DNA of 59,055 nt from Helicobacteraceae bacterium (GCA_013138865.1 WTBY01000007.1:1-59055), one strand, 5' to 3'. Positions 1 to 59,055 are shown, numbered from the stretch's first letter. Notes: generated by a model not told the origin, from the letters alone. Made by a program: numbers and translations.

Positions 1-38
1 TTTAGTTGTGTTGAAAACTTGGTCATCTTTCTACTCAT
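1..38 (-). CDS. Start of a probable IS3-family OrfA transposase (partial)
   Basis: Twelve complete codons are visible before the window edge: MSRKMTKFSTQL. The basic start with K-F-S-x-x-L-K resembles the opening of IS3-family OrfA helix-turn-helix proteins. A GAGGG ribosome site sits 8 nt before the ATG. With so few residues the assignment relies mostly on the IS-like terminus between this start and position 123. It could be another small DNA-binding protein. Confidence 0.35.
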   Translation of the reverse strand, partial: MSRKMTKFSTQL

Positions 39-123
39 ATCTCTACCCTCACTTTTTATTGTTTAATTTTACTCTTTTGAGAATTAAACTTTCAATAAAG
101 TTGTTTGATTTTCTTGGGGTAGT
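1..123 (-). mobile_element. Left end of an IS3-like insertion sequence, running off the window
   Basis: Read on the minus strand, positions 123 to 101 give ACTACCCCAAGAAAATCAAA and on, resembling the CCCC-AAAA-GT-rich terminal inverted repeats of IS3/IS150-type elements. About 60 nt inside lies an ATG at 38..36 with a good ribosome site (GAGGG, 8 nt upstream), opening a frame that starts MSRKMTKFSTQLK. Only this end is in the window, so the family is inferred from the terminus style and these first residues. Beyond position 123 a different reading frame (the HEPN-like gene) begins without a start codon, which suggests the IS interrupted it. Confidence 0.45.
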
Positions 124-198
124 ATAAATAACTATTATGAACTTCTAAAGAAATATGGCGAATATATTAAAAGTACAAATCAAGAAATAGATAATGAT

Positions 199-774
199 AT
201 GTATATAAAAATAGCTGATTTGAAATTTGAAATTTGTTCGTACAGTAGATTAACAATAGTTTCATTTTATGCTTTTATTGAATGTTTTGTTAGTAGTATA
301 GGATTTAGTTATCTTCAAAGAAATGTTAATACCCTTTCAAGTGAAGACAAGATAACCTTAAGCGGTTTAAAAAATAACAATGGGAATATACCTTTAAAAT
401 ATAAAATCGAAAAATATCAGAAAATTATTAGGAAAGATAATAAAGCCAAAATAATTGTATCAGATAGCAAGCAAATTAAAGAACCTTTTAGTTCTTTTTT
501 TAATAAGTATGAAGAACTTAGAAATTCAGCTGTTCATTTTTCACCAATAAAAAAAGAACCTATTTGGTTAAAGCCAGAAGAATGGGTGGAAAATGTAAAT
601 GTATTTTCCAAATTATCAATTCAACTAGGACTTGAATTTTGGCAAAGTTGTTATGAACAATATGATAATCCAGATTATCTTGGTCGGTTTAATTTTAACG
701 ATTTATATCAAATTTCAAAAAATAAAATAGAATCTACAGATAAGATTAAATTAGAAATAAATAAGGTTATATAA
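199..774 (+). CDS. HEPN-like protein, probably 5'-truncated by an IS
   Basis: The protein is 191 aa from the first ATG, not matched to a named family. Residues 108-113 read RNSAVH, an R-x4-H signature typical of HEPN ribonuclease or toxin-like domains, set in a helical region after FNKYEELR. The frame stays open upstream to 109, giving sensible codons (NNYYELLKKYGEYIKS) but no ATG, GTG or TTG and no ribosome site before 199. The upstream sequence is the end of an IS3-like element. I infer that this is the 3' part of a longer gene cut by the IS. Codon use is very AT-rich compared with the core genes, in line with acquired DNA. Toxicity or a role in phage defence is only suggested by the HEPN motif. 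Confidence 0.5.
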   Translation: MYIKIADLKFEICSYSRLTIVSFYAFIECFVSSIGFSYLQRNVNTLSSEDKITLSGLKNNNGNIPLKYKIEKYQKIIRKDNKAKIIVSDSKQIKEPFSSFFNKYEELRNSAVHFSPIKKEPIWLKPEEWVENVNVFSKLSIQLGLEFWQSCYEQYDNPDYLGRFNFNDLYQISKNKIESTDKIKLEINKVI

Positions 775-834
775 CAAAACTTCAGATAGAAATATTTATG
801 AAATGTTTAAACGTATCATAAATTGATATTTCCC

Positions 835-918
835 TCAGGGGTAGTCTGGAGAGTAAAGTTCAACCTTTTCAATAGCTTCTATTAATGCTTTTAAATTAAA
901 AGTAACATTATTAGACAT
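835..918 (-). pseudogene. hepT remnant (HEPN toxin of a MntA/HepT pair), 27 codons
   Basis: The frame starts at ATG 918..916, overlapping the end of the nucleotidyltransferase gene by 8 nt (ATGTCTAA), the usual arrangement of mntA-hepT operons. It encodes MSNNVTFNLKALIEAIEKVE and on to a TGA after 27 residues. This matches the first helix of HepT-type HEPN proteins, which normally run to about 110-140 aa and carry an R-x4-6-H site near the C-terminus. That site is absent here, and the sequence from 780 to 835 shows no continuation I can recognise. The gene appears cut off after helix 1. Confidence 0.55.
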
Positions 919-1228
919 ATAAAGTATCTTTTAGGATTTGTTCTTTAGCATAAGGCTTTAAATATTTACTATTAGCTATATCTACACTACGATCAAATGA
1001 TTTAGATAAATAATCTCTAAGAGAACTTTTTAAATCATAAATATTTTTTGTTCCTTCTTCTAGTTCTATCAATAAGTCAACATCACTACTATCTTTTTGT
1101 TCATTACGAGCGAACGAACCAAACAGTCCTATTTTTGTAATATGATATTGCTCTAACAAATATTTACGATTGTTCTGTAAAAATTCTAGAATTTCATTTT
1201 TTGTATTCATAATGATGTATTTTACCAT
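911..1228 (-). CDS. MntA-type minimal nucleotidyltransferase (antitoxin)
   Basis: A 105-aa protein with the polymerase-beta-like minimal nucleotidyltransferase signature: G37-S38 in LFGSFARNE, then D49 and D51 in SSDVDLLIE, with a further DI pair near residue 82. In characterised MntA/HepT systems such a protein AMPylates and so silences the HEPN toxin HepT; here the neighbouring hepT is only a fragment, so this would be an orphan antitoxin. Two starts are possible, 1228 or the ATG at 1210 (MNTKNEIL); neither has a clear ribosome site. The motifs are intact, so it may still be functional or act on a toxin elsewhere. Confidence 0.8.
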   Translation of the reverse strand: MVKYIIMNTKNEILEFLQNNRKYLLEQYHITKIGLFGSFARNEQKDSSDVDLLIELEEGTKNIYDLKSSLRDYLSKSFDRSVDIANSKYLKPYAKEQILKDTLYV

Positions 1229-1306
1229 AGTTTTATAGAAGCTTAAATCATGGTAGTATTTTATTAACGAAAAACTATCTTAATGTTAGAATTAGTGAAA
1301 TAAAAT

Positions 1307-1335
1307 CTCTAAAAAGATTTTCTTGATTTTTAGAG
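1307..1335 (-). terminator. Intrinsic terminator downstream of recR
   Basis: The arms CTCTAAAAA (1307-1315) and TTTTTAGAG (1327-1335) are perfectly complementary with an 11-nt loop. On the minus strand the hairpin begins 8 nt after the recR stop and is followed by ATTTTATTTC, a moderate U-rich tail. Confidence 0.55.
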
Positions 1336-1343
1336 GAATTATA

Positions 1344-1916
1344 TTATACTTTAACTCTATCTTCCAAAGCACGTGAAAGTGAGAGCATGTCAACATTTTC
1401 TAAACTTACTCCTGTTGGGACTCCTTGTGCTATTCTGCTAAAAATTACATCACATTCACTTAGTTTGTCTTCTATGAAAAGTATGACAGCGTCATTTGCT
1501 ATGGAAGGTGTGATCGCAAATATAAGCTCTTTAACATTAGCGTTTAGTACAAGATCTCTTAAGTGTGAAACATCTAACTCTTCAAGTGCTTCTAAAACAA
1601 AATAGCGACCATTAAAAAGACCGTTGTCTTCAAGTGTTAAAATATCTTTAGCATTTTCAACAACACAGAGTACTTCAGAGTTACGTGACTCATCTGAACA
1701 GATAAAACAGAGTTCATCTTCACTCATACCACCACAAGAGGTACATTTTCTAAGGCTATGTAGAGCGTTCTCAATAGCGTGAGCTATTTTAATAGCTGAG
1801 TAACTATCTTTCATAATCATATGATAAGCAAGTCTTGTTGCAGACTTTTGTCCAACTGTTGGTAGTGACTGTAAAGCTTCAACTAAAATGTTAAATTTTT
1901 CTAAACTTCTATTCAT
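1344..1916 (-). CDS. recR: Recombination mediator protein RecR
   Basis: RecR works with RecO (and RecF where present) to load RecA on single-stranded DNA gaps. The 190-aa protein has the expected order: a helix-hairpin-helix at about 17-31 (LPTVGQKSATRLAYH), a four-cysteine zinc finger (C58, C61, C70, C73), a Toprim domain beginning LCVVENAKDIL at 83, and the conserved tail ending SLSRALEDRVKV. It is slightly shorter than the roughly 198 aa usual in other bacteria. The loop after the first Toprim strand (GRYFVLEALEELDVSHL) is diverged from the common GxYHVLGG form. It is transcribed alone, with a terminator behind it. Confidence 0.95.
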   Translation of the reverse strand: MNRSLEKFNILVEALQSLPTVGQKSATRLAYHMIMKDSYSAIKIAHAIENALHSLRKCTSCGGMSEDELCFICSDESRNSEVLCVVENAKDILTLEDNGLFNGRYFVLEALEELDVSHLRDLVLNANVKELIFAITPSIANDAVILFIEDKLSECDVIFSRIAQGVPTGVSLENVDMLSLSRALEDRVKV

Positions 1917-1972
1917 AACTTCGCTAATTCCTTGACTAAACTTTTATAATGAGCTTATTTTATTAAGCTGCA

Positions 1973-2338
1973 TTATGCAATATATTGTAATGTTGCTTTT
2001 TGTAGTAGAGCAGATCTACTCAAATGATGTTCTTGTGCATATTTATCTGCTTCATCTAAAAAATTTTCACTAACAGAAATATTTATTCTCTTAATGTCAT
2101 TTCCAAAATCTCTAATAATACCTTCGAGTGAAATATCTTCATCAATACTCTCAAAGTGAATACCAATACCATTAGCAATCAGTCTATAATCTTGTAACTC
2201 TTCTATAGTTGCTAAACTTAATTTGGTAGTATACGTTAGAGGAACACTAATAACTCTGTCTGTAGTAAGTTCAATATACATTTTATCAACACCAAAACCA
2301 ATTGTTTTAATCAATGTTCTTTTGTTTAAAGTATTCAT
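1973..2338 (-). CDS. DUF2442 protein with C-terminal ribbon-helix-helix-like tail
   Basis: From ATG 2338 the protein has 121 aa; a longer version from 2362 would add eight residues but places the start deeper in the upstream gene. The N-terminal part (DKMYIELTTDRVISVPLTY, then an L-x-x-Y-x-L-I stretch, GIHFESIDEDISLEGI) is DUF2442-like. The last 35 residues (INISVSENFLDEADKYAQEH) look like a ribbon-helix-helix or HicB-type DNA-binding segment. It overlaps the DUF4160 gene by 32 nt, so the two are translationally coupled. DUF4160/DUF2442 pairs are often listed as possible toxin-antitoxin modules; the DNA-binding tail makes this partner the likely antitoxin and autoregulator. That is inference. 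Confidence 0.7.
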   Translation of the reverse strand: MNTLNKRTLIKTIGFGVDKMYIELTTDRVISVPLTYTTKLSLATIEELQDYRLIANGIGIHFESIDEDISLEGIIRDFGNDIKRINISVSENFLDEADKYAQEHHLSRSALLQKATLQYIA

Positions 2339-2552
2339 TCCAAGCCTTTTGTAATTCTTCATTATTTAACTTAACAAGTGAAAGTAATTTTTTAAGTTCT
2401 TTCGAGTTTAGGTTATAACTATCCGTTACTTTCAATGTTATTAATTCAATACGTGCATAAGCATCTGCTTTCTCAATATGTATATGTTGAGGAGAGTGTT
2501 CATCACTAAAAAAGAAAAACCTCCAACCATCTACTTTTAATATTGTAGGCAT
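2307..2552 (-). CDS. DUF4160 family protein
   Basis: An 81-aa protein opening MPTILKVDGWRFFFFSDEHS followed by PQHIHIEKADAYARIEL, the characteristic DUF4160 pattern with its conserved H-x-H and aromatic strand. Its biochemical role is not established. It is the first gene of a two-gene unit with the DUF2442 gene, preceded by an AAGGA ribosome site 6 nt before the ATG and a palindromic promoter. The pairing and palindrome suggest a small self-regulated toxin-antitoxin-like module. Confidence 0.8.
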   Translation of the reverse strand: MPTILKVDGWRFFFFSDEHSPQHIHIEKADAYARIELITLKVTDSYNLNSKELKKLLSLVKLNNEELQKAWNEYFKQKNID

Positions 2553-2564
2553 CTATGTCCTTTT

Positions 2565-2578
2565 GTGTAATTATACAC
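2565..2578 (-). promoter_or_regulatory. Palindromic operator over the -10 of the DUF4160/DUF2442 operon
   Basis: On the minus strand the sequence GTGTATAATTACAC has perfect GTGTA/TACAC arms, and a TATAAT lies inside it, 13-18 nt before the ATG at 2552. A dimeric regulator bound here would block the promoter; the downstream ribbon-helix-helix-like protein is the obvious candidate. No -35 is clear, as is common in this phylum. Confidence 0.45.
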
Positions 2579-2676
2579 ACTAACTTATAAAAATTCAATA
2601 AATTTAAAATTGTGGATAGTTATATTGAATAATCGTGAAAGTTCATGTGGAGTTAGAGATATATTTTAAATATTTT

Positions 2677-3783
2677 TTAATTAGGTAGCATAAGCCACAT
2701 CTTAAATTTTTGTTTCATAGCTCCTGCTTTGATCGCTGCTATGTCTCCAGCTCCCCAGAAAAAATCAGCACGAATTTCACCTTTTATAGCGCCACCAGTG
2801 TCTTGAGCAAAAACTAGTTTCTCAATAGGCTTGGAAGTTACTGGATCTGTTGTACTTATGTAAACAAGTGATCCTAAAGGTATAACTCTAGGATCAACCG
2901 CGATCGAGTTAGTAGGACTTAACTCAATTCCAAGTGCACCTGTTGCTTTAGTGTTGTTTTCAGTAAAGAAAACAACACTTGGGTTAGCATGAAGAACTTC
3001 ATTTACACGGGTAGGGTTTTCATTTAACCATGTTTTAATACTTTGAAGAGACACATCTTTTCTTTTAATGGCACCTATGTTTATAAGGTACTTACCAATA
3101 GACTTATATGGATGACCATTTTGGTTTGTGTAACCTACATATAACTCGCTTCCATCATCTAAAATAACTTTACCGGAGCCTTGAACTTCTAAGAAAAAGA
3201 GATCTACTTTGTCATCTACATAAGCTATAACTTTTGCATCACAATCATCTATACATGAACGTTGAAAGTAGGGTATAAGTTTATTTCCTACAACTCTACC
3301 ACGAAGACGTTTACCTTTTAATTCAGGGTAAACAGAAGAGAGTGAAACAGTAACCAAATCTTCAGGCTCTGCATATATAGGGTACTTATAGTGTTTAGTT
3401 TTAGTACGACTTCCATAAAGAGTAGGCTCATAGTAACCTGTTAATAGTCCCTGATCACTTCCTTTTGAGTTTATTAGTTTGTATGGTTGAAAATTTTTTT
3501 TGAAAAAGCTGTCTGCAATAACAGCTGTTTTAGCTTTTTTACAAGCCTTTTTATAAAGTCTTTGAGTCTTTGAACTTCTACAGTCTTGAATAAAAAGCTC
3601 TAAAAGTTGATCAAAATCATTTTTATAATAAGAAGGTAGCTCATTAAAAGAGACTTTTTGAAGTTTACTCTTTGTAGTTATTGAAACTATTGGAGTATCA
3701 AGAGCTTCAGGCGCTTCAGGTGTAGGTTTTGTAACACAACCAGTAATTAAAAAGGCAATTAATATTAGAGTAAAATTTTTCAT
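2677..3783 (-). CDS. mltA: Membrane-bound lytic murein transglycosylase A
   Basis: Cleaves the MurNAc-GlcNAc bond of peptidoglycan with formation of 1,6-anhydro ends; a periplasmic lipoprotein. The 368-aa sequence has a signal peptide with lipobox LITGC (C16), the MltA domain in the middle (GLLTGYYEP; CIDDCDAKVIAYVDDKVDLF; FLEVQGSGKV; YVGYTNQNGHPYKSIGKYLI) and the C-terminal 3D domain (DPRVIPLGSLVYI; FAQDTGGAIKGEIRADFFWG) holding the catalytic aspartate region (D328, D340). It is transcribed divergently from leuD. Confidence 0.92.
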   Translation of the reverse strand: MKNFTLILIAFLITGCVTKPTPEAPEALDTPIVSITTKSKLQKVSFNELPSYYKNDFDQLLELFIQDCRSSKTQRLYKKACKKAKTAVIADSFFKKNFQPYKLINSKGSDQGLLTGYYEPTLYGSRTKTKHYKYPIYAEPEDLVTVSLSSVYPELKGKRLRGRVVGNKLIPYFQRSCIDDCDAKVIAYVDDKVDLFFLEVQGSGKVILDDGSELYVGYTNQNGHPYKSIGKYLINIGAIKRKDVSLQSIKTWLNENPTRVNEVLHANPSVVFFTENNTKATGALGIELSPTNSIAVDPRVIPLGSLVYISTTDPVTSKPIEKLVFAQDTGGAIKGEIRADFFWGAGDIAAIKAGAMKQKFKMWLMLPN

Positions 3784-3844
3784 GCGTAATTATAGTTTAA
3801 ATAAATTAATATTTCACCTTATTAGTTCATAATCTGTTTTTAGA

Positions 3845-3850
3845 TATAAT
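3845..3850 (+). promoter_or_regulatory. -10 element for the leuD-leuB operon
   Basis: A TATAAT lies 34 nt before the leuD start, preceded by a T-run (CTGTTTTTAGA). Promoters in this phylum often have a strong -10 and T-rich upstream DNA instead of a defined -35. No operator is obvious. Confidence 0.4.
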
Positions 3851-3883
3851 CACGACAATTTTAGATTAAAAAGTAGGACTTAT

Positions 3884-4375
3884 ATGCAAAACATACAAGG
3901 TAAAGTTTGGAAATTTGGTAAAGATGTTGATACTGACCTAATTATCGCTGCTAGATACTTAAACACATCAGTTGCTGAAGAGTTAGCTAAGCATGTTATG
4001 GAAGATGCAGATCCAGAATTTGTAAATAAAATGAGCAAAGGTGACATAATAGTCGCTGGAGATAATTTTGGTTGTGGTAGTTCTCGTGAACACGCTCCAA
4101 TCGCGCTTAAAGCGGCTGGTGTTGCGGCTGTGATCGCTCCTACATTTGCACGTATTTTTTATAGAAATTCTTTTAATATGGGTCTTCCTATTTTTGAACT
4201 TCCAGAATCTGCAGAGATTAGTGAAGGTGATGTTGTAAGCGTTAACATGGATAGTGGAGAGATCACTAATAAAACTACAAATAAAACTTATAAATTCACA
4301 CCAATTCCAGAGTTCATGCAAGAACTTTTAAGTGTTGGTGGTTTAATGAAGTATGCAGAAAAAGAGGTGAGTTAA
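3884..4375 (+). CDS. leuD: 3-Isopropylmalate dehydratase small subunit
   Basis: Small subunit of isopropylmalate isomerase, which interconverts 2- and 3-isopropylmalate in leucine synthesis together with LeuC. At 163 aa it is the short, archaeal/campylobacterial-type LeuD. Its swivel domain shows the substrate-loop signature GCGSSREH at 63-70 followed by APIALKAAGVAAVIAPTFAR. The partner leuC is not in this window. Its stop codon directly abuts the leuB ATG, so the two are co-translated. Confidence 0.95.
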   Translation: MQNIQGKVWKFGKDVDTDLIIAARYLNTSVAEELAKHVMEDADPEFVNKMSKGDIIVAGDNFGCGSSREHAPIALKAAGVAAVIAPTFARIFYRNSFNMGLPIFELPESAEISEGDVVSVNMDSGEITNKTTNKTYKFTPIPEFMQELLSVGGLMKYAEKEVS

Positions 4376-5452
4376 ATGAAAAATTATAAAATTACACTTA
4401 TTAAGGGTGATGGAATTGGTCCAGAGATCATAGATGAAGCTGTAAAAGTTTTAGATGCGATCTCTACTGACGAAGATTTTGAACTAAAGTACGATGAAGC
4501 TCTTATGGGTGGTTGTGCTTATGATATAACTGGAGATCCTCTTCCACAAGAGACTATTGATAAGTCATTAGCTAGTGATGCTGTTCTTTTTGGAGCTATT
4601 GGTGGGCAAAAATGGGACTCTTTAGAGAGAGAAAAAAGACCTGAGAGTGGACTTTTACGTTTTAGAAAAGAGTTGGAAGTATTTGCTAACTTACGTCCAG
4701 CAGTTGTTTATGATGAACTTGTAAATGCATCTTCACTTAAACCTGAAATTATTCAGGGCGTTGACATTATGGTTGTTCGTGAACTTATAGGCGGGATCTA
4801 TTTTGGAGAGCCTAAAGGTCGTGATGAGAACAAGGGTTGGAACACTATGGTCTATACTCGTGACGAAATTGTTCGTATTGCTCATGAAGCTTTTAAAATT
4901 GCTATGAGTCGTGATAAACGTGTTTGTTCTATTGACAAAGCTAATGTTTTAGATGTTTCACAGCTATGGCGTGACGTTGTAACAGAAGTAGCAACTGAAT
5001 ACCCTGAAGTTACACTAACACATATGTATGTTGATAATGCAGCTATGCAACTTATTCTTAATCCAAAACAGTTTGATGTAATGCTTACTGGTAATATTTT
5101 TGGTGATATTTTAAGTGATGAAGCAAGTATGCTATCAGGATCAATTGGTCTTTTACCATCTGCTTCAATAGGATCTAAAATAGGTGTTTATGAGCCTATA
5201 CATGGTTCTGCTCCAGATATAGCAGGTCAAGGTATAGCTAACCCGATCGCTACTATCGCAAGTGCTTCTATGATGTTACGTTATGCTTTAGGTGAAGAGA
5301 GAGCTGCTGATCGTATAGATGCTGCGATCAAACAAGCACTTAGTGAAGGTTACAGAACAAAAGATCTTAGTGCATTTGATGCAAAAGAGATCTGCTCAAC
5401 TAGTGAAATGGGATCTATAATAGCTAACTATGCGGCTAAATGCACACTATAA
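4376..5452 (+). CDS. leuB: 3-Isopropylmalate dehydrogenase
   Basis: Oxidises and decarboxylates 3-isopropylmalate to 2-ketoisocaproate with NAD+, the third leucine-specific step. The 358-aa protein has the family motifs: KGDGIGPEI near the N-terminus, the substrate arginines in [18 protein letters not shown], the metal-binding [14 protein letters not shown], and the NAD-binding [17 protein letters not shown]. The next gene starts 13 nt inside its 3' end. Confidence 0.97.
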
Positions 5453-5688
5453 CACTTGCAAATATTTATGAACTTCAAGGTCTCAAAAGTGAGGCTTTGG
5501 AAATTTATAAAGAAGTTTTAAAAAAAAATCCTAATAATGCAGATGCAAAAATAGCAATAAGACGACTCTCTGGAATGAGAAAAAAGTTTATGACTACAAA
5601 TGAGCAGATGAGAGATTTTTTTATTAAAATGGAAGATGAAGTTGAGTTTAAAGAGTTTGAAAGGTGGTTACTTAAAATATGGAATTAA
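5440..5688 (+). CDS. Small TPR-like protein
   Basis: An 82-aa soluble protein. Residues 4-36 ([20 protein letters not shown] followed by [13 protein letters not shown]) form one clear tetratricopeptide-like helix pair; the rest is charged and helical ([14 protein letters not shown]). No enzyme motif. It overlaps leuB by 13 nt and the next gene by 10 nt, so it belongs to the leuDB-purU-trmL transcript. From memory, Campylobacter jejuni has a comparable small gene just upstream of ciaD and near purU, which supports it being a conserved gene. Confidence 0.75.
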
Positions 5689-6047
5689 AAAATATTATAC
5701 TCTCTACTATAGAAGAGTTAGAGCCCGAAGACTCTATGCCTCAAACAACTAATATAAATAATGCTTTTGAAGTTAAAGAGAAGATAGAGTTAAAAAAAGT
5801 AGAACCAATTAGTGAAATAGATGAAGTTAAACAACTCTTTATTCAACCACAAAACTCACAACCAAGTGAAGATGAGACGCTTTTTTTAGAGAGTATGAGA
5901 GAGCGATTACTTGTTCTTTTTGATGGTTTTCAATCCCCTAATAATACTAAAATAGAGGCTAAAGTAGATCTTACACTCAACTTTTTAGAGTACCTTCTAG
6001 CTACTGTTGATACTCGACTAGAGAAGATTAAACCAAAAGGTAAATAG
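5679..6047 (+). CDS. CiaD-like conserved protein
   Basis: A 122-aa acidic protein with a low-complexity N-terminal half and a helical C-terminus (ETLFLESMRERLLVLFDGFQ, then VDLTLNFLEYLLATVDTRLE). It sits immediately before purU, the neighbourhood where Campylobacter jejuni carries ciaD (Cj0788); the C-terminal helical region is what I would expect to be shared. CiaD is described in C. jejuni as a secreted invasion antigen, which cannot be its role in a free-living relative. The link is by position and general resemblance only. Start ATG overlaps the previous gene. Confidence 0.5.
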   Translation: MELKNIILSTIEELEPEDSMPQTTNINNAFEVKEKIELKKVEPISEIDEVKQLFIQPQNSQPSEDETLFLESMRERLLVLFDGFQSPNNTKIEAKVDLTLNFLEYLLATVDTRLEKIKPKGK

Positions 6048-6883
6048 TGAACCAATATATAGTTTTAATAGATTCAAGTGATGAAAAAGGTTTAGTTTAT
6101 AAAATTTCAAAGATCTTTTATGACAATGAGTTAAATATTTTATCAAATAATGAACATGTTGATAAAGAACACAACAAGTTCTTTATGAGAAGTGTAGTAA
6201 GCGGTGATGTTAATGCTAGCAAACTATACGATCAACTGCGCTCTGCACTTCCTTTAACGGTGAATATTGATGTTGTTGAACCAAAGAAAAAAAATATTAT
6301 TCTAATGGCAACAAAAGAGTCTCATGCACTTGGTGATATTCTTATTCGTTATGAAGCAGGGGAGTTAGATGCAAATATTCTAGCTGTTGTCTCTAACTAT
6401 GACATTTTAGAGCCACTTGTTAGTAAATTTGACATCCCTTTTCATTTTATAACTCACGAAGGACTCTCTCGAGAAGAGCATGAAGCTAATATTTTAGAGT
6501 GTTTAAAAAGCTTTCAAGCTGTTGACTATATAGTTTTAGCAAAATATATGAGAATTTTAACACCTACTTTTGTTGAAGAGTATAATAATAAAATAATAAA
6601 CATCCACCACTCATTTTTACCAGCCTTTATAGGTGCAAACCCTTATAAACAAGCTTATGAAAGAGGTGTTAAAATTATAGGTGCAACTGCACACTTTGTT
6701 AATAATAACCTTGATGAGGGTCCAATTATAGCTCAAGAGGTTATTCATGTTGATCATACTCATGGCTGGAAAGATATGCAAAGAAATGGACGTGACGTAG
6801 AAAAAATTGTACTCTCTCGCGCTATTAAGTTAGCTTTAGAAGATAGAATTTTTGTACATGAAAATAAGACGGTTATTTTTTAA
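6047..6883 (+). CDS. purU: Formyltetrahydrofolate deformylase
   Basis: Hydrolyses 10-formyl-THF to formate and THF, balancing one-carbon pools. The 278-aa protein has an N-terminal ACT domain (VLIDSSDEKGLVYKISKIFY, residues 5-24) and a formyltransferase-fold catalytic domain with the N-x-H-x-S-F-L-P-A-F motif (N185, H187) and the catalytic aspartate D223 in NNLDEGPIIAQ. It starts with GTG at 6047, sharing one base with the preceding stop, and its stop shares a base with the trmL start. Confidence 0.95.
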   Translation: MNQYIVLIDSSDEKGLVYKISKIFYDNELNILSNNEHVDKEHNKFFMRSVVSGDVNASKLYDQLRSALPLTVNIDVVEPKKKNIILMATKESHALGDILIRYEAGELDANILAVVSNYDILEPLVSKFDIPFHFITHEGLSREEHEANILECLKSFQAVDYIVLAKYMRILTPTFVEEYNNKIINIHHSFLPAFIGANPYKQAYERGVKIIGATAHFVNNNLDEGPIIAQEVIHVDHTHGWKDMQRNGRDVEKIVLSRAIKLALEDRIFVHENKTVIF

Positions 6884-7353
6884 TGATTAATATAGTTTTA
6901 GTAAACCCACAAATACCTAACAATACAGGTACAATTGGAAGACTTTGTGTAAATACTGGTTCTACTTTACACTTAATTAAACCACTAGGTTTTGATATAG
7001 ATGAAAAGGCAGTACGTCGTGCAGGACTTGATTACTGGGAAAAGTTAGAGCTTCATGTATATGAAAATTTAGATGAGTTTTTCGCTACTCATAAAAATCA
7101 TGATAGGTTTTTCTTTGCAACAACAAAAACTGATACTCCATATTTTGAACAAAAGTTTCAAGAGGGTGACTTTCTATTTTTAGGTAGTGAAACAGAAGGT
7201 CTGCCAGCTGAGCTATTAGAACGTTTTAGTGTTCAACAGATGACAATACCTATGACTAAAGAAGGAAGAAGTTTAAACCTTGCTATTAGTACAGGAATAG
7301 TTTTATATGAAGCAATAAAACAAAATTTTACACCTTATAAAGAGTTAATGTGA
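6883..7353 (+). CDS. trmL: tRNA (cytidine/uridine-34-2'-O)-methyltransferase
   Basis: SPOUT-class methyltransferase that methylates the ribose of the wobble base in tRNA-Leu isoacceptors using SAM. The 156-aa protein shows the three SPOUT motifs: N-terminal VNPQIPNNTGTIGRLC, GSETEGLP at 101-108, and the knotted IPMTKEGRSLNLAISTGIVL at 122-141. Length is normal for the single-domain TrmL family. It is the fifth gene of the leuDB-led transcript; the following small gene starts with GTG overlapping its stop. Confidence 0.93.
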   Translation: MINIVLVNPQIPNNTGTIGRLCVNTGSTLHLIKPLGFDIDEKAVRRAGLDYWEKLELHVYENLDEFFATHKNHDRFFFATTKTDTPYFEQKFQEGDFLFLGSETEGLPAELLERFSVQQMTIPMTKEGRSLNLAISTGIVLYEAIKQNFTPYKELM

Positions 7354-7517
7354 AAGATATATTAGATGTAATAGTTTTGTTCTTATTTGTTATTTTTATG
7401 ATCTTTATATTTGGTGGTTACCATAGAGAAAAGCTCGGCAAATATGAAGCTAAAGAAGCAAAAGAAGAAGCAGAAGCAAAACTAAAAAAAGAACAAGAAC
7501 TCAAAGAAGAGTCTTAG
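7350..7517 (+). CDS. Small single-pass membrane protein with charged coiled-coil tail
   Basis: A 55-aa frame starting with GTG that overlaps the trmL stop in a GTGA junction. It encodes a short hydrophobic helix (ILDVIVLFLFVIFMIFIFGG), then a strongly charged K/E-rich helix (KYEAKEAKEEAEAKLKKEQE). The overlap geometry, same as for other gene pairs here, and the sensible membrane-helix composition argue it is real. Function unknown. Too short for family assignment. Confidence 0.6.
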   Translation: MKDILDVIVLFLFVIFMIFIFGGYHREKLGKYEAKEAKEEAEAKLKKEQELKEES

Positions 7518-7531
7518 TTCTTTAATATATT

Positions 7532-7615
7532 TTATAAAACTTTCTCAGCTAAATTTTCAAGTGAACTTTCAAACTTTTCAAATAATATTTCTGCTCTTTT
7601 AAGTAAATTTGTCAT
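7532..7615 (-). CDS. 27-aa small ORF, divergent from the S24 regulator
   Basis: The frame MTNLLKRAEILFEKFESSLE and on ends after 27 codons. A strong ribosome site (AAGGA) sits 7 nt before its ATG at 7615..7613. It is amphipathic and predicted helical. It is convergent with the small membrane protein gene and divergent from the S24 repressor, so it could be transcribed from the shared 116-nt regulatory region. It may equally be a chance frame. Confidence 0.35.
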   Translation of the reverse strand: MTNLLKRAEILFEKFESSLENLAEKVL

Positions 7616-7650
7616 TTTTTATCCTTAATTTCCAAAATAATATACTATTA

Positions 7651-7706
7651 ATGACAAGTTTTCTAAAAATATTGCATTTTGTCATATTTTTATGTATAAT
7701 TGTCAA
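7651..7706 (+). promoter_or_regulatory. Promoter and candidate operator of the S24 regulator gene
   Basis: A promoter TTGCAT (7672-7677), 17-nt spacer, TATAAT (7695-7700) precedes the regulator start at 7731. Three copies of one half-site surround it: ATGACAA (7651-7657) and TTGTCAT (7679-7685) form an inverted pair, and ATTGTCAA (7699-7706) overlaps the -10 and start region. A repressor bound to these would block the promoter, so autorepression is the simple reading. The half-site identity is seen; the binding protein is inferred. Confidence 0.5.
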
Positions 7707-7730
7707 ATAATTAAACTAAAAGGCTAAATT

Positions 7731-8390
7731 ATGAAGACATTTATTGATATAGTAGAAGATATAAAAGATATTCTCTCAAAAGAGAACTTAAGTAAAAAAA
7801 TATTTGACAAAGATATCGCAACAGTATTAGAAATCTCACAAATGAATTTTGCAACTATGAAAAAGAGAGATAAACTTCCATATTTGGAGCTTCTTAACTT
7901 TTGTGCTTTACGTTCTATATCAATCAACTGGCTTCTTTTTAACCAATCACCAGAGAGTTTAGTTGAGTCTACTAATAAACTATATATGGTACGCTATTTT
8001 AATGATCTAAATGTATCAGCAGGAGCTGGTGCAAATAATGAAGATGTAGAATTTGAGCAAATTTCAATTGAGCCAAATTTTGTAGCTTCATTAGGTGGTG
8101 ATAGAGAGTTAAAACATATAGAAGCTATAAACGTTAGTGGTGACTCAATGGAACCTACTTTCAGTTATGGGGATATTGTTTTTATCAATAGGTCTAAGTG
8201 TGATATAGGAAGAGGTGGCGTCTTTACTATTAGAACAGAACATGGTGCTTTTATAAAAAGAGTTCAAAAAAGAGTTGATGGTCTATTAGATGTTATTTCT
8301 GATAATGACACTTATGTAACGCAAACACTCAATGCTTCTGAAATTGAAGTTATAGGACGTGTTGTTGGAAGGTTTGGTAGTGTTGATTAA
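7731..8390 (+). CDS. CI/LexA-like S24 transcriptional regulator
   Basis: The 219-aa protein has an N-terminal domain like phage CI repressors (IVEDIKDILSKENLSKKIFD, ending with SINWLLF at 64-70) and a C-terminal S24 peptidase/dimerisation domain with catalytic serine S139 in VSGDSMEPTF and lysine K176 in AFIKRVQK. An A-G pair in the linker (SAGAGA, 96-101) is the likely self-cleavage site. Such proteins repress and are inactivated by RecA-stimulated cleavage or act as simple stress repressors; which applies is unknown. Its promoter carries repeated TTGTCA half-sites. No prophage genes surround it, so it is either a resident regulator or a prophage relic. Confidence 0.85.
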   Translation: MKTFIDIVEDIKDILSKENLSKKIFDKDIATVLEISQMNFATMKKRDKLPYLELLNFCALRSISINWLLFNQSPESLVESTNKLYMVRYFNDLNVSAGAGANNEDVEFEQISIEPNFVASLGGDRELKHIEAINVSGDSMEPTFSYGDIVFINRSKCDIGRGGVFTIRTEHGAFIKRVQKRVDGLLDVISDNDTYVTQTLNASEIEVIGRVVGRFGSVD

Positions 8391-9690
8391 AAATTTTTCT
8401 TTATTGGTTATTGTACTTCTATTACTTAGTGGGTGTAGTAGTAAGAGAGTAGATATACCTATTTATGATCTTGAACATTTTTCACAAGACCCTGAAACTT
8501 ATGCGGATAAAAACATAGTAAACAAAAATATGCTCCTAGATATACAAAAGAAATATAAAAAGAGTTACTTTAAACCTTGGCATTATACAAAAGTTCCATA
8601 TACTCTAAAAGAGATTATGTGGCCATATGATAGCTACACTAAAGGCAGTAGATATGGGGGTAACTTAGTAGAACTAGAAGATAATTGGTTTGATAAGATG
8701 CTTTATAGGTCAAACTTTAATGAGTATGGTAAGTTAAAAAAGTATGCAATAACTCTTAATTTCACTAATCTAAGAAATTTTCCTACTTCAAAACCTCTTT
8801 TTAGTGATCCTTCTTTAGCAGGAGAGGGTTATCCGTTTGATTATATTCAAAACAGTGCTGTTCATGCAAATGAGCCACTCTATCTTTCTCACTACTCTAA
8901 AGATGGTGCTTGGGTTTACGCTTTTAGCTCTTACGCTACAGGTTGGATTGAACTTAAGGATATAGCTTTTGTGACTTCTACACAGAGAAAGAAATATGAG
9001 AACTTCAAGCATATTTTTATAATAAAAGAGAACTACCCTGTAAAAACATTGGCAGGTGACTTTTTATTACATTCACGAGTTGGTATGTTGCTTCCTATTA
9101 TTGCTACTAAAAAAGATTATTATATAGCTTTAGCCATAGAAAAAAGAGCTAAAAATAGGGCTATATTTACTAAAGTAAAAATTCCAAAAGAGGTAGCATC
9201 CTCTACAGTTTTAAAGTTAAATAGTGAAAACTTAGCCAGTTGTGCAACTGAAATGATGAAGAGTGAATATGGTTGGGGTGGAGTTTTAAAAGAGAGAGAC
9301 TGTTCTTCAACTATAAGAGATATGTTTGTACCTTTTGGAATATGGTTACCTAGAAACTCTGCTCAACAAGCAGCCGTTGGTAAAAGGTTGTCTATAAAAG
9401 ATTTAACTAACAGTGAAAAATTGGAGTTTATAAAAAATAGAGCTATACCTTTTGAGACTCTGCTCTATAAAAAAGGTCATATTTTACTATACCTTGGAGA
9501 GTATGATGGTGAAGTAATGGTTCTTCAAAATGTCTGGGGTATAAAAACTTTTAACGATGGTGTTGAAGGTAGAAAAATCATAGGGCGTACTGTTATTAGT
9601 ACACTTAAACTTGGTGATAGACAAGATGATTTTGATGAAGAGAACTCTCTACTTAATACAATAGAGAGTTTAAACATAATTACTTTATAG
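8380..9690 (+). CDS. Lipoprotein NlpC/P60 peptidoglycan hydrolase with SH3 domains
   Basis: A periplasmic C40-family endopeptidase. With GTG 8380 as start (GGAAGG ribosome site 7 nt upstream) the 436-aa product has a signal peptide and lipobox LLSGC at C19; earlier ATG 8359 would add a non-signal extension, and TTG 8383 is also possible. Next come an NlpC/P60-associated stabilising region, SH3-like domains (NFTNLRNFPTSKPLF; YATGWIELKDIAFV) and the catalytic domain with C308 (KERDCSSTIRDMF) and H367 (KKGHILLYLGEYDG). It starts inside the S24 regulator gene and overlaps the convergent DUF6166 gene by 11 nt. Confidence 0.85.
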   Translation: MLIKNFSLLVIVLLLLSGCSSKRVDIPIYDLEHFSQDPETYADKNIVNKNMLLDIQKKYKKSYFKPWHYTKVPYTLKEIMWPYDSYTKGSRYGGNLVELEDNWFDKMLYRSNFNEYGKLKKYAITLNFTNLRNFPTSKPLFSDPSLAGEGYPFDYIQNSAVHANEPLYLSHYSKDGAWVYAFSSYATGWIELKDIAFVTSTQRKKYENFKHIFIIKENYPVKTLAGDFLLHSRVGMLLPIIATKKDYYIALAIEKRAKNRAIFTKVKIPKEVASSTVLKLNSENLASCATEMMKSEYGWGGVLKERDCSSTIRDMFVPFGIWLPRNSAQQAAVGKRLSIKDLTNSEKLEFIKNRAIPFETLLYKKGHILLYLGEYDGEVMVLQNVWGIKTFNDGVEGRKIIGRTVISTLKLGDRQDDFDEENSLLNTIESLNIITL

Positions 9691-10276
9691 GATGATTTAC
9701 GAGAGTTAAAAGGTCTTTAAATTTTGATACTATCTCTTGGTTTTGTTGGTTTTGAGTATAGAATTGTATCGCTTTTTTACCAAGGCGAGGAATTTCATTT
9801 TTAACAGCCCAACTACTTACTGTTCCTTCTGGAATTTCTAAAATTTGAGATAGTTTTTTTTGTGTTATACCTAACTTTTTACAAGCTTCTTTAACTACAT
9901 TTAACTCTTTTTTAGACTTACCTTTTGTTGAGTTAATTGTAGGTGTAACTTCTAGTTCATGTTTCTCTTTATTATCGATCCACTCTTGTAGTGCATGTGC
10001 ATCAAGTGTCCAATTTTTTTGATCAAGCTTAGCTACAACTTCTTTATTGAATTGTGCTCTATACTTTGTAGCAAATTGAGGGTTAGTCATTTTAACTAAT
10101 ATAGCAAAAGCTAATTGTAAAGGTCCAGCACCAATGTAACCCCAGTCATAGCCATCTCTTGCATGGTTGAAAAGGTCATGTCTTGGGTCTAGATCTTGAT
10201 CATTCATCTGTACTAATCGATTTCCAAGCAGTGTCTTTTTACCACTAAAAACTATATTTTCCATAATAGCATTCAT
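9680..10276 (-). CDS. DUF6166 protein with C-terminal XRE-type HTH
   Basis: The 198-aa protein has an N-terminal DUF6166-like domain (a glycine-rich YIGAGPLQLAFAIL stretch at about 47-60, after DLFNHARDGYDWG) and a C-terminal helix-turn-helix (CKKLGITQKKLSQILEIPEG then TVSSWAVKNEIPRLGKKAIQFY). Between them lies a charged linker (STKGKSKKEL). DUF6166 occurs in phage, plasmid and archaeal proteins of unknown function. The HTH suggests DNA binding with a pyocin-activator-like or chromosome-borne regulatory role. It converges on the NlpC gene, ends overlapping. Confidence 0.7.
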   Translation of the reverse strand: MNAIMENIVFSGKKTLLGNRLVQMNDQDLDPRHDLFNHARDGYDWGYIGAGPLQLAFAILVKMTNPQFATKYRAQFNKEVVAKLDQKNWTLDAHALQEWIDNKEKHELEVTPTINSTKGKSKKELNVVKEACKKLGITQKKLSQILEIPEGTVSSWAVKNEIPRLGKKAIQFYTQNQQNQEIVSKFKDLLTLVNHPIK

Positions 10277-10442
10277 ACTAGTTCCTTTTAAAATCCAAAT
10301 ATTTTAATTATTATCGTCATTAGATTATTTAACTTTAATAGTTCTAAAAATACTTCTAATATTTAATATTAATAGTGATTTATCAAATATAAGTGTAGAC
10401 TACGATTTTAAAATATATAAATTTTGCTAACTAGGAAATAAA

Positions 10443-11216
10443 TTGATAATAGATACACATATACATCTTGATGATGAAAGATATGCAGAAGACTTTGATA
10501 AAGTTATAGCTCGTGCGAAAGAGGGCGGTGTAGAGAAGTTCATTATTCCAGGTGCAGATCCAACTAATTTAGATAGAGCCGTAGAGTTAGCTGATAAATA
10601 TGATGAGATCTATTTTGCTGTAGGTGCCCACCCTTATGATCTAGATTCATTTGAGAGTATAGAGTTTGAGAAATATATGTCACATCCTAAATGTGTAGCT
10701 ATTGGTGAATGTGGACTTGACTACTTTCGTCTTGAAGGAACTACTGAAGAGAAAGAAAAAGTAAAAGCTAGGCAAGCTGATGTATTTAGTAAACATATAG
10801 AAATAGCTAAAAAATATAAGAAGCCATTAATTGTGCATATTCGTGATGCTTCACATGATGCTAAAGTTATTTTACAAAAGTGTGGCTCTAGTGAAGTAGG
10901 TGGCGTTTTGCACTGCTTTAATGCAGATGAAGAGTTACTCTCTCTCGCAAATGATGGTTTTTACTTTGGAATAGGCGGTGTGTTAACCTTTAAAAATGCA
11001 AAAAAACTTCTAAATGTATTACCTCAAATACCAACTGAAAAACTTCTAATAGAAACTGATGGACCATATTTAACTCCACACCCACATAGAGGGGAGAGAA
11101 ATGAGCCATTTTACTGTACTTTAGTAGCTTCTAAAATTGCTGAAATATTAGATTTAGATGAGCAAAATATAGCAAATATGACAACTAAAAATGCACAGGC
11201 ACTATTTCAGCTTTAA
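10443..11216 (+). CDS. tatD: TatD-family metal-dependent deoxyribonuclease
   Basis: TIM-barrel hydrolase with 3'-5' exonuclease-type DNase activity in characterised relatives. The 257-aa protein starts with TTG (AGGAA ribosome site) and has all metal-site motifs: DTHIHLD at 4-10, GECGLDYFR, the histidine strands IVHIRDAS and LHCFNAD, and IETDGPYLTPHP. It leads the conserved block that continues with the lytic transglycosylase and rlpA, though a -10 lies between it and the next gene. Confidence 0.9.
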   Translation: MIIDTHIHLDDERYAEDFDKVIARAKEGGVEKFIIPGADPTNLDRAVELADKYDEIYFAVGAHPYDLDSFESIEFEKYMSHPKCVAIGECGLDYFRLEGTTEEKEKVKARQADVFSKHIEIAKKYKKPLIVHIRDASHDAKVILQKCGSSEVGGVLHCFNADEELLSLANDGFYFGIGGVLTFKNAKKLLNVLPQIPTEKLLIETDGPYLTPHPHRGERNEPFYCTLVASKIAEILDLDEQNIANMTTKNAQALFQL

Positions 11217-11235
11217 AAACCTAAGTTTTGTTCGA

Positions 11236-11241
11236 TATAAT
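11236..11241 (+). promoter_or_regulatory. -10 element ahead of the envelope operon
   Basis: A TATAAT sits 36 nt before the lytic transglycosylase start, after a T-rich segment (AGTTTTGTTCG). It could drive the tightly packed genes from 11277 to 18628. No -35 is recognisable. Confidence 0.4.
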
Positions 11242-11276
11242 ATTAGATTTTAAATATTATAACATATAGGATAAAG

Positions 11277-12509
11277 ATGAAATTTAAACTTTTTTTACTA
11301 ACTCTCCTTCTGCCTGTAATGCTCTTTGGAGCATTAACATTCGATACAAGCCATCAAAAAAGTATGGATGTTTTAGATGCTTTCGACATAGATTCCTCTT
11401 TCATAAATGACCCTGTTCTTATGAAATTACGTAAAACTAAGACGAAAAAGTACCAAAATAAGCGTTTCTTTCAGACTATGGATGAGGCATACTTATTTAT
11501 ACCTATGATTAAAAATATTGTTGCCGAATATGACGCACCACAAGAGTTACTATTTTTGGCTATGGCAGAGTCTAACTTCTCTACAAAAGCATACTCAGTA
11601 AAAAAAGCATCTGGACTATGGCAGTTCATGCCTTATACTGGAAAAGTTTATGGACTTAAAATTGATGCTTATGTTGATGAACGTCGTGATTTAGTTAAGT
11701 CTACTCGTGCAGCTATGAAATTTTTAACTCATTTACATAAAAGGTTTGGTAAGTGGTATTTAGCCGCGATCGCTTATAACTGTGGTGGTGGTAGACTCTC
11801 TAAAGCTATTAGAAGAGCTGGAACTGATGACTTAAAAGTTTTACTGGATCCTAGAAAAAAGTATTTACCTCGAGAGAGCCGTTTTTATATTAGAAAAATT
11901 ATAGCACTTTCACTTATGGCTACTGATGAGTCTTTAATGCTAAATAGTGAGTATGAGTATCTTTTGAATCGTGCAAATGCTTACTCAATATCTACAGTTA
12001 AGTTACCTCGTGGAGAAAAACTTAGTCGTGTAGCAAAACTTATAGGTATGCCTTATAAAGATCTTAAAAAGTTAAATAACCACTTGAAATATGATTTTAT
12101 GCCACCTTATGCTAAAAGTTATGATGTTTATATTCCTTATATAAAGCTCTCAGAGTTTAAGCAAAACTATAAGCCACTTTCGCTTGATAGTGTCTATCTT
12201 GTACATATCGTAACACGTGGTGACAACCTATCTTATTTAGGAAAAAAGTATGGTGTTGGTTATAAGATTATTAAAGATTTTAATAATTTAAAAACAAATA
12301 ACCTTGCTTTAAAGCAGAAGCTGATTATCCCAACAGTTAATAAAAAACAGAAAAGAAAATTTACTTATGACAAAGGTTTTTACACTGTAAAAAGTGGAGA
12401 TACTTTAGACTCTATTTCAAAAAAGTATAGAGTAAGTATAAAGTCTTTAAAAAGAAAGAACTCACTTAAGAGTGATATGATTAGAATTGGTACAAGGCTA
12501 AGCATATAA
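11277..12509 (+). CDS. MltD-like lytic transglycosylase with two LysM domains
   Basis: A secreted peptidoglycan lyase. The 410-aa sequence begins with a signal peptide (MKFKLFLLTLLLPVMLFGAL), followed by an SLT domain with catalytic E98 in LAMAESNF, then KKASGLWQFMPYTGK and AAIAYNCGGGRL. Two LysM modules follow: about 308-351 (VHIVTRGDNLSYLGKKYGV) and 366-410 (YTVKSGDTLDSISKKYRVSI), which bind glycan strands. There is no lipobox, unlike E. coli MltD. Its stop overlaps the rlpA start by one base. The same pair occurs in Campylobacter. Confidence 0.92.
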   Translation: MKFKLFLLTLLLPVMLFGALTFDTSHQKSMDVLDAFDIDSSFINDPVLMKLRKTKTKKYQNKRFFQTMDEAYLFIPMIKNIVAEYDAPQELLFLAMAESNFSTKAYSVKKASGLWQFMPYTGKVYGLKIDAYVDERRDLVKSTRAAMKFLTHLHKRFGKWYLAAIAYNCGGGRLSKAIRRAGTDDLKVLLDPRKKYLPRESRFYIRKIIALSLMATDESLMLNSEYEYLLNRANAYSISTVKLPRGEKLSRVAKLIGMPYKDLKKLNNHLKYDFMPPYAKSYDVYIPYIKLSEFKQNYKPLSLDSVYLVHIVTRGDNLSYLGKKYGVGYKIIKDFNNLKTNNLALKQKLIIPTVNKKQKRKFTYDKGFYTVKSGDTLDSISKKYRVSIKSLKRKNSLKSDMIRIGTRLSI

Positions 12510-13300
12510 TGAAACTTATAAATATACTGTTAGTTTTAGCTCTTGGACTTTTTATATCTGGTTGTAGTCGTAAAAGCATCCCTTACTATGGAAGTTCTTA
12601 CTCTTCAACTCATGGAAGTTATAAGTCACAACCAAACCCTAAAAAATACTCCCATCCAACAATGCGTCCTTATACTATTAGAGGAAAACGTTACCATCCA
12701 ACAGTTGTAAGTGTTGGAGAGACTTTTGATGGTGTAGCTTCTTGGTATGGACCTAACTTTCATGGTAAGTTAACATCTAACGGTGAGACTTATAATATGC
12801 ATGCAATGACAGCAGCACATAAAACTTTTCCTATGAATACAATTGTAAAAGTTACAAATAAGCGTAACGGAAAAAGCACAATTGTACGCATTAACGATCG
12901 TGGACCATTTGTTGACGATCGTATAATAGATATGAGTAAACTATCTGCTGGTAAGATTGATATGCGAGGACATGGAACTACAAATGTTCGTCTTGAAATA
13001 CTTGGCTTTGACTATAAAGGTAAAGATGCTCCTAGTAAAAAGAATATAGCTAAGTCTCCTAAGACTAAAGTGATTGGCTCTTTCTCTTTACAAATAGGCT
13101 CTTTTTCAAACTTTAGTGGAGCTCAACAGTTTCAACAAAAGCATGATCGTACTCAAGGCTATAGAACAGTTATAAAAGATGTTGATGTTAATGGCCAATC
13201 AATGTATAAAGTTTTAATACGCGGTTTTAAAAGTGATGATGAAGCAAGAGACTTCAAAAAAATTGGCTTATTTAAGCACTCATTTATAGTAAGGGATTAA
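12509..13300 (+). CDS. rlpA: RlpA-like lipoprotein (septal lytic transglycosylase family)
   Basis: The 263-aa lipoprotein has lipobox FISGC (C19), a double-psi beta-barrel domain at about 75-167 (GVASWYGPNFHGKLTSNGE; AAHKTFPMNT; INDRGPF) and a C-terminal SPOR domain at 191-263 (SFSLQIGSFSNFSGAQQF), which targets denuded glycan at division sites. In Pseudomonas the family cleaves naked glycan strands; enzymatic activity in this branch is not certain. It is coupled to the upstream transglycosylase and hisB follows after 2 nt. Confidence 0.9.
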   Translation: MKLINILLVLALGLFISGCSRKSIPYYGSSYSSTHGSYKSQPNPKKYSHPTMRPYTIRGKRYHPTVVSVGETFDGVASWYGPNFHGKLTSNGETYNMHAMTAAHKTFPMNTIVKVTNKRNGKSTIVRINDRGPFVDDRIIDMSKLSAGKIDMRGHGTTNVRLEILGFDYKGKDAPSKKNIAKSPKTKVIGSFSLQIGSFSNFSGAQQFQQKHDRTQGYRTVIKDVDVNGQSMYKVLIRGFKSDDEARDFKKIGLFKHSFIVRD

Positions 13301-13302
13301 AA

Positions 13303-13875
13303 ATGGTAGAGTTAAGTAGAAAAACAAAAGAGACAGATATTAAAATAAAATTAGCTATTAATTCTAGTGGAAAAAGTACTATTAAGAGTGGTGTTGGTTT
13401 TCTTGATCACATGTTAGAAAGTTTTTCTAAACACTCTCTTATAGATATTGATCTTAGTTGTGAGGGTGACACTCATATAGATGATCACCATAGTGTTGAA
13501 GATATCGCAATCACTTTAGGACAAGCTCTATCTAAAGCTATTTACCCAATAGAAAAAGTAGAACGCTTCGGTAGTGCAACTGTTGTTATGGATGAAGCAG
13601 CCGTTACAACTGACCTAGATCTTAGTAATAGACCTTTTTTAGTTTATGAGTGTGATATAGATGGAAAAGTTGGTGACTTTGATGTTGAGCTTGTTGAAGA
13701 GTTCTTTCGAGCATTAGCTTTTAACTCAGGTATAACAGCACATATAATTATGCAAAGAGGAAAAAATAAGCACCATATTATAGAAGCAGCATTTAAAAGC
13801 TTTGCGGTTGCTCTTAGGCGCTCTTTAACTAAGAATGATGCTTTAGGTATTCCTAGTACTAAAGGTGTTCTGTGA
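13303..13875 (+). CDS. hisB: Imidazoleglycerol-phosphate dehydratase
   Basis: Dehydrates imidazoleglycerol phosphate to imidazoleacetol phosphate in histidine synthesis. At 190 aa it is the monofunctional form without the histidinol-phosphatase domain. It shows the two metal-binding repeats: DDHHSVED at 60-67 and KHHIIEAAFKSF near the C-terminus, with VGFLDHML before them. It is inserted in an envelope operon between rlpA and kdsC; hisG is at 46.3 kb, so the pathway genes are scattered. Confidence 0.96.
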   Translation: MVELSRKTKETDIKIKLAINSSGKSTIKSGVGFLDHMLESFSKHSLIDIDLSCEGDTHIDDHHSVEDIAITLGQALSKAIYPIEKVERFGSATVVMDEAAVTTDLDLSNRPFLVYECDIDGKVGDFDVELVEEFFRALAFNSGITAHIIMQRGKNKHHIIEAAFKSFAVALRRSLTKNDALGIPSTKGVL

Positions 13876-14366
13876 TCGAACTTATAGTCCTTGATGTTGA
13901 TGGCTGTTTAAGTAATGGTCAAATAACTTATAGTGAAGATGAAGTTGAAATTAAGTCATTTAATGTAAAAGATGGTTTAGCTATTAGATCATGGGGACGA
14001 CTTGGGAAAAAAATAGCGATCATAACAGGTCGTGAGTCAAAAATAGTTGAGCGTCGTGCAGGTGAGCTAAAAGTTGACTTTATACACCAAGGTATAAGTG
14101 ACAAAGCAACACTACTAAATAATATCGTAGATGAGTTAGGTATAACTATGCAAAATGTAGCTGCGATCGGAGATGATATGAATGATTATAAAATGCTAAA
14201 AAGTGTTGGACTATCATTTACTCCAAATGATGGTTCTAAGCATATAAAAGAGATAGTTAACACTGTTTTAGAAACAAAAGGTGGAGATGGTGCCGTTCGT
14301 GAAATGATCGAATTACTTCTTAAAAGAGATAACCTAGAAGAGGAGTTTTTAGATCTGTGGCGTTAA
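13872..14366 (+). CDS. kdsC: 3-Deoxy-D-manno-octulosonate 8-phosphate phosphatase
   Basis: HAD phosphatase giving KDO from KDO-8-phosphate for lipid A inner core synthesis. The 164-aa protein has motif I DVDGCLSNG with D8 and D10, the cap-less core with IAIITGRESKIVERRAGEL, and motif IV AAIGDDMNDYKML. It starts with GTG overlapping the hisB stop by 4 nt, and lptC starts with GTG inside its last codons. Its grouping with lptC and lptA fits LPS assembly. Confidence 0.93.
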   Translation: MIELIVLDVDGCLSNGQITYSEDEVEIKSFNVKDGLAIRSWGRLGKKIAIITGRESKIVERRAGELKVDFIHQGISDKATLLNNIVDELGITMQNVAAIGDDMNDYKMLKSVGLSFTPNDGSKHIKEIVNTVLETKGGDGAVREMIELLLKRDNLEEEFLDLWR

Positions 14367-14875
14367 ATATAACTAGCTTTATCTCTTTTATTGGTGCGAT
14401 CCTTTTAGTGATTTTATACTCTTTTGATCCTATAAAAGTTTCATTTAAAGATTCAACAAACGTAGCTGAACTAGAGGTTTATAACTTTGTTATGTATGAG
14501 TTAAATAAAGAAGCACTACAAAGTGTCTCAGCAGGTCAGAGTGGTTCTAAATTTAATGATCGAGTAGAAGCAAAAAAAATTGATTTTACATCAAATGGCG
14601 ATGGTAATTTACAAAATATAGTAGCGGATAGAGCCGTTTATGACTATAAACTTTTAAAGTTAGAAAAAAATGTTAACTATATTAGAGAAGATGGAACTCT
14701 TTTTAACTCTGAAACTCTTTTTTATGATAAAAAAGAGAACTTAATATATACAAAGAGTGACTTTAGTAGTGAAAAAGGTAAAAATAGTGTTAATGGACTA
14801 AATTTAGCTTATAATATTAAAACAACTCAACTTACAGCTAAAAATATAGTAGCTAAATTTGATATTAAGGATTAA
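14357..14875 (+). CDS. lptC: LPS export ABC transporter periplasmic protein LptC
   Basis: A 172-aa protein with one N-terminal membrane helix (SFISFIGAILLVILYSF) and a beta-jellyroll periplasmic domain of LptC type (LQNIVADRAVYDYKLLKLEK; GTLFNSETLFYDKKENLIYT). It passes LPS from LptBFG to LptA. Sequence conservation in this family is low; the assignment relies on topology and on position between kdsC and lptA. GTG start, overlapping kdsC by 10 nt. Confidence 0.85.
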   Translation: MALNITSFISFIGAILLVILYSFDPIKVSFKDSTNVAELEVYNFVMYELNKEALQSVSAGQSGSKFNDRVEAKKIDFTSNGDGNLQNIVADRAVYDYKLLKLEKNVNYIREDGTLFNSETLFYDKKENLIYTKSDFSSEKGKNSVNGLNLAYNIKTTQLTAKNIVAKFDIKD

Positions 14876-14876
14876 A

Positions 14877-15338
14877 ATGAGAATTATTTTATTAAGCTGT
14901 CTATTTTTACTATCTTTTTTAAAAGCTTCTGAGTTAAATATAGTTTCAGACTCTTATAGTGGTAATCAGAAAAAAGGTGTTTCTAAATTTTCTGGTAATG
15001 TTAAAATTCAAAAAACAAAAGATAGACTAGAAGCACAAAGTGTTACAGTGTATACAGACGAAGCAAATAAACCTACAAAAATGGTAGCAACAGGTGATGT
15101 AACTTTTTTTGTTGTAGCTGAAAATAACTCAACTTTTAAAGGTATTGCACAACGAGTTGTTTACCTTCCAAATAAAAAAGAGTATAACTTCTTTGATGGT
15201 GTTGAGCTTTTTCAAGTTAATGAAAAAAAGACGATTAAAGGTGAGCATGTATGTGTAAATTTAACTACATCGCAAGCTACTGCAAAGGGTGATGATAAAG
15301 CACCAGTACGCATGAGTTTTGAAATAGATGAGAAGTAA
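14877..15338 (+). CDS. lptA: LPS transport periplasmic protein LptA
   Basis: I place the start at ATG 14877, one base after the lptC stop with AAGGA upstream; this gives a clean signal peptide (MRIILLSCLFLLSFLKASE) and 153 aa. An ATG 18 nt earlier is less likely. The mature part is an OstA-like beta-jellyroll (LNIVSDSYSGNQKKGVSKF; GNVKIQKTKDRLEAQSVTVY), forming the periplasmic bridge for LPS transport. Confidence 0.88.
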   Translation: MRIILLSCLFLLSFLKASELNIVSDSYSGNQKKGVSKFSGNVKIQKTKDRLEAQSVTVYTDEANKPTKMVATGDVTFFVVAENNSTFKGIAQRVVYLPNKKEYNFFDGVELFQVNEKKTIKGEHVCVNLTTSQATAKGDDKAPVRMSFEIDEK

Positions 15339-15349
15339 AAAGGTATAGC

Positions 15350-15967
15350 ATGGTAGACATAGTAGAAGCAAAATTTTTAACATCAGCACCAAATATAAAA
15401 TTATCTCCTGAAAATGAGTATCAAAATGAGGTAGTCTTTATGGCTAGATCAAATGTAGGTAAAAGTTCACTTTTAAACTCATTAACTAACCATAAAAATT
15501 TGGCTAAAGTATCAGCAACACCAGGTAAAACACGTCTTATAAACTACTTTGATGTAACTTTTTTAGATCGTGACAATGGTGCTAAAGATTATGCAAATTT
15601 TGTGGATCTTCCAGGTTTTGGTTATGCAAGGGTTTCTAAGAGTATTAAAAAAGATTGGGAAAAGAACTTAACTGACTTTATAGCGTTACGTAAAAATGTA
15701 AAAGTATTTGTCCATTTAGTGGACTGTAGACACCCCAACCTTGAGATCGATAACTCTGTTTCTAACTACTTACTAGAGTGTGCTAATGAGTCACAAGTTA
15801 TTTTAAGAGTCTTTACTAAAGTAGATAAGTTAAATCAAAAAGAGCAAGGAGCACTTCTACGTGACTACCCTGGTGCTATTATGATCTCTAACTCTAAAAA
15901 AAGAGGTATTGATAAGCTTCGTAACATTATTCATGACATTTTATTTGAAGACAATATAGACGAATGA
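15350..15967 (+). CDS. engB: Ribosome biogenesis GTPase YsxC/EngB
   Basis: Essential GTPase for large ribosomal subunit maturation. The 205-aa protein has G1 ARSNVGKSS at 32-40, the switch ATPGKTRLINYF, G3 DLPGFGYA and G4 TKVDKL, in the order expected for the TrmE-Era-EngA-YihA-Septin class. The next gene overlaps its stop by 4 nt (ATGA). Confidence 0.95.
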   Translation: MVDIVEAKFLTSAPNIKLSPENEYQNEVVFMARSNVGKSSLLNSLTNHKNLAKVSATPGKTRLINYFDVTFLDRDNGAKDYANFVDLPGFGYARVSKSIKKDWEKNLTDFIALRKNVKVFVHLVDCRHPNLEIDNSVSNYLLECANESQVILRVFTKVDKLNQKEQGALLRDYPGAIMISNSKKRGIDKLRNIIHDILFEDNIDE

Positions 15968-16425
15968 GTTTAACATATACAAAAGCAACTTTAAACGATA
16001 TTGAGCAGATGCAAAGTATGGTTGCAGACGCGATCGAAGAGGGAATAATACTACCACGTAGCAATAGTGAAGTAGCAACAAATATACGTTCATACACTCT
16101 ATGTTTTGATCACAATAAAATAGTAGGATATGTTGCTTTACACATTCATAATGAAAAACTAGCAGAGGTGCGTTCATTAGTTGTAAATGAAGAGTATAGA
16201 GGTAAAGAAATAGGTTCTAAACTTGTAAATATGCTATCACATGAGGCTGAGATATTAGGTATTAAAGAGATGCTCTCTTTAACATATAAGCAGAATTTTT
16301 TTGAGAGACTAGGTTTTAAAGAGATTCCCAAAGAGTTAATCCCAGATAATAAAATATGGGCTGACTGTATTAAATGTAAATTGTTCCCACAATGCAACGA
16401 AATATCACTTATCAAGACGTTGTAG
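15964..16425 (+). CDS. GNAT acetyltransferase, short ArgA-type N-acetylglutamate synthase
   Basis: A 153-aa GNAT protein. The acetyl-CoA loop reads VVNEEYRGKEIGSKLV, preceded by the LAEVRSLVV strand, and the C-terminus has WADCIKCKLFPQC, a Cys pattern seen in short ArgA-like enzymes of bacteria and archaea. These acetylate glutamate in arginine synthesis. The assignment is by pattern; another small-molecule acetyltransferase is possible. It sits in the same engB-mrdA interval and overlaps both neighbours. Confidence 0.65.
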   Translation: MSLTYTKATLNDIEQMQSMVADAIEEGIILPRSNSEVATNIRSYTLCFDHNKIVGYVALHIHNEKLAEVRSLVVNEEYRGKEIGSKLVNMLSHEAEILGIKEMLSLTYKQNFFERLGFKEIPKELIPDNKIWADCIKCKLFPQCNEISLIKTL

Positions 16426-16847
16426 AGTCGTTTTTTCTCTTTTTAGCATTTGTGCTATATGAGTCTTTAACAAGTATATATCTTCTACTTCCACCACTAT
16501 TTGCACTACTTTTTGTATATTTTGTTTATGCACTTGATCATAACGAGTATCCAAAACTTTTTCTAGTCTCTGTAATGCTGTTAGTGTTTGAAGCTGACAA
16601 AGACTACATTTTACTTAGTTCTATTATATATAGCTTTTTTGCTTATTTTTTTATTATTCCTAAAATAAGGCAATTTGTAAATTGTAGGTCTTGTTACTCT
16701 TTTATTTACTCTATTCTGGCATACTTTGGTTTTTGGATGTTTAATTCTGTTCTAGCCAAAGTTTTTTGGTTCTTACCTCCTGAATTAGACTGGTATATGC
16801 CCTACTATATTTTAGTAGAATTTTTAATTATAAGTGTGATTTTATGA
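16392..16847 (+). CDS. MreD-like integral membrane protein
   Basis: A 151-aa protein made of about five hydrophobic helices (FFLFLAFVLYESLTSIYLLL; LFALLFVYFVYAL; IIYSFFAYFFIIP). It lies immediately upstream of mrdA with a 4-nt overlap and at the position usually taken by mreD in rod-shape operons; Campylobacter has an equivalent membrane gene here. Sequence identity to MreD is not obvious by eye. It overlaps the acetyltransferase gene by 34 nt and has no clear ribosome site, suggesting coupled translation. Confidence 0.6.
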   Translation: MQRNITYQDVVESFFLFLAFVLYESLTSIYLLLPPLFALLFVYFVYALDHNEYPKLFLVSVMLLVFEADKDYILLSSIIYSFFAYFFIIPKIRQFVNCRSCYSFIYSILAYFGFWMFNSVLAKVFWFLPPELDWYMPYYILVEFLIISVIL

Positions 16848-18628
16848 GAATTAAGTTTATTATTTCACTATTTATTCTTGTATGGATCTCACTTCTTACA
16901 AGAATATTTTATCTTTCTATACAGTCAAATAACTATTATGAGCATCTTTCATCACAAAATAGTACAAAAGTAAAATTTATACCTCCAGTAAGGGGTGAAA
17001 TTTTAGATAGAAAACTAAGACCGATTGCTATTAATAAACTTGGATTTAAAATACAGTTAAAACCACATTTAAGGTCTAAGAAAAATCTACCTAAACTTTA
17101 TGAAGAGGTAGACAATATAGTAAGTTTAATTCCTACACTTCATAGAGAAAAACTCATAAAAACATATCTTAAAAAAGACAGCTACTATAACCACGAGTTC
17201 ATAGATGTAGTTGACTTTATAACGTATGAAGAGATTATGCCTGTTTATACAAAACTAAATTTAAGAGAAAACTTGAATATTATGTCAGCACCAAAACGTT
17301 ATTATCCTAACGCCGAATTAGCAACACATGTTATAGGTTATGTTGCGAAGGCAAACAAAGCTGATATTGAGAAAGATGATACTGTAAAGCTGATCGGTAA
17401 AGTTGGACGAACAGGTATTGAAAAGTATTATAATGACTTTTTACAAGGTGAAGCTGGGCAGAGAGTTTTAAAAGTTAGTGCAAAAAATGAACTCATAAAA
17501 GAGCTTAGTTATAAAGCACCTCTTGAAGATAGACAACTAGTATTAGGAATAGATATAGAGTTACAAAAGTATATAAGTAAACTCTTTAAAGGTAAAGTAG
17601 GTGCAGTTGTAGTTATGAATGTTGATGGAACTATTATTTCAGCAGGAAGTTTCCCTGAATATAATCCTAACCTTTTTGTCTCCGGAATATCTACGAAAGA
17701 TTGGAAAAAACTTATAAGTAATGTTGACAAACCATTTACAAATAAACTTATAAATGGACTTTATCCACCGGGATCTACTATTAAAACAGGCTTGGGACTA
17801 ATATATATCACTACGGATATAAATGAGTGGTGGAAAGTAAAATGTACTGCCTCTTTTGAACTTGGTGATCGTAATTTTCGTTGTTGGAAAGAGAAAGGTC
17901 ACCATGGAACTGATATAAATAAAGCTATACGTGAGAGTTGTGATGACTATTTTTATAAAGCTAGTGTTAAAGTTGGTATCGCAAAAATGAGTGAGGGACT
18001 TCGTCGTTTTGGACTTGGTAAAAAAACAGGAATAGACTTGCCTCGTGAGTTTGTGGGAACTGTTCCTAGTAGAATGTGGAAACGTGAGAAGTATAATCGT
18101 CCGTGGTATATAGGAGAGACCCTAAACTCTTCGATCGGTCAAGGTGATTCACTTAGTTCACCTATGCAAATAACACGTTTTACAGCTCTTATGGCAACTG
18201 GTAAGCTACCAACTCCACATATAGCAACAGAAATAGGTGGTCAAAAAGTAGAAGCTGTATATGAAGATATTTTAACACCTGAAGAGAAAAAAAAGTTACC
18301 ACTTATTCAAAAAGCTATGAAAGAAGTTTGTAACCATCCAAGAGGAACAGCTACACGTTATTTGTCATCCAAAGTTAAGATGGCAGGTAAAACAGGAACA
18401 GCTCAAGTTGTAGGGATTGCTCAAGATGTGAAGAAACGTCTAAAAGAGGACCAAATGGAGTATTACAAACGATCACACGCATGGTTTACAAGCTACGCAC
18501 CATATAATAACCCACAATACGTAGTAACAGTTCTAGTAGAACACGGTGGACATGGTGGTTCAGCAGCAGGTGCTATTACCTCTAAAATTTATAATAAGCT
18601 GTTAAAACTAGGGTATATAAAGAAATAG
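16844..18628 (+). CDS. mrdA: Penicillin-binding protein 2 (elongasome transpeptidase)
   Basis: Transpeptidase that crosslinks peptidoglycan in lateral wall growth. The 594-aa protein has an N-terminal membrane anchor, the PBP dimer domain (PPVRGEILDRKLRPIA at 47-62) and the transpeptidase domain with S311-TIK in PPGSTIK, S365-CD in RESCDDYFY and a late KTGTAQV box. Length is normal for PBP2. It closes the operon that began at 11277. Confidence 0.95.
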   Translation: MRIKFIISLFILVWISLLTRIFYLSIQSNNYYEHLSSQNSTKVKFIPPVRGEILDRKLRPIAINKLGFKIQLKPHLRSKKNLPKLYEEVDNIVSLIPTLHREKLIKTYLKKDSYYNHEFIDVVDFITYEEIMPVYTKLNLRENLNIMSAPKRYYPNAELATHVIGYVAKANKADIEKDDTVKLIGKVGRTGIEKYYNDFLQGEAGQRVLKVSAKNELIKELSYKAPLEDRQLVLGIDIELQKYISKLFKGKVGAVVVMNVDGTIISAGSFPEYNPNLFVSGISTKDWKKLISNVDKPFTNKLINGLYPPGSTIKTGLGLIYITTDINEWWKVKCTASFELGDRNFRCWKEKGHHGTDINKAIRESCDDYFYKASVKVGIAKMSEGLRRFGLGKKTGIDLPREFVGTVPSRMWKREKYNRPWYIGETLNSSIGQGDSLSSPMQITRFTALMATGKLPTPHIATEIGGQKVEAVYEDILTPEEKKKLPLIQKAMKEVCNHPRGTATRYLSSKVKMAGKTGTAQVVGIAQDVKKRLKEDQMEYYKRSHAWFTSYAPYNNPQYVVTVLVEHGGHGGSAAGAITSKIYNKLLKLGYIKK

Positions 18629-18668
18629 TATAGTTAGTTTGAAGTTTAAATAAAAGTAAGATTGGCAG

Positions 18669-18733
18669 GGTGTTTATCAACTGTGCATTTCTGCACATAT
18701 TGATAATTGCAGTAGATAATTCTACCTAACACC
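18669..18733. ncRNA. Predicted three-way-junction element between mrdA and ybeY
   Basis: In the 172-nt gap between convergent genes, GGTGTT (18669-18674) pairs with AACACC (18728-18733). Inside are two hairpins: TATCAA-C-TGTGCA (18675-18687) with TGCACA-TA-TTGATA (18692-18705), loop TTTC; and GTAGA (18712-18716) with TCTAC (18721-18725), loop TAAT. Together they form a closed three-way junction on either strand. Neither side has a U-tract, so it is not a plain terminator. It matches no RNA family I know. It might be a small RNA, a 3' UTR structure or a miniature transposable element. Confidence 0.35.
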
Positions 18734-18800
18734 ATAGTATTTAGGTTTACATTAGAGCCAATAATGTTCCAGTAATTAAATCGGGCAGTTTTCATATTAC

Positions 18801-19220
18801 TTAAATAGAATTTCTTATAATTAAACTTTTTGGTAGAGAGTAATTCTTTATTAGCTCTTCCTCTTTCTTTCTCATCTCACCATTGTCAACTTCATGATCA
18901 TAGCCCAAAATATGTAAAAGTCCATGTATAAAGAGTAGTGTAAACTCATCTTGGGCACTATGTTTAAACTCATTTGAACCGCTCTTTATAAACTCATATG
19001 AGATAACTATACTTCCAAGTGGACTCATAGGTGAGTCTTCATAAGGAAAGCTTAAAACATCAGTTTCTTTATCTATACCTCTATGCTCTTTATTAATAAC
19101 TTGTATCTCTTTGTTATTAGTTATTATAAGCTCTATAAGACGATCACTAAAACTAGTAGCTATCTCTTCTATAAGAGTTAAATCAGGTAAAAATTCTACT
19201 CTATTATCTAGCTCAATCAT
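18801..19220 (-). CDS. ybeY: Endoribonuclease YbeY (rRNA maturation)
   Basis: A 139-aa metal-dependent RNase acting in 16S rRNA 3'-end processing and ribosome quality control. The zinc motif H-G-x-x-H-x-x-G-Y-D-H is present as HGLLHILGYDHEVD, preceded by DVLSFPYEDSPM. It overlaps pdxA by 8 nt and is the last gene of a pdxJ-pdxA-ybeY unit. Confidence 0.94.
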   Translation of the reverse strand: MIELDNRVEFLPDLTLIEEIATSFSDRLIELIITNNKEIQVINKEHRGIDKETDVLSFPYEDSPMSPLGSIVISYEFIKSGSNEFKHSAQDEFTLLFIHGLLHILGYDHEVDNGEMRKKEEELIKNYSLPKSLIIRNSI

Positions 19221-20136
19221 CTCTTAGCTCACTCTGCTTTATTGCACTTTTTAGAGCATTTATGTAACTAGTTGTAGAAGCTACTTTTTTATAAGCTATA
19301 TCGAATGCAGTTCCATGATCAACACTTGTTCTTACTATGGGTAAGTTAAGAGAGACATTTATACTCTCATCAAAATACAGAGCTTTTAGAGGTGCTAAAC
19401 CTTGATCATGATACATAGCACAGATATATTTATAGTTTTTACGAAAGTGAGGAGTAAAAGCGATATCTGGTACGATCGCACCTTCAAAAATAGTCTTTCC
19501 AATTTTTGCATTTGCAATAGTGATCGCAGACTCTATAACTCTCTCTTCATCACCTAATACTCCATTGTCACCAGCATGAGGATTAAGACCTAAAACAGCT
19601 ACTTTTTTATCTTCTATAGAGTTATGTAAGTTTAGTAAAAATGTTACAAGCTTATCTTCTTGAATAGTTGAAGAGACTTCTTTAAGTGGAATGTGCTCTG
19701 TATATAGTGGAACAAATAACTCTTCACAACCTAACATCATAATAGCGTCAGCTTTAAAGTGATCGCGAAGCATATCGGTATGACCTTTATAACTTAACCC
19801 AGCCATCTCCCAAGCCTCTTTATTTATGGGTAACGTAACAACAGCATCAGCTTCACCCTTTTCACAAAGTTCTATGGCACTTAAAAAAGAGTTATACGAG
19901 AACTCTCCACTTGAAGCAGTTACTTTTGCAACTTCGATCTCAAATTTACCTTTTACATTTTGTAAATTCATAGAAGTTGTAGGCTTGAAGTTTAAAAGTT
20001 TTATAGCTTTTAATAACATAGTTTGGTTTATACAGTAAATAGGTGAACAAAACTTAGAGATCTCATCATGACAACGAAGAATAATATCCATTCCGACACC
20101 ATTAAGATCTCCAACACTTATAGCAAGATGTTTCAC
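19213..20136 (-). CDS. pdxA: 4-Hydroxythreonine-4-phosphate dehydrogenase
   Basis: Oxidises 4-phosphohydroxy-L-threonine, producing the amino-ketone that PdxJ condenses to pyridoxine phosphate. The 307-aa protein has the metal and substrate residues in KGHTDMLRDHF, LGLNPHAGDNGVLGDEE and AMYHDQGLAPLKAL. It shares one base with the end of pdxJ, so both enzymes of the pathway's final stage are co-translated. Confidence 0.95.
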   Translation of the reverse strand: MKHLAISVGDLNGVGMDIILRCHDEISKFCSPIYCINQTMLLKAIKLLNFKPTTSMNLQNVKGKFEIEVAKVTASSGEFSYNSFLSAIELCEKGEADAVVTLPINKEAWEMAGLSYKGHTDMLRDHFKADAIMMLGCEELFVPLYTEHIPLKEVSSTIQEDKLVTFLLNLHNSIEDKKVAVLGLNPHAGDNGVLGDEERVIESAITIANAKIGKTIFEGAIVPDIAFTPHFRKNYKYICAMYHDQGLAPLKALYFDESINVSLNLPIVRTSVDHGTAFDIAYKKVASTTSYINALKSAIKQSELRDD

Positions 20137-20915
20137 TATTTTACTAGCTCTTTCATGTCACTAACAGCGGTTGCAAGACCTGTAAAAACAGAACGAGCTA
20201 TTATACTTTGACCTATATTTAACTCACTAATAGTTTGAATATTTCTAATTAAAGATACGTTTTGATAGTTAAGTCCATGACCCGCTGCAACTTCTAGATT
20301 TAGTTCTAGTGCTCGAGTTGCAGACTCCTCGATCGCATTTAAAGAGTCTTCAAGCTTTGAATTTAAAATATGGCGAGGAAGTTTTAGCTCTTCTATGGCG
20401 TGATGAGAGTAGGGAAGTGAACTGTTTAGCATTGCATAAATATTTGCAAACATTCCTGTGTGAAGTTCAACCATATCTGCTCCAAGCTTACTTGATAGTT
20501 CGATCATCTCTATAGTTGGATCTATAAATAGTGAAACATCTATTTGCGCTTGTTTTAACTGAGCTATAACTTCTGCGATCGCTTTGTTTTGAGTTTTAAG
20601 ATCGAGTCCACCCTCTGTTGTAACCTCTTCACGTTTTTCAGGAACAAGTGTTACACGGTGAGGTTTAAGCTCACACATAATATCTATAATATCTTGATCG
20701 ATCGCACACTCTAAGTTTACTGGTAGTGAGCTACTTTGAATAATCTTAACACAATCAGCATCTTGAATATGACGACGATCTTCACGCAGATGAATGGTAA
20801 TTTGATCAGCTCCATTTTGAGCACAAATAGCTAGTGCCATAAGTGGATCAGGGTCGTTTATTTTTCTTGCTTCTCTTAAAACTGCTATGTGATCTATATT
20901 TACGCCTAGTGTCAT
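20136..20915 (-). CDS. pdxJ: Pyridoxine 5'-phosphate synthase
   Basis: Condenses 1-deoxyxylulose 5-phosphate with 3-amino-2-oxopropyl phosphate to make PNP, the last step of DXP-dependent vitamin B6 synthesis. I start it at ATG 20915 (MTLGVNIDHIAVLREARK), which has AAGGA 8 nt upstream and gives the usual roughly 259 aa; an ATG 57 nt earlier adds an unlikely extension. Motifs: ITIHLREDRRHIQDADC, VTLVPEKREEVTTEGGLD, VAAGHGLNYQNV. Confidence 0.95.
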   Translation of the reverse strand: MTLGVNIDHIAVLREARKINDPDPLMALAICAQNGADQITIHLREDRRHIQDADCVKIIQSSSLPVNLECAIDQDIIDIMCELKPHRVTLVPEKREEVTTEGGLDLKTQNKAIAEVIAQLKQAQIDVSLFIDPTIEMIELSSKLGADMVELHTGMFANIYAMLNSSLPYSHHAIEELKLPRHILNSKLEDSLNAIEESATRALELNLEVAAGHGLNYQNVSLIRNIQTISELNIGQSIIARSVFTGLATAVSDMKELVK

Positions 20916-20983
20916 ACTAAATTCCTTATATTTTGATGAGAATTGTAGCATTTTAGAGATATACTTTTGCATAAAGGGGTTTT

Positions 20984-21325
20984 ATGGAACTTGATATACC
21001 TACACTTATGATGATATTTTTTGTTATAGCACTAGTTATTAGTATTTGGAAAATATATGTTTTCTTACCAGATCGAACACTAGCTGATGATGATCGAACA
21101 GAAGCTTCGGAATCTGAACTTATAGAGTTAATGTTAAAGGCTATAAAGAATAGTTCTAAAGTTCCAATACTTTCAGAGTTGTATGAAGCAATTGAAAATG
21201 ATGAAGGTTTCGATAAAAAGCACTACTGGAGATTTAATCAAAATAGACTTAATCAGCTTTTAAACCACTACTATTCGTTAAATAATGATTTAAACTCTAT
21301 TGAAGATATTTATAAAAGTGTATAA
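20984..21325 (+). CDS. Membrane-anchored small protein, unknown
   Basis: A 113-aa protein with one N-terminal membrane helix (TLMMIFFVIALVISIWKIYV) and a mainly helical, acidic cytoplasmic part (ASESELIELMLKAIKNSSKV; RFNQNRLNQLLNHYYSL). A good AAGGGG ribosome site precedes the ATG. It starts 68 nt from the divergent pdxJ start and ends at a strong hairpin. I do not recognise the family. Confidence 0.6.
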   Translation: MELDIPTLMMIFFVIALVISIWKIYVFLPDRTLADDDRTEASESELIELMLKAIKNSSKVPILSELYEAIENDEGFDKKHYWRFNQNRLNQLLNHYYSLNNDLNSIEDIYKSV

Positions 21326-21348
21326 GTGACAGGAGAGTTCCTGTCACT
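21325..21348. terminator. Hairpin between convergent genes (bidirectional terminator candidate)
   Basis: AGTGACAGGA (21325-21334) and TCCTGTCACT (21339-21348) form a perfect 10-bp stem with a GAGT loop, starting at the stop codon of the upstream plus-strand gene and 15 nt beyond the adk stop on the other strand. Flanking U-runs are weak on both sides. Confidence 0.55.
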
Positions 21349-21362
21349 ATGAAAAGCTAAAA

Positions 21363-21935
21363 CTAAATTTTACTTTTCACAAATGCTTCCATCTCATCAA
21401 CAATCTCTTCAATAGTACGCTCACCATTGATTTTAGTTAATAAGTTCTTAGCTTCATAAAATTTTTGAATTTCAGCTAAAGGCTCAGTATAAACTTTCAT
21501 ACGGTTGTCAAAAACTTCGTTATTATCATCCGCTCCACGAGCACGACCTAAAACACGATCACGAGCAACTTCTTCACTAACTGTAACTTCTATAACGCTT
21601 ACAAGCTCTACACTATCTTCATTAGTTAGGTATTTATCAAGCTCCTCCATTTGCTCATTACTTCTTGGGTAACCATCGATCACAACATTAGCAGTTGGAG
21701 CATTTTTAATAGCTGTAACAATAGTCTCTATAACGATTTCTATTGGAACTAAGTTACCTTTAGAGATATAACCTTCAATAGTTTTACCTCGCTCACTACC
21801 ACTAGCAACTTCTGCTCTAAACATATCACCTGTTGAGTAGTGTTTAATTAACTCAGGGTTCTTTTCAGCTATTAGCTCTGCATCTGTTGTTTTACCACTT
21901 CCTGGTGCGCCTATAATTAAAAATAGTTTTTTCAT
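21363..21935 (-). CDS. adk: Adenylate kinase, short form
   Basis: Interconverts ATP + AMP and 2 ADP. The 190-aa protein has the P-loop GAPGSGKTT at 9-17, the NMP-binding [17 protein letters not shown] and [14 protein letters not shown], and a short lid ([17 protein letters not shown]) without the zinc-binding insertion, as in UMP-CMP-kinase-like short forms. It follows aspS with 4 nt between them. Confidence 0.9.
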
Positions 21936-21939
21936 AATA

Positions 21940-23706
21940 TTATTTTTCCTCTTCTTTTTTAGTTTCTCTTAGTTTAATATGTAGATCTTTTAGTTGTGCA
22001 TTTTCAACTTTTGATGGTGCTTTTGCTAAAAGACATGAAGCTTTTTGTGTTTTAGGGAATGCTATAACATCACGAATACTTGATTTGTTAGTTAGTAGCA
22101 TTATGAGACGATCGAGTCCCATTGCAAAACCACCATGTGGAGGTGCACCAAACTTAAGTGCATCTAGTAAGAAACCAAACTCATCTTTAGCTTGCTCTTC
22201 TGAGATACCTAAAAGTTTAAATACTTCAGCTTGAGTCTCTTCTTTATGAATACGAATAGAACCACCACCAAGTTCAACACCATTTAAAACGATGTCATAA
22301 GCTATAGACTGGATGTCTTCAACACTCTCTTTATCAGTGTCAACTGGTTGAGTAAAAGGGTGGTGAAGTGCTTTTACACGTCCATCTTCAACTTCAAACA
22401 TAGGAAAGTCTACAACCCATACAAATTCAAACACATCTTCAGGGATAAGGTTCATCTTTTCATGTTCTGCTATGAAAATCCTAAAACGTCCCATATAATC
22501 AAGTACAGTTTTTTTATCACCTGCACCAAAGAAAACAACATCGCCAACTTCAAGTTCAGTTCTCTCTATGATCGCAGCGATATCTTCTTCACTAAAGAAC
22601 TTAGTAAGTGGACCTTTAAGACCATCTTCTTTCATTTGAAAGTAACCAAGACCATGTGCACCAAATTTACGTACAAAATCTTCAAAGCTTTTCATTTCAC
22701 GTTTTGAGAAAATTGTGTCAGCTTTAGGTACTTTAAGTGCTTTAATACGGTTTAAGTGAGGTTTCTTAGCGATCGAAGTAAAGATCTCATTGTCACAACG
22801 CTCAAAAATATCAATTACATCTACCATTTTAAGATCATAACGAAGATCTGGTTTATCAGATCCATACCACTCCATTGCATCTGCAAACGTGATACGGTTA
22901 AACGGAGGTTTAATATCATGTCCAGCAGCTTTAAACATAGCTACCATTACATCTTCTGCTACTTTTATAACATCTTCTTGATCACAAAAACTCATCTCAA
23001 CATCTATTTGAGTAAACTCTGGTTGACGATCAGCTCTTAAGTCTTCATCTCTAAAACATTTGGCGATTTGAAAATATTTGTCAAATCCACCAACCATTAA
23101 AAGTTGCTTGAAGATTTGTGGAGATTGTGGAAGTGCATAAAACTCACCATCATGAACACGAGAAGGCACAAGGTAGTCTCTTGCTCCCTCTGGAGTTGAC
23201 TTAGTTAAAATAGGAGTCTCAACTTCTAAAAAGTCTTGATTATCAAGCGCATTTCTAGCTGCGATAGTAACTTTTGAGCGAAGTTTAAAAGTTTCAAATA
23301 CTTTAGGATCACGTAACTCTAAGTAACGGTACTTAAGACGAATTTCTTCGTTAACATTTGGATCACCGATCACAAATGGAGTTGGTTCGCTTCTATTTTC
23401 AATAACAAGCTCAGTAACTATAACTTCTATTCCACCAGTTTTTAGTTTAGGATTTGTAAGACCTTCACCACGAGGGCGAACTTTACCTTTTATAATAAGA
23501 ACAAACTCGTCACGAACTTCATTTGCTAACTTGTGTGCAGCTTCATTATCAGCTGGATCACAAACTAGTTGAATAAGACCTGTTCTATCACGTAAGTCAA
23601 TAAAGACAATACCACCATGATCACGGTGGTTATTAACCCAACCACATAGGCTAACTTCTTCGCCTACACTATTTTCATTTAACTCTGTACATAAATGACT
23701 TCTCAA
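21940..23706 (-). CDS. aspS: Aspartyl-tRNA synthetase
   Basis: The 588-aa class II synthetase has an N-terminal OB-fold anticodon-binding domain ([20 protein letters not shown]), class II motif 2 ([18 protein letters not shown]), a bacterial GAD insertion domain and motif 3 ([14 protein letters not shown]). In this phylum AspRS is often non-discriminating and works with GatCAB, but that cannot be read directly from this sequence. It forms a unit with adk. Confidence 0.96.
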
Positions 23707-23844
23707 TTAAAGTCCTTTTTCTATTAAAAATTTTCGCGATTATATCTTAAAGTGACTTAACATTTTATTTTGTTTGAGGTGGTATGAATTATGCTACTAT
23801 TACATACTTTACAAAAAAGATTTTATATATACTCAAGGAAAACA

Positions 23845-24927
23845 ATGGATAGATTTTATTCACTAACACACTCACCAATAGAGTTTCACTTTCGCCAAAA
23901 CCCGAGAGATTTCGTCGTTGATGAAATTCCACTTTACGAATTTAGTGGAGATGGTGAACATTTGGTTTTACATATAAGAAAGAAGAAATTATCTACTTGG
24001 GATATGTTAGAGTTATTAGCATCTTATTTGGGTATTCAAAGTAAAGAGTTTGGTTACGCAGGACTAAAAGATAAAAATGCTTTGACTAAACAATACATAT
24101 CAATTCATAAAAAATATGAAGAGAAATTAGAAGATTTTAAACATGATAATATAAAAATACTTTCAAAAACTTACCATAATAATAAGATCAAAATGGGTCA
24201 CTTAAAAGGTAATCGTTTCTTTATACGTCTTAAGAAAGTAAGCTCTGTAAATGCACAAAAGATCACTACAGCATTAGAATCGATCGCACATTTTGGTATG
24301 CCAAACTTCTTTGGTTATCAACGTTTTGGTATTCATGGAGACAACTATAAAAAAGGCGAGGCTATCTTAAAAGATGGTGCTAAAGAGAAAAATGTAAAAT
24401 TAAAAAGAATGTATGTGAATGCTTACCAGTCACATCTTTTTAACCTTTGGCTTTCACGTAGGTTGGAGATGCACTCTCTTCTTAGCTCATTTGGAGCTGA
24501 TGAGATTAGTGACACACTAAATATGAGTACAGCCGATGTTAAAAAACTTCAAGCTCAAAAACACCCTTTTAAACTTATAGATGGTGACGTTATGGAACAC
24601 TATCCACATGGACGTCTTTTTCACTATGAGTCTGATGAAGAGGATATTGAGCGTTTTGAAAATAGACAAATTTCTCCAACAGGTCTTTTAGCTGGTAAAA
24701 AGACAACTCATGCAACTTCACTATCTCACTTAATTGAAAAAGAGTTTGATGAAGAGATTAATATGGACGGAGCTCGCCGTTATGCTTGGGTCTTTCCTGA
24801 CAAGGTTGAGGGAGAATATAAAGAGAACGAAGCGTGGTTTGAACTACATTTTTCACTTCCAAAAGGTTCATACGCAACAGTACTAATAGAAGAAATAGCA
24901 AAACAAGAGATAAGAGCAGAGGACTAG
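23845..24927 (+). CDS. truD: tRNA pseudouridine(13) synthase TruD
   Basis: I start at ATG 23845 (MDRFYSLTHSPIEFHF) with AAGGAA 5 nt upstream, giving 360 aa; the ATG 54 nt earlier lacks a ribosome site. TruD signatures are FGYAGLKDKNALTKQY, containing the catalytic aspartate, HLKGNRFFIRLKKV and PNFFGYQRFGIHGDN, plus the family's insertion domain. It modifies U13 of tRNA-Glu in the cytoplasm. psd follows 4 nt later. Confidence 0.94.
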   Translation: MDRFYSLTHSPIEFHFRQNPRDFVVDEIPLYEFSGDGEHLVLHIRKKKLSTWDMLELLASYLGIQSKEFGYAGLKDKNALTKQYISIHKKYEEKLEDFKHDNIKILSKTYHNNKIKMGHLKGNRFFIRLKKVSSVNAQKITTALESIAHFGMPNFFGYQRFGIHGDNYKKGEAILKDGAKEKNVKLKRMYVNAYQSHLFNLWLSRRLEMHSLLSSFGADEISDTLNMSTADVKKLQAQKHPFKLIDGDVMEHYPHGRLFHYESDEEDIERFENRQISPTGLLAGKKTTHATSLSHLIEKEFDEEINMDGARRYAWVFPDKVEGEYKENEAWFELHFSLPKGSYATVLIEEIAKQEIRAED

Positions 24928-24931
24928 AAGC

Positions 24932-25750
24932 TTGAAAAGACATATAAGTAGTTTAATATCGCAGCAGTTTGGAAAGTTTGCTAACAGAGAGTTTTCAACA
25001 TGGTTTCAAAAAATTGTAAATAGTAGTTATGTAGGACTTATGGGACTTGATATGAGTGACTTTTCTCCTAGTAACTCGTACAAGTCTCTTAATAAACTCT
25101 TTACAAGAAGTTTAAATGAGAAACGCCCGTTTAGTATGGACACAGGAGATTTGATCTCTCCTTGTGACTCATTTATAAGTGAATGTGGAGAGATAGAAGA
25201 GCGAAGAGCTCTGCAAATTAAAGGTATGAGTTATAGTGTTGATGATCTTTTAGGTGAACATATAGCTCAAAGCGAAAAAAATAAACTTAAAAATGGTACT
25301 TTTATAAACTTCTACTTATCTCCAAAAGATTACCATCGTTACCATGTTCCTATTAATTTAAAAGTTACTAAGGCTGTACACATACCAGGAAAGCTATACC
25401 CTGTAAATATGCCTTATCTACGTAAACAATTGAATCTTTTTATAGAGAATGAACGTGTAGTTATAGAGTGTGAAACAACGGATCAAAAACGTTTTTATAT
25501 GATCTTGGTTGGAGCACTTAATGTTGGTGTTATGAATGTCTCTTTTGAGCCAAGTATTAAAACGAACTCTGAAAAGAGAGAACCAACACTTTATGAGTAT
25601 GAAGAGTTACACCTTAACAAAGGTGATGATTTTGGATGTTTTGAAATGGGTAGTACGATCGTGATCGTAGCTGAGGAAAATATGTTAGAAATAGGTGTTA
25701 AAGAGGGTGAAGATGTTCGCTTTGCTCAAAATATAGCAAAGCTAATTTAA
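24932..25750 (+). CDS. psd: Phosphatidylserine decarboxylase proenzyme
   Basis: Makes phosphatidylethanolamine from phosphatidylserine in the inner membrane. The 272-aa protein starts with TTG and contains SPCDSFISECGEI, the active-site HRYHVPINLKV, and the pyruvoyl self-cleavage site GST within CFEMGSTIVIVAE near the C-terminus. Cleavage before that serine yields alpha and beta chains. It is coupled to truD, as often seen in this phylum. Confidence 0.93.
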   Translation: MKRHISSLISQQFGKFANREFSTWFQKIVNSSYVGLMGLDMSDFSPSNSYKSLNKLFTRSLNEKRPFSMDTGDLISPCDSFISECGEIEERRALQIKGMSYSVDDLLGEHIAQSEKNKLKNGTFINFYLSPKDYHRYHVPINLKVTKAVHIPGKLYPVNMPYLRKQLNLFIENERVVIECETTDQKRFYMILVGALNVGVMNVSFEPSIKTNSEKREPTLYEYEELHLNKGDDFGCFEMGSTIVIVAEENMLEIGVKEGEDVRFAQNIAKLI

Positions 25751-25760
25751 TAAAGAGAAA

Positions 25761-25784
25761 AAGCCTTTAATTTTTTATAGGCTT
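25761..25784 (-). terminator. Possible terminator of the 506-aa gene
   Basis: On the minus strand AAGCCT (25784-25779) pairs with AGGCTT (25766-25761), with a 12-nt AT loop that includes the gene's stop codon, followed by TTTCTCTTTA. The stem is short, so support is moderate. Confidence 0.4.
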
Positions 25785-27287
25785 CATCTTTGAAATAAGG
25801 GCTTTTTGCAGAGAGTTTTTTATAGGCATGTATTGTACTGCATTACGCTCTAGTGCAATGTTGTTACGTTTTAATTTTTCATTTAAATTAAATAACTCTT
25901 CTTTGTATTTAAGGTAGCTTGCTTGTATCTCGGCGTCAATATTTCTTCCTTCAAGGAAATTCTCTTTTCTAACTGAGTCACTAAGATCTGTTTGTAGTCT
26001 GTCTATTTTAAACTGAATACTATTTTTTTCATCTCTGTTTTCAGTTTGAGTAAGAATATCTTTCCACTCTCTTAAGTCATCTGAAGCCTTGCCAATTGCA
26101 CTGGAAACCTCTTTTTTCTCTTTTAAATAATCTTGGAAATAGTCACTGGAAAATGTATCATCTAAACATAACATACTTACATTTATTTCTATACTTTTTA
26201 TTTTAGCCTCTATGATACGAATATTCTTAACAGCAGTTAAGTAGTTTCTAGCAATAGAGATCATAGTAATAACATTCCACTGTTTTCCATCTTCTGCAAC
26301 TATTGAAGGTATTTTGTACTTAACACCCTTGTATAGCGTAACATCAGAGGCATAAAATTTTAAGAAGCTAATAATGTACTCATCATTTGAAAGTATTGTT
26401 TCTAAAATTAGTTCTGAAAGGTATTGAAATGTATCAATAAAGTGTATTCTAAAGAAGTACCCTGAAAGACCTTTGAAGAACTCTTCATTATCATCAAACT
26501 CTTCCATAAAAAGTTCAGTAATAATATTTTGAATATAAGCAAATACATTTTTATCATACATAAAAAAATTAATTTTATTTTCACTAAAGTAAATGTCATA
26601 AAATCTTTTTGCAACTAAATTACAGAATCTTCTGTCTTCATGTTTTGAAAAATTACTTTTATAAAAAGCTTCTAGTTCATTCTCATCAACACCATTGTAT
26701 CTACTAGCATGAGTATTGTCCTCTTTTCGCTCTTCTTTCTTTTTTGATTCTACTGGCTTTTTAACAAATAGTTTTATTAACAGTTGTCTTTTTTTATAAA
26801 TTATTATGTCTTTGTCACCTAGAAATAGTGCAACTCTAACTGCATATTTCATTAACTCTTTTTTGTTAATTACTTCATCTTCTATCTCATCAACATAGCG
26901 ATAGACTAATCGTCTTAGTTTACCTTGAATAGAGATATAGTTTTTTTTGCCTTCATAGTCATATTTAATTAAATCATCATGTTCTGTAATAAGTGTTACA
27001 ACAGCATCTAAATTTGAAGAGTTTTCTGGTTTTACTTGATATGGAAGTACTTTTAGCCTGATCTCACTCTTTTTCATTTGAAAGACTATGTGACCATAAG
27101 ATTCAAAAAATTCGCTAAAAGCCTCTTTTATCTCGGATTTATTCTCTTTTTTTAGTAAATATTCTATAGAGAAGTTAGTTAGTAGGTATTTATAAACTAT
27201 TTTATTTAAACGTCTTGTCCATTTAAAGTCAGATGAGGGTTTAGGCATATTTGCTTTTAAAAAAAATTTTAGACCTACATATAGCAT
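25767..27287 (-). CDS. Unknown 506-aa cytoplasmic protein with coiled-coil end
   Basis: I do not recognise this family. The protein lacks a signal peptide and membrane helices. Residues 1-180 look mixed alpha/beta (SIQGKLRRLVYRYVDEIEDE; KYAVRVALFLGDKDIIIYKK), there is a lysine-rich low-complexity spacer near 195-210 (KKKEERKEDNTHASR), a helical middle, and a long heptad-like coiled coil over about 395-495 (LREWKDILTQTENRDEKNSI; YLKYKEELFNLNEKLKRNNI). The ATG at 27287 is preferred over an internal one 39 nt later. It is divergent from the STAS-chemoreceptor-phosphatase operon with a 310-nt gap. Confidence 0.65.
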   Translation of the reverse strand: MLYVGLKFFLKANMPKPSSDFKWTRRLNKIVYKYLLTNFSIEYLLKKENKSEIKEAFSEFFESYGHIVFQMKKSEIRLKVLPYQVKPENSSNLDAVVTLITEHDDLIKYDYEGKKNYISIQGKLRRLVYRYVDEIEDEVINKKELMKYAVRVALFLGDKDIIIYKKRQLLIKLFVKKPVESKKKEERKEDNTHASRYNGVDENELEAFYKSNFSKHEDRRFCNLVAKRFYDIYFSENKINFFMYDKNVFAYIQNIITELFMEEFDDNEEFFKGLSGYFFRIHFIDTFQYLSELILETILSNDEYIISFLKFYASDVTLYKGVKYKIPSIVAEDGKQWNVITMISIARNYLTAVKNIRIIEAKIKSIEINVSMLCLDDTFSSDYFQDYLKEKKEVSSAIGKASDDLREWKDILTQTENRDEKNSIQFKIDRLQTDLSDSVRKENFLEGRNIDAEIQASYLKYKEELFNLNEKLKRNNIALERNAVQYMPIKNSLQKALISKMKPIKN

Positions 27288-27597
27288 TGTTTAATTTCTC
27301 TCTTTTTTCTTTAAAGATATTAAAGTTATATCGTCATCTCACTCAAGAGAATTAATATTTTTAGGAGTATATTTACAGTAATCGATCAATAGAGAGATTT
27401 AAAATTTTCTATATTCAACTCTTTTTTCCGTATTTATTAAGAACTTTTACCTATGAATTTAATTTTGTTTATCTAATTTTAATATATAAAACTTAAATTA
27501 TGTAACTATTTTATAATATTTCGTTAATAAACATTAAGCTTAATTTTGATAGAGTATCTACATAATAAAATAAATAGAATAGACAAGGGTGTAAATC
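27288..27597. other. 310-nt intergenic region between divergent signalling genes
   Basis: Very AT-rich. It must hold the promoters of the 506-aa gene (minus) and of the STAS operon (plus). The only clear signal is AAGGGTG, 7 nt before the STAS start. No tRNA, small ORF with a ribosome site, or strong hairpin was found. Confidence 0.5.
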
Positions 27598-27885
27598 ATG
27601 GAAATAAAATCAACTTCAAATAGTGTTATAATTACTGGAAATATAAAGAGTATTATGGATTTTCAATCTATAAAAACTGAGCTAGATGCCTTAAGTAAAA
27701 CTACAAAGACAATTACTATAGATATTAAAGATTCACTATCTATGACATCTTCAGCTATTGGCTATTTTACTAAACTTATACTAAAAGATGGTATATCTAT
27801 TCATATGAAAATAGGAAATGCTCAACTATTTGAGCTCTTAACTGACTTAAACCTTGCTGGTACATTTAAAGCAACGAAGGTATAG
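27598..27885 (+). CDS. STAS-domain protein (anti-anti-sigma-like)
   Basis: A 95-aa single STAS domain: beta strand [17 protein letters not shown], strand [12 protein letters not shown], then the loop-helix [13 protein letters not shown] that in anti-sigma antagonists carries the phosphorylated serine or threonine (candidate S51 or S52), and the last strand [18 protein letters not shown]. It is the first gene of a three-gene unit with a chemoreceptor and a PP2C/kinase protein, so it is likely the protein switched by phosphorylation. Confidence 0.75.
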
Positions 27886-27887
27886 TA

Positions 27888-29867
27888 ATGAGTATTAAAA
27901 ATAAATTAAATTTAATTACGGTTTTAATTGTCGTATATTCATTTATAATAGTCTCATTAACTATGAGTAGTGCCATTGATGAAAAAAAAGCAATTTTAGA
28001 AGCTACTAGTTTAAATGGTTTTTCGCAAAAGTTAAGTCTTTTAATTCATGAGACGCAAAAAGAGAGAGGCGCTAGTGCAGGCTTTTTAGGTTCAAAAGGT
28101 AAAAAGTTTGGAGATATTATTCCAAAACAGAGAGAACTAACTAATATAAGATATAAAGAGTTGCAAAATTATATGTCTACTATGGAATTTGAAAACTTTT
28201 CTAGTGAACTTCAAAGTGCAGTTAATTCATTTAAAGCAGAAGTAAATAAACTTGACGAGATACGTACTCGCATAAGCGCTCACAATATTACAGTTAAAGA
28301 TGAAGTTGCATACTACACAAAGGTGAATGCTAATATTTTAAAAATAGTCTCTTTAACAGCTAAGTTAGCTAAAAATCAAGAACTTGTTAAAGCACTTGAT
28401 GCTTATACAAACTTTTTAAAGTCTAAAGAGAGAGCTGGAATTGAAAGAGCTGTTTTAAGTGGTGTATTTGCTGCGGATGAGTTTAAAAATGGTATGTTTT
28501 CTAAATGGGTAAAATTAGTTGCTGAACAAGATAGCTACCTAGACTCTTTTTTAAGTATGTCTAACAGTGATATTGAAAATTTTTATAACTCTAAAATGAA
28601 CTCGAGTGCAGTTGATAAAGTAAACGAAATGAGAGCTATAGCAGAAGCTAAAGCTAAAAGTGGTAGTTTTGGCATTGATAGTGTTGAGTGGTTCAAAACT
28701 ATTAGTAAAAAAATAAATCTTTTGAAACAAGTTGATGATAACCTTTCTGAGAGCAACGGAATACTTATTGCAAGTATGCAATCTCATTCTGAGAATGTAG
28801 CAATCACTGAAATTGTTACACATGTAACTTTTGCTATTATGATTGTGATCGTTATTATGACTATCAGTAGAGGGGTAAACAGAAGTGTCAAGCATACTCT
28901 TGAACAAATAGTTGATATAGCTGAAACAAGTGATTTAACACGTAAACTTGAAGTAGAGAATGCTAAAGATGAAATTGCACAAATTTCTGAAGCTGTAAAT
29001 TCACTTTTACTATCTTTTAAAACCAGTTTGTCAACTGCTATTGTTGTCTCTACTTCAACAGCACAAGAGAGTGAAAAATTAGATGGGGTTGTAGATTCAT
29101 TAGCAGCTAATACAGCTATTCAAGAAGAAAAAATAGTTGATATTAACGGTTTAGTTACAGAAGTTGGTGAAAGACTTGATAATGTGGAAGAAGCATCTAT
29201 TACAGTTACTGAAGATCTTTCTAAAACAGTTACAGTATTAGACCAGTTTGTTGATAAACTTATTAACGTTGTTAGCTCTATAGAAAATGGAAATGAAAGT
29301 CAACAAGAACTTGTAACAAAAGTTTCATCTTTAACTGAACAAGCTAGAAATATTAAAGATGTATTAGAAATTATTTCTGATATAGCAGATCAGACAAATT
29401 TACTAGCACTAAATGCTGCAATCGAAGCTGCTCGTGCGGGTGAACATGGTAGAGGTTTCGCTGTTGTTGCTGATGAAGTAAGAAAATTAGCAGAGAGAAC
29501 TCAACACTCACTTGGAGAAATTAGTTCTAATGTAAATTTAATTACACAAAGTGTTGGTGAAATTTCAGAAGAGACTGTTAAAACAGCTAAAAATATGGAT
29601 GGTATCTCACACTCTACACAAGAGTTAATAGAGTCATCTGAAGAGACAAAAGCTTCTTTAGGTATAACAAATGAGAAATCAACAACTGTTATGCATCAAA
29701 GTACATATATTGCTACTAAAACAAAACAACTTATAGCTAATATGGAGGAAATCGTCCAAATTTCTACTAAAAACTCTGAACTACGCGGTTCTATAGAGTC
29801 TGCTGCTACAACGTTAAGTGCAGAAGCAAGTACTCTTCAAACAACATTGAGAAAATTTAAAGTTTAA
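27888..29867 (+). CDS. Methyl-accepting chemotaxis protein with NIT sensor domain
   Basis: A 659-aa inner-membrane receptor. TM1 lies near residues 8-28, then a periplasmic NIT (nitrate/nitrite-sensing) type domain with the hallmark [18 protein letters not shown] at about 51-68, TM2 near 308-328 ([16 protein letters not shown]), a HAMP linker and the MA signalling domain with its tip ([20 protein letters not shown] then [20 protein letters not shown]). No C-terminal CheR/CheB docking pentapeptide is seen. It is 2 nt from the STAS gene and abuts the phosphatase gene, so it may feed that module instead of, or as well as, the flagellar chemotaxis array. Ligand unknown. Confidence 0.88.
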
Positions 29868-31585
29868 TGAGCGAAAGTAACGCTACTATCAATAATATAA
29901 AAGAGTTAAATTACCTCAAGTCTTTAACACTTCTTTGTGTTGAAGACAACAAAACTACACAACTTTTATATAGTTCTATTTTTGAAGATATTGTAGCTAA
30001 CCTATTTTTTGCAGATGATGGTATAGAGGGCTTTGAAAAGTTCAATAAGAATGAAATAGACATAATTATTACTGATTACAATATGCCGAACCTTAATGGT
30101 ATAGGTATGATTAAACAGATAAGAAAAATAGACCAAAACATACCTATTATTTTAGTGTCTGCTATTGAAGATATAGATGTTATTATAGAAGCTCTTAATC
30201 TAAATGTAAGTAATTTTTTAAAAAAACCAACAACTAATGATGATGCTATTAAAGCTCTTGTAAACTCATCTAAAGTTTTGATGCTTGAAGACTATATTGA
30301 AAAAGATAGAAAAAAAGAGATAGAACTTTTGACAAAACATAAAAATTACTCATCATATCAAGAAGAGTTAGCTTTTCAAAAAGAGCTAAATATCATAAAA
30401 AACGATTTTTACTATCAGATGCAAGAGTGTCCAGAGTACACTGCTTTAGTGGACTTCTTATATAAGCCTTTAGATATTTTAAGTGGTGACTCTTATTCTG
30501 CTAGAAAGATAGATATAAGTACCTCATTTTTCTTTATAATTGATGGTATGGGTAAAGGTGTATCAGCTTCACTAACTGCTATGATTTTAACTTCTCATAT
30601 AAACAACTTAGTAGATAATATGATCGAAAATAGTAATTTTAGCTTAGAAGAGATAGTGAACGACTCTATGAAATATATACAAAAAATACTTCTAGACGAA
30701 GAAGCTGTTGCAATTGATTATATATCTTTAAACAGTGCTACTAATGAGATGGAATATGCAAAATTTGCAATGCCAAAGTTTATTTTGCAAGATAGTAATG
30801 AAAATATTATTTATATAAAATCAAATAATCCGCCATTAAGTAAATATCAAATAGGTGCCAAGATCTCGAAGTATGATGTATCTAATATACTTAAATTTCT
30901 TTTTTATAGTGATGGTCTTGTTGAAAATGAGACACTAATAAAAGAGAAACTATATTTTGATTTTATAGAACAAGACTTTGTGGAATCATTTTTACGAAAT
31001 GACTTAAGAGAGAAAATATTTGAGAAAATAGATAAACAAGAAGATGATATAACACTTATATTTATCAATAAAATAAACTTTGAAAATAGACTTTTAGAAT
31101 CTAAACAGTTTAATAGCACTATGGAAGATATGGAGAATGCAAATGAGTGGTATACTGCTCTTTGGGAAAATATATCATCAGATACTACTTTGGTTTATAA
31201 TGCAGGCTTAGTCTTTACAGAACTCTATATGAATGCGTATGAACATGGAAATTTAGACATAACTAAAGATCAAAAAGAGAAACTTTTAGAAGAAGATATC
31301 TATTTTGAAACTCTATTAGAAAAAGAGAAAATAGTAGATAAAAAAATAGATGTAGAAGTATACAAAATACAATATCATAAATATGAATATATTGTGACCA
31401 AAATTATAGATGAGGGAGAGGGATTTGACACACAAACTCTGAGTGATATATTTAGACATGCGTATACATTTAATGGACGCGGTGTTTTTCTTTCACGTGA
31501 GTCATCTGTTGGAATATACTACACAAAAAAAGGTAACTCCGTACTATTCTTCCATAAGCTTAGACTTAACCAACTAGCGCTCTAA
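29867..31585 (+). CDS. Receiver / PP2C phosphatase / HATPase fusion (RsbU-RsbW-like)
   Basis: A 572-aa protein with three parts. Residues 20-130 are a response-regulator receiver with phospho-acceptor D70 (IIITDYNMPNLNG) and the conserved lysine in FLKKPTT. About 190-400 is a SpoIIE-type PP2C phosphatase (LSGDSYSARKIDISTSFFFI; IDGMGKGVSASLTA). About 440-570 is a GHKL ATPase of the RsbW/SpoIIAB type with N-box ELYMNAYEHGN and a DEGEGFD G1 box. Phosphatase and kinase for a STAS protein in one chain makes it a self-contained partner switch acting on the STAS gene two doors upstream. The 3' end overlaps the convergent gene by 4 nt. Confidence 0.85.
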   Translation: MSESNATINNIKELNYLKSLTLLCVEDNKTTQLLYSSIFEDIVANLFFADDGIEGFEKFNKNEIDIIITDYNMPNLNGIGMIKQIRKIDQNIPIILVSAIEDIDVIIEALNLNVSNFLKKPTTNDDAIKALVNSSKVLMLEDYIEKDRKKEIELLTKHKNYSSYQEELAFQKELNIIKNDFYYQMQECPEYTALVDFLYKPLDILSGDSYSARKIDISTSFFFIIDGMGKGVSASLTAMILTSHINNLVDNMIENSNFSLEEIVNDSMKYIQKILLDEEAVAIDYISLNSATNEMEYAKFAMPKFILQDSNENIIYIKSNNPPLSKYQIGAKISKYDVSNILKFLFYSDGLVENETLIKEKLYFDFIEQDFVESFLRNDLREKIFEKIDKQEDDITLIFINKINFENRLLESKQFNSTMEDMENANEWYTALWENISSDTTLVYNAGLVFTELYMNAYEHGNLDITKDQKEKLLEEDIYFETLLEKEKIVDKKIDVEVYKIQYHKYEYIVTKIIDEGEGFDTQTLSDIFRHAYTFNGRGVFLSRESSVGIYYTKKGNSVLFFHKLRLNQLAL

Positions 31586-32202
31586 ACTAAGTTTAGACCA
31601 CTACCTATTGTTACAACTTTTAGTTTTGAGAAGAACTCTCCATCTTTATTATATATCTCCATCTTAGAGTCTATTGGGAACTTAAGTTTTTGCATTGAGC
31701 CTTGAAGTGAGTGTAGTACATGAGTATGCTCTGGTAACATAGGAACTATGATATAGTCTATATGGTCACGTTTAACAATATCAGCTAATATCTCAACTGC
31801 TGCGTAATAAAAAGACTTATTTATAGTTCTTTGTACATTATAATCTTTCATCATAGTAATATTTTTTATAAGAACTTCTCTCTCTATGGGAGCTAATATT
31901 TTATTCCAACTGGCGCGATCAAGTTCATGCTCAACCTCTTTTTCAGTATGCTCTTTCCACTCTTCAACAGTTTTTTCTATTTTTGGAGTATATTTTTTTA
32001 TAGTTTTAATAATTTCATCACTACTTAAGTTTGGTATTTTATTGTCATATACATATGTTTTATCTTCGATATAGTCATGATCAAGTGCTACTATTAGCTG
32101 TACAACACAATTTAAATATATTGACTTGTCATCTTTGTTGTTATCAAACGAGATACCGCTTTTAGAGATTATTGCTTTTGGACCTACAAATTTTATTTCC
32201 AT
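31582..32202 (-). CDS. Unknown 206-aa conserved-looking protein
   Basis: A soluble protein not assigned to a family. It has an N-terminal beta-rich segment (VGPKAIISKSGISFD; YLNCVVQLIVALDHDYIED), a charged helical centre (IEKTVEEWKEHTEKEVEHEL) and a C-terminal part with a hydrophobic strand (DYIIVPMLPEHTHVLHSL). It is convergent with the phosphatase-kinase gene. It might belong to the same signalling module, but nothing in the sequence shows that. Confidence 0.6.
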   Translation of the reverse strand: MEIKFVGPKAIISKSGISFDNNKDDKSIYLNCVVQLIVALDHDYIEDKTYVYDNKIPNLSSDEIIKTIKKYTPKIEKTVEEWKEHTEKEVEHELDRASWNKILAPIEREVLIKNITMMKDYNVQRTINKSFYYAAVEILADIVKRDHIDYIIVPMLPEHTHVLHSLQGSMQKLKFPIDSKMEIYNKDGEFFSKLKVVTIGSGLNLV

Positions 32203-32326
32203 AATAATATTCCTTAGTTACATAAAGTGGATAAATTATAGCATATTTATTTTTATTGCTTCAGTTTTAAACACTCTCTTAATGCTTTTAGTGTAAAATC
32301 AAGAAATTTTAAATCTAGGTATTAAT

Positions 32327-32830
32327 TTGAATATAAGAAAAGCTGTAGCTTTTACAGGACCTTCAAACAGTGGTAAAACTACTCTAATTTTAAAAGTAGC
32401 TAGAAAGTTGATCCACGATCACTCTCTTCGTGTTGCGATCGTAAAGAATGATCCCAAAGATAAAGCACGTTTTGATGTTCCTGGAAAAGATAGTTACAAG
32501 TTTAGTGATACAGGTGCAGAAGTTGTTGTAACTTCTCCAAACCGTACAACATACTTCTCACAAAAACATAGCGATTTAGATGAGATCATAGGTATGTTAA
32601 AAGAGTTTGATATACTTCTCGTAGAGGGTTTGAAAAACTTACCACTGCCTCGTATCTCTATATTCCGTGAAAAGTTAGATGAGGACTATTTTGGTTTTAT
32701 GAATGCACTAGCTATAGATGATAGTGTAGATCTTAGCAACTATAATTTACCTCCTGATATAAATGTGTTAGATCTTAATAACGAAGATAATATAGTAGCG
32801 TGGATATTAAAAAATGCAAAGGAAATATAA
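32327..32830 (+). CDS. mobB: Molybdopterin-guanine dinucleotide biosynthesis protein MobB
   Basis: A 167-aa P-loop GTPase of the MobB family that assists MobA in attaching GMP to molybdopterin. It starts with TTG; P-loop GPSNSGKTT at 11-19, the switch region KDPKDKARFDVPGKDSYKF with its conserved D-x-x-G-K-D-S, and EGLKNLPLPRISIFR. It is followed 4 nt later by fbp; the mobB-fbp-small Cys protein-metG order recurs in Campylobacter. Confidence 0.9.
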   Translation: MNIRKAVAFTGPSNSGKTTLILKVARKLIHDHSLRVAIVKNDPKDKARFDVPGKDSYKFSDTGAEVVVTSPNRTTYFSQKHSDLDEIIGMLKEFDILLVEGLKNLPLPRISIFREKLDEDYFGFMNALAIDDSVDLSNYNLPPDINVLDLNNEDNIVAWILKNAKEI

Positions 32831-32834
32831 ATAA

Positions 32835-33677
32835 ATGGAAAATATTTTAAAATCAATAGAACTTTCGGCAATGCGTATAAAAGATGCAATCGATGTAAAA
32901 GATTTTGGTTACTCAAATGAGCAAAATAGCTCTGGAGAATCTCAACTTCAACTTGATATTCAGTGCGATATGATCATAGAAGAGGAGTTCTCAAAGATAG
33001 ACTCAATTCATACGATTGCTAGTGAAGAGAAAGAGAAAGAGATGCTTCTTCATGAAGATGGAAAGTATTTAATAGCTTTTGATCCACTTGATGGCTCATC
33101 TTTAATAGATGTTAACCTAAGTGTTGGATCTATCTTTGGAATATATGAAAACTCATTTGAGGGTTCAAACTTAGTAGCTTCATGTTACGTAGTATATGGT
33201 CCAAGAGTTGAACTTGTTTTTGCTTATGAAGGTAAAGTTAAGTTGTATCTACTTCAAAATAACTACTTTGAATTTGTTAAAGAGATTAGACTTGGTGAAA
33301 AGGGTAAACTGAATGCTCCTGGTGGGACTCAGCAAAACTGGATGCCTTATCATAAAGAGATGGTTGATGGACTTTTTCAAGAGGGTTACCGTCTTCGCTA
33401 CTCTGGTGGTATGGTTCCAGACTTACACCAAATACTTCTAAAAGGTGGTGGACTTTTTAGCTACCCTGCAACTTCTGACAAACCAGATGGGAAACTTCGC
33501 AAACTATTTGAAGTTTTCCCTTTTGCACATGTTTACACAATGGCAGGAGGATATGCGATCGATGGTAAAGAAGAGTTGCTATCTCTTGATACTAAACACA
33601 TTCATGATACAAGTCCATGTTTCTTTGGATCAAAATATGAAATAGATCGAGTAAAAGATGTCTACTCAAAAGCTTGA
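32835..33677 (+). CDS. fbp: Fructose-1,6-bisphosphatase, class 1
   Basis: Gluconeogenic phosphatase, metal-dependent. The 280-aa protein has the catalytic [13 protein letters not shown], the acidic cluster ASEEKEKE and the substrate-binding [14 protein letters not shown]. It is a little shorter than the enterobacterial enzyme (about 330 aa), as in other Campylobacterota. Its 3' end overlaps the following gene by 20 nt. Confidence 0.95.
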
Positions 33678-33855
33678 TAAGTATGAACAAGAGTTAGAAG
33701 ACGAGCTCCCACTTCTTGAAAAATGTCAAAAAGAGAAAGGACTCACTAGTTGCTTTAACTGTGAGTTTTTTATAGGTTGTGAAGTTAGAAAAAAATATGT
33801 AGCAGCTGTTTACAACTCAATGAGTAAAGGTGCTACAGGTGGTTTTGAGTTTTAG
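33658..33855 (+). CDS. Small cysteine-motif protein conserved next to fbp
   Basis: A 65-aa protein with four cysteines in [20 protein letters not shown], a spacing suited to binding zinc or an iron-sulfur centre, and a C-terminal KGATGGFEF. It overlaps fbp by 20 nt. A similar small gene lies between fbp and metG in Campylobacter as I recall, so it is likely real. Function unknown. Confidence 0.75.
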
Positions 33856-33858
33856 TAT

Positions 33859-34428
33859 CTACTCTCTATCAAAATGGTAAATTGAGCTATTCTTCTTAGG
33901 CTTTTTATCTTGCCAACTTAAGTAAGAACTCTTTAGATGTTTTCCATCATTTGTGATCTCATGTATGATCTGGTGAACATGATCTTCATCAGAGTTACAT
34001 AACTCTGTACTCATATCACAATCAAAAATAATTCTATTCTCAGTACTATGTACAAGGTCTGCTATAAACTCTGGTTGGTTCATTTTTACACAGTAGTGAG
34101 TAGCTTTGATCTTATTACACTCCATATCTTTACAATGGTACATCGTAACCATTTGCTTAGCAGTATTAGGTAGGAGGTCTTCTTGAATAGCACTATTGTT
34201 ACCTATGTTTTTAAAAAAAATTCCTGTTTTATTTGTGTCAAGTAAAGGAAATACAGCTTTATGTCTGTAAGAGTCAGTTCCTAACTGTGCAGAAGCAGGG
34301 GAGAGTACCCACTTTCCCTCCAATGCTTCAACCCACTCATACAGATCAAATGGATCAAGTTCATCAGACAATAGAGTTGAACTAAATAACGATGTAAGCA
34401 ATAGTGAGAAAGTTATTTTTTTGAACAT
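33859..34428 (-). CDS. Exported protein of unknown function
   Basis: A 189-aa protein with a signal peptide (MFKKITFSLLLTSLFSSTLL) and probable cleavage after LLSDE. The mature part contains LEGKWVLSPASAQLGTDSYR, and four cysteines later in the chain (YHCKDMECNKIKATHYC; IIFDCDMSTELC) that could form disulfides in the periplasm. A lipocalin-like or calycin fold is a guess from the LEGKW start. It is convergent with the mobB-fbp group and divergent from metG. Confidence 0.65.
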   Translation of the reverse strand: MFKKITFSLLLTSLFSSTLLSDELDPFDLYEWVEALEGKWVLSPASAQLGTDSYRHKAVFPLLDTNKTGIFFKNIGNNSAIQEDLLPNTAKQMVTMYHCKDMECNKIKATHYCVKMNQPEFIADLVHSTENRIIFDCDMSTELCNSDEDHVHQIIHEITNDGKHLKSSYLSWQDKKPKKNSSIYHFDRE

Positions 34429-34507
34429 AGTAATTCCTTAAAAAAATTGTGCCATATTTTAGCTTTAATTTGTTAAAATAACAGACTAATTTTCTCAAAG
34501 GTAAAAA

Positions 34508-36445
34508 ATGAGCACATACTTTACAACTCCGATCTATTATGTTAATGGTGAAGCACACATTGGTCATGCGTATACTACTTTTATAGCTGACACTATGGCA
34601 CGCTTCTCACGTCTAAAAGGTGAAGATACTTTTTTCTTAACTGGAACAGATGAGCATGGTCAAAAGATCGAAGAGTCTGCAAAAGCTAATGGTAAGTCTA
34701 ACCAAGAGTTTGCGGATCAAATTAGTGGTACATTTAAAAACCTTTGGGATGACTTTGATATAAGTTATGACAAGTTTATACGAACAACTGACGCTGATCA
34801 CAAAGTAGGCGTTCAAAAAGCTTTTGAGAAAATGTTTGACAAGGGTGATATCTATAAAGGTGACTATGAGGGTAACTACTGTGTAAGTTGTGAAACTTTC
34901 TACCCTGAAGTTCAACTTGTAGATTCTGAATGCTGTCCTGATTGTGGAAAGGTTACTACGATCGTAAAAGAAGAGAGTTACTTCTTTAGACTCTCAAACT
35001 ATGAAGATGCTCTTATAAAACTTTATGAAGAGAATGAAGACTTTATAGTTCCTCGTGCTAAAAAGAACGAGATTGTAAATTTTGTAAAGGGTGGGTTACA
35101 TGACCTTTCAGTTACAAGGACATCTTTTGAGTGGGGAGTAAAGCTTCCTACTTCTATGAATGATGACAAACATGTTATGTATGTATGGCTTGATGCACTT
35201 TTAAACTATATTACAGCTCTTGGTTATGGAAGTGCTGATGAGTCTAAAATGGAAGAGTTTTGGCCAGCTTCTATTCACTTTGTTGGAAAAGACATTTTAC
35301 GTTTTCACTCTATTTTTTGGCCAGCATTTTTAATGAGTCTTGATCTTCCACTTCCTAAAAGTATAGGTGCTCATGGTTGGTGGACACGTGATGGCGAAAA
35401 AATGAGTAAATCAAAAGGTAATGTTGTTAACCCAAAAGAGGTTGCAGATGCATATGGTTTAGAAAACTTACGTTACTTTATGCTTCGTGAAGTTCCTTTT
35501 GGTCAAGATGGAGACTTCTCTCAACGTGCTTTAATGGATCGTATAAACTCAGATCTTGGAAATGACTTAGGTAACCTTTTAAATAGAATTATAGGTATGA
35601 GTACAAAGTATTCAGAGGGTGTGATCGACTCTTCTAATGTTTTAAAATACCACCAAAAAGAGATTGATGAAGCAGAAGCGATCGTCTCTACTCTTCAACC
35701 ATACCTTGATAACTTACAACTACACCGTTATTTAGAAGAGTTATGGAAACTATTTTTTATTGCAAACAAGTCTATAGGTGATTATGAGCCGTGGGCTAAA
35801 ATGAAAGAGGGAAAAACTGATGAAGCGTTAGCTCTTGTTGCTCTTGTTGCTAATATATTAGCTCGAGCAGTTACTCTACTTCACGCCGTTATGCCTCGTA
35901 CTACCTCAGTTGTTGCAGACGCTTTAGGTTTTGAAATTAACGCAGATAGTTATACATCACTTATAATTAACAAAGAGTTACTAAAAACTTTTAGTGTTAA
36001 AAAGACAGACCCACTATTTCCTCGTATAGAAGAGCCTCTTATGCAAGAAGCTCCAGAAGCTATGAAAGAAGAGAAAGTAGAGAGTAAAAAAAAGACAAAA
36101 GAAGAAAAGTCTACTGAGGGTTTAATTACGATCGATCAGTTCTTTGAAACTTCTTTAAAAGTGGGTACAGTTATTGAAGCTGAAGAAGTTCCTAAGAGTA
36201 AAAAACTTTTAAAACTTCAAGTTGATGTTGGTGAAGAGACTCCTCGTCAAGTTGTTGCAGGGATCAAAGAGTTCTATTCTGCTGAGTCACTTTTAAACAC
36301 TCAAGTTTGTGTTGTTGCAAACTTAAAACCTGCAAAACTTATGGGTATGATGAGTGAGGGAATGTTACTTGCCGCGCGTGATGAAGATGGACTCTGTTTA
36401 GTTCGTCCAGAAAAAAGCAAAAAAGTTGGTACTTCTATAGGGTGA
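34508..36445 (+). CDS. metG: Methionyl-tRNA synthetase with C-terminal Trbp111 domain
   Basis: A 645-aa class I synthetase. The HIGH motif appears as GEAHIGHAY near 16-24, a single zinc knuckle as CVSCETFYP with CCPDCG, and KMSKS as EKMSKSKGNV. The C-terminal 105 residues are a tRNA-binding OB domain (ITIDQFFETSLKVGTVIEAE). An AAAGG ribosome site precedes the ATG. The next gene begins with GTG on its stop codon. Confidence 0.96.
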   Translation: MSTYFTTPIYYVNGEAHIGHAYTTFIADTMARFSRLKGEDTFFLTGTDEHGQKIEESAKANGKSNQEFADQISGTFKNLWDDFDISYDKFIRTTDADHKVGVQKAFEKMFDKGDIYKGDYEGNYCVSCETFYPEVQLVDSECCPDCGKVTTIVKEESYFFRLSNYEDALIKLYEENEDFIVPRAKKNEIVNFVKGGLHDLSVTRTSFEWGVKLPTSMNDDKHVMYVWLDALLNYITALGYGSADESKMEEFWPASIHFVGKDILRFHSIFWPAFLMSLDLPLPKSIGAHGWWTRDGEKMSKSKGNVVNPKEVADAYGLENLRYFMLREVPFGQDGDFSQRALMDRINSDLGNDLGNLLNRIIGMSTKYSEGVIDSSNVLKYHQKEIDEAEAIVSTLQPYLDNLQLHRYLEELWKLFFIANKSIGDYEPWAKMKEGKTDEALALVALVANILARAVTLLHAVMPRTTSVVADALGFEINADSYTSLIINKELLKTFSVKKTDPLFPRIEEPLMQEAPEAMKEEKVESKKKTKEEKSTEGLITIDQFFETSLKVGTVIEAEEVPKSKKLLKLQVDVGEETPRQVVAGIKEFYSAESLLNTQVCVVANLKPAKLMGMMSEGMLLAARDEDGLCLVRPEKSKKVGTSIG

Positions 36446-37443
36446 AACTAGCTAATACTGTAGCACTTATAAATGCTAAACTATTAACATCCCCATCCAT
36501 AAACTCTTTTGAGAAAATAGTTTTTGATGCTTCAAAAGTTAAACGAGGAGATCTCTTTATAGCTTTTAGTACAGAGCATATAGAGCAAGCTGTTAATAGT
36601 GGTGCATATGGTATAGTTTTTGACACTCCTACGCAGGTGCTTGACAATGAGATCGCTTGGTTAGAAGTTGAGAGTGTTGAAAATGCACTTTTAAAACTAT
36701 TGCGTTTTACTCTTATTGAAAAAAATGTTAAAGCTTATGAGTGTGATGAAGTTACACTAAAGTTAGCTTCTTCTATTAAGACATCAAATGAGCTTATAGT
36801 TTTAGACTCTTCATTGAAAGATTCTGCTAATAAACTATATGTTATTGAAGAGGGTAGTGAAGTTCTTTTTAATGAAGATACAACTCCAGCAGATCTATTT
36901 GTAGACTTTGAATACATTTCAAAAGCTACACCACTAAAAATTGAGACTATTGAGCAGACACTTTTTGAGGTCTCTTTTATTTTTGATAATAAGTTTTATG
37001 AGCGTAGAACTCTTTCACCTTTCTTTATGCCATATTTAGAAAATTTACTAAATTTTTATAGGTCTAAAAATATAGATTTTAAAATAAAACAGTTTATAAA
37101 TGTTCAACATTTTAAACCACTTTTTGTGACAAATTCATTAGAGGTAAAAGAGTTTGGCCTTACGCAAAAAGTTCTAATTTTTGAGCCTAGTGCTAAACTT
37201 TTTAAAACTCAGATAGAGTTTATGAAAAATCGTGCAACATGGGCGAATATTATATATATTATTCCACACTTACATACTCTAAACTTTGAAAATAGTGATA
37301 ATATCTTTACTTATGAAGATGAGGAAGATATAATAGAGCTATTAAAAACTATGGAGTACAATTTTGCTCTTATTGTTGGTGTTGATGAGTCCATATTAAC
37401 GACTCAAGCAACTATAAAACAACAACTTAGTTTAGATTTTTAG
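36442..37443 (+). CDS. MurF/MurE N-terminal-like domain protein, unknown
   Basis: A 333-aa protein starting with GTG that overlaps the metG stop by 4 nt. Residues 25-70 (FDASKVKRGDLFIAFSTEHI, then a VNSGAYGIVFD stretch) resemble the UDP-binding N-terminal domain of Mur ligases, where the pattern is S-R-x-V-x-x-G-D-L-F-x-A. The ATP-binding and central domains of MurE/F are missing, so it cannot be a ligase. The rest has alternating strands and helices without known motifs. A role in sensing or sequestering a muropeptide precursor is speculative. Confidence 0.55.
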   Translation: MKLANTVALINAKLLTSPSINSFEKIVFDASKVKRGDLFIAFSTEHIEQAVNSGAYGIVFDTPTQVLDNEIAWLEVESVENALLKLLRFTLIEKNVKAYECDEVTLKLASSIKTSNELIVLDSSLKDSANKLYVIEEGSEVLFNEDTTPADLFVDFEYISKATPLKIETIEQTLFEVSFIFDNKFYERRTLSPFFMPYLENLLNFYRSKNIDFKIKQFINVQHFKPLFVTNSLEVKEFGLTQKVLIFEPSAKLFKTQIEFMKNRATWANIIYIIPHLHTLNFENSDNIFTYEDEEDIIELLKTMEYNFALIVGVDESILTTQATIKQQLSLDF

Positions 37444-37454
37444 GAGATACATAC

Positions 37455-38609
37455 TTGAACCCCGACTTGCCTCCCCAGAGAATTCAAACAACTCTGATTT
37501 ATAAACACCATAAAACCCTTTTATTAGGTGTACTTTTTACACTTATAACTTTTTATTCTCACTTTTATTTGAATATATACATAACAACACTCATAGCAGC
37601 AATAGCTATTGCAATGTTATCTATCTCCGTTTCTGAAGTTGCTGATGTTCTAGCTGAACGCCTTGATGAGCCTTATGGTAGTTTTGTTTTAACATTTAGT
37701 GCTGTTATTGTTGAGATTATTTTACTCTTTATGATTCTACTTGCGGCTTCACATAACCCAAATGCTATGGAGACAGTAAAGGGTGGTATTATATCTGCTG
37801 TGATCGTAGATATGAATGTACTCCTTGGTTTAGCAGTTTTCATAGGTGGCTTAGCATTTAAAGAACAAGAACATAATGAAGATACTTCAAGTACATATAC
37901 AACTATTTTACTTGTTGCTGCGTCGGCTCTTTTAGTGCCATCTATGCTTCACTATACTAACCCTAATGACGATAATTTGATGATATCAAGTATCTTAATT
38001 GCTGTTTTATTAATGGCGTTTTATATTGTTATTTTTATTTTCCAAACAAAAACACATACTCACTTCTTTAAATCCACTGCCAAAAGTAGAATTTTTCGTT
38101 ATAAAAAACGTTTAGAGACAGAAGAAGAAGTTGAACATGATGACTTTTTTGACACGGTTCCTACAAGTATAAACTTTGCTATTATATTCTTTTTAATAGC
38201 ATTAATTGGTATTACAGCAGAGGTTTTTGCAACCGAGGGTATGCAACTTGTTGCAGAGTATGACTTTCCGATTGGACTTGCTGGACTTGTGATCGCAATA
38301 ATCTCTGTTTCACCTGAAATTGTTACAGCTGTTAAAGCTGCTAAAAACGATCAAATTCAACGTGTTGTAAATATTGCTATGGGTGCTTCTGTTGTAAGTA
38401 TTATGCTGACGGTTCCTATTTTAATGGCACTCTCATTTTTAACACCTACACCTCTTACTCTTGATTTTAATGCACTACAAATTGGTGCTTTGATCTTGAC
38501 AGTTCTACTTGCATGGAAAACTACAGATGATGGTGAGACAAACTATTTTGAGGGAACTTCACACCTCTTTTTCTTCTTGTGTTACGCCATAGTGGTCGCT
38601 TTTCATTAA
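37455..38609 (+). CDS. ChaA-type Ca2+(Na+)/H+ antiporter
   Basis: A 384-aa membrane protein of the CaCA superfamily with about ten to eleven helices in two repeats. The alpha-repeats show RLDEPYGSFVLTFSAVIVEI at about 68-87 and FPIGLAGLVIAIISVSPEIV in the second half, each with the conserved acidic residue at the ion site. A cytoplasmic charged loop (KRLETEEEVEHDDFF) separates them. It starts with TTG and its stop overlaps the next gene's ATG (TAATG). Confidence 0.8.
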   Translation: MNPDLPPQRIQTTLIYKHHKTLLLGVLFTLITFYSHFYLNIYITTLIAAIAIAMLSISVSEVADVLAERLDEPYGSFVLTFSAVIVEIILLFMILLAASHNPNAMETVKGGIISAVIVDMNVLLGLAVFIGGLAFKEQEHNEDTSSTYTTILLVAASALLVPSMLHYTNPNDDNLMISSILIAVLLMAFYIVIFIFQTKTHTHFFKSTAKSRIFRYKKRLETEEEVEHDDFFDTVPTSINFAIIFFLIALIGITAEVFATEGMQLVAEYDFPIGLAGLVIAIISVSPEIVTAVKAAKNDQIQRVVNIAMGASVVSIMLTVPILMALSFLTPTPLTLDFNALQIGALILTVLLAWKTTDDGETNYFEGTSHLFFFLCYAIVVAFH

Positions 38610-39745
38610 TGAAAAGAAGAGATTTTTTAGCAACTGCAACTACGATCGCAGGTGCTACACTCTTAGGTGGATGCAATGACTCAAATAGAGTCGCAATTGA
38701 TTACTCAAAGCATCCTGAAAAAAAAGATTCGAAATATAACTCAGTAAATGTAAACCATAACAAAAAAGTAAAACTGAAACTTGCAACTTCTTGGCCTGCA
38801 CATTTTCCTATTATGGGTGTGGGAGTAGAGCGCTTTGTTGAGCGCGTAAAAGTAGTTAGTGGAGGCAGTTTAGACATTAAACTCTACCCTAAAAATACAC
38901 TTATACCTGCACTCGCTGTTTTTGATGCTTGTAGTAGTGGAGAGATCGATGCTTTTCATTCTGGTCCATACTATTGGAAGGGTAAAAATAGTGCTTTTTC
39001 ACTCTTTAGTGGAATTCCTTTTGGATTTACTGCTGAAGAGATAAACTCATGGATGCTCTATGGTGGTGGTATGGATCTTTGGAGAGAACTGTATGCTAAA
39101 TATAACCTTTACCCTATGCTTGGTGGAAATACTAACATTCAGATGGGTGGATGGTTTAGAAAACCTATAAATACATTAGCTGACATGCAAGGCCTTAAAA
39201 TGCGTATTCCTGGTCTTGGAGGAGAAGTCTTTTCTAAAATGGGAGTTAACCCTATTTTACTTCCAGCAGGAGAGATCTATACTTCGTTAGAGCGTGGTGT
39301 GATCGATGCAACTGAGTGGGTTGGCCCTGCACTTGATCTTAAAATGGGCTTTTATAAGGTTGCACCATACTATTACTCTGGTTGGCACGAACCAGGTAGC
39401 GTTTTAGAACTGACATTTAATAAAAACTTTTTTTCTAAACTATCTAATGAGCATCAGCAGATCTTAGAAGTTTGTGCTAGTGAAATGAATGCAAATATGA
39501 TGTATGAGTTTCATGCACAAAATATTTTAGCACTTCAGAAACTTGATAGCTTAGGTGTTAAACTCTCAAAATTTCCAACTGAAGTTATAGGTGCCGGAAA
39601 AAAAGCTTTAGTTGAAGTACTAGCAGAGCAGAGTGAAAAAAACTCTGACTTTAAAAGAGTAGCACTAGCTATTGATAAGAGACTAAAGCTTTCAAAAGAT
39701 TGGGATGAAGTTAGTTTAAAGTACTTTTTAAATGTTAGATCTTGA
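38609..39745 (+). CDS. Tat-exported TRAP-type substrate-binding protein (DctP family)
   Basis: I start at ATG 38609 (378 aa), where MKRRDFLATATTIAGATLLG followed by GC gives a twin-arginine signal with a lipobox-like cysteine; an ATG 30 nt earlier lies inside the antiporter gene. The mature protein is a DctP/TAXI-like binding protein: KLATSWPAHFPIMGVGVERF, the R-x-P-G-L-G substrate loop MRIPGLGGEVF, and ERGVIDATEWVGPALDLKMG. No DctQ or DctM membrane genes lie nearby, so this is an orphan binding protein, overlapping an antiporter gene by one base. Folded export by Tat is expected. Confidence 0.85.
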   Translation: MKRRDFLATATTIAGATLLGGCNDSNRVAIDYSKHPEKKDSKYNSVNVNHNKKVKLKLATSWPAHFPIMGVGVERFVERVKVVSGGSLDIKLYPKNTLIPALAVFDACSSGEIDAFHSGPYYWKGKNSAFSLFSGIPFGFTAEEINSWMLYGGGMDLWRELYAKYNLYPMLGGNTNIQMGGWFRKPINTLADMQGLKMRIPGLGGEVFSKMGVNPILLPAGEIYTSLERGVIDATEWVGPALDLKMGFYKVAPYYYSGWHEPGSVLELTFNKNFFSKLSNEHQQILEVCASEMNANMMYEFHAQNILALQKLDSLGVKLSKFPTEVIGAGKKALVEVLAEQSEKNSDFKRVALAIDKRLKLSKDWDEVSLKYFLNVRS

Positions 39746-39763
39746 TTTTATATGGTGACTTCG

Positions 39764-39830
39764 TAACTCTTTTAGAGTTAGAAGTAAGTAAACTCTAATA
39801 CAACTCTTTGAGTTTGCATTGAGTTTACTT
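39764..39830. terminator. Tandem hairpins between convergent genes
   Basis: First stem TAACTCT (39764-39770) with AGAGTTA (39774-39780). Second, larger stem AAGTAAACTC (39786-39795) with GAGTTTACTT (39821-39830) enclosing AACTC/GAGTT (39802-39814). Both lie between the convergent binding-protein and peptidase genes, the second touching the peptidase stop. The symmetry suggests bidirectional termination, though U-tracts are short. Confidence 0.5.
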
Positions 39831-40644
39831 AAACTACTTTAATGTGCCAAGGCTCATATCTTACACCAAATGGGTTATTCTTCGTGTAGCGTATTTTAAT
39901 GTAGCCCGTATCTATAAGTTTTTTATATTCATCTGTTTGTGCAAAGTCTGATGTAAAGTTACGGTAGCCATAACCAACTTTTCCAACATCAAAGTCACCT
40001 ACACCATGAAATGAGTAACCAGCAGGTGCTAAAGAGTTAGAAGCAAGTGATACATCACCATGTGTTTTAACAATTTTTGCTAAAAATAGATCCATCTGTT
40101 TTACAACACTTCTAACTCCAGAAGTTAAAATTATGCTATGTCCGACTTCTTCTCTAACCTTTGTGTACATCTCTTCAGCTTTACCCTTGTAGAGGTGATG
40201 TCCAGTTCGTGGTATTTTAACAGTCTCTCTTTTTTTAATGTTATTAGTCATAGAAGTAATAACTTTTTCACCATAAAAGCCATATTCACTTGCTTCTTTA
40301 TAAAATAACTTTTCAAATAGTGCTGATTCAGCCTTGGTAAATACACCCACTTTTGAATGATACTTTCCAACTTGACGCATATGATCAAAACCAAGTAGAG
40401 AGAAGTTTCCATAACCTACAACATTTCTTGCACGTCTAATTTTTCTCGATAGTTCAGTGACTGAAAGTAACTCTTTTGGTGATAATACTATTTTTTGGCT
40501 AACTACAAAATTTGGAGCAATATTGTCTTTTATAATAACTTTTTTCGGCTCTTCTTTCCCTAAAGAGAGTGAACTAAATGGCCATAAACCAGCTTGTGCA
40601 ACAGTACTTGTACCTACGAGTGTTAAAAATGTTCTTCTATTCAA
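39829..40644 (-). CDS. VanY-like M15 D,D-carboxypeptidase with Tat signal
   Basis: A 271-aa protein beginning MNRRTFLTLVGTSTVAQAG, a twin-arginine signal. The C-terminal domain has M15B zinc and substrate motifs: LTSGVRSVVKQMDLF, SFHGVGDFDVGKVGYG (H and D ligands) and the final YEPWHIKVV (E and H). It trims peptidoglycan stem peptides in the periplasm. Export through Tat is unusual for this family and shared with the neighbouring binding protein. Confidence 0.82.
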   Translation of the reverse strand: MNRRTFLTLVGTSTVAQAGLWPFSSLSLGKEEPKKVIIKDNIAPNFVVSQKIVLSPKELLSVTELSRKIRRARNVVGYGNFSLLGFDHMRQVGKYHSKVGVFTKAESALFEKLFYKEASEYGFYGEKVITSMTNNIKKRETVKIPRTGHHLYKGKAEEMYTKVREEVGHSIILTSGVRSVVKQMDLFLAKIVKTHGDVSLASNSLAPAGYSFHGVGDFDVGKVGYGYRNFTSDFAQTDEYKKLIDTGYIKIRYTKNNPFGVRYEPWHIKVV

Positions 40645-40721
40645 TATTTTGCCTAATCACTTATTTAAAATTGTCGATCTATATCATAGAGTTATTATAC
40701 TAAAAAATTATTGGAAAAACT

Positions 40722-41999
40722 ATGAAATATTCATTATTTGTTAAAGCAATTGTAATACCAATGTCTCTTTTCGGAGCATATGAGGGTGAAATACGAGATA
40801 TAGAGAGTTATAAACTTCTTCAAAACGTTCAAATAAGCGATGAGAAGAGAACTGTTGTAAGTGATCAAAAAGGTCATTTTAAATTTGATACAAAATCAAA
40901 AAATATTAATATAAAAGCTTATGGTTATAAGCCTTACCGTTTGAGTAATCTTACTCATGATAAGAGTCAAACTATAGAACTAGAGCCTATTAAAATTAAA
41001 GCTTTGTATCTATCTTTTTGGAAAACTGATGTTAATAGAGATACTTTTAAAGAGATTATGAAAACTATAGAGACAACAGGTATAAACGCTCTTGTAATTG
41101 ATATGAAAAATGAGTTTGGAAATACTCTTTATGACTCAAACGTCGAAGAGGCTAATGAGCTAAAAACATACAAGTATAAAATGGTAAAAGATATAAAAGA
41201 GTTTGTTGCCAAACTGAAAGCAAAAGATCTATATCTTATAGCAAGAGTTGTTGTCTTTAAAGATAACTTGCAAGCTGAAAAGTTTCCAGAACGAGCACTT
41301 AAAAAGAAAAATGGTGATATTTATGGTGCCGATAAAAAGTTAGCTTGGATGGATCCATATAATAAAGATGTTCATAAATATACAATAGACCTAGCAGAAG
41401 AGATAGCACAGCTTGGTTTTGATGAAATTAACTTTGATTATGTTCGTTTTCCTGCAACCTCAAGTGTTGCATTTTCTAAGGAAAATACAGAAGAAAATAG
41501 AGTCTCTGCAATCGAGACTTTTTTAAGTAGTGCTAAAAAAAGACTTTTACCTTATGGTGTATTTACATCTGCTGACACTTATGGAAATGTATGTTGGAGT
41601 AAGAATGACTCAAATATAGGTCATAAAATTAGCTCATTAGCAAAAAATGTTGATTACGTTGCACCTATGTTGTACCCATCAGGTTTTGCTATGAACTCTC
41701 ATGGTTTTAAAGATCCTACAAAAAACTCGTATGACGTAATATATAAAAGCATAACTAACATTCATTCTAAAATAGATCCTATAAGAGTACGTCCATGGTT
41801 ACAACACTTTAAAGACTATGCACACACTAAAAAACATTTTAAAGCTACAGAAATAAGAGAGCAAATAGATGGCTCAAATATGGCACAAGCTAGCGGTTGG
41901 ATGTTTTGGAACCCATCTAGTAACTATAAAGCTTCATGGCTTAAAGGTAGCGAGTACGTTACTACCAATGAAACTAAGCATGAAAGTGAAACATTTTAG
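40722..41999 (+). CDS. DUF4015 glycosidase-like protein
   Basis: A 425-aa exported protein. After a short signal (MKYSLFVKAIVIPMSLFGAY) comes a carboxypeptidase-regulatory-like beta domain (GEIRDIESYKLLQNVQISDE, about 20-85), then a TIM-barrel of the DUF4015 putative glycosyl hydrolase type: ALYLSFWKTDVNRDTFKEIM, VIDMKNEFGNTLY, ARVVVFKDNLQAEKFPE, FDEINFDYVRFPATS, and a closing HFKDY / GWMFWNPSSNYKASWLKG. Its last ten residues (NETKHESETF) recur in diverged form at 44274-44312, beyond a block of accessory genes. Confidence 0.82.
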   Translation: MKYSLFVKAIVIPMSLFGAYEGEIRDIESYKLLQNVQISDEKRTVVSDQKGHFKFDTKSKNINIKAYGYKPYRLSNLTHDKSQTIELEPIKIKALYLSFWKTDVNRDTFKEIMKTIETTGINALVIDMKNEFGNTLYDSNVEEANELKTYKYKMVKDIKEFVAKLKAKDLYLIARVVVFKDNLQAEKFPERALKKKNGDIYGADKKLAWMDPYNKDVHKYTIDLAEEIAQLGFDEINFDYVRFPATSSVAFSKENTEENRVSAIETFLSSAKKRLLPYGVFTSADTYGNVCWSKNDSNIGHKISSLAKNVDYVAPMLYPSGFAMNSHGFKDPTKNSYDVIYKSITNIHSKIDPIRVRPWLQHFKDYAHTKKHFKATEIREQIDGSNMAQASGWMFWNPSSNYKASWLKGSEYVTTNETKHESETF

Positions 42000-42334
42000 A
42001 GAGCAAATAGCAAAGTAGTAAAATTCTTCTATTTCTTTTTTACTCATTTCTAAAGGATTCTTTTTATCGAGATAAAAAATAGTGCTTTATCCAATGAATA
42101 TAAGTTTTTTCAGTTGAAATACTATAGTGTTTAAATCTAATTTTTACCACAAGTTTCCATCATATAATTTGCAGTTTTATTAACTTTAAGCAATACTAAA
42201 GGTACATTTTAGATGTTCTGTTAATTGTCAAAATAGTATGTATTTATGCTATAGTATTCGTTGAATAAATAGTTGTATATAGGTTGTACATAATTTAGAT
42301 TAATTAAATATTTCATATTAAAGGAATAATAAGT
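42000..42334. other. 335-nt AT-rich region at the left end of an accessory island
   Basis: It contains no supported gene. From 42121 it carries the same sequence blocks as 56791-56986, including the promoter-like stretch described separately. The segment 42000-42120 is simple AT-rich DNA following the DUF4015 stop. Confidence 0.6.
42207..42270 (+). repeat. Copy 1 of a 64-bp element upstream of accessory genes
   Basis: It shares about 51 of 64 positions, ungapped, with 56923-56986, including TTTTAGATGTTCT at the start, AAAATAG in the middle and CTATAGTATTYGTTGAATAAAT at the end. A further matching block, ACTATARTGTTTAAATCTAA, lies 86 nt upstream here and 132 nt upstream in copy 2. The element ends 65 nt before the HD-protein start. 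TATAGT with a preceding TG could be an extended -10. Confidence 0.6.
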
Positions 42335-43363
42335 ATGACAAGCCTTTTGGAAAAAATAAATACTTTAAATGATTATGATGATTATAAAAAAGAAGAATCA
42401 AAATCTCCAAAAATAGATGATTGGAATAATCAAACTCAGCATAAAAATTTTATAGAATATTTTTTAGAATCTTCTGGAAAAGCATCAATAGTAAAAGAAT
42501 TCTTTCAAATAGATCTAAATAATTTTGAGAGAGCTACTCATACAAATAGTGTATTTTTCGTAGGAACTTTATTATATAAAAACTTAAATTTTAAAGATAA
42601 AATAAAATTTACAAGAAATGAGATAAATGAATTTTATTTCATTTGGTTTTTAACTAGTTTAGTTCATGACTTTGGAGATGATATTGAAAAAAATAAAGAT
42701 AACTATCCAAAAGTAACTTCTGAAATTAAAAGCTTAAAAGAAATGTTAAACATAAATACAAATGATTTATTACAGCAACCACTAGATAAATATAGTGAAA
42801 ATATGAAAAAATTAATTAAACATATATCTCCATACTATAAAGAAAGATTTGAAGGTAAACAAGGAAGCTCTAGTAATGGTAAAATTGACCATGGTATTGC
42901 TTCAGGATTAATATTATATGATGGCTTAGTTAAAAATAGAGAGAAGAAAGAAGAAGAATATGGTGAAATACAAAAATTAGATAATAATAGTAGCATTTAT
43001 TGGGCAAAGGAGTTAGAAAAGTTTTATGCTTATGCTTCATATTCAATAGCTATTCATAATATAAGATACCCAGAAAATAGTTTAAAATTTTCAATAGAAG
43101 AAGACCCATTTTTATTTTTATTTTGGCTTGCAGATACAATAGAACCAATTAAGTCTTTTCAAACGGAAGAGTGTCTTCCCTCATATATACTTGAAAATAT
43201 TATTATTGAATTTCACAATAATAAAAAAGGTTTTACTATTAAAAATAATAAAGATTCTAAATTAGACTTTTCTGAATATAAGAATAAAATATATAACTTG
43301 ATAAAATTTCTCAAAATAGATATAAATACAAAGAAAAAAAATATAATTAAACTATCTTGGTAA
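42335..43363 (+). CDS. HD-domain phosphohydrolase-like protein
   Basis: A 342-aa soluble protein whose spaced residues fit the five-ligand HD metal site: H69 (ERATHTNS), H111-D112 (SLVHDFGDD), H186 (KIDHGIASGLILYDG), H241 (SIAIHNIRYPENS) and D267 (FWLADTIEP). The D-H-G-x-x-S-G element is like that of HD-CE or Cas3-type HD domains. No second domain is obvious. Codon use is markedly AT-rich with almost no GC-ending codons, unlike the flanking core genes. It is the first gene of the 42.0-44.3 kb island. Substrate unknown; nucleotide or nucleic acid hydrolysis in defence is conceivable. Confidence 0.6.
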   Translation: MTSLLEKINTLNDYDDYKKEESKSPKIDDWNNQTQHKNFIEYFLESSGKASIVKEFFQIDLNNFERATHTNSVFFVGTLLYKNLNFKDKIKFTRNEINEFYFIWFLTSLVHDFGDDIEKNKDNYPKVTSEIKSLKEMLNINTNDLLQQPLDKYSENMKKLIKHISPYYKERFEGKQGSSSNGKIDHGIASGLILYDGLVKNREKKEEEYGEIQKLDNNSSIYWAKELEKFYAYASYSIAIHNIRYPENSLKFSIEEDPFLFLFWLADTIEPIKSFQTEECLPSYILENIIIEFHNNKKGFTIKNNKDSKLDFSEYKNKIYNLIKFLKIDINTKKKNIIKLSW

Positions 43364-43381
43364 TTTGATACAACCTTATAG

Positions 43382-43650
43382 GTACCATGTAATGAGTATC
43401 CACTTTCGATATAATACTCCAAACATACTCTAGGATATAAATGGGAAGAAAACCACGAATAGACTTAGCAGGCTTTCATCATATAGTTAATAGGTGGATT
43501 GAATGGAGTAATATTTATAAATCAGATGAAGATAAATATAAATTATTAGAGATAGAAGATTGAAGTAGCAAAGTATTTAAAATTAAGTAACTCTGCTATT
43601 TCTAAAATAGTTTTAGAAACAATAAAAAGTGTAAATTCATTACACGGTAC
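43382..43650 (+). mobile_element. Remnant REP-type transposase flanked by inverted repeats
   Basis: GTACCATGTAATGAGT (43382-43397) and the reverse complement of ATTCATTACACGGTAC (43635-43650) agree at 14 of 16 positions, forming an inverted repeat around a transposase relic. The right copy lies 67 nt before the antitoxin gene. A degenerate single-strand transposon or repeat cluster is the likely origin. Confidence 0.5.
43441..43630 (+). pseudogene. Y1 (REP-associated) transposase, broken
   Basis: ATG 43441 opens MGRKPRIDLAGFHHIVNRWI and a short continuation to a TGA at 43561, which is the typical N-terminus of Y1/TnpA-REP transposases with the H-H of the HUH-type metal site. From 43562 another frame reads EVAKYLKLSNSAISKIVLET, like the C-terminal helix-turn-helix of the same proteins. 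The central catalytic tyrosine region is deleted and the frames do not connect, so it is inactive. Confidence 0.7.
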
Positions 43651-43717
43651 TTTTATTTTTTTTATTCCACCATATATTATGCTAAAATATAACTATTAAA
43701 ACTATAAGGAGATTTAG

Positions 43718-43966
43718 ATGCATATAGTAAAAGCACAAATAAATGATGATTTATATAATGACATTATCTCTAAGGGTATAGATATACAAGCACAGTTTAA
43801 TGAATACCTTTTTACTCTTAGTGATGATGGATATCCATCTATATCCAAAAAAGAAGCCACTCAAAGAGTTTCACAAGCTATTGAAGATTATAGAAATGGA
43901 ACAATGAAAACAGTTCCTTACAATCAAGGTATGGATGAAATTGATAACTGGTTAGCCAATCAATAA
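43718..43966 (+). CDS. Antitoxin of a ParE/RelE-type module
   Basis: An 82-aa protein with strand-helix start MHIVKAQINDDLYNDIISKG (ribbon-helix-helix-like), and an acidic helical tail (KEATQRVSQAIEDYRNG; MDEIDNWLANQ) suited to wrapping a toxin. AAGGAG lies 6 nt before the ATG. The toxin gene follows after 4 nt, and antitoxin-first order is standard. Assignment is mainly by pairing. Confidence 0.7.
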   Translation: MHIVKAQINDDLYNDIISKGIDIQAQFNEYLFTLSDDGYPSISKKEATQRVSQAIEDYRNGTMKTVPYNQGMDEIDNWLANQ

Positions 43967-43970
43967 ATAA

Positions 43971-44252
43971 ATGATTATTGAAAAAAGTCCCACATATAAT
44001 GATAGATTATTTGCTATTTTAAAATATATATCAAAGAACAACCCAACCAATGCTAAGCAGTTCAAAAAAGACCTTGATAGCAAAATATTAAATTTAGTTA
44101 ATATGCCTTATAAGTTTAGAGCTTCAGTACATTATTCAGATAATGAAGTGAGAGACTTAGTATTTAAAGGTTATACAGTTCCATATTTGATAGATGAGCA
44201 GAATGATAAGCTTATAGTTTTAGATGTCTTTAAATGGCTTACTTCTAGATAG
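43971..44252 (+). CDS. ParE/RelE-family toxin
   Basis: A 93-aa protein with the RelE/ParE fold pattern: a helical pair (FAILKYISKNNPTNAKQFKK DL region), then strands with FRASVHYSDNEVRDLVFKG, YTVPYLIDEQND and KLIVLDVFKWL. ParE members inhibit gyrase and RelE members cleave mRNA on the ribosome; the sequence does not show which. It follows the antitoxin with 4 nt between them and lies at the end of the accessory island. Confidence 0.8.
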   Translation: MIIEKSPTYNDRLFAILKYISKNNPTNAKQFKKDLDSKILNLVNMPYKFRASVHYSDNEVRDLVFKGYTVPYLIDEQNDKLIVLDVFKWLTSR

Positions 44253-44273
44253 TTACTTATTTTATTCTATTAA

Positions 44274-44312
44274 GTCACTAATGAAGTAAAACATGATAGT
44301 GAGGCATTTTAA
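44274..44312 (+). pseudogene. Displaced copy of the DUF4015 C-terminal tail
   Basis: In frame this reads VTNEVKHDSEAF then TAA. The true end of the DUF4015 gene at 41958-41999 encodes VTTNETKHESETF then TAG. Over the last 31 nt 24 positions match, with changes mostly at third positions or conservative. It has no start and no upstream coding sequence. It is the end of a homologous gene, left after insertion of the intervening genes or after loss of a second copy. Confidence 0.7.
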
Positions 44313-44436
44313 AAGATCTAGTTTAACTTCTTTGTAATGTTCCTAAGGATTAAGTATATTTAATTTTTTACATTTAGCTTATACTAAACAATTATAGATA
44401 AAATCTTTTTTAATTAATTACATTAGGTAGGTTTTC

Positions 44437-45741
44437 ATGCAAGAGCAGTTGTATATTATTGAAAAGTTTATAAAGGCAGAGTCGTTTAGTGGTGTTTTAC
44501 TCTTCATTGCTACACTCGCAGCAGTAATGGTTGCTAACTCATCTTTAGGTGAAAGTTATTTTGAACTTTGGCAGATGGCTTTAGGTGTTACGATCGGATC
44601 TCATACAATTTCTATGGATTTAAAACACTGGATTGATGATGGTCTAATGGCACTTTTCTTCTTGATGGTTGGTTTAGAGATCAAACGTGAACTTTTAATA
44701 GGTGAGCTTTCTTCAATTAAAAAAGCAAGCTTTCCGATCATAGCAGCGATCGGTGGAATGGTTATTCCTGCTTTAATCTATATTATGTTTAACCTTGATA
44801 ATCCAAAAGGTTTTGGTATTCCTATGGCTACGGACATCGCTTTTGCTCTTGGTATTTTGATGCTTCTAGGTAAAAAGGTAAACCCAGCACTGAAACTATT
44901 TTTAGTAGCACTCGCTGTTGTTGATGACTTGGGTGCTGTTATGGTTGTTGCTACTGTCTATACTAGTGAAATTCATGCTGAGTACTTTTTGCATGCAGGT
45001 TTAGTTTATGGAGCTATTTGGGTACTTAACTATAAACGTGTAAGTATGCTTACTCCTTACTTAATTTTAGGTATAGCATTATGGATCTTTATACACTCAA
45101 TCGGAGTTCACGCTACGATCGCAGGTGTTCTTTTAGCTTTTGCTATTCCTATAAGCTCTGAGGTTGACGAGAAAATGTTTATAAATAATACTACAGAGTC
45201 TGTAGATGAGTTTGAAAAGCATATAGACACTATTCCTATATTGAACCATTATCAGATTGATGCGTTAGAGAGAATAGCTTGTAACTATGACAAAGTTCAA
45301 AACCCTTTAGTTAAGTTAGAACACCAACTTCATGGACTCTCCGCCTTTTTTATTATGCCACTATTTGCATTTTCTAATGCAGGTGTATTACTAGACTTTT
45401 CAGCAATGACTGCTAACCTGAGTATAGTGCTAGGAGTTGTTTTAGGTCTTATCGTTGGAAAACCTATTGGAATTGTAGGTTTTACATATTTAGCTACAAA
45501 AATGCGTATAGTTAATAAACCAGATAACTTGAGCTGGGCTGAAGTTGTAGCTGTTGGTTTTATAGGTGGTATAGGTTTTACTATGTCGATCTTCATAACT
45601 CAACTTGCATTTTTAGACGAAAGTGTGATCTCGGCTGTTAAATTAGGTATTTTCATTGCTTCATTTATTGCAGGTGTGATCGGTGTCTGGTTAATTTTAA
45701 GAGCTCATAAAAATAGACAAACAATATATGACACTATGTGA
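44437..45741 (+). CDS. nhaA: Na+/H+ antiporter NhaA
   Basis: The 434-aa antiporter has about twelve membrane helices, with FFLMVGLEIKRELLIGELSS, MATDIAFALGILMLLGKKVN and the ion-binding aspartate pair in ALAVVDDLGAVMVVATVY. GGIGFTMSIFITQLAF marks the last part. A loop near 250-290 is longer than in E. coli NhaA (388 aa). It exports sodium using the proton gradient. coaX starts 14 nt before its end. Confidence 0.94.
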   Translation: MQEQLYIIEKFIKAESFSGVLLFIATLAAVMVANSSLGESYFELWQMALGVTIGSHTISMDLKHWIDDGLMALFFLMVGLEIKRELLIGELSSIKKASFPIIAAIGGMVIPALIYIMFNLDNPKGFGIPMATDIAFALGILMLLGKKVNPALKLFLVALAVVDDLGAVMVVATVYTSEIHAEYFLHAGLVYGAIWVLNYKRVSMLTPYLILGIALWIFIHSIGVHATIAGVLLAFAIPISSEVDEKMFINNTTESVDEFEKHIDTIPILNHYQIDALERIACNYDKVQNPLVKLEHQLHGLSAFFIMPLFAFSNAGVLLDFSAMTANLSIVLGVVLGLIVGKPIGIVGFTYLATKMRIVNKPDNLSWAEVVAVGFIGGIGFTMSIFITQLAFLDESVISAVKLGIFIASFIAGVIGVWLILRAHKNRQTIYDTM

Positions 45742-46345
45742 TGTAGGAAATACCTCTTTTCATTTTTATGATCAAAAGAGTGAGTATAGAGTTAGTATAG
45801 ATGAGTTTAACGCTACTGACATAAAAGAGAAAGTTTATTATATAAATGTAAACGAGTCTCAAGAAATATGTTTACAAAAACTTCCAAACTGGATCAACTT
45901 AAAAGAGTTTGTAAACTATAGTAACTATTATGAGAGTATGGGTATTGATCGTATTATGGCATGTGAAGCTATAGAGAGTGGAATAGTAGTAGATGCAGGA
46001 AGCGCGATCACAGTTGATAAAGTTAAGAATAGCTCTTTTGAGGGTGGTTTTATATACCCAGGTCTTAAAATATTAGAAAAAACATACAAAGAACTTTCGC
46101 CACGTTTAGAAACCTCATTTAATTTTGAGCTTGATTTAGATAAAATGCCAAACAATACACAAGATGCTATCAGTTATGGAGTTTTAAGAACTCTATATAA
46201 TGAGGTTATGAGACATAATTCTCAGATCTATTTAACTGGTGGTGATGCACAAAAACTAAAAACTATTTTTAAAGATTCAATACTTGATGAGTTGTTGATC
46301 TTTAAGGGAATGAAAAATATTATGAAAAAGGCACAACTATGCTAA
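45728..46345 (+). CDS. coaX: Type III pantothenate kinase
   Basis: First step of coenzyme A synthesis, ATP-dependent phosphorylation of pantothenate. The 205-aa protein has the ASKHA-fold motifs: CDVGNTSFHF at 4-13, GIDRIMACEAI, VVDAGSAITVDKV with the catalytic aspartate, and GGFIYPGLKILEKT. It is shorter than the approx 250-aa family norm, as in other Campylobacterota. It overlaps nhaA by 14 nt and hisG by 7 nt. Confidence 0.9.
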   Translation: MTLCDVGNTSFHFYDQKSEYRVSIDEFNATDIKEKVYYINVNESQEICLQKLPNWINLKEFVNYSNYYESMGIDRIMACEAIESGIVVDAGSAITVDKVKNSSFEGGFIYPGLKILEKTYKELSPRLETSFNFELDLDKMPNNTQDAISYGVLRTLYNEVMRHNSQIYLTGGDAQKLKTIFKDSILDELLIFKGMKNIMKKAQLC

Positions 46346-46962
46346 CTGTTGCACTTCCAAAAGGGCGAATAGCCGAAGATACATTAGAAATTTTTAGAAC
46401 TATTTTTGGTGGAAGCTTTGAATTTGACGATCGTAAACTTATTTTAGAGGTAGATAACTTTAAATTTTTACTTGTTAGAAATCAAGATGTAGCAACGTAT
46501 GTTTATCATCAAGCAGCAGACATAGGTGTAGTTGGAAACGATACACTTGACGAGCAAGGACTTGACGTTATACGTCTTTTAAACCTAGAACGTGGAAAGT
46601 GTAAAGTAGCGATCGGAATGAGAGCAGGAGAGAAGTTAGACCTCTCAAAAGCGGAGTTAAAAGTAGCTACTAAAATGGTAAACATTACTAAACGTTACTT
46701 CGCCGATCGCGCTATTAGTGCTGACATTATAAAACTTTATGGTTCTATTGAGTTAGCTCCACTTGTAGGACTTGCAGATATGATCGTAGATATAGTTGAC
46801 ACAGGTGCTACGATGAAGCAAAATGGTTTAGAAGTTGTAGAGACTATTATGGAGAGTTCAACTTACTTGATTGCAAATAAAAATAGCTTTTTTGAGAAAA
46901 AAGGTGAGATCTTAGATATTTATGAAAAAATTGAGAAAGTTGTTGTGGGCACAAGGGAGTAG
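46339..46962 (+). CDS. hisG: ATP phosphoribosyltransferase, short form
   Basis: First step of histidine synthesis. At 207 aa it lacks the C-terminal regulatory ACT-like domain, so it is the HisG-S type that needs HisZ as partner. Motifs: LTVALPKGRIAEDTL at the start, ADIGVVGNDTLDEQG, and the PRPP loop IVDIVDTGATMKQNGL. hisZ is not in this window. It overlaps coaX by 7 nt. Confidence 0.93.
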   Translation: MLTVALPKGRIAEDTLEIFRTIFGGSFEFDDRKLILEVDNFKFLLVRNQDVATYVYHQAADIGVVGNDTLDEQGLDVIRLLNLERGKCKVAIGMRAGEKLDLSKAELKVATKMVNITKRYFADRAISADIIKLYGSIELAPLVGLADMIVDIVDTGATMKQNGLEVVETIMESSTYLIANKNSFFEKKGEILDIYEKIEKVVVGTRE

Positions 46963-46967
46963 GGCGT

Positions 46968-48233
46968 ATGAAATTTCTTGACTCATTAACACTTCAAATA
47001 AAGCTAATAATGCTTTATATAGTTACTTTTTTTGCAGTAATTTTAATAACCACTATAGGTTATATGTATATCTCTTCTATGAAGAAAAATCTTGACTCAC
47101 TCTACTTTGGTTCACTCATGCCAGTAGTTGATCTTAACCGTATTCTTGATGCTTACTCAAATGGAATACATAGCAATATACATAACTTACATAGTGGTTC
47201 TATTACTGTAAATACAGCAAGTAGTGCAATTAGTAATAACCTACAACTCATTGACTCTTTATGGAAAAACTATAGTACAACTTACAAAAGTGATGAAGAA
47301 AAACCATTTATAAGTAAAACATCTATACAGATTAATAGACTTTCAAATGCACTTCATAATGCACTTGTAAAGCTAAATAGTGGTCTAAAACTAGAAAGTA
47401 AATCAGTAAACTATATAACAACACATATTCAACGAACACGTTTTTCTATCGATAGTTTGATTATTTATGAAGTAGAAATAGCAGGAGAGAATAGAAAAAA
47501 ACTTTTAGATACATATAATGACACAATTAACCATTTTTTCATAGTTATGGGTGTAATTATAGTTCTTGTTCTTATTATTACATTAGCAATTTTTAGAAGT
47601 ATTCATACAGCGCAGACAAAACTTCAAGAGACAACCGAACAGCTAGAAAGTGCTAATGAAAAGCTAGCTGAACTGAGTTTAACAGATGAGATGACGGGAC
47701 TTGGTAATAGACGAGACTTTAATATTATTTACGAGAATGAGTTTAATAGATCTAAACGTTTAAAAGATTCATCTATTACATTTATGATGTTAGATATAGA
47801 CTACTTTAAGCTCTATAATGACGAGTACGGACATATGGATGGCGATGATGCATTAGTCGCAGTAGCACATACTCTAAAAGAGACTTTAAGTCGTAGTACG
47901 GATCATATTTTTCGTATGGGTGGTGAAGAGTTTGGAGTTCTACTTTGTGATGTTAGTGAAGAGACTTCAAAAGAGTTAGCACAAGAAATATGTAATGAGC
48001 TAGTCGCAAAAGAGATACCACATAAACAAAATAAAGTAAGCGAATTTGTGACTATTTCTATAGGCCTTGCTTATACTAAAGTAGATGAGAATACCGATCC
48101 TCAACAGTTTATACAAAAAGCTGATGATGCACTATATGAAGCAAAAGAGAGTGGTAGAAACAAATACTCTCTTTATAGTGAAGCTACTGAAAAAGAAGAA
48201 GAAATAGCAGAAGAAAAGAGTGAGATCGAATGA
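46968..48233 (+). CDS. Membrane diguanylate cyclase with 4-helix sensor
   Basis: A 421-aa protein: TM1 near 12-32, a periplasmic four-helix-bundle-like sensor (LNRILDAYSNGIHSNIHNLH), TM2 near 190-210, a coiled-coil linker (TEQLESANEKLAELSLTDEM) and a GGDEF domain with active site MGGEEF and the inhibitory site RSTD five residues earlier. Both sites being intact indicates an active c-di-GMP synthase with product inhibition. It ends with a low-complexity acidic tail and overlaps the next gene by 4 nt. Confidence 0.9.
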   Translation: MKFLDSLTLQIKLIMLYIVTFFAVILITTIGYMYISSMKKNLDSLYFGSLMPVVDLNRILDAYSNGIHSNIHNLHSGSITVNTASSAISNNLQLIDSLWKNYSTTYKSDEEKPFISKTSIQINRLSNALHNALVKLNSGLKLESKSVNYITTHIQRTRFSIDSLIIYEVEIAGENRKKLLDTYNDTINHFFIVMGVIIVLVLIITLAIFRSIHTAQTKLQETTEQLESANEKLAELSLTDEMTGLGNRRDFNIIYENEFNRSKRLKDSSITFMMLDIDYFKLYNDEYGHMDGDDALVAVAHTLKETLSRSTDHIFRMGGEEFGVLLCDVSEETSKELAQEICNELVAKEIPHKQNKVSEFVTISIGLAYTKVDENTDPQQFIQKADDALYEAKESGRNKYSLYSEATEKEEEIAEEKSEIE

Positions 48234-48910
48234 GTTTAGAACTATATGCAAAAGTTGAACACCTTTTAGGTATAGAAGAATCCACAGACTTTCTACACGA
48301 TGGTTACATGGAGCTTTTAGAACACCATGAAATAGGAAAACTATTAGACATTGGTTGTGGTCGTGGAAAGTTTATAAAAGCACTTGGTGTTAATGGTGTA
48401 GAGTGTAAGGGAATTGACCTCTCACAAACTATGATCACAGATGCTCTAAAAGATGGTCTAAATGTTGAGTGTATAGATATAGCTGATGTTAAAGAGAAGT
48501 ATGATGTTGTAACAGCAGTTTTTGATGTTTTAAACTTTTTAGATAATGAACAACTTCATAAGTTTTTAGAAGATGTTTCAAATGTATTAGATGATGATGG
48601 AGTTTTTTTAGCGGATGTTAATACACTTCATGGTTTTAAAAATGTAGCCGAGGGAGTTTTAAGTGTTGATGAGGGGAGTACATTCTTTAATGTAGAAGCG
48701 ATCTACGATCAAGACAAATTAAATACAACTTTTACACTATTTAGTGAGAGTGAAAATGGTTGCTTTACTAAAGAGCAGGGTACGATCACGCAGCACTTTC
48801 ACCAAGTCAAAACATTAAAAAGTAGTAAGCATTTAAAACTAGTTGAAAAACGCTTTATAAACCTTTACGACAAAAAGGATAAACTACTTTTAGTTTTTAA
48901 AAAGGTTTAG
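48230..48910 (+). CDS. Class I SAM-dependent methyltransferase
   Basis: A 226-aa protein with Rossmann motif I LLDIGCGRGKFIKAL at about 37-51, motif II CKGIDLSQTMI and motif post-I DVVTAVFDVLNFL. The C-terminal part has a beta insertion (FTLFSESENGCFTKEQGTIT) like TylM1/DesVI-type small-molecule methyltransferases. Substrate unknown. It overlaps the cyclase gene, with a second methyltransferase gene one base downstream. Confidence 0.8.
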   Translation: MSLELYAKVEHLLGIEESTDFLHDGYMELLEHHEIGKLLDIGCGRGKFIKALGVNGVECKGIDLSQTMITDALKDGLNVECIDIADVKEKYDVVTAVFDVLNFLDNEQLHKFLEDVSNVLDDDGVFLADVNTLHGFKNVAEGVLSVDEGSTFFNVEAIYDQDKLNTTFTLFSESENGCFTKEQGTITQHFHQVKTLKSSKHLKLVEKRFINLYDKKDKLLLVFKKV

Positions 48911-48911
48911 A

Positions 48912-49469
48912 GTGCAAAAAGATAAATTAAGATGGAATGAAAAGTATAAAAACTTTCCAATGCCAACACGTGTAGCTCCTATAGTTGAAAAATATCTTCC
49001 AAAAGAGAAAAATTTAAAAGCCTTAGACATAGCGTGTGGAAAAGGTCGTAACTCTATTTACATGGCAGAAAATGGCTATGTGGTAGATGCGATCGATATT
49101 TCAGATGTTGCACTCTCTTGTGTGAGTGAACATAAAAATATAACTACGCAAGAAGTTGACTTAGATACTTACGAAATTAAAAAAGATACTTATGATGTGA
49201 TCGTAAAGTGTTACTACCTAGATCGTAGGTTGACACCATACATAATAGAAGCTCTCAAAAGTGGCGGTCTACTAATATATGAAACATACTTAGAAGTAAG
49301 CAGTGATAAAAAGTATCATCAACCTTCAAACCCAGACTTTTTACTTAAGAGTAATGAACTACTAAAGTCATTTAGTGAGCTTAAAGTTATTTACTATGAA
49401 GAGCGTGAAGAGACAAACCTAAGAGGTGAGCTAGTTAAAATAGCTTCACTTGTAGCTATAAAGGAATAG
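48912..49469 (+). CDS. TehB/UbiE-like SAM methyltransferase
   Basis: A 185-aa protein starting with GTG and the tryptophan-rich RWNEKYKNFPMPTRVAP characteristic of TehB-like tellurite/thiopurine-type methyltransferases; motif I is ALDIACGKGRNSIYMAENGY, followed by VDAIDISDVALS and IVKCYYLDRRL. Substrate unknown. Two different methyltransferases in tandem may act in succession, but they could be independent. Confidence 0.8.
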   Translation: MQKDKLRWNEKYKNFPMPTRVAPIVEKYLPKEKNLKALDIACGKGRNSIYMAENGYVVDAIDISDVALSCVSEHKNITTQEVDLDTYEIKKDTYDVIVKCYYLDRRLTPYIIEALKSGGLLIYETYLEVSSDKKYHQPSNPDFLLKSNELLKSFSELKVIYYEEREETNLRGELVKIASLVAIKE

Positions 49470-49471
49470 GC

Positions 49472-50293
49472 TTGGTAGAAGCAGTAGAATTAAAACAAAA
49501 ACTATTTAAAATAACAAAAGATAAGCGTTTTGAATTCACTATGATGGCTGTGATCGTATTCTCAGCACTTGTTATAGGTATACACACTTTTGAGATAGAT
49601 CCAGTACTTGAGACTATTCTTAATTATGTTGACAACCTAATAACTATTATTTTTGTTATTGAGATCACAGTTAGGATTATGGCAGAGAAGAAGCCATTAG
49701 ACTTCTTTAAAGATGGTTGGAATATTTTTGACTTTGTGATCGTAGCTGTTTCACTAGTACCGATCGATGGTAACTATGCGAATGTAGCAAGATTAATTCG
49801 TATTTTTAGAATGTTGCGACTGATAACTCTTCTTCCAGAGCTAAAGATTATTATAGGTGCTCTTTATAAGTCTGCAAGCTCGATCGGTTATGTGTTGATC
49901 CTAATGTTCATTATTTTTTATGTTTTTGCAGTAATAGGAACTATTCTTTTTGAAAGTGCTCCTAGCGGACTTTGGAGTGATGTAGGTGTTGCACTCTTAA
50001 CACTCTTTAGGGTTATGACCTTTGAAGACTGGACAGATGTTATGTACGAAACTATGGAGATTTATCCTATAAGTTGGATCTATTATTTAATTTTTATATT
50101 TTTAACTACTTTTACATTTTTAAATATGATCATAGGTATTATTTTAGACACATTAAACGAGGAACACAAAGCACTAGAAGCAGAGAGTAAAGATGAGGAT
50201 CGTATTCTTTTAGAGAGTGTATTAGAACACAACAAAATCATGGAGTCTAAAATAGACTCACTTGAAGCTCTAATAAGGCAAAAGCTTACTTAG
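49472..50293 (+). CDS. Voltage-gated ion channel, single-domain NaChBac type
   Basis: A 273-aa six-helix channel subunit starting with TTG, expected to form homotetramers. S4 carries four arginines at three-residue spacing (R107, R110, R113, R116 in RLIRIFRMLRLITLL). The pore helix and filter are LLTLFRVMTFEDWTDVMYE, with T183-F-E185-D186-W-T-D189. Sodium-selective relatives have LESW there; the aspartates at 186 and 189 correspond to those that make engineered CavAb calcium-selective (LDDWSD). S6 is TTFTFLNMIIGIILDTL, followed by a C-terminal coiled coil. Confidence 0.85.
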   Translation: MVEAVELKQKLFKITKDKRFEFTMMAVIVFSALVIGIHTFEIDPVLETILNYVDNLITIIFVIEITVRIMAEKKPLDFFKDGWNIFDFVIVAVSLVPIDGNYANVARLIRIFRMLRLITLLPELKIIIGALYKSASSIGYVLILMFIIFYVFAVIGTILFESAPSGLWSDVGVALLTLFRVMTFEDWTDVMYETMEIYPISWIYYLIFIFLTTFTFLNMIIGIILDTLNEEHKALEAESKDEDRILLESVLEHNKIMESKIDSLEALIRQKLT

Positions 50294-50370
50294 AGCTTTT
50301 CTGCTCTTCAGTTAATAGTATTCAAAAAGAATACTAAAAAGTATTTGACTCTCATATTTAACTTATAAAG

Positions 50371-50440
50371 ACAAATTTTATTTTGTCATTATGATTGACA
50401 AATTATTTTTTGTCTGTTATAATGACAAAATAAAATTTGT
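50371..50440 (+). promoter_or_regulatory. Consensus promoter inside a perfect 19-bp inverted repeat
   Basis: ACAAATTTTATTTTGTCAT (50371-50389) and its exact reverse complement (50422-50440) flank a 32-nt centre. That centre carries TTGACA (50395-50400), a 17-nt spacer and TATAAT (50418-50423), the textbook sigma70 promoter, rare in this phylum where -35 boxes are weak. Nested inside are further pairs, TTTGTCA with TGACAAA and TTTTGTC with GACAAAA. A transcript starting near 50430 would begin inside the right arm. The layout looks like a strongly repressed, strongly inducible promoter. Confidence 0.8.
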
Positions 50441-50453
50441 TAAAAGGTTTACT

Positions 50454-51611
50454 ATGGCATTTATTACTGGACAAGTTGTAAGAGATAAAAATTTTTGGAA
50501 TAGAAAACTTGAGTTAGAAGATATATGGGAAGCCATAAAAAATGGGGAACACTCTTTATTGGTTGCGCCTAGAAGAGTTGGCAAAACTTCTATAATGTAC
50601 AAAATTTTAGATGAACCAAAAGATAATTATATAGCACTATATATGGATAGTGAAGAGGATAATTTTGAACATCAGTTTTGGGCTAGGTTATTTAATTCTT
50701 TAAAAAAAGAAGAATTCACAAATAAGTTCAAGTCAAATATTACAAAATTTAAGGCTATAATTAAGGCTATAGATATTAAAAAAATATCACTTAGTGGTAT
50801 AGAATTTAAAGAGACTAAAGCTATTAATTATAAAGATGCTTTTGAAGAATTAATGAATAGTTTACCAAAAGAGCAGAAAGTTATCATTATGATTGATGAA
50901 TTTGCTCAAACTATTGAAAATATTATCAAATATGATAGTGAAGAGAATGCACTAAATCTTTTAAAAACTCATAGGGCAATAAGACAAGCCAACCAATCTA
51001 ACAATATAGTCTTTATATATGCAGGTTCTATAGGGCTTGAGAGTGTTGTAGCGAAGTTAGATGGTATGAAGCATATAAATGATTTAAAACCTATAAAAGT
51101 CTCTCCTTTAGAAATAGATGATGCTCATGATTTCATATCCCACTTACTTACACATAACAGCATTAAAGTAGATAAGATTCAAATAGATTATATGCTTGAT
51201 AAAATAGAGTGGCTAATACCTTTTTATATACAGCTTATTTTAGATGAAATAAAAAAATTAAGTAGAAAGAATCCTAATATTACTAATGATACTGTTGACA
51301 GTGCAATAGATAATGCACTTGAACATAAAAACTATTTTGATAACTGGAGAAGTAAAATAAAAGATGCTTTTAGTGATGAAGGCTATCTATTTTCAAAAGA
51401 GGTTTTAAATATTATTTCTGAGCATAAAACTATATCTAAAAATAATATAGCAAATATAGCTGATAAATATGGGGTTAGTGATGACGAAAAAAGAGAGACT
51501 TTACAATCTTTAGTTTATGATGGATATATCAATAATAGTAATGATATAAAAATATATAGATTTAACTCGCCTATACTAAGAATGTGGTGGTACAAATATG
51601 TCGCAAACTAA
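50454..51611 (+). CDS. P-loop ATPase with C-terminal winged helix (archaeal-ATPase type), partner A
   Basis: I place the start at ATG 50454 (AAAGG 7 nt upstream, 385 aa), because the longer frame from 50391 would read through the promoter. Walker A is APRRVGKTS at 38-46, Walker B VIIMIDEF at 143-150, followed by LLKTHRAIRQANQSNNIVFI and a sensor-like FIYAGSIGLESVV. The last 70 residues form a winged helix (ISKNNIANIADKYGVSDDEK) ending YRFNSPILRMWWYKYV, the style of ATPase_2/DUF234 proteins. No nuclease domain is visible. It overlaps the next ATPase gene by 14 nt. Very AT-rich, no CGATCG. Confidence 0.8.
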   Translation: MAFITGQVVRDKNFWNRKLELEDIWEAIKNGEHSLLVAPRRVGKTSIMYKILDEPKDNYIALYMDSEEDNFEHQFWARLFNSLKKEEFTNKFKSNITKFKAIIKAIDIKKISLSGIEFKETKAINYKDAFEELMNSLPKEQKVIIMIDEFAQTIENIIKYDSEENALNLLKTHRAIRQANQSNNIVFIYAGSIGLESVVAKLDGMKHINDLKPIKVSPLEIDDAHDFISHLLTHNSIKVDKIQIDYMLDKIEWLIPFYIQLILDEIKKLSRKNPNITNDTVDSAIDNALEHKNYFDNWRSKIKDAFSDEGYLFSKEVLNIISEHKTISKNNIANIADKYGVSDDEKRETLQSLVYDGYINNSNDIKIYRFNSPILRMWWYKYVAN

Positions 51612-53616
51612 TTATACAAGTTACAAATATAATCCAGATGAAATAAGTGAAAAAGATTTTTTAGAAAAATTTGTAATACGAAATGATATCTTTGAAGATA
51701 TCTTTGAAGATATAAAAAATGTTGATTTTAATGTGTCAAACCAGCACTATATAATAGTCGGACAAAGAGGACAAGGTAAAACTTCTCTTTTGAGAAGAGT
51801 AGCCATTGCTATAAAAGATGATAAAAAACTAGCTAAGTTTATGATACCTATAAAGTTTTCGGAAGAGCAGTATCAGATTCGTTCTTTATGTAGGTTTTTT
51901 GAAGTTATAGCAGAAGAGTTACAAGAAAATAGTAGTGAGATATTCCCAAATATTTTAGACGATATAGAAAGTCATATAGATGATGAAGATTATTATTTAA
52001 AATGTTTTGAGTATTTTGAAGATATGGTGCAAAGTCAAAATAAGAAACTAATTATATTGTCTGATAATATTGATGAACTGCTTGGGAAGCTAAAAGAAAC
52101 TGAACAAAGGCAACTAAGACAGATACTTATAACTTCTTCAACTATTAGGATTATTGGTGCATCTACAAAGATGATAGAACAACATTTTGATTATGCTAAG
52201 CCTTTTTATGAGTACTTTAAAATTTTAAAACTAGATGGTCTTGATTATGATGAAAGCATAAAATTTTTAAGGGTCATTGGAGATAAAGAACAAAATAAAA
52301 AGATAGAAAAAATTATCAAAAATTCTCCACAACGAATAGAAACACTAAGACAACTTACGGGTGGAGTGCCACGAACTTTAGTTATGCTATATGATATATT
52401 TATTAAAAATAATGAGACTGCTTTTGAAGACTTATTAAAAATACTTGATGATGTAACACTCTTGTATAAAGATAGAATGGATAATCTACCTGATATTTTA
52501 CAAGATATAGTACACAATATAGCTATGAATTGGGATGGAATAACCACAAAAGAGTTAGCAAAAAAAACGAGACTCGAGAGTAAGTCTGTATCATCACAAC
52601 TAAAACAACTTGAAAAGTACCATATTATAGAATTTGAAAGTATTGGTAAGAATAAGATATATAAGATAAAAGAGAGATTTTTCAATATTTGGTATCTAAT
52701 GAGGTTTGGTAGAAAAAAAGATAGAAATAGGGTGGAATGGTTAGTTAAATTTTTAACATCTTGGTATGATAAAGATGAACTTAATATAAAAGCAAAATCT
52801 TTTATAAACTCTATAAAAGATAGAACTTTAAATGAAAACTATGTGTATCATATGTGCGAGGGCTTAAGCTATGCAGGGCTTGACTTAGAGCTAGAGCACA
52901 CTATGAAAGAAAACACAAAAGAGTATTTTAGTAAAAAAAATTCAAGTTTAAAAGATGAATTAGCAAAGTCGGATATTGAAATATTAAAAGAAGCACTTAA
53001 CTTAAATGATAAGAAAAGAGTACTTGAGGCTATAAAATTACTAGAAGAATCACAAAAAAGTAGTCCTGCTATTATGTCTATTATGGCTTATTTATACCAT
53101 CAATTAAAAGAGTATGAAAAAGCAGAAGAGTATTATCTAAAAGCTATTGAAAGTGGAGATGGTGACGCTTTAAATAGTTTATCATGGTTCTATTTTGAAC
53201 AAACTAAAAATATAGATAAAGCAATAGAGTTAGTTAAACAAAGTTATAGGAATGAAAAAAGTTTTTATAATACATATATATTAGCAACTATGTTATTATG
53301 GAGTGAAGAGTTGGAAGAGAGTTATTCTAAGTTTATAGAGTGGCTAGAGTATGAGAATGCTTTGGAGTCTGAAAATGATATTATTTTATATTTAAATTTG
53401 CTTATATCTAAAGGACAACTATATAAAGCAAAAGAGTTTTTTGAGATTCCAAAATATCAACTCAAAGATAGGTATAAGCCTATATGGTATGCTTTGATGA
53501 CTTTGATGAAAAATGATTTTCCAAATGAGATAAAAAAGATGGGTAGTGAGTTGAAACAAAGTGTTAATGAAGTATTGGACGTAATTGAGTTATACAAAGA
53601 AAAGTATGCTATTTAA
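51598..53616 (+). CDS. P-loop ATPase with winged helix and TPR repeats, partner B
   Basis: A 672-aa STAND-like protein. Walker A is VGQRGQGKTS at 54-63; Walker B-like LIILSDNIDELLG at 151-163; an arginine-containing LTGGVPRTLVMLYDIF at 253-268 resembles a sensor-2/GxP segment. A winged helix follows at about 330-375 (TTKELAKKTRLESKSVSSQL), then FFNIWYLMRFGRKKDRNRV. From about 480 there are TPR-like repeats (IMAYLYHQLKEYEKAEEYYL, KAIESGDGDALNSLSWFYF). Such repeats usually bind a ligand or partner and control the ATPase. It is co-translated with partner A and convergent with glmS 17 nt away. Confidence 0.8.
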   Translation: MSQTNYTSYKYNPDEISEKDFLEKFVIRNDIFEDIFEDIKNVDFNVSNQHYIIVGQRGQGKTSLLRRVAIAIKDDKKLAKFMIPIKFSEEQYQIRSLCRFFEVIAEELQENSSEIFPNILDDIESHIDDEDYYLKCFEYFEDMVQSQNKKLIILSDNIDELLGKLKETEQRQLRQILITSSTIRIIGASTKMIEQHFDYAKPFYEYFKILKLDGLDYDESIKFLRVIGDKEQNKKIEKIIKNSPQRIETLRQLTGGVPRTLVMLYDIFIKNNETAFEDLLKILDDVTLLYKDRMDNLPDILQDIVHNIAMNWDGITTKELAKKTRLESKSVSSQLKQLEKYHIIEFESIGKNKIYKIKERFFNIWYLMRFGRKKDRNRVEWLVKFLTSWYDKDELNIKAKSFINSIKDRTLNENYVYHMCEGLSYAGLDLELEHTMKENTKEYFSKKNSSLKDELAKSDIEILKEALNLNDKKRVLEAIKLLEESQKSSPAIMSIMAYLYHQLKEYEKAEEYYLKAIESGDGDALNSLSWFYFEQTKNIDKAIELVKQSYRNEKSFYNTYILATMLLWSEELEESYSKFIEWLEYENALESENDIILYLNLLISKGQLYKAKEFFEIPKYQLKDRYKPIWYALMTLMKNDFPNEIKKMGSELKQSVNEVLDVIELYKEKYAI

Positions 53617-53633
53617 CGCTTAACTAAGTGCCG

Positions 53634-55448
53634 TTACTCTACAGTAACACTCTTAGCTAGGTTACGTGGCATATCTACATCGTTCCCTAGTCTGACCGCT
53701 ATCTCCATAGAGAGAAGCTGAACTACGATCATCATGTCAAAAAACTCTAACATATAGTGATCGCTCTGCTCAATTTTTATAAAGTCATCTGCTTTGTCAT
53801 ATTCGCGTGAGCTTATAGCACAAATAGTGGAGTCTCTTGCACTTAACTCTTCTACATTACTTTTTGTCTTTTCATATAGTCTGTTTGTAGGAAGTAGGGC
53901 GATCGTAAAAAGCTCTGGGTCAGCTAATGCGATCGGACCATGTTTCATTTCACCTGATGGATAACCCTCAGCATGTAAGTATGTGATCTCTTTTAATTTA
54001 AGAGCACCCTCTAGTGCTAATGGAAAAAATACATCACGACCTATAAAGAAGAAACCATGACCATGTAAGTAACGTTTTGAGAGACGTTTTAGTTTTTCGT
54101 GTAGTTCATCTTTAACAACTAAAGTTGCTGGAACTTTCAGTAGTGTCTTGATCTGTTTTGATAGCTCTTCTTTTGAAATACTATTACGTTGTTGTGCATT
54201 TAGAAGTGCTAACATCCATAAAACAACCATCTGTGTAGCAAAAGCTTTAGTTGAAGCAACACTTTTTTCTATTCCTGCGCGTGTCAAAATAGAAGCATCA
54301 GCTAAACGCACCATTGATGAGTTGTCAACATTACAGATAACTAAAGTTTTTAGTCCTGCTGCTTTTGCCATTTTAAGAGTCTCTAGTGTGTCAGCAGTTT
54401 CACCACTTTGTGAAATAACAACAAAAAGAGTGTCTTTTAGAAGTAGTGGTTCTTTATAACGAAACTCACTTGCGATCTCAACAGAAGTTCTAACTTTTGC
54501 GTAACGCTCAAATAGGTAAGAAGAGGCTAGTGCAGAGTGGTAAGATGTTCCACAAGCACATATTTTGATCTCATTTATGTCATCAAAAAAGGTATCTGCT
54601 AACTCTTCAAAAACTACTTTTTCATTTTTTATGCGTCCACGAAGTGTATCTGCTACAACATCATGCTGTTCATAAATCTCTTTTTCCATAAAGAAAGAGA
54701 AACCCTCTTTTTGAGCTGAGAGTTTATTAGTTGGAAGTGATGAGAGAGAAACATCTTTTTTATGATGGTCTTTGTTATAAAGAGTAATAGCATCACTATC
54801 AACATAGCCATAGTCACCATCATTTAAGTAGTTAACACCTTCACAATGACCGATAAGTGGAGCGTCAGAAGATGCAAAAAACTTTTCACCATTTTCATTT
54901 GCTCCTACGATCATAGGAGATCCATATTTTGCAAAAAATATTTTAGAGTTTTCACCTTTTGTAATTAGTAACAGCGCATAAGCACCTTCAAGTTCTGTAA
55001 GTGTTGCTTTAAAAGCTTCAAAAGGATCTTTTATAGTTTTCAGTTTTTTCTCATAAAGGTGTACGATCACTTCTGTATCTGTTTGAGATATAAAAGTAAC
55101 ACCATCTTCTTGAAGCTCTTTTTTTATCTCTTGGTAGTTCTCTATAATTCCATTATGAACTATATAAGTCTGTACCCCAACATGAGGATGTGCATTAAGT
55201 TCTGTTGGCTTTCCATGTGTTGCCCAACGTGTATGACCAATTCCCATAGAAAAAGATGATGTTTCAAAATCTTTAGCTTTAGCTTCTAAATTTACTAGTT
55301 TTCCAGTTGCTTTAAAAAGTGAAAAGTTTTCATTTTCTAAAACAGCTATGCCTGCTGAATCATAACCTCTATATTCTAACTCTTTTAAACCATCTATTAA
55401 AATATTTTTTACGTTTTTACTTCCTAAATAACCTACTATTCCGCACAT
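53634..55448 (-). CDS. glmS: Glutamine-fructose-6-phosphate aminotransferase
   Basis: Makes glucosamine-6-phosphate for peptidoglycan and LPS. The 604-aa protein starts MCGIVGYLG, with the N-terminal catalytic cysteine C2 of the Ntn glutaminase; the glutaminase domain runs to about 235, followed by two SIS domains (VISQSGETADTLETLKMAKA; HGFFFIGRDVFFPLALEGAL) and the terminal MPRNLAKSVTVE. Divergent from mrp. Confidence 0.97.
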   Translation of the reverse strand: MCGIVGYLGSKNVKNILIDGLKELEYRGYDSAGIAVLENENFSLFKATGKLVNLEAKAKDFETSSFSMGIGHTRWATHGKPTELNAHPHVGVQTYIVHNGIIENYQEIKKELQEDGVTFISQTDTEVIVHLYEKKLKTIKDPFEAFKATLTELEGAYALLLITKGENSKIFFAKYGSPMIVGANENGEKFFASSDAPLIGHCEGVNYLNDGDYGYVDSDAITLYNKDHHKKDVSLSSLPTNKLSAQKEGFSFFMEKEIYEQHDVVADTLRGRIKNEKVVFEELADTFFDDINEIKICACGTSYHSALASSYLFERYAKVRTSVEIASEFRYKEPLLLKDTLFVVISQSGETADTLETLKMAKAAGLKTLVICNVDNSSMVRLADASILTRAGIEKSVASTKAFATQMVVLWMLALLNAQQRNSISKEELSKQIKTLLKVPATLVVKDELHEKLKRLSKRYLHGHGFFFIGRDVFFPLALEGALKLKEITYLHAEGYPSGEMKHGPIALADPELFTIALLPTNRLYEKTKSNVEELSARDSTICAISSREYDKADDFIKIEQSDHYMLEFFDMMIVVQLLSMEIAVRLGNDVDMPRNLAKSVTVE

Positions 55449-55567
55449 ATGAACTACTTTCTAATTTGTTTAACTTGTATTTTAGCAACTATACTCTTAC
55501 TTTGATGTAAATGTAAGTCTTATATAGTAGAATTTGCTAAATTTAATTAATACGGAGATATATTATT

Positions 55568-56722
55568 ATGAATGAAAACAGTATTAAAGAAGCTCTTTCT
55601 AACGTAATCTATCCAGGTTTCACAAAAGACATTGTGACATTTGGATTTGTTAAAGAGATAAATATTGATGCAGATAAAGCGCTTGTTCACATTGACATAA
55701 GCTCATCAGCACCAGAAGTAAAAGCACAAATTAATGATGACGCCGTAGCTGAGTTGAAAAAAGCTGGTTTTAGTAGTGTTGAGTTAAATATTACTTCACC
55801 ACAAATGCCTAAAGAGAGTTCATCTAAAGGTAAAAACCTAGCACCAGGAATTAAAAACTTTGTTATGGTTAGTTCTGGTAAAGGTGGAGTTGGTAAATCA
55901 ACAACATCAGTGAACTTAGCGATCGCACTTGCAATGCAAGGTAAGAAAGTTGGTCTACTAGACGCAGATATTTATGGTCCAAACATACCTCGTATGATGG
56001 GTTTAGAGGGTGTTAAGCCAGATATCGATGGTCAGCAAGTTATTCCTCTTAAAGCTTATGGCGTTGAGATGATGTCTATGGGTTCACTTATGGAACCAGG
56101 TCAGTCTCTAATTTGGCGTGGATCTATGATCATGAAAGCGATCGAGCAATTCTTACGTGATATTCAATGGGGTGAGCTAGACTGTTTAGTTATCGATATG
56201 CCTCCAGGAACTGGTGATGCTCAACTTACTTTAGCTCAGAGTGTTCCTGTAACTGTAGGTATTACTGTTACAACTCCACAAACTGTTGCTCTTGATGATT
56301 CAAGAAGAAGTTTAGATATGTTTAAAAAACTTAACATTCCTATCGCTGGTATTATTGAGAACATGAGTGGTTTTATTGCTCCAGATACTGGTAAAGAGTA
56401 CGATATTTTTGGAAAAGGTACAACTCAACCAATGGCTGATGAGTTTAACACTAAAATAATGGCAGAGATGCCTATTGAACCTGCTATTCGTGAAGGTGGT
56501 GACTCAGGTCAACCGATCGTTTACGCAAAATCTGATAGTGAATCTGCTAAGCGTTATATGGCAGCTGCTGAAGATTTATGGGCTACGATCGAGAAAATCA
56601 ATGAAGAGGGTGGAGTTGATAATGAAGCAATTCAACCAACTACTGCTCCAGGTCAGTCGGCTTGTTCAACGCCAGCACCTAAGCAACAAGCACCTCAAGG
56701 TGGTGGTTGTGGCTGTAGCTAA
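55568..56722 (+). CDS. mrp: Mrp/ApbC-type iron-sulfur cluster carrier ATPase
   Basis: A 384-aa carrier of 4Fe-4S clusters. An N-terminal MIP18/DUF59 domain (residues 1-80) precedes the ParA-like ATPase domain with SSGKGGVGKSTTSVNLAIAL near 102-121, DADIYGPNIPRMMG, IDMPPGTGDAQLT and GIIENMSG. Instead of the usual C-x-x-C it ends with a cysteine-rich tail (SACSTPAP; GGGCGCS), which may hold the cluster. A strong hairpin follows the stop. Confidence 0.92.
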   Translation: MNENSIKEALSNVIYPGFTKDIVTFGFVKEINIDADKALVHIDISSSAPEVKAQINDDAVAELKKAGFSSVELNITSPQMPKESSSKGKNLAPGIKNFVMVSSGKGGVGKSTTSVNLAIALAMQGKKVGLLDADIYGPNIPRMMGLEGVKPDIDGQQVIPLKAYGVEMMSMGSLMEPGQSLIWRGSMIMKAIEQFLRDIQWGELDCLVIDMPPGTGDAQLTLAQSVPVTVGITVTTPQTVALDDSRRSLDMFKKLNIPIAGIIENMSGFIAPDTGKEYDIFGKGTTQPMADEFNTKIMAEMPIEPAIREGGDSGQPIVYAKSDSESAKRYMAAAEDLWATIEKINEEGGVDNEAIQPTTAPGQSACSTPAPKQQAPQGGGCGCS

Positions 56723-56732
56723 CACTCACTTT

Positions 56733-56760
56733 TAACAAATACCAATTTTGGTATTTGTTA
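56733..56760 (+). terminator. Hairpin downstream of mrp
   Basis: TAACAAATACCAA (56733-56745) and TTGGTATTTGTTA (56748-56760) form a perfect 13-bp stem with a 2-nt centre, 11 nt after the mrp stop. The following CTTCACTT is only weakly U-rich. Confidence 0.55.
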
Positions 56761-57045
56761 CTTCACTTAGCTAGCGAATATCTAAAGTGAACTATAATGT
56801 TTAAATCTAATTTTCTCACAAATAATATCTAATAACTTTTTTTAATTTGCATAATCAACCTTTCAGTTAAGAATAATATTCTATTCTCTTATATAGTAAT
56901 TTATTTTTATCACTTTAAGTTATTTTAGATGTTCTTTGATGTACTAAAATAGGGTTTAATTACGCTATAGTATTTGTTGAATAAATTGCTATATGAAAAG
57001 TTTATATTTCAGCTTATTGAATAAAATTATAAATATAGAGGTATT
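56761..57045. other. AT-rich spacer before the potassium-channel gene
   Basis: Counted from the mrp stop the gap is 323 nt. No gene is supported here. It contains an imperfect inverted repeat near its start (TTCACTTAG with CTAAAGTGAA, 56762-56790) and the blocks shared with 42121-42270. Confidence 0.6.
56923..56986 (+). repeat. Copy 2 of the 64-bp element upstream of accessory genes
   Basis: About 51 of 64 positions agree with 42207-42270, with identical spacing between the TTTTAGATGTTCT and CTATAGTATTYGTTGAATAAAT blocks. It ends 59 nt before the channel gene start. The genes that follow the two copies are unrelated, so the similarity is confined to upstream DNA. Confidence 0.6.
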
Positions 57046-57411
57046 ATGATAACTTTTTTTATGAATATATTGAAGCTACTACAAGCTATTGTAAGTGGAA
57101 TTAAAAATGATCAAGACTTTAGAATTTTATTTTTTTTATTGACATCGTTATTGGTTGGTTCAACTCTTTTTTACTCTCAAATTGAAGGCTGGAGCAAAAT
57201 TGATGCCTTGTATTTTTCAGTCATGACAATGTCGACAATAGGTTATGGTGATTTAGTACCAACAACTGATATTTCAAAGATATTTACAATAATATTTACC
57301 TTTTTAAGTGTTGGTATTTTTGTTTCAATAAATACGAAAATAGTTTTAATTACTTTAAATAAAAAGAAAAAAAAATTGTTAGATCATAAGACTAAAAAAG
57401 AGCATGAATAA
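57046..57411 (+). CDS. Two-TM potassium channel subunit
   Basis: A 121-aa protein with a first membrane helix near 27-44 (ILFFLLTSLLVGSTLFY), pore helix and K+ filter TIGYGD at 64-69 (SVMTMSTIGYGDLVPTTD), and a second helix near 77-97 (FTIIFTFLSVGIFVSI), ending in a lysine-rich tail. It lacks an RCK or other regulatory domain, so four copies would form a minimal channel. AT-rich codons and the repeated upstream element suggest acquisition. Confidence 0.85.
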   Translation: MITFFMNILKLLQAIVSGIKNDQDFRILFFLLTSLLVGSTLFYSQIEGWSKIDALYFSVMTMSTIGYGDLVPTTDISKIFTIIFTFLSVGIFVSINTKIVLITLNKKKKKLLDHKTKKEHE

Positions 57412-57522
57412 CTTTACAGTAAGGATATAACAAATATAAAGAGACGTATACTTTGCCATGCTGGAAAATTATCACGCACGAGAACCATTGTATGAATAGC
57501 ACTAAACTAAAGGGGAAATATT

Positions 57523-58134
57523 ATGAAACAAATAAATTTTAATAATAAGTTAATTACACCATCTAAAATAATATGTATTGGTAGAAATTATGTTGAACAT
57601 ATTAAAGAGTTGAATAATGAAACTCCAGATAGTATGGTAGTATTTAATAAACCAAATTCAGCACTATCTGCTGAATTGTATTTCATCAATGAGAATACAA
57701 GGTTTGAAGGTGAAATTTGTTTTTTAATAAAAAACAAACAAATTCAAGGTGTTGGATTTGGATTAGATTTAACTGATGCCAAAATACAAAATAAAATGAA
57801 AGCAAAAGGTTTACCATGGGAAAGAGCAAAATCTTTTGATAAAAGTGCTGTCTTAAGTAATTTTGTTACATTTGATGGAAATTTAGAAGATATTAAAATG
57901 GAACTATTTTTAAATGATAAGCTTATTCAAGAAGCAACATATGATTTAATGATATATAAACCAAGTGAAATGTTAAATGAAATAAATTCATTTATGAGTT
58001 TAGAAGATGGCGATATTATTATGAGTGGTACACCAAAAGGTGTGGGATATTATAAAATAAATGATATCTTTATTGCTAAAATTTACAATAAAGAGAAGTT
58101 AATACTTGAAACTAACTGGCAAGTAAAAAGCTGA
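57523..58134 (+). CDS. Fumarylacetoacetate hydrolase-family protein
   Basis: A 203-aa single-domain FAH protein: KIICIGRNYVEHIKELN, the metal ligands in FEGEICFLI (E-x-E), ERAKSFDKSAVLSNF and IMSGTPKGVGYYKIND. Members are hydrolases, decarboxylases or isomerases acting on beta-diketo or oxaloacetate-like acids (the YcgM/FAHD1 group). Substrate cannot be told. AAAGGGG lies upstream of its ATG. Its AT-rich codon usage matches the channel gene. Confidence 0.88.
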   Translation: MKQINFNNKLITPSKIICIGRNYVEHIKELNNETPDSMVVFNKPNSALSAELYFINENTRFEGEICFLIKNKQIQGVGFGLDLTDAKIQNKMKAKGLPWERAKSFDKSAVLSNFVTFDGNLEDIKMELFLNDKLIQEATYDLMIYKPSEMLNEINSFMSLEDGDIIMSGTPKGVGYYKINDIFIAKIYNKEKLILETNWQVKS

Positions 58135-58309
58135 TACAGCAAATTTACAAGATATTAAATTACCGTGCACCTCACTTCAGGTATTCTACATCATATTTTT
58201 AGAAAAAGTAAACATGTGAAATTATAAAATTAGGCTAAATTTAAATCAACTCCTACTTATTAACTTCTATTAGAGTACTTATTTTAATCTCTCTTAAATT
58301 TAAACCCTA

Positions 58310-58315
58310 TATAAT
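58310..58315 (+). promoter_or_regulatory. -10 placed for a leaderless transcript
   Basis: A TATAAT ends 5 nt before the ATG at 58321. Normal start-site spacing would put +1 on or within two bases of the ATG. No ribosome site lies upstream (ACCCTATATAATGCCAT). Confidence 0.4.
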
Positions 58316-58320
58316 GCCAT

Positions 58321-58533
58321 ATGGCAAAAAAGAAAACAATAATAAACGTCTCATCGCAAAAACTATCATTCATAATAGATGATATGGAGTACAAACTAAT
58401 ATCGTTTGATCCAAATAAAATGTGTGTAGATGTAAACATTCATGAAGTAGGGCAGAAGGTTAAAAAAGATCAAATACCTTTTGCACATATACCTAAAGAT
58501 CTCAAAAAATTATTAAAACCATTTAAAGGCTAA
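58321..58533 (+). CDS. Small basic protein, unknown
   Basis: A 70-aa lysine-rich protein (MAKKKTIINVSSQKLSFIID; KLLKPFKG at the end) with a beta-strand start. It lacks a recognisable ribosome site and has a -10 immediately upstream, so translation from a leaderless mRNA is possible. The acidic 87-aa gene follows 2 nt later. Not recognised; the basic/acidic pairing hints at complex formation. Confidence 0.6.
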   Translation: MAKKKTIINVSSQKLSFIIDDMEYKLISFDPNKMCVDVNIHEVGQKVKKDQIPFAHIPKDLKKLLKPFKG

Positions 58534-58535
58534 AA

Positions 58536-58799
58536 ATGAGCAAGCAAGAAGAGTTAAAAGAGTTACTAATAGAAGATGTTATTCCCGACATAGAGGATTA
58601 CATGGACGAGCTTTTTAAGCTTATAGCAGATAAAAAAGCAACAGATGATGACACAGCAGAGTTAGAAGAGATGCGTGATCTAAAGTCAGAGTTGAAAACA
58701 ATGCTAGAAGATTTAGAAAATAATGAAATTGAAGACGAAGAGTGTATTGAAATTATTACTGAACTTCATGCAATGATGAAAGAAGATGAAGAAGAGTAG
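58536..58799 (+). CDS. Small acidic helical protein, unknown
   Basis: An 87-aa, strongly acidic and predicted fully helical protein (ELLIEDVIPDIEDYMDELFK; DLKSELKTMLEDLENNEIED). AAAGG precedes the ATG 6 nt upstream. It is the second gene of a two-gene unit with the basic 70-aa protein. No family recognised. Confidence 0.65.
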   Translation: MSKQEELKELLIEDVIPDIEDYMDELFKLIADKKATDDDTAELEEMRDLKSELKTMLEDLENNEIEDEECIEIITELHAMMKEDEEE

Positions 58800-58818
58800 T
58801 TAAACGGCTCTCTATCTA

Positions 58819-59055
58819 GGAGCGTCAAAAATCTGTGTCAATTGGGTAAAATAAATATCCAAAGAAACACAGATGAAGATAGAAATAGATAGCAATTCTT
58901 TAAAAGAGATGCTCTAAACTTGAGGTTTTAGAGAGCGTAAAATAAACTGTGTAAACCCACCTTATATATCTAAACTACCTAGTATATTTTGACATAATTT
59001 CACTAAAAAATATACTAAGTTGAGGAAATATCTCATACCAATTTCTAATACTGTT
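58819..59055 (+). mobile_element. IS256-like debris
   Basis: GGAGCGTCAAAAATCTGTGT (58819-58838) resembles a terminal repeat of mutator-type (IS256) elements. It is followed at 58873 by MKIEIDSNSLKEML and a stop, like the opening of their transposases. A second, similar terminus GAGAGCGTAAAATAAACTGT lies at 58931-58950 in the same orientation, with an 11-bp inverted pair TAGTATATTTT/AAAATATACTA at 58980-59017 beyond. No intact transposase is in the window. The assignment rests on terminus and N-terminus style. Confidence 0.4.

Follow-up and report, generated by a model that had tools for sequence, protein, structure and literature searches.

The locus consists of two overlapping genes, here called A and B, which lie on the plus strand of a 59,055-nt stretch of DNA from a Helicobacteraceae bacterium (the window, meaning the whole stretch analysed). 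They are preceded by a predicted consensus promoter set within an array of three palindromic operators (Table 1). The start of gene A was set by homology, the mechanical ORF start at 50391 falling inside the operators, and the two reading frames overlap by 14 nt.

Table 1. Features of the A-B locus, in nucleotide positions of the window.
Feature	Position	Strand	Description and basis
Operator O1, AGACAAATTTTATTTTGTCA	50369..50388	.	20-bp palindrome, AGACAA-N8-TTGTCA
Operator O2, TGACAAATTATTTTTTGTCT	50396..50415	.	TGACAA-N8-TTGTCT; contains most of the -35 box
Operator O3, TGACAAAATAAAATTTGTTA	50423..50442	.	TGACAA-N8-TTGTTA; starts at the last -10 base
Predicted sigma-70 consensus promoter, inside O2/O3	50395..50423	+	TTGACA 50395-50400, 17-bp spacer, TATAAT 50418-50423; sequence reading
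Perfect inverted 22-bp arms	50371..50440	.	50371-50392 / 50419-50440; outer parts of the three-operator array
Likely ribosome-binding site	50443..50448	+	AAAAGG context, inferred from sequence; start codon at 50454
Gene A	50454..51611	+	385 aa; ATPase_2 (PF01637) NTPase and C-terminal winged helix; Pfam, AlphaFold, Foldseek
Gene B	51598..53616	+	672 aa; STAND/ORC-like NTPase; Pfam, AlphaFold, Foldseek
Regions of B			approximate, in aa: NTPase 1-270, winged helix 287-370, TPR 380-585, C-terminal cap 585-672

Two NTPase genes and their predicted promoter

A sequence-only reading of this DNA had described the genes as encoding two different P-loop ATPases, which was confirmed by Pfam and by structure models. 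A matches the ATPase_2 family with 39.8 bits, above the gathering cut-off of 33.2; the score of B against the same model (30.3 bits) is below it. B matches the NACHT model PF05729 (E 1.9e-8) with 34.8 bits, above the cut-off of 26.7, and gives weak matches to TPR, MarR and HTH_24 models. AlphaFold models of A and B reached pLDDT values of 89.7 and 87.8, respectively. In Foldseek searches the nearest structures to the A model were the archaeal ATPases SSO1545/PABY2304 (2fna, E 9.2e-14; 2qen, E 1.5e-12), and those to the B model were Orc1/Cdc6, with Apaf-1 and Avs3 more distant. The C-terminal part of B is modelled as helical repeats following the winged helix. The winged helix assigned to A in the earlier reading is present, but its supposed DUF234 character found no match. 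The winged helix and TPR-like repeats assigned to B are upheld in outline by Pfam, AlphaFold and Foldseek. The naming of B as a STAND-type ATPase with TPRs agrees with its NACHT match, its TPR region and its likeness to Apaf-1 and Avs3.

No effector domain was found in A or B, either by Pfam or in the confident AlphaFold models. This bears out the earlier impression that none is visible, and the models of both proteins led us to reject a hidden effector in either. A matched no toxin family in Pfam, NCBIfam or PADLOC, and neither protein had a family-level match in NCBIfam, PADLOC or PHROGs, the PADLOC matches being weak and partial (best 5.6e-6). As had been claimed, the pair falls outside described systems as far as these collections reach, no PADLOC, NCBIfam or PHROGs family describing it; nor was a published description found in the full-text open-access literature, with preprints outside the scope of the search.

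The three operators follow the pattern TGACAA-N8-TTGTCA, with one mismatch in each, and are placed 27 bp apart, start to start, from O1 to O2 and again from O2 to O3. As a consequence of this distance, successive half-sites point in opposite directions and follow one another at 14 and 13 bp in turn. The -35 box serves as a half-site of the middle operator, overlapping the left half-site of O2, and the array extends over the predicted start region as well. The perfect TTGACA-17-TATAAT promoter announced in the earlier reading is indeed present in the sequence. The 19-bp inverted repeat said to surround it is real, with perfect arms that are longer (22 bp, with a loop of 26 bp between them, and reaching 32 nt at 91% match), but it is actually part of the three-operator array, and the smaller nested repeats resolve into the three 20-bp palindromes. 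Palindromes lying over a strong predicted promoter support the suggested layout of an inducible unit.

The pair has a GC content of 27.4% compared with 31.6% for the window and contains zero copies of CGATCG. Both properties had been noted before and both are true, but the signal is weak: 4% of segments of the same size are equally AT-rich, and the window holds three CGATCG-free gaps longer than that of the pair. Relatives of the neighbouring channel gene in the family are just 32-39% identical, which left no clean empty site for comparison.

Conservation and spread of the pair

Among 397 sampled Campylobacterota genomes, homologues of B (at least 54% identity) and of A (more than 50%) were found in the same five; in one of these the two genes are on separate contigs, and the surroundings of the pair differ among the five. 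Genome contigs were also searched with an alignment of B, by which at least 349 relatives were confirmed and the best 80 kept. These best 80 belong to Campylobacterota, Gammaproteobacteria, Desulfobacterota, KSB1, Cloacimonadota, Bacteroidota and others, and include a Clostridium and a Fusobacteriaceae MAG. Many of the B relatives are MAG contigs with unverified binning; isolates are also present, namely Pseudoalteromonas, Catenovulum, Clostridium tagluense, Chitinophaga and Thiorhodococcus. At nearly all loci of the best 80 that are uncut by a contig end, A lies directly upstream of B, and the overlap between the two genes is 14 nt in 44 of the 60 loci measured. The sequence-only reading had counted rare joint occurrence of the homologues as an argument against its interpretation; the pair was instead found to co-occur across phyla.

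B of the window shares 55% identity with its Pseudoalteromonas homologue, as much as with relatives within the phylum, and this equality of cross-phylum and within-phylum identity suggests horizontal transfer. All-against-all comparison of the neighbours revealed no third recurring gene beside the pair, by which a hidden third gene was ruled out. A phage origin was likewise rejected: no B relatives were found in annotated phages, and viral contigs contained neither relatives of A or B nor an exact tandem operator.

Conservation of the operators and their candidate binder

Operators were scored by one rule throughout, with 550 control upstream regions taken from the same loci. Of the regions upstream of A, 56 of 62 scored at least 22, the 99th percentile of the controls, which is well beyond chance, and the exact 27-bp centre spacing is present in the great majority of them. 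High-scoring control promoters in locus L086 were dismissed as AT-rich sequence lacking the motif. A tandem site with up to three mismatches occurs in 14 of the 397 phylum genomes and in 0 of 397 for the reversed-pattern control. Some of the three-mismatch matches in these genomes are probably due to chance. At loci L066-L165, the tandem sites with up to four mismatches lie ahead of A genes, both intact and broken ones, and of a gene of genome G044 described below. Looser single sites elsewhere, six in five genomes, are inside genes or not tandem, on which ground further operator targets in these genomes were ruled out. The operator matches of G361 and G234 are followed by no intact gene and are apparent scars or relics.

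The half-site itself is variable. Moraxella plasmids carry the same array layout with a different half-site, TAACTATA; L144 and L145 have TTGCAA-type half-sites; and alphaproteobacterial homologues of B alone are preceded by TGCCAA-type palindromes which, read by eye, follow no 27-bp register. With NTPase distance controlled, operator distance correlated with winged-helix distance for both A (partial r 0.29, permutation p 0.007) and B (partial r 0.26, permutation p 0.010), and the NTPase parts of A and B gave no significant correlation in the same test, which removes ancestry in part and leaves A and B unseparated. This covariation favours a binder encoded at the locus.

Between the two proteins, B is preferred as the binder because operator-like palindromes persist at some loci without A: they lie upstream of B in L087 and L119 and, in the TGCCAA type, upstream of B homologues on Agrobacterium and Sphingobium plasmids. 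Another B-only locus, L125, showed no obvious operator upstream. At loci without A the second site at 27-bp spacing is absent or decayed, and from these few cases the tandem array may need A. DNA binding by B is expected from the likeness of its modelled NTPase and winged helix to ORC/Cdc6; the ORC-like NLR Rx1 of potato has been reported to bind DNA (PMC4599002). B is the likely repressor of its own promoter and autoregulation of the module is likely, although the tandem operators of genomes without B, described next, speak in part against simple autoregulation.

The alternative that survives best, though we consider it doubtful, is that a trans-acting host regulator binds the operators and controls several NTPase/TPR cassettes, this module among them. 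Three genomes in which no B NTPase or winged helix is recognisable (G044, G337 and G390) have intact tandem operators; there a profile of B gave matches at the TPR level and no more than one weak match in the NTPase range (G044, E 0.04). In G044 and G337 the gene behind the operators encodes a membrane-anchored coiled-coil TPR protein, in G390 a KAP NTPase. G044 and G337 agree in all 40 bases of the operators but have diverged in the signal-peptide region nearby, so a protein other than B may bind there. However, the gene of G044 is 56% identical to the TPR-cap portion of B, and in the KAP promoter the second palindrome equals O2 of the window in 20 of 20 bases, so that A-B loci may be the source from which all three cassettes captured their promoters. 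Moreover, most genomes that possess the tandem site have it at one place, which would leave such a regulator a single target; operator sequence and the A and B winged helices change together; and a dedicated host factor with one target is unlikely to be conserved over many phyla.

Possible function and comparison with known systems

Close homologues of B are 78% identical in the winged helix, 65% in the NTPase, 56% in the cap and 21% in the TPR region, and the length of B among relatives varies between about 500 and 946 aa. A hypervariable TPR region beside conserved remaining regions suits a changing ligand, and the pattern suits B as a sensor acting through its TPR region and conserved cap.

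Genomic context gave a divided answer on defence. Plasmid copies in Moraxella osloensis adjoin Qat genes, a CARF/PRTase-CE/ORC-like cluster or an Avs4-like gene; the alphaproteobacterial B-only homologues adjoin Pycsar, E1-E2 and AbiE genes; and the KAP NTPase of G390 matches PDC-S20 at 1.2e-96. Chromosomal A-B copies are often located among housekeeping genes. Among the PADLOC matches listed, up to 25 families, a handful of defence type fell within 222 neighbour genes, a rate similar to that in 111 control genes, which come from Campylobacterota only; several matches in both sets are generic helicases or methylases. A defence-island location, which the earlier reading had proposed to test, is therefore unsupported as a general statement, neighbour matches being near background and the defence context limited to plasmid-borne homologues. 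With the plasmid contexts positive and the chromosomal neighbours near background, a defence role is no more than plausible.

Next among the alternatives, and in our judgement unlikely, is a toxin-antitoxin-like addiction module with A as the toxin and B as antitoxin and autorepressor. The translational overlap of the two genes and the tandem operators over their own promoter are laid out in toxin-antitoxin style, and A is broken or internally deleted with B still open in L068, L069, L132 and L137, as happens with toxins. The contig search used B as query, however, and is thereby biased: A-only loci outside the phylum would go unseen, and the reverse case of a broken B could be missed. A has no recognisable toxin domain, and B is far larger than antitoxins, its hypervariable TPR region suggesting ligand sensing. 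The reading of the module as an ordinary metabolic or stress regulator, without a conflict role, agrees with the housekeeping surroundings of many chromosomal copies and with neighbours not clearly enriched in defence genes, but it is very improbable given that the genomes examined hold no other convincing target site, that occurrence is patchy (5 of 397 genomes) and at a new location each time, with plasmid copies and apparent relic sites, and that B is as similar across phyla as within one; an accessory conflict module fits better with this patchiness, mobility, plasmid carriage and decay.

The explanation we put forward, and to which we would give an even chance, is that A and B form a self-contained, self-repressing STAND NTPase module of two genes. 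In the resting cell B, possibly together with A, would sit on the operators through its MarR-like winged helix and hold the promoter off. A trigger would be sensed by the hypervariable TPR region and the conserved cap, and nucleotide exchange or oligomerisation would then remove B from the DNA, allowing the freed consensus promoter to fire a burst of both proteins. A, the usual partner, would be the likelier executor, given that no effector domain was recognised in B and that it is A which turns up broken or missing where B remains open. The role would most likely be protection against phages or other mobile elements, with toxin-antitoxin-like addiction as the next candidate.

More tentatively, and as a possibility of lower probability, we suggest that a STAND receptor acts here as its own transcription factor and that the operator cassette has been exchanged among modules, including the PDC-S20 KAP NTPase and the membrane-anchored TPR protein. 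An ORC-like receptor would rest on the array of half-sites, spaced alternately by about 13 and 14 bp, and leave once its repeat domain meets the trigger. If this is true, hundreds of bacterial genomes hold an unannotated two-gene alarm whose NLR/STAND receptor also represses its own gene, so that a single protein both senses and controls transcription. The operator, being conserved, would also be a handle for finding members that lack protein similarity, as with the KAP NTPase and the membrane TPR protein, and makes the silencing of STAND defence genes directly testable.

Several known systems resemble parts of the module. SSO1545/PABY2304 (ATPase_2) share with A the fold and the order of an NTPase followed by a C-terminal winged helix; what sets A apart is its link to B, with which it shares an operator array and, as a conserved feature, an overlap of 14 nt. 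ORC/Cdc6 initiators are the best fold matches of the B NTPase and winged helix, but B belongs to a bacterial accessory locus with palindromes at its own promoter instead of at an origin. A weak likeness at the NTPase level to MADS Mad8/PDC-S01 of PADLOC is a partial, low-scoring match (E about 1e-5), and the operon composition differs from that of A-B.

Palindromes at the operon promoter and autoregulation are also features of the WYL repressors BrxR/CapW and of type II toxin-antitoxin systems, BrxR being an autoregulated repressor at the promoter of a defence operon (PMC9122601). The A-B pair shares overlapping genes and palindromes over its own promoter with the type II systems. In those cases a small DNA-binding protein is dedicated to repression, whereas the sole candidates encoded at the present locus are the NTPases. 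LypABC of Caulobacter is CARD-NLR-like, toxic when overproduced and in need of tight repression, which is provided by CdxB (PMC13236601); unlike the A-B module, it contains peptidase domains and is repressed by a separate HTH protein.

The closest comparison for B is with bNACHT and Avs proteins, which likewise have a NACHT/AP-ATPase-like NTPase followed by helical repeats, in line with the Foldseek matches to Apaf-1 and Avs3. B has the central NACHT-type STAND NTPase of bNACHT proteins. As for an N-terminal effector or a C-terminal module such as SNaCT or NCH1, a general Pfam search gave B no effector match and its model shows no extra domain; some bNACHT clades are themselves without effectors (PMC12169576). 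B differs from these proteins in showing no recognised effector domain, in having a winged helix between the NTPase and the repeats, in belonging to a two-gene unit and in the operators at its own promoter. By analogy, B would work like a STAND receptor and, if bound to the operators, also like an autorepressor. The module thus appears to be a variant of the STAND kind, undescribed in the open-access literature, which is set apart by the gene pair and by the operators at its own promoter.

Putative tandem operators in other genomes

The putative tandem operators of the A-B pair (two palindromes in 27-bp register; A, the ATPase_2 winged-helix gene; B, the STAND/ORC-like NTPase gene) also precede other genes. 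Two encode membrane-anchored coiled-coil TPR proteins; in the G044 protein, the TPR and cap regions are shared with B (56% identity). A third encodes a KAP NTPase matching PDC-S20 (E 1.2e-96), with putative operators nearly the same in sequence as the window's O1-O2. Tandem operators that lack an intact gene downstream, in G361 and G234, are apparent scars left by a lost cassette. A further tandem operator-like site in G390 may be a HigA operator or a chance occurrence.

Features related to the A-B pair or its putative operators
Feature	Genome	Position	Remark
TPR protein gene	G044	L045:9255-10871	same putative operators as A-B upstream
TPR protein gene	G337	L182:7796-8875	same putative operators as A-B upstream
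KAP NTPase gene	G390	L184:9095-10588	putative operators upstream
Tandem operators (putative)	G361	L185:8538-8584	no intact gene downstream
Tandem operators (putative)	G234	L186:1191-1237	no intact gene downstream
Operator-like site	G390	L183:8925-8971	57 bp from HigBA-like toxin-antitoxin pair
Distant A paralogue	G000	C14:32068-32880 (L046:10063-11199)	solitary, without B
A-B plasmid regions	Moraxella osloensis	L035:227-6028, 12376-17899; L040:7122-14010

Short-motif composition of the window

Across the whole window, CGATCG is over-represented about 8.6-fold (37 observed versus 4.3 expected from base composition); CCGG (4 versus 37) and GAATTC (5 versus 20) are depleted.

Decayed, paralogous and plasmid-borne copies

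Both A and B are split into several frames at two loci (L067 and L086), and thus the module is subject to decay. Elsewhere in the window's own genome, the A paralogue shares 27% identity with A. On Moraxella osloensis plasmids, one arrangement has the pair flanked by Qat genes and a dUTPase/PRTase-CE/ORC-CDC6-like/CARF/N6-methylase cluster; in the other, an Avs4-like gene follows the pair, overlapping B by 17 nt.
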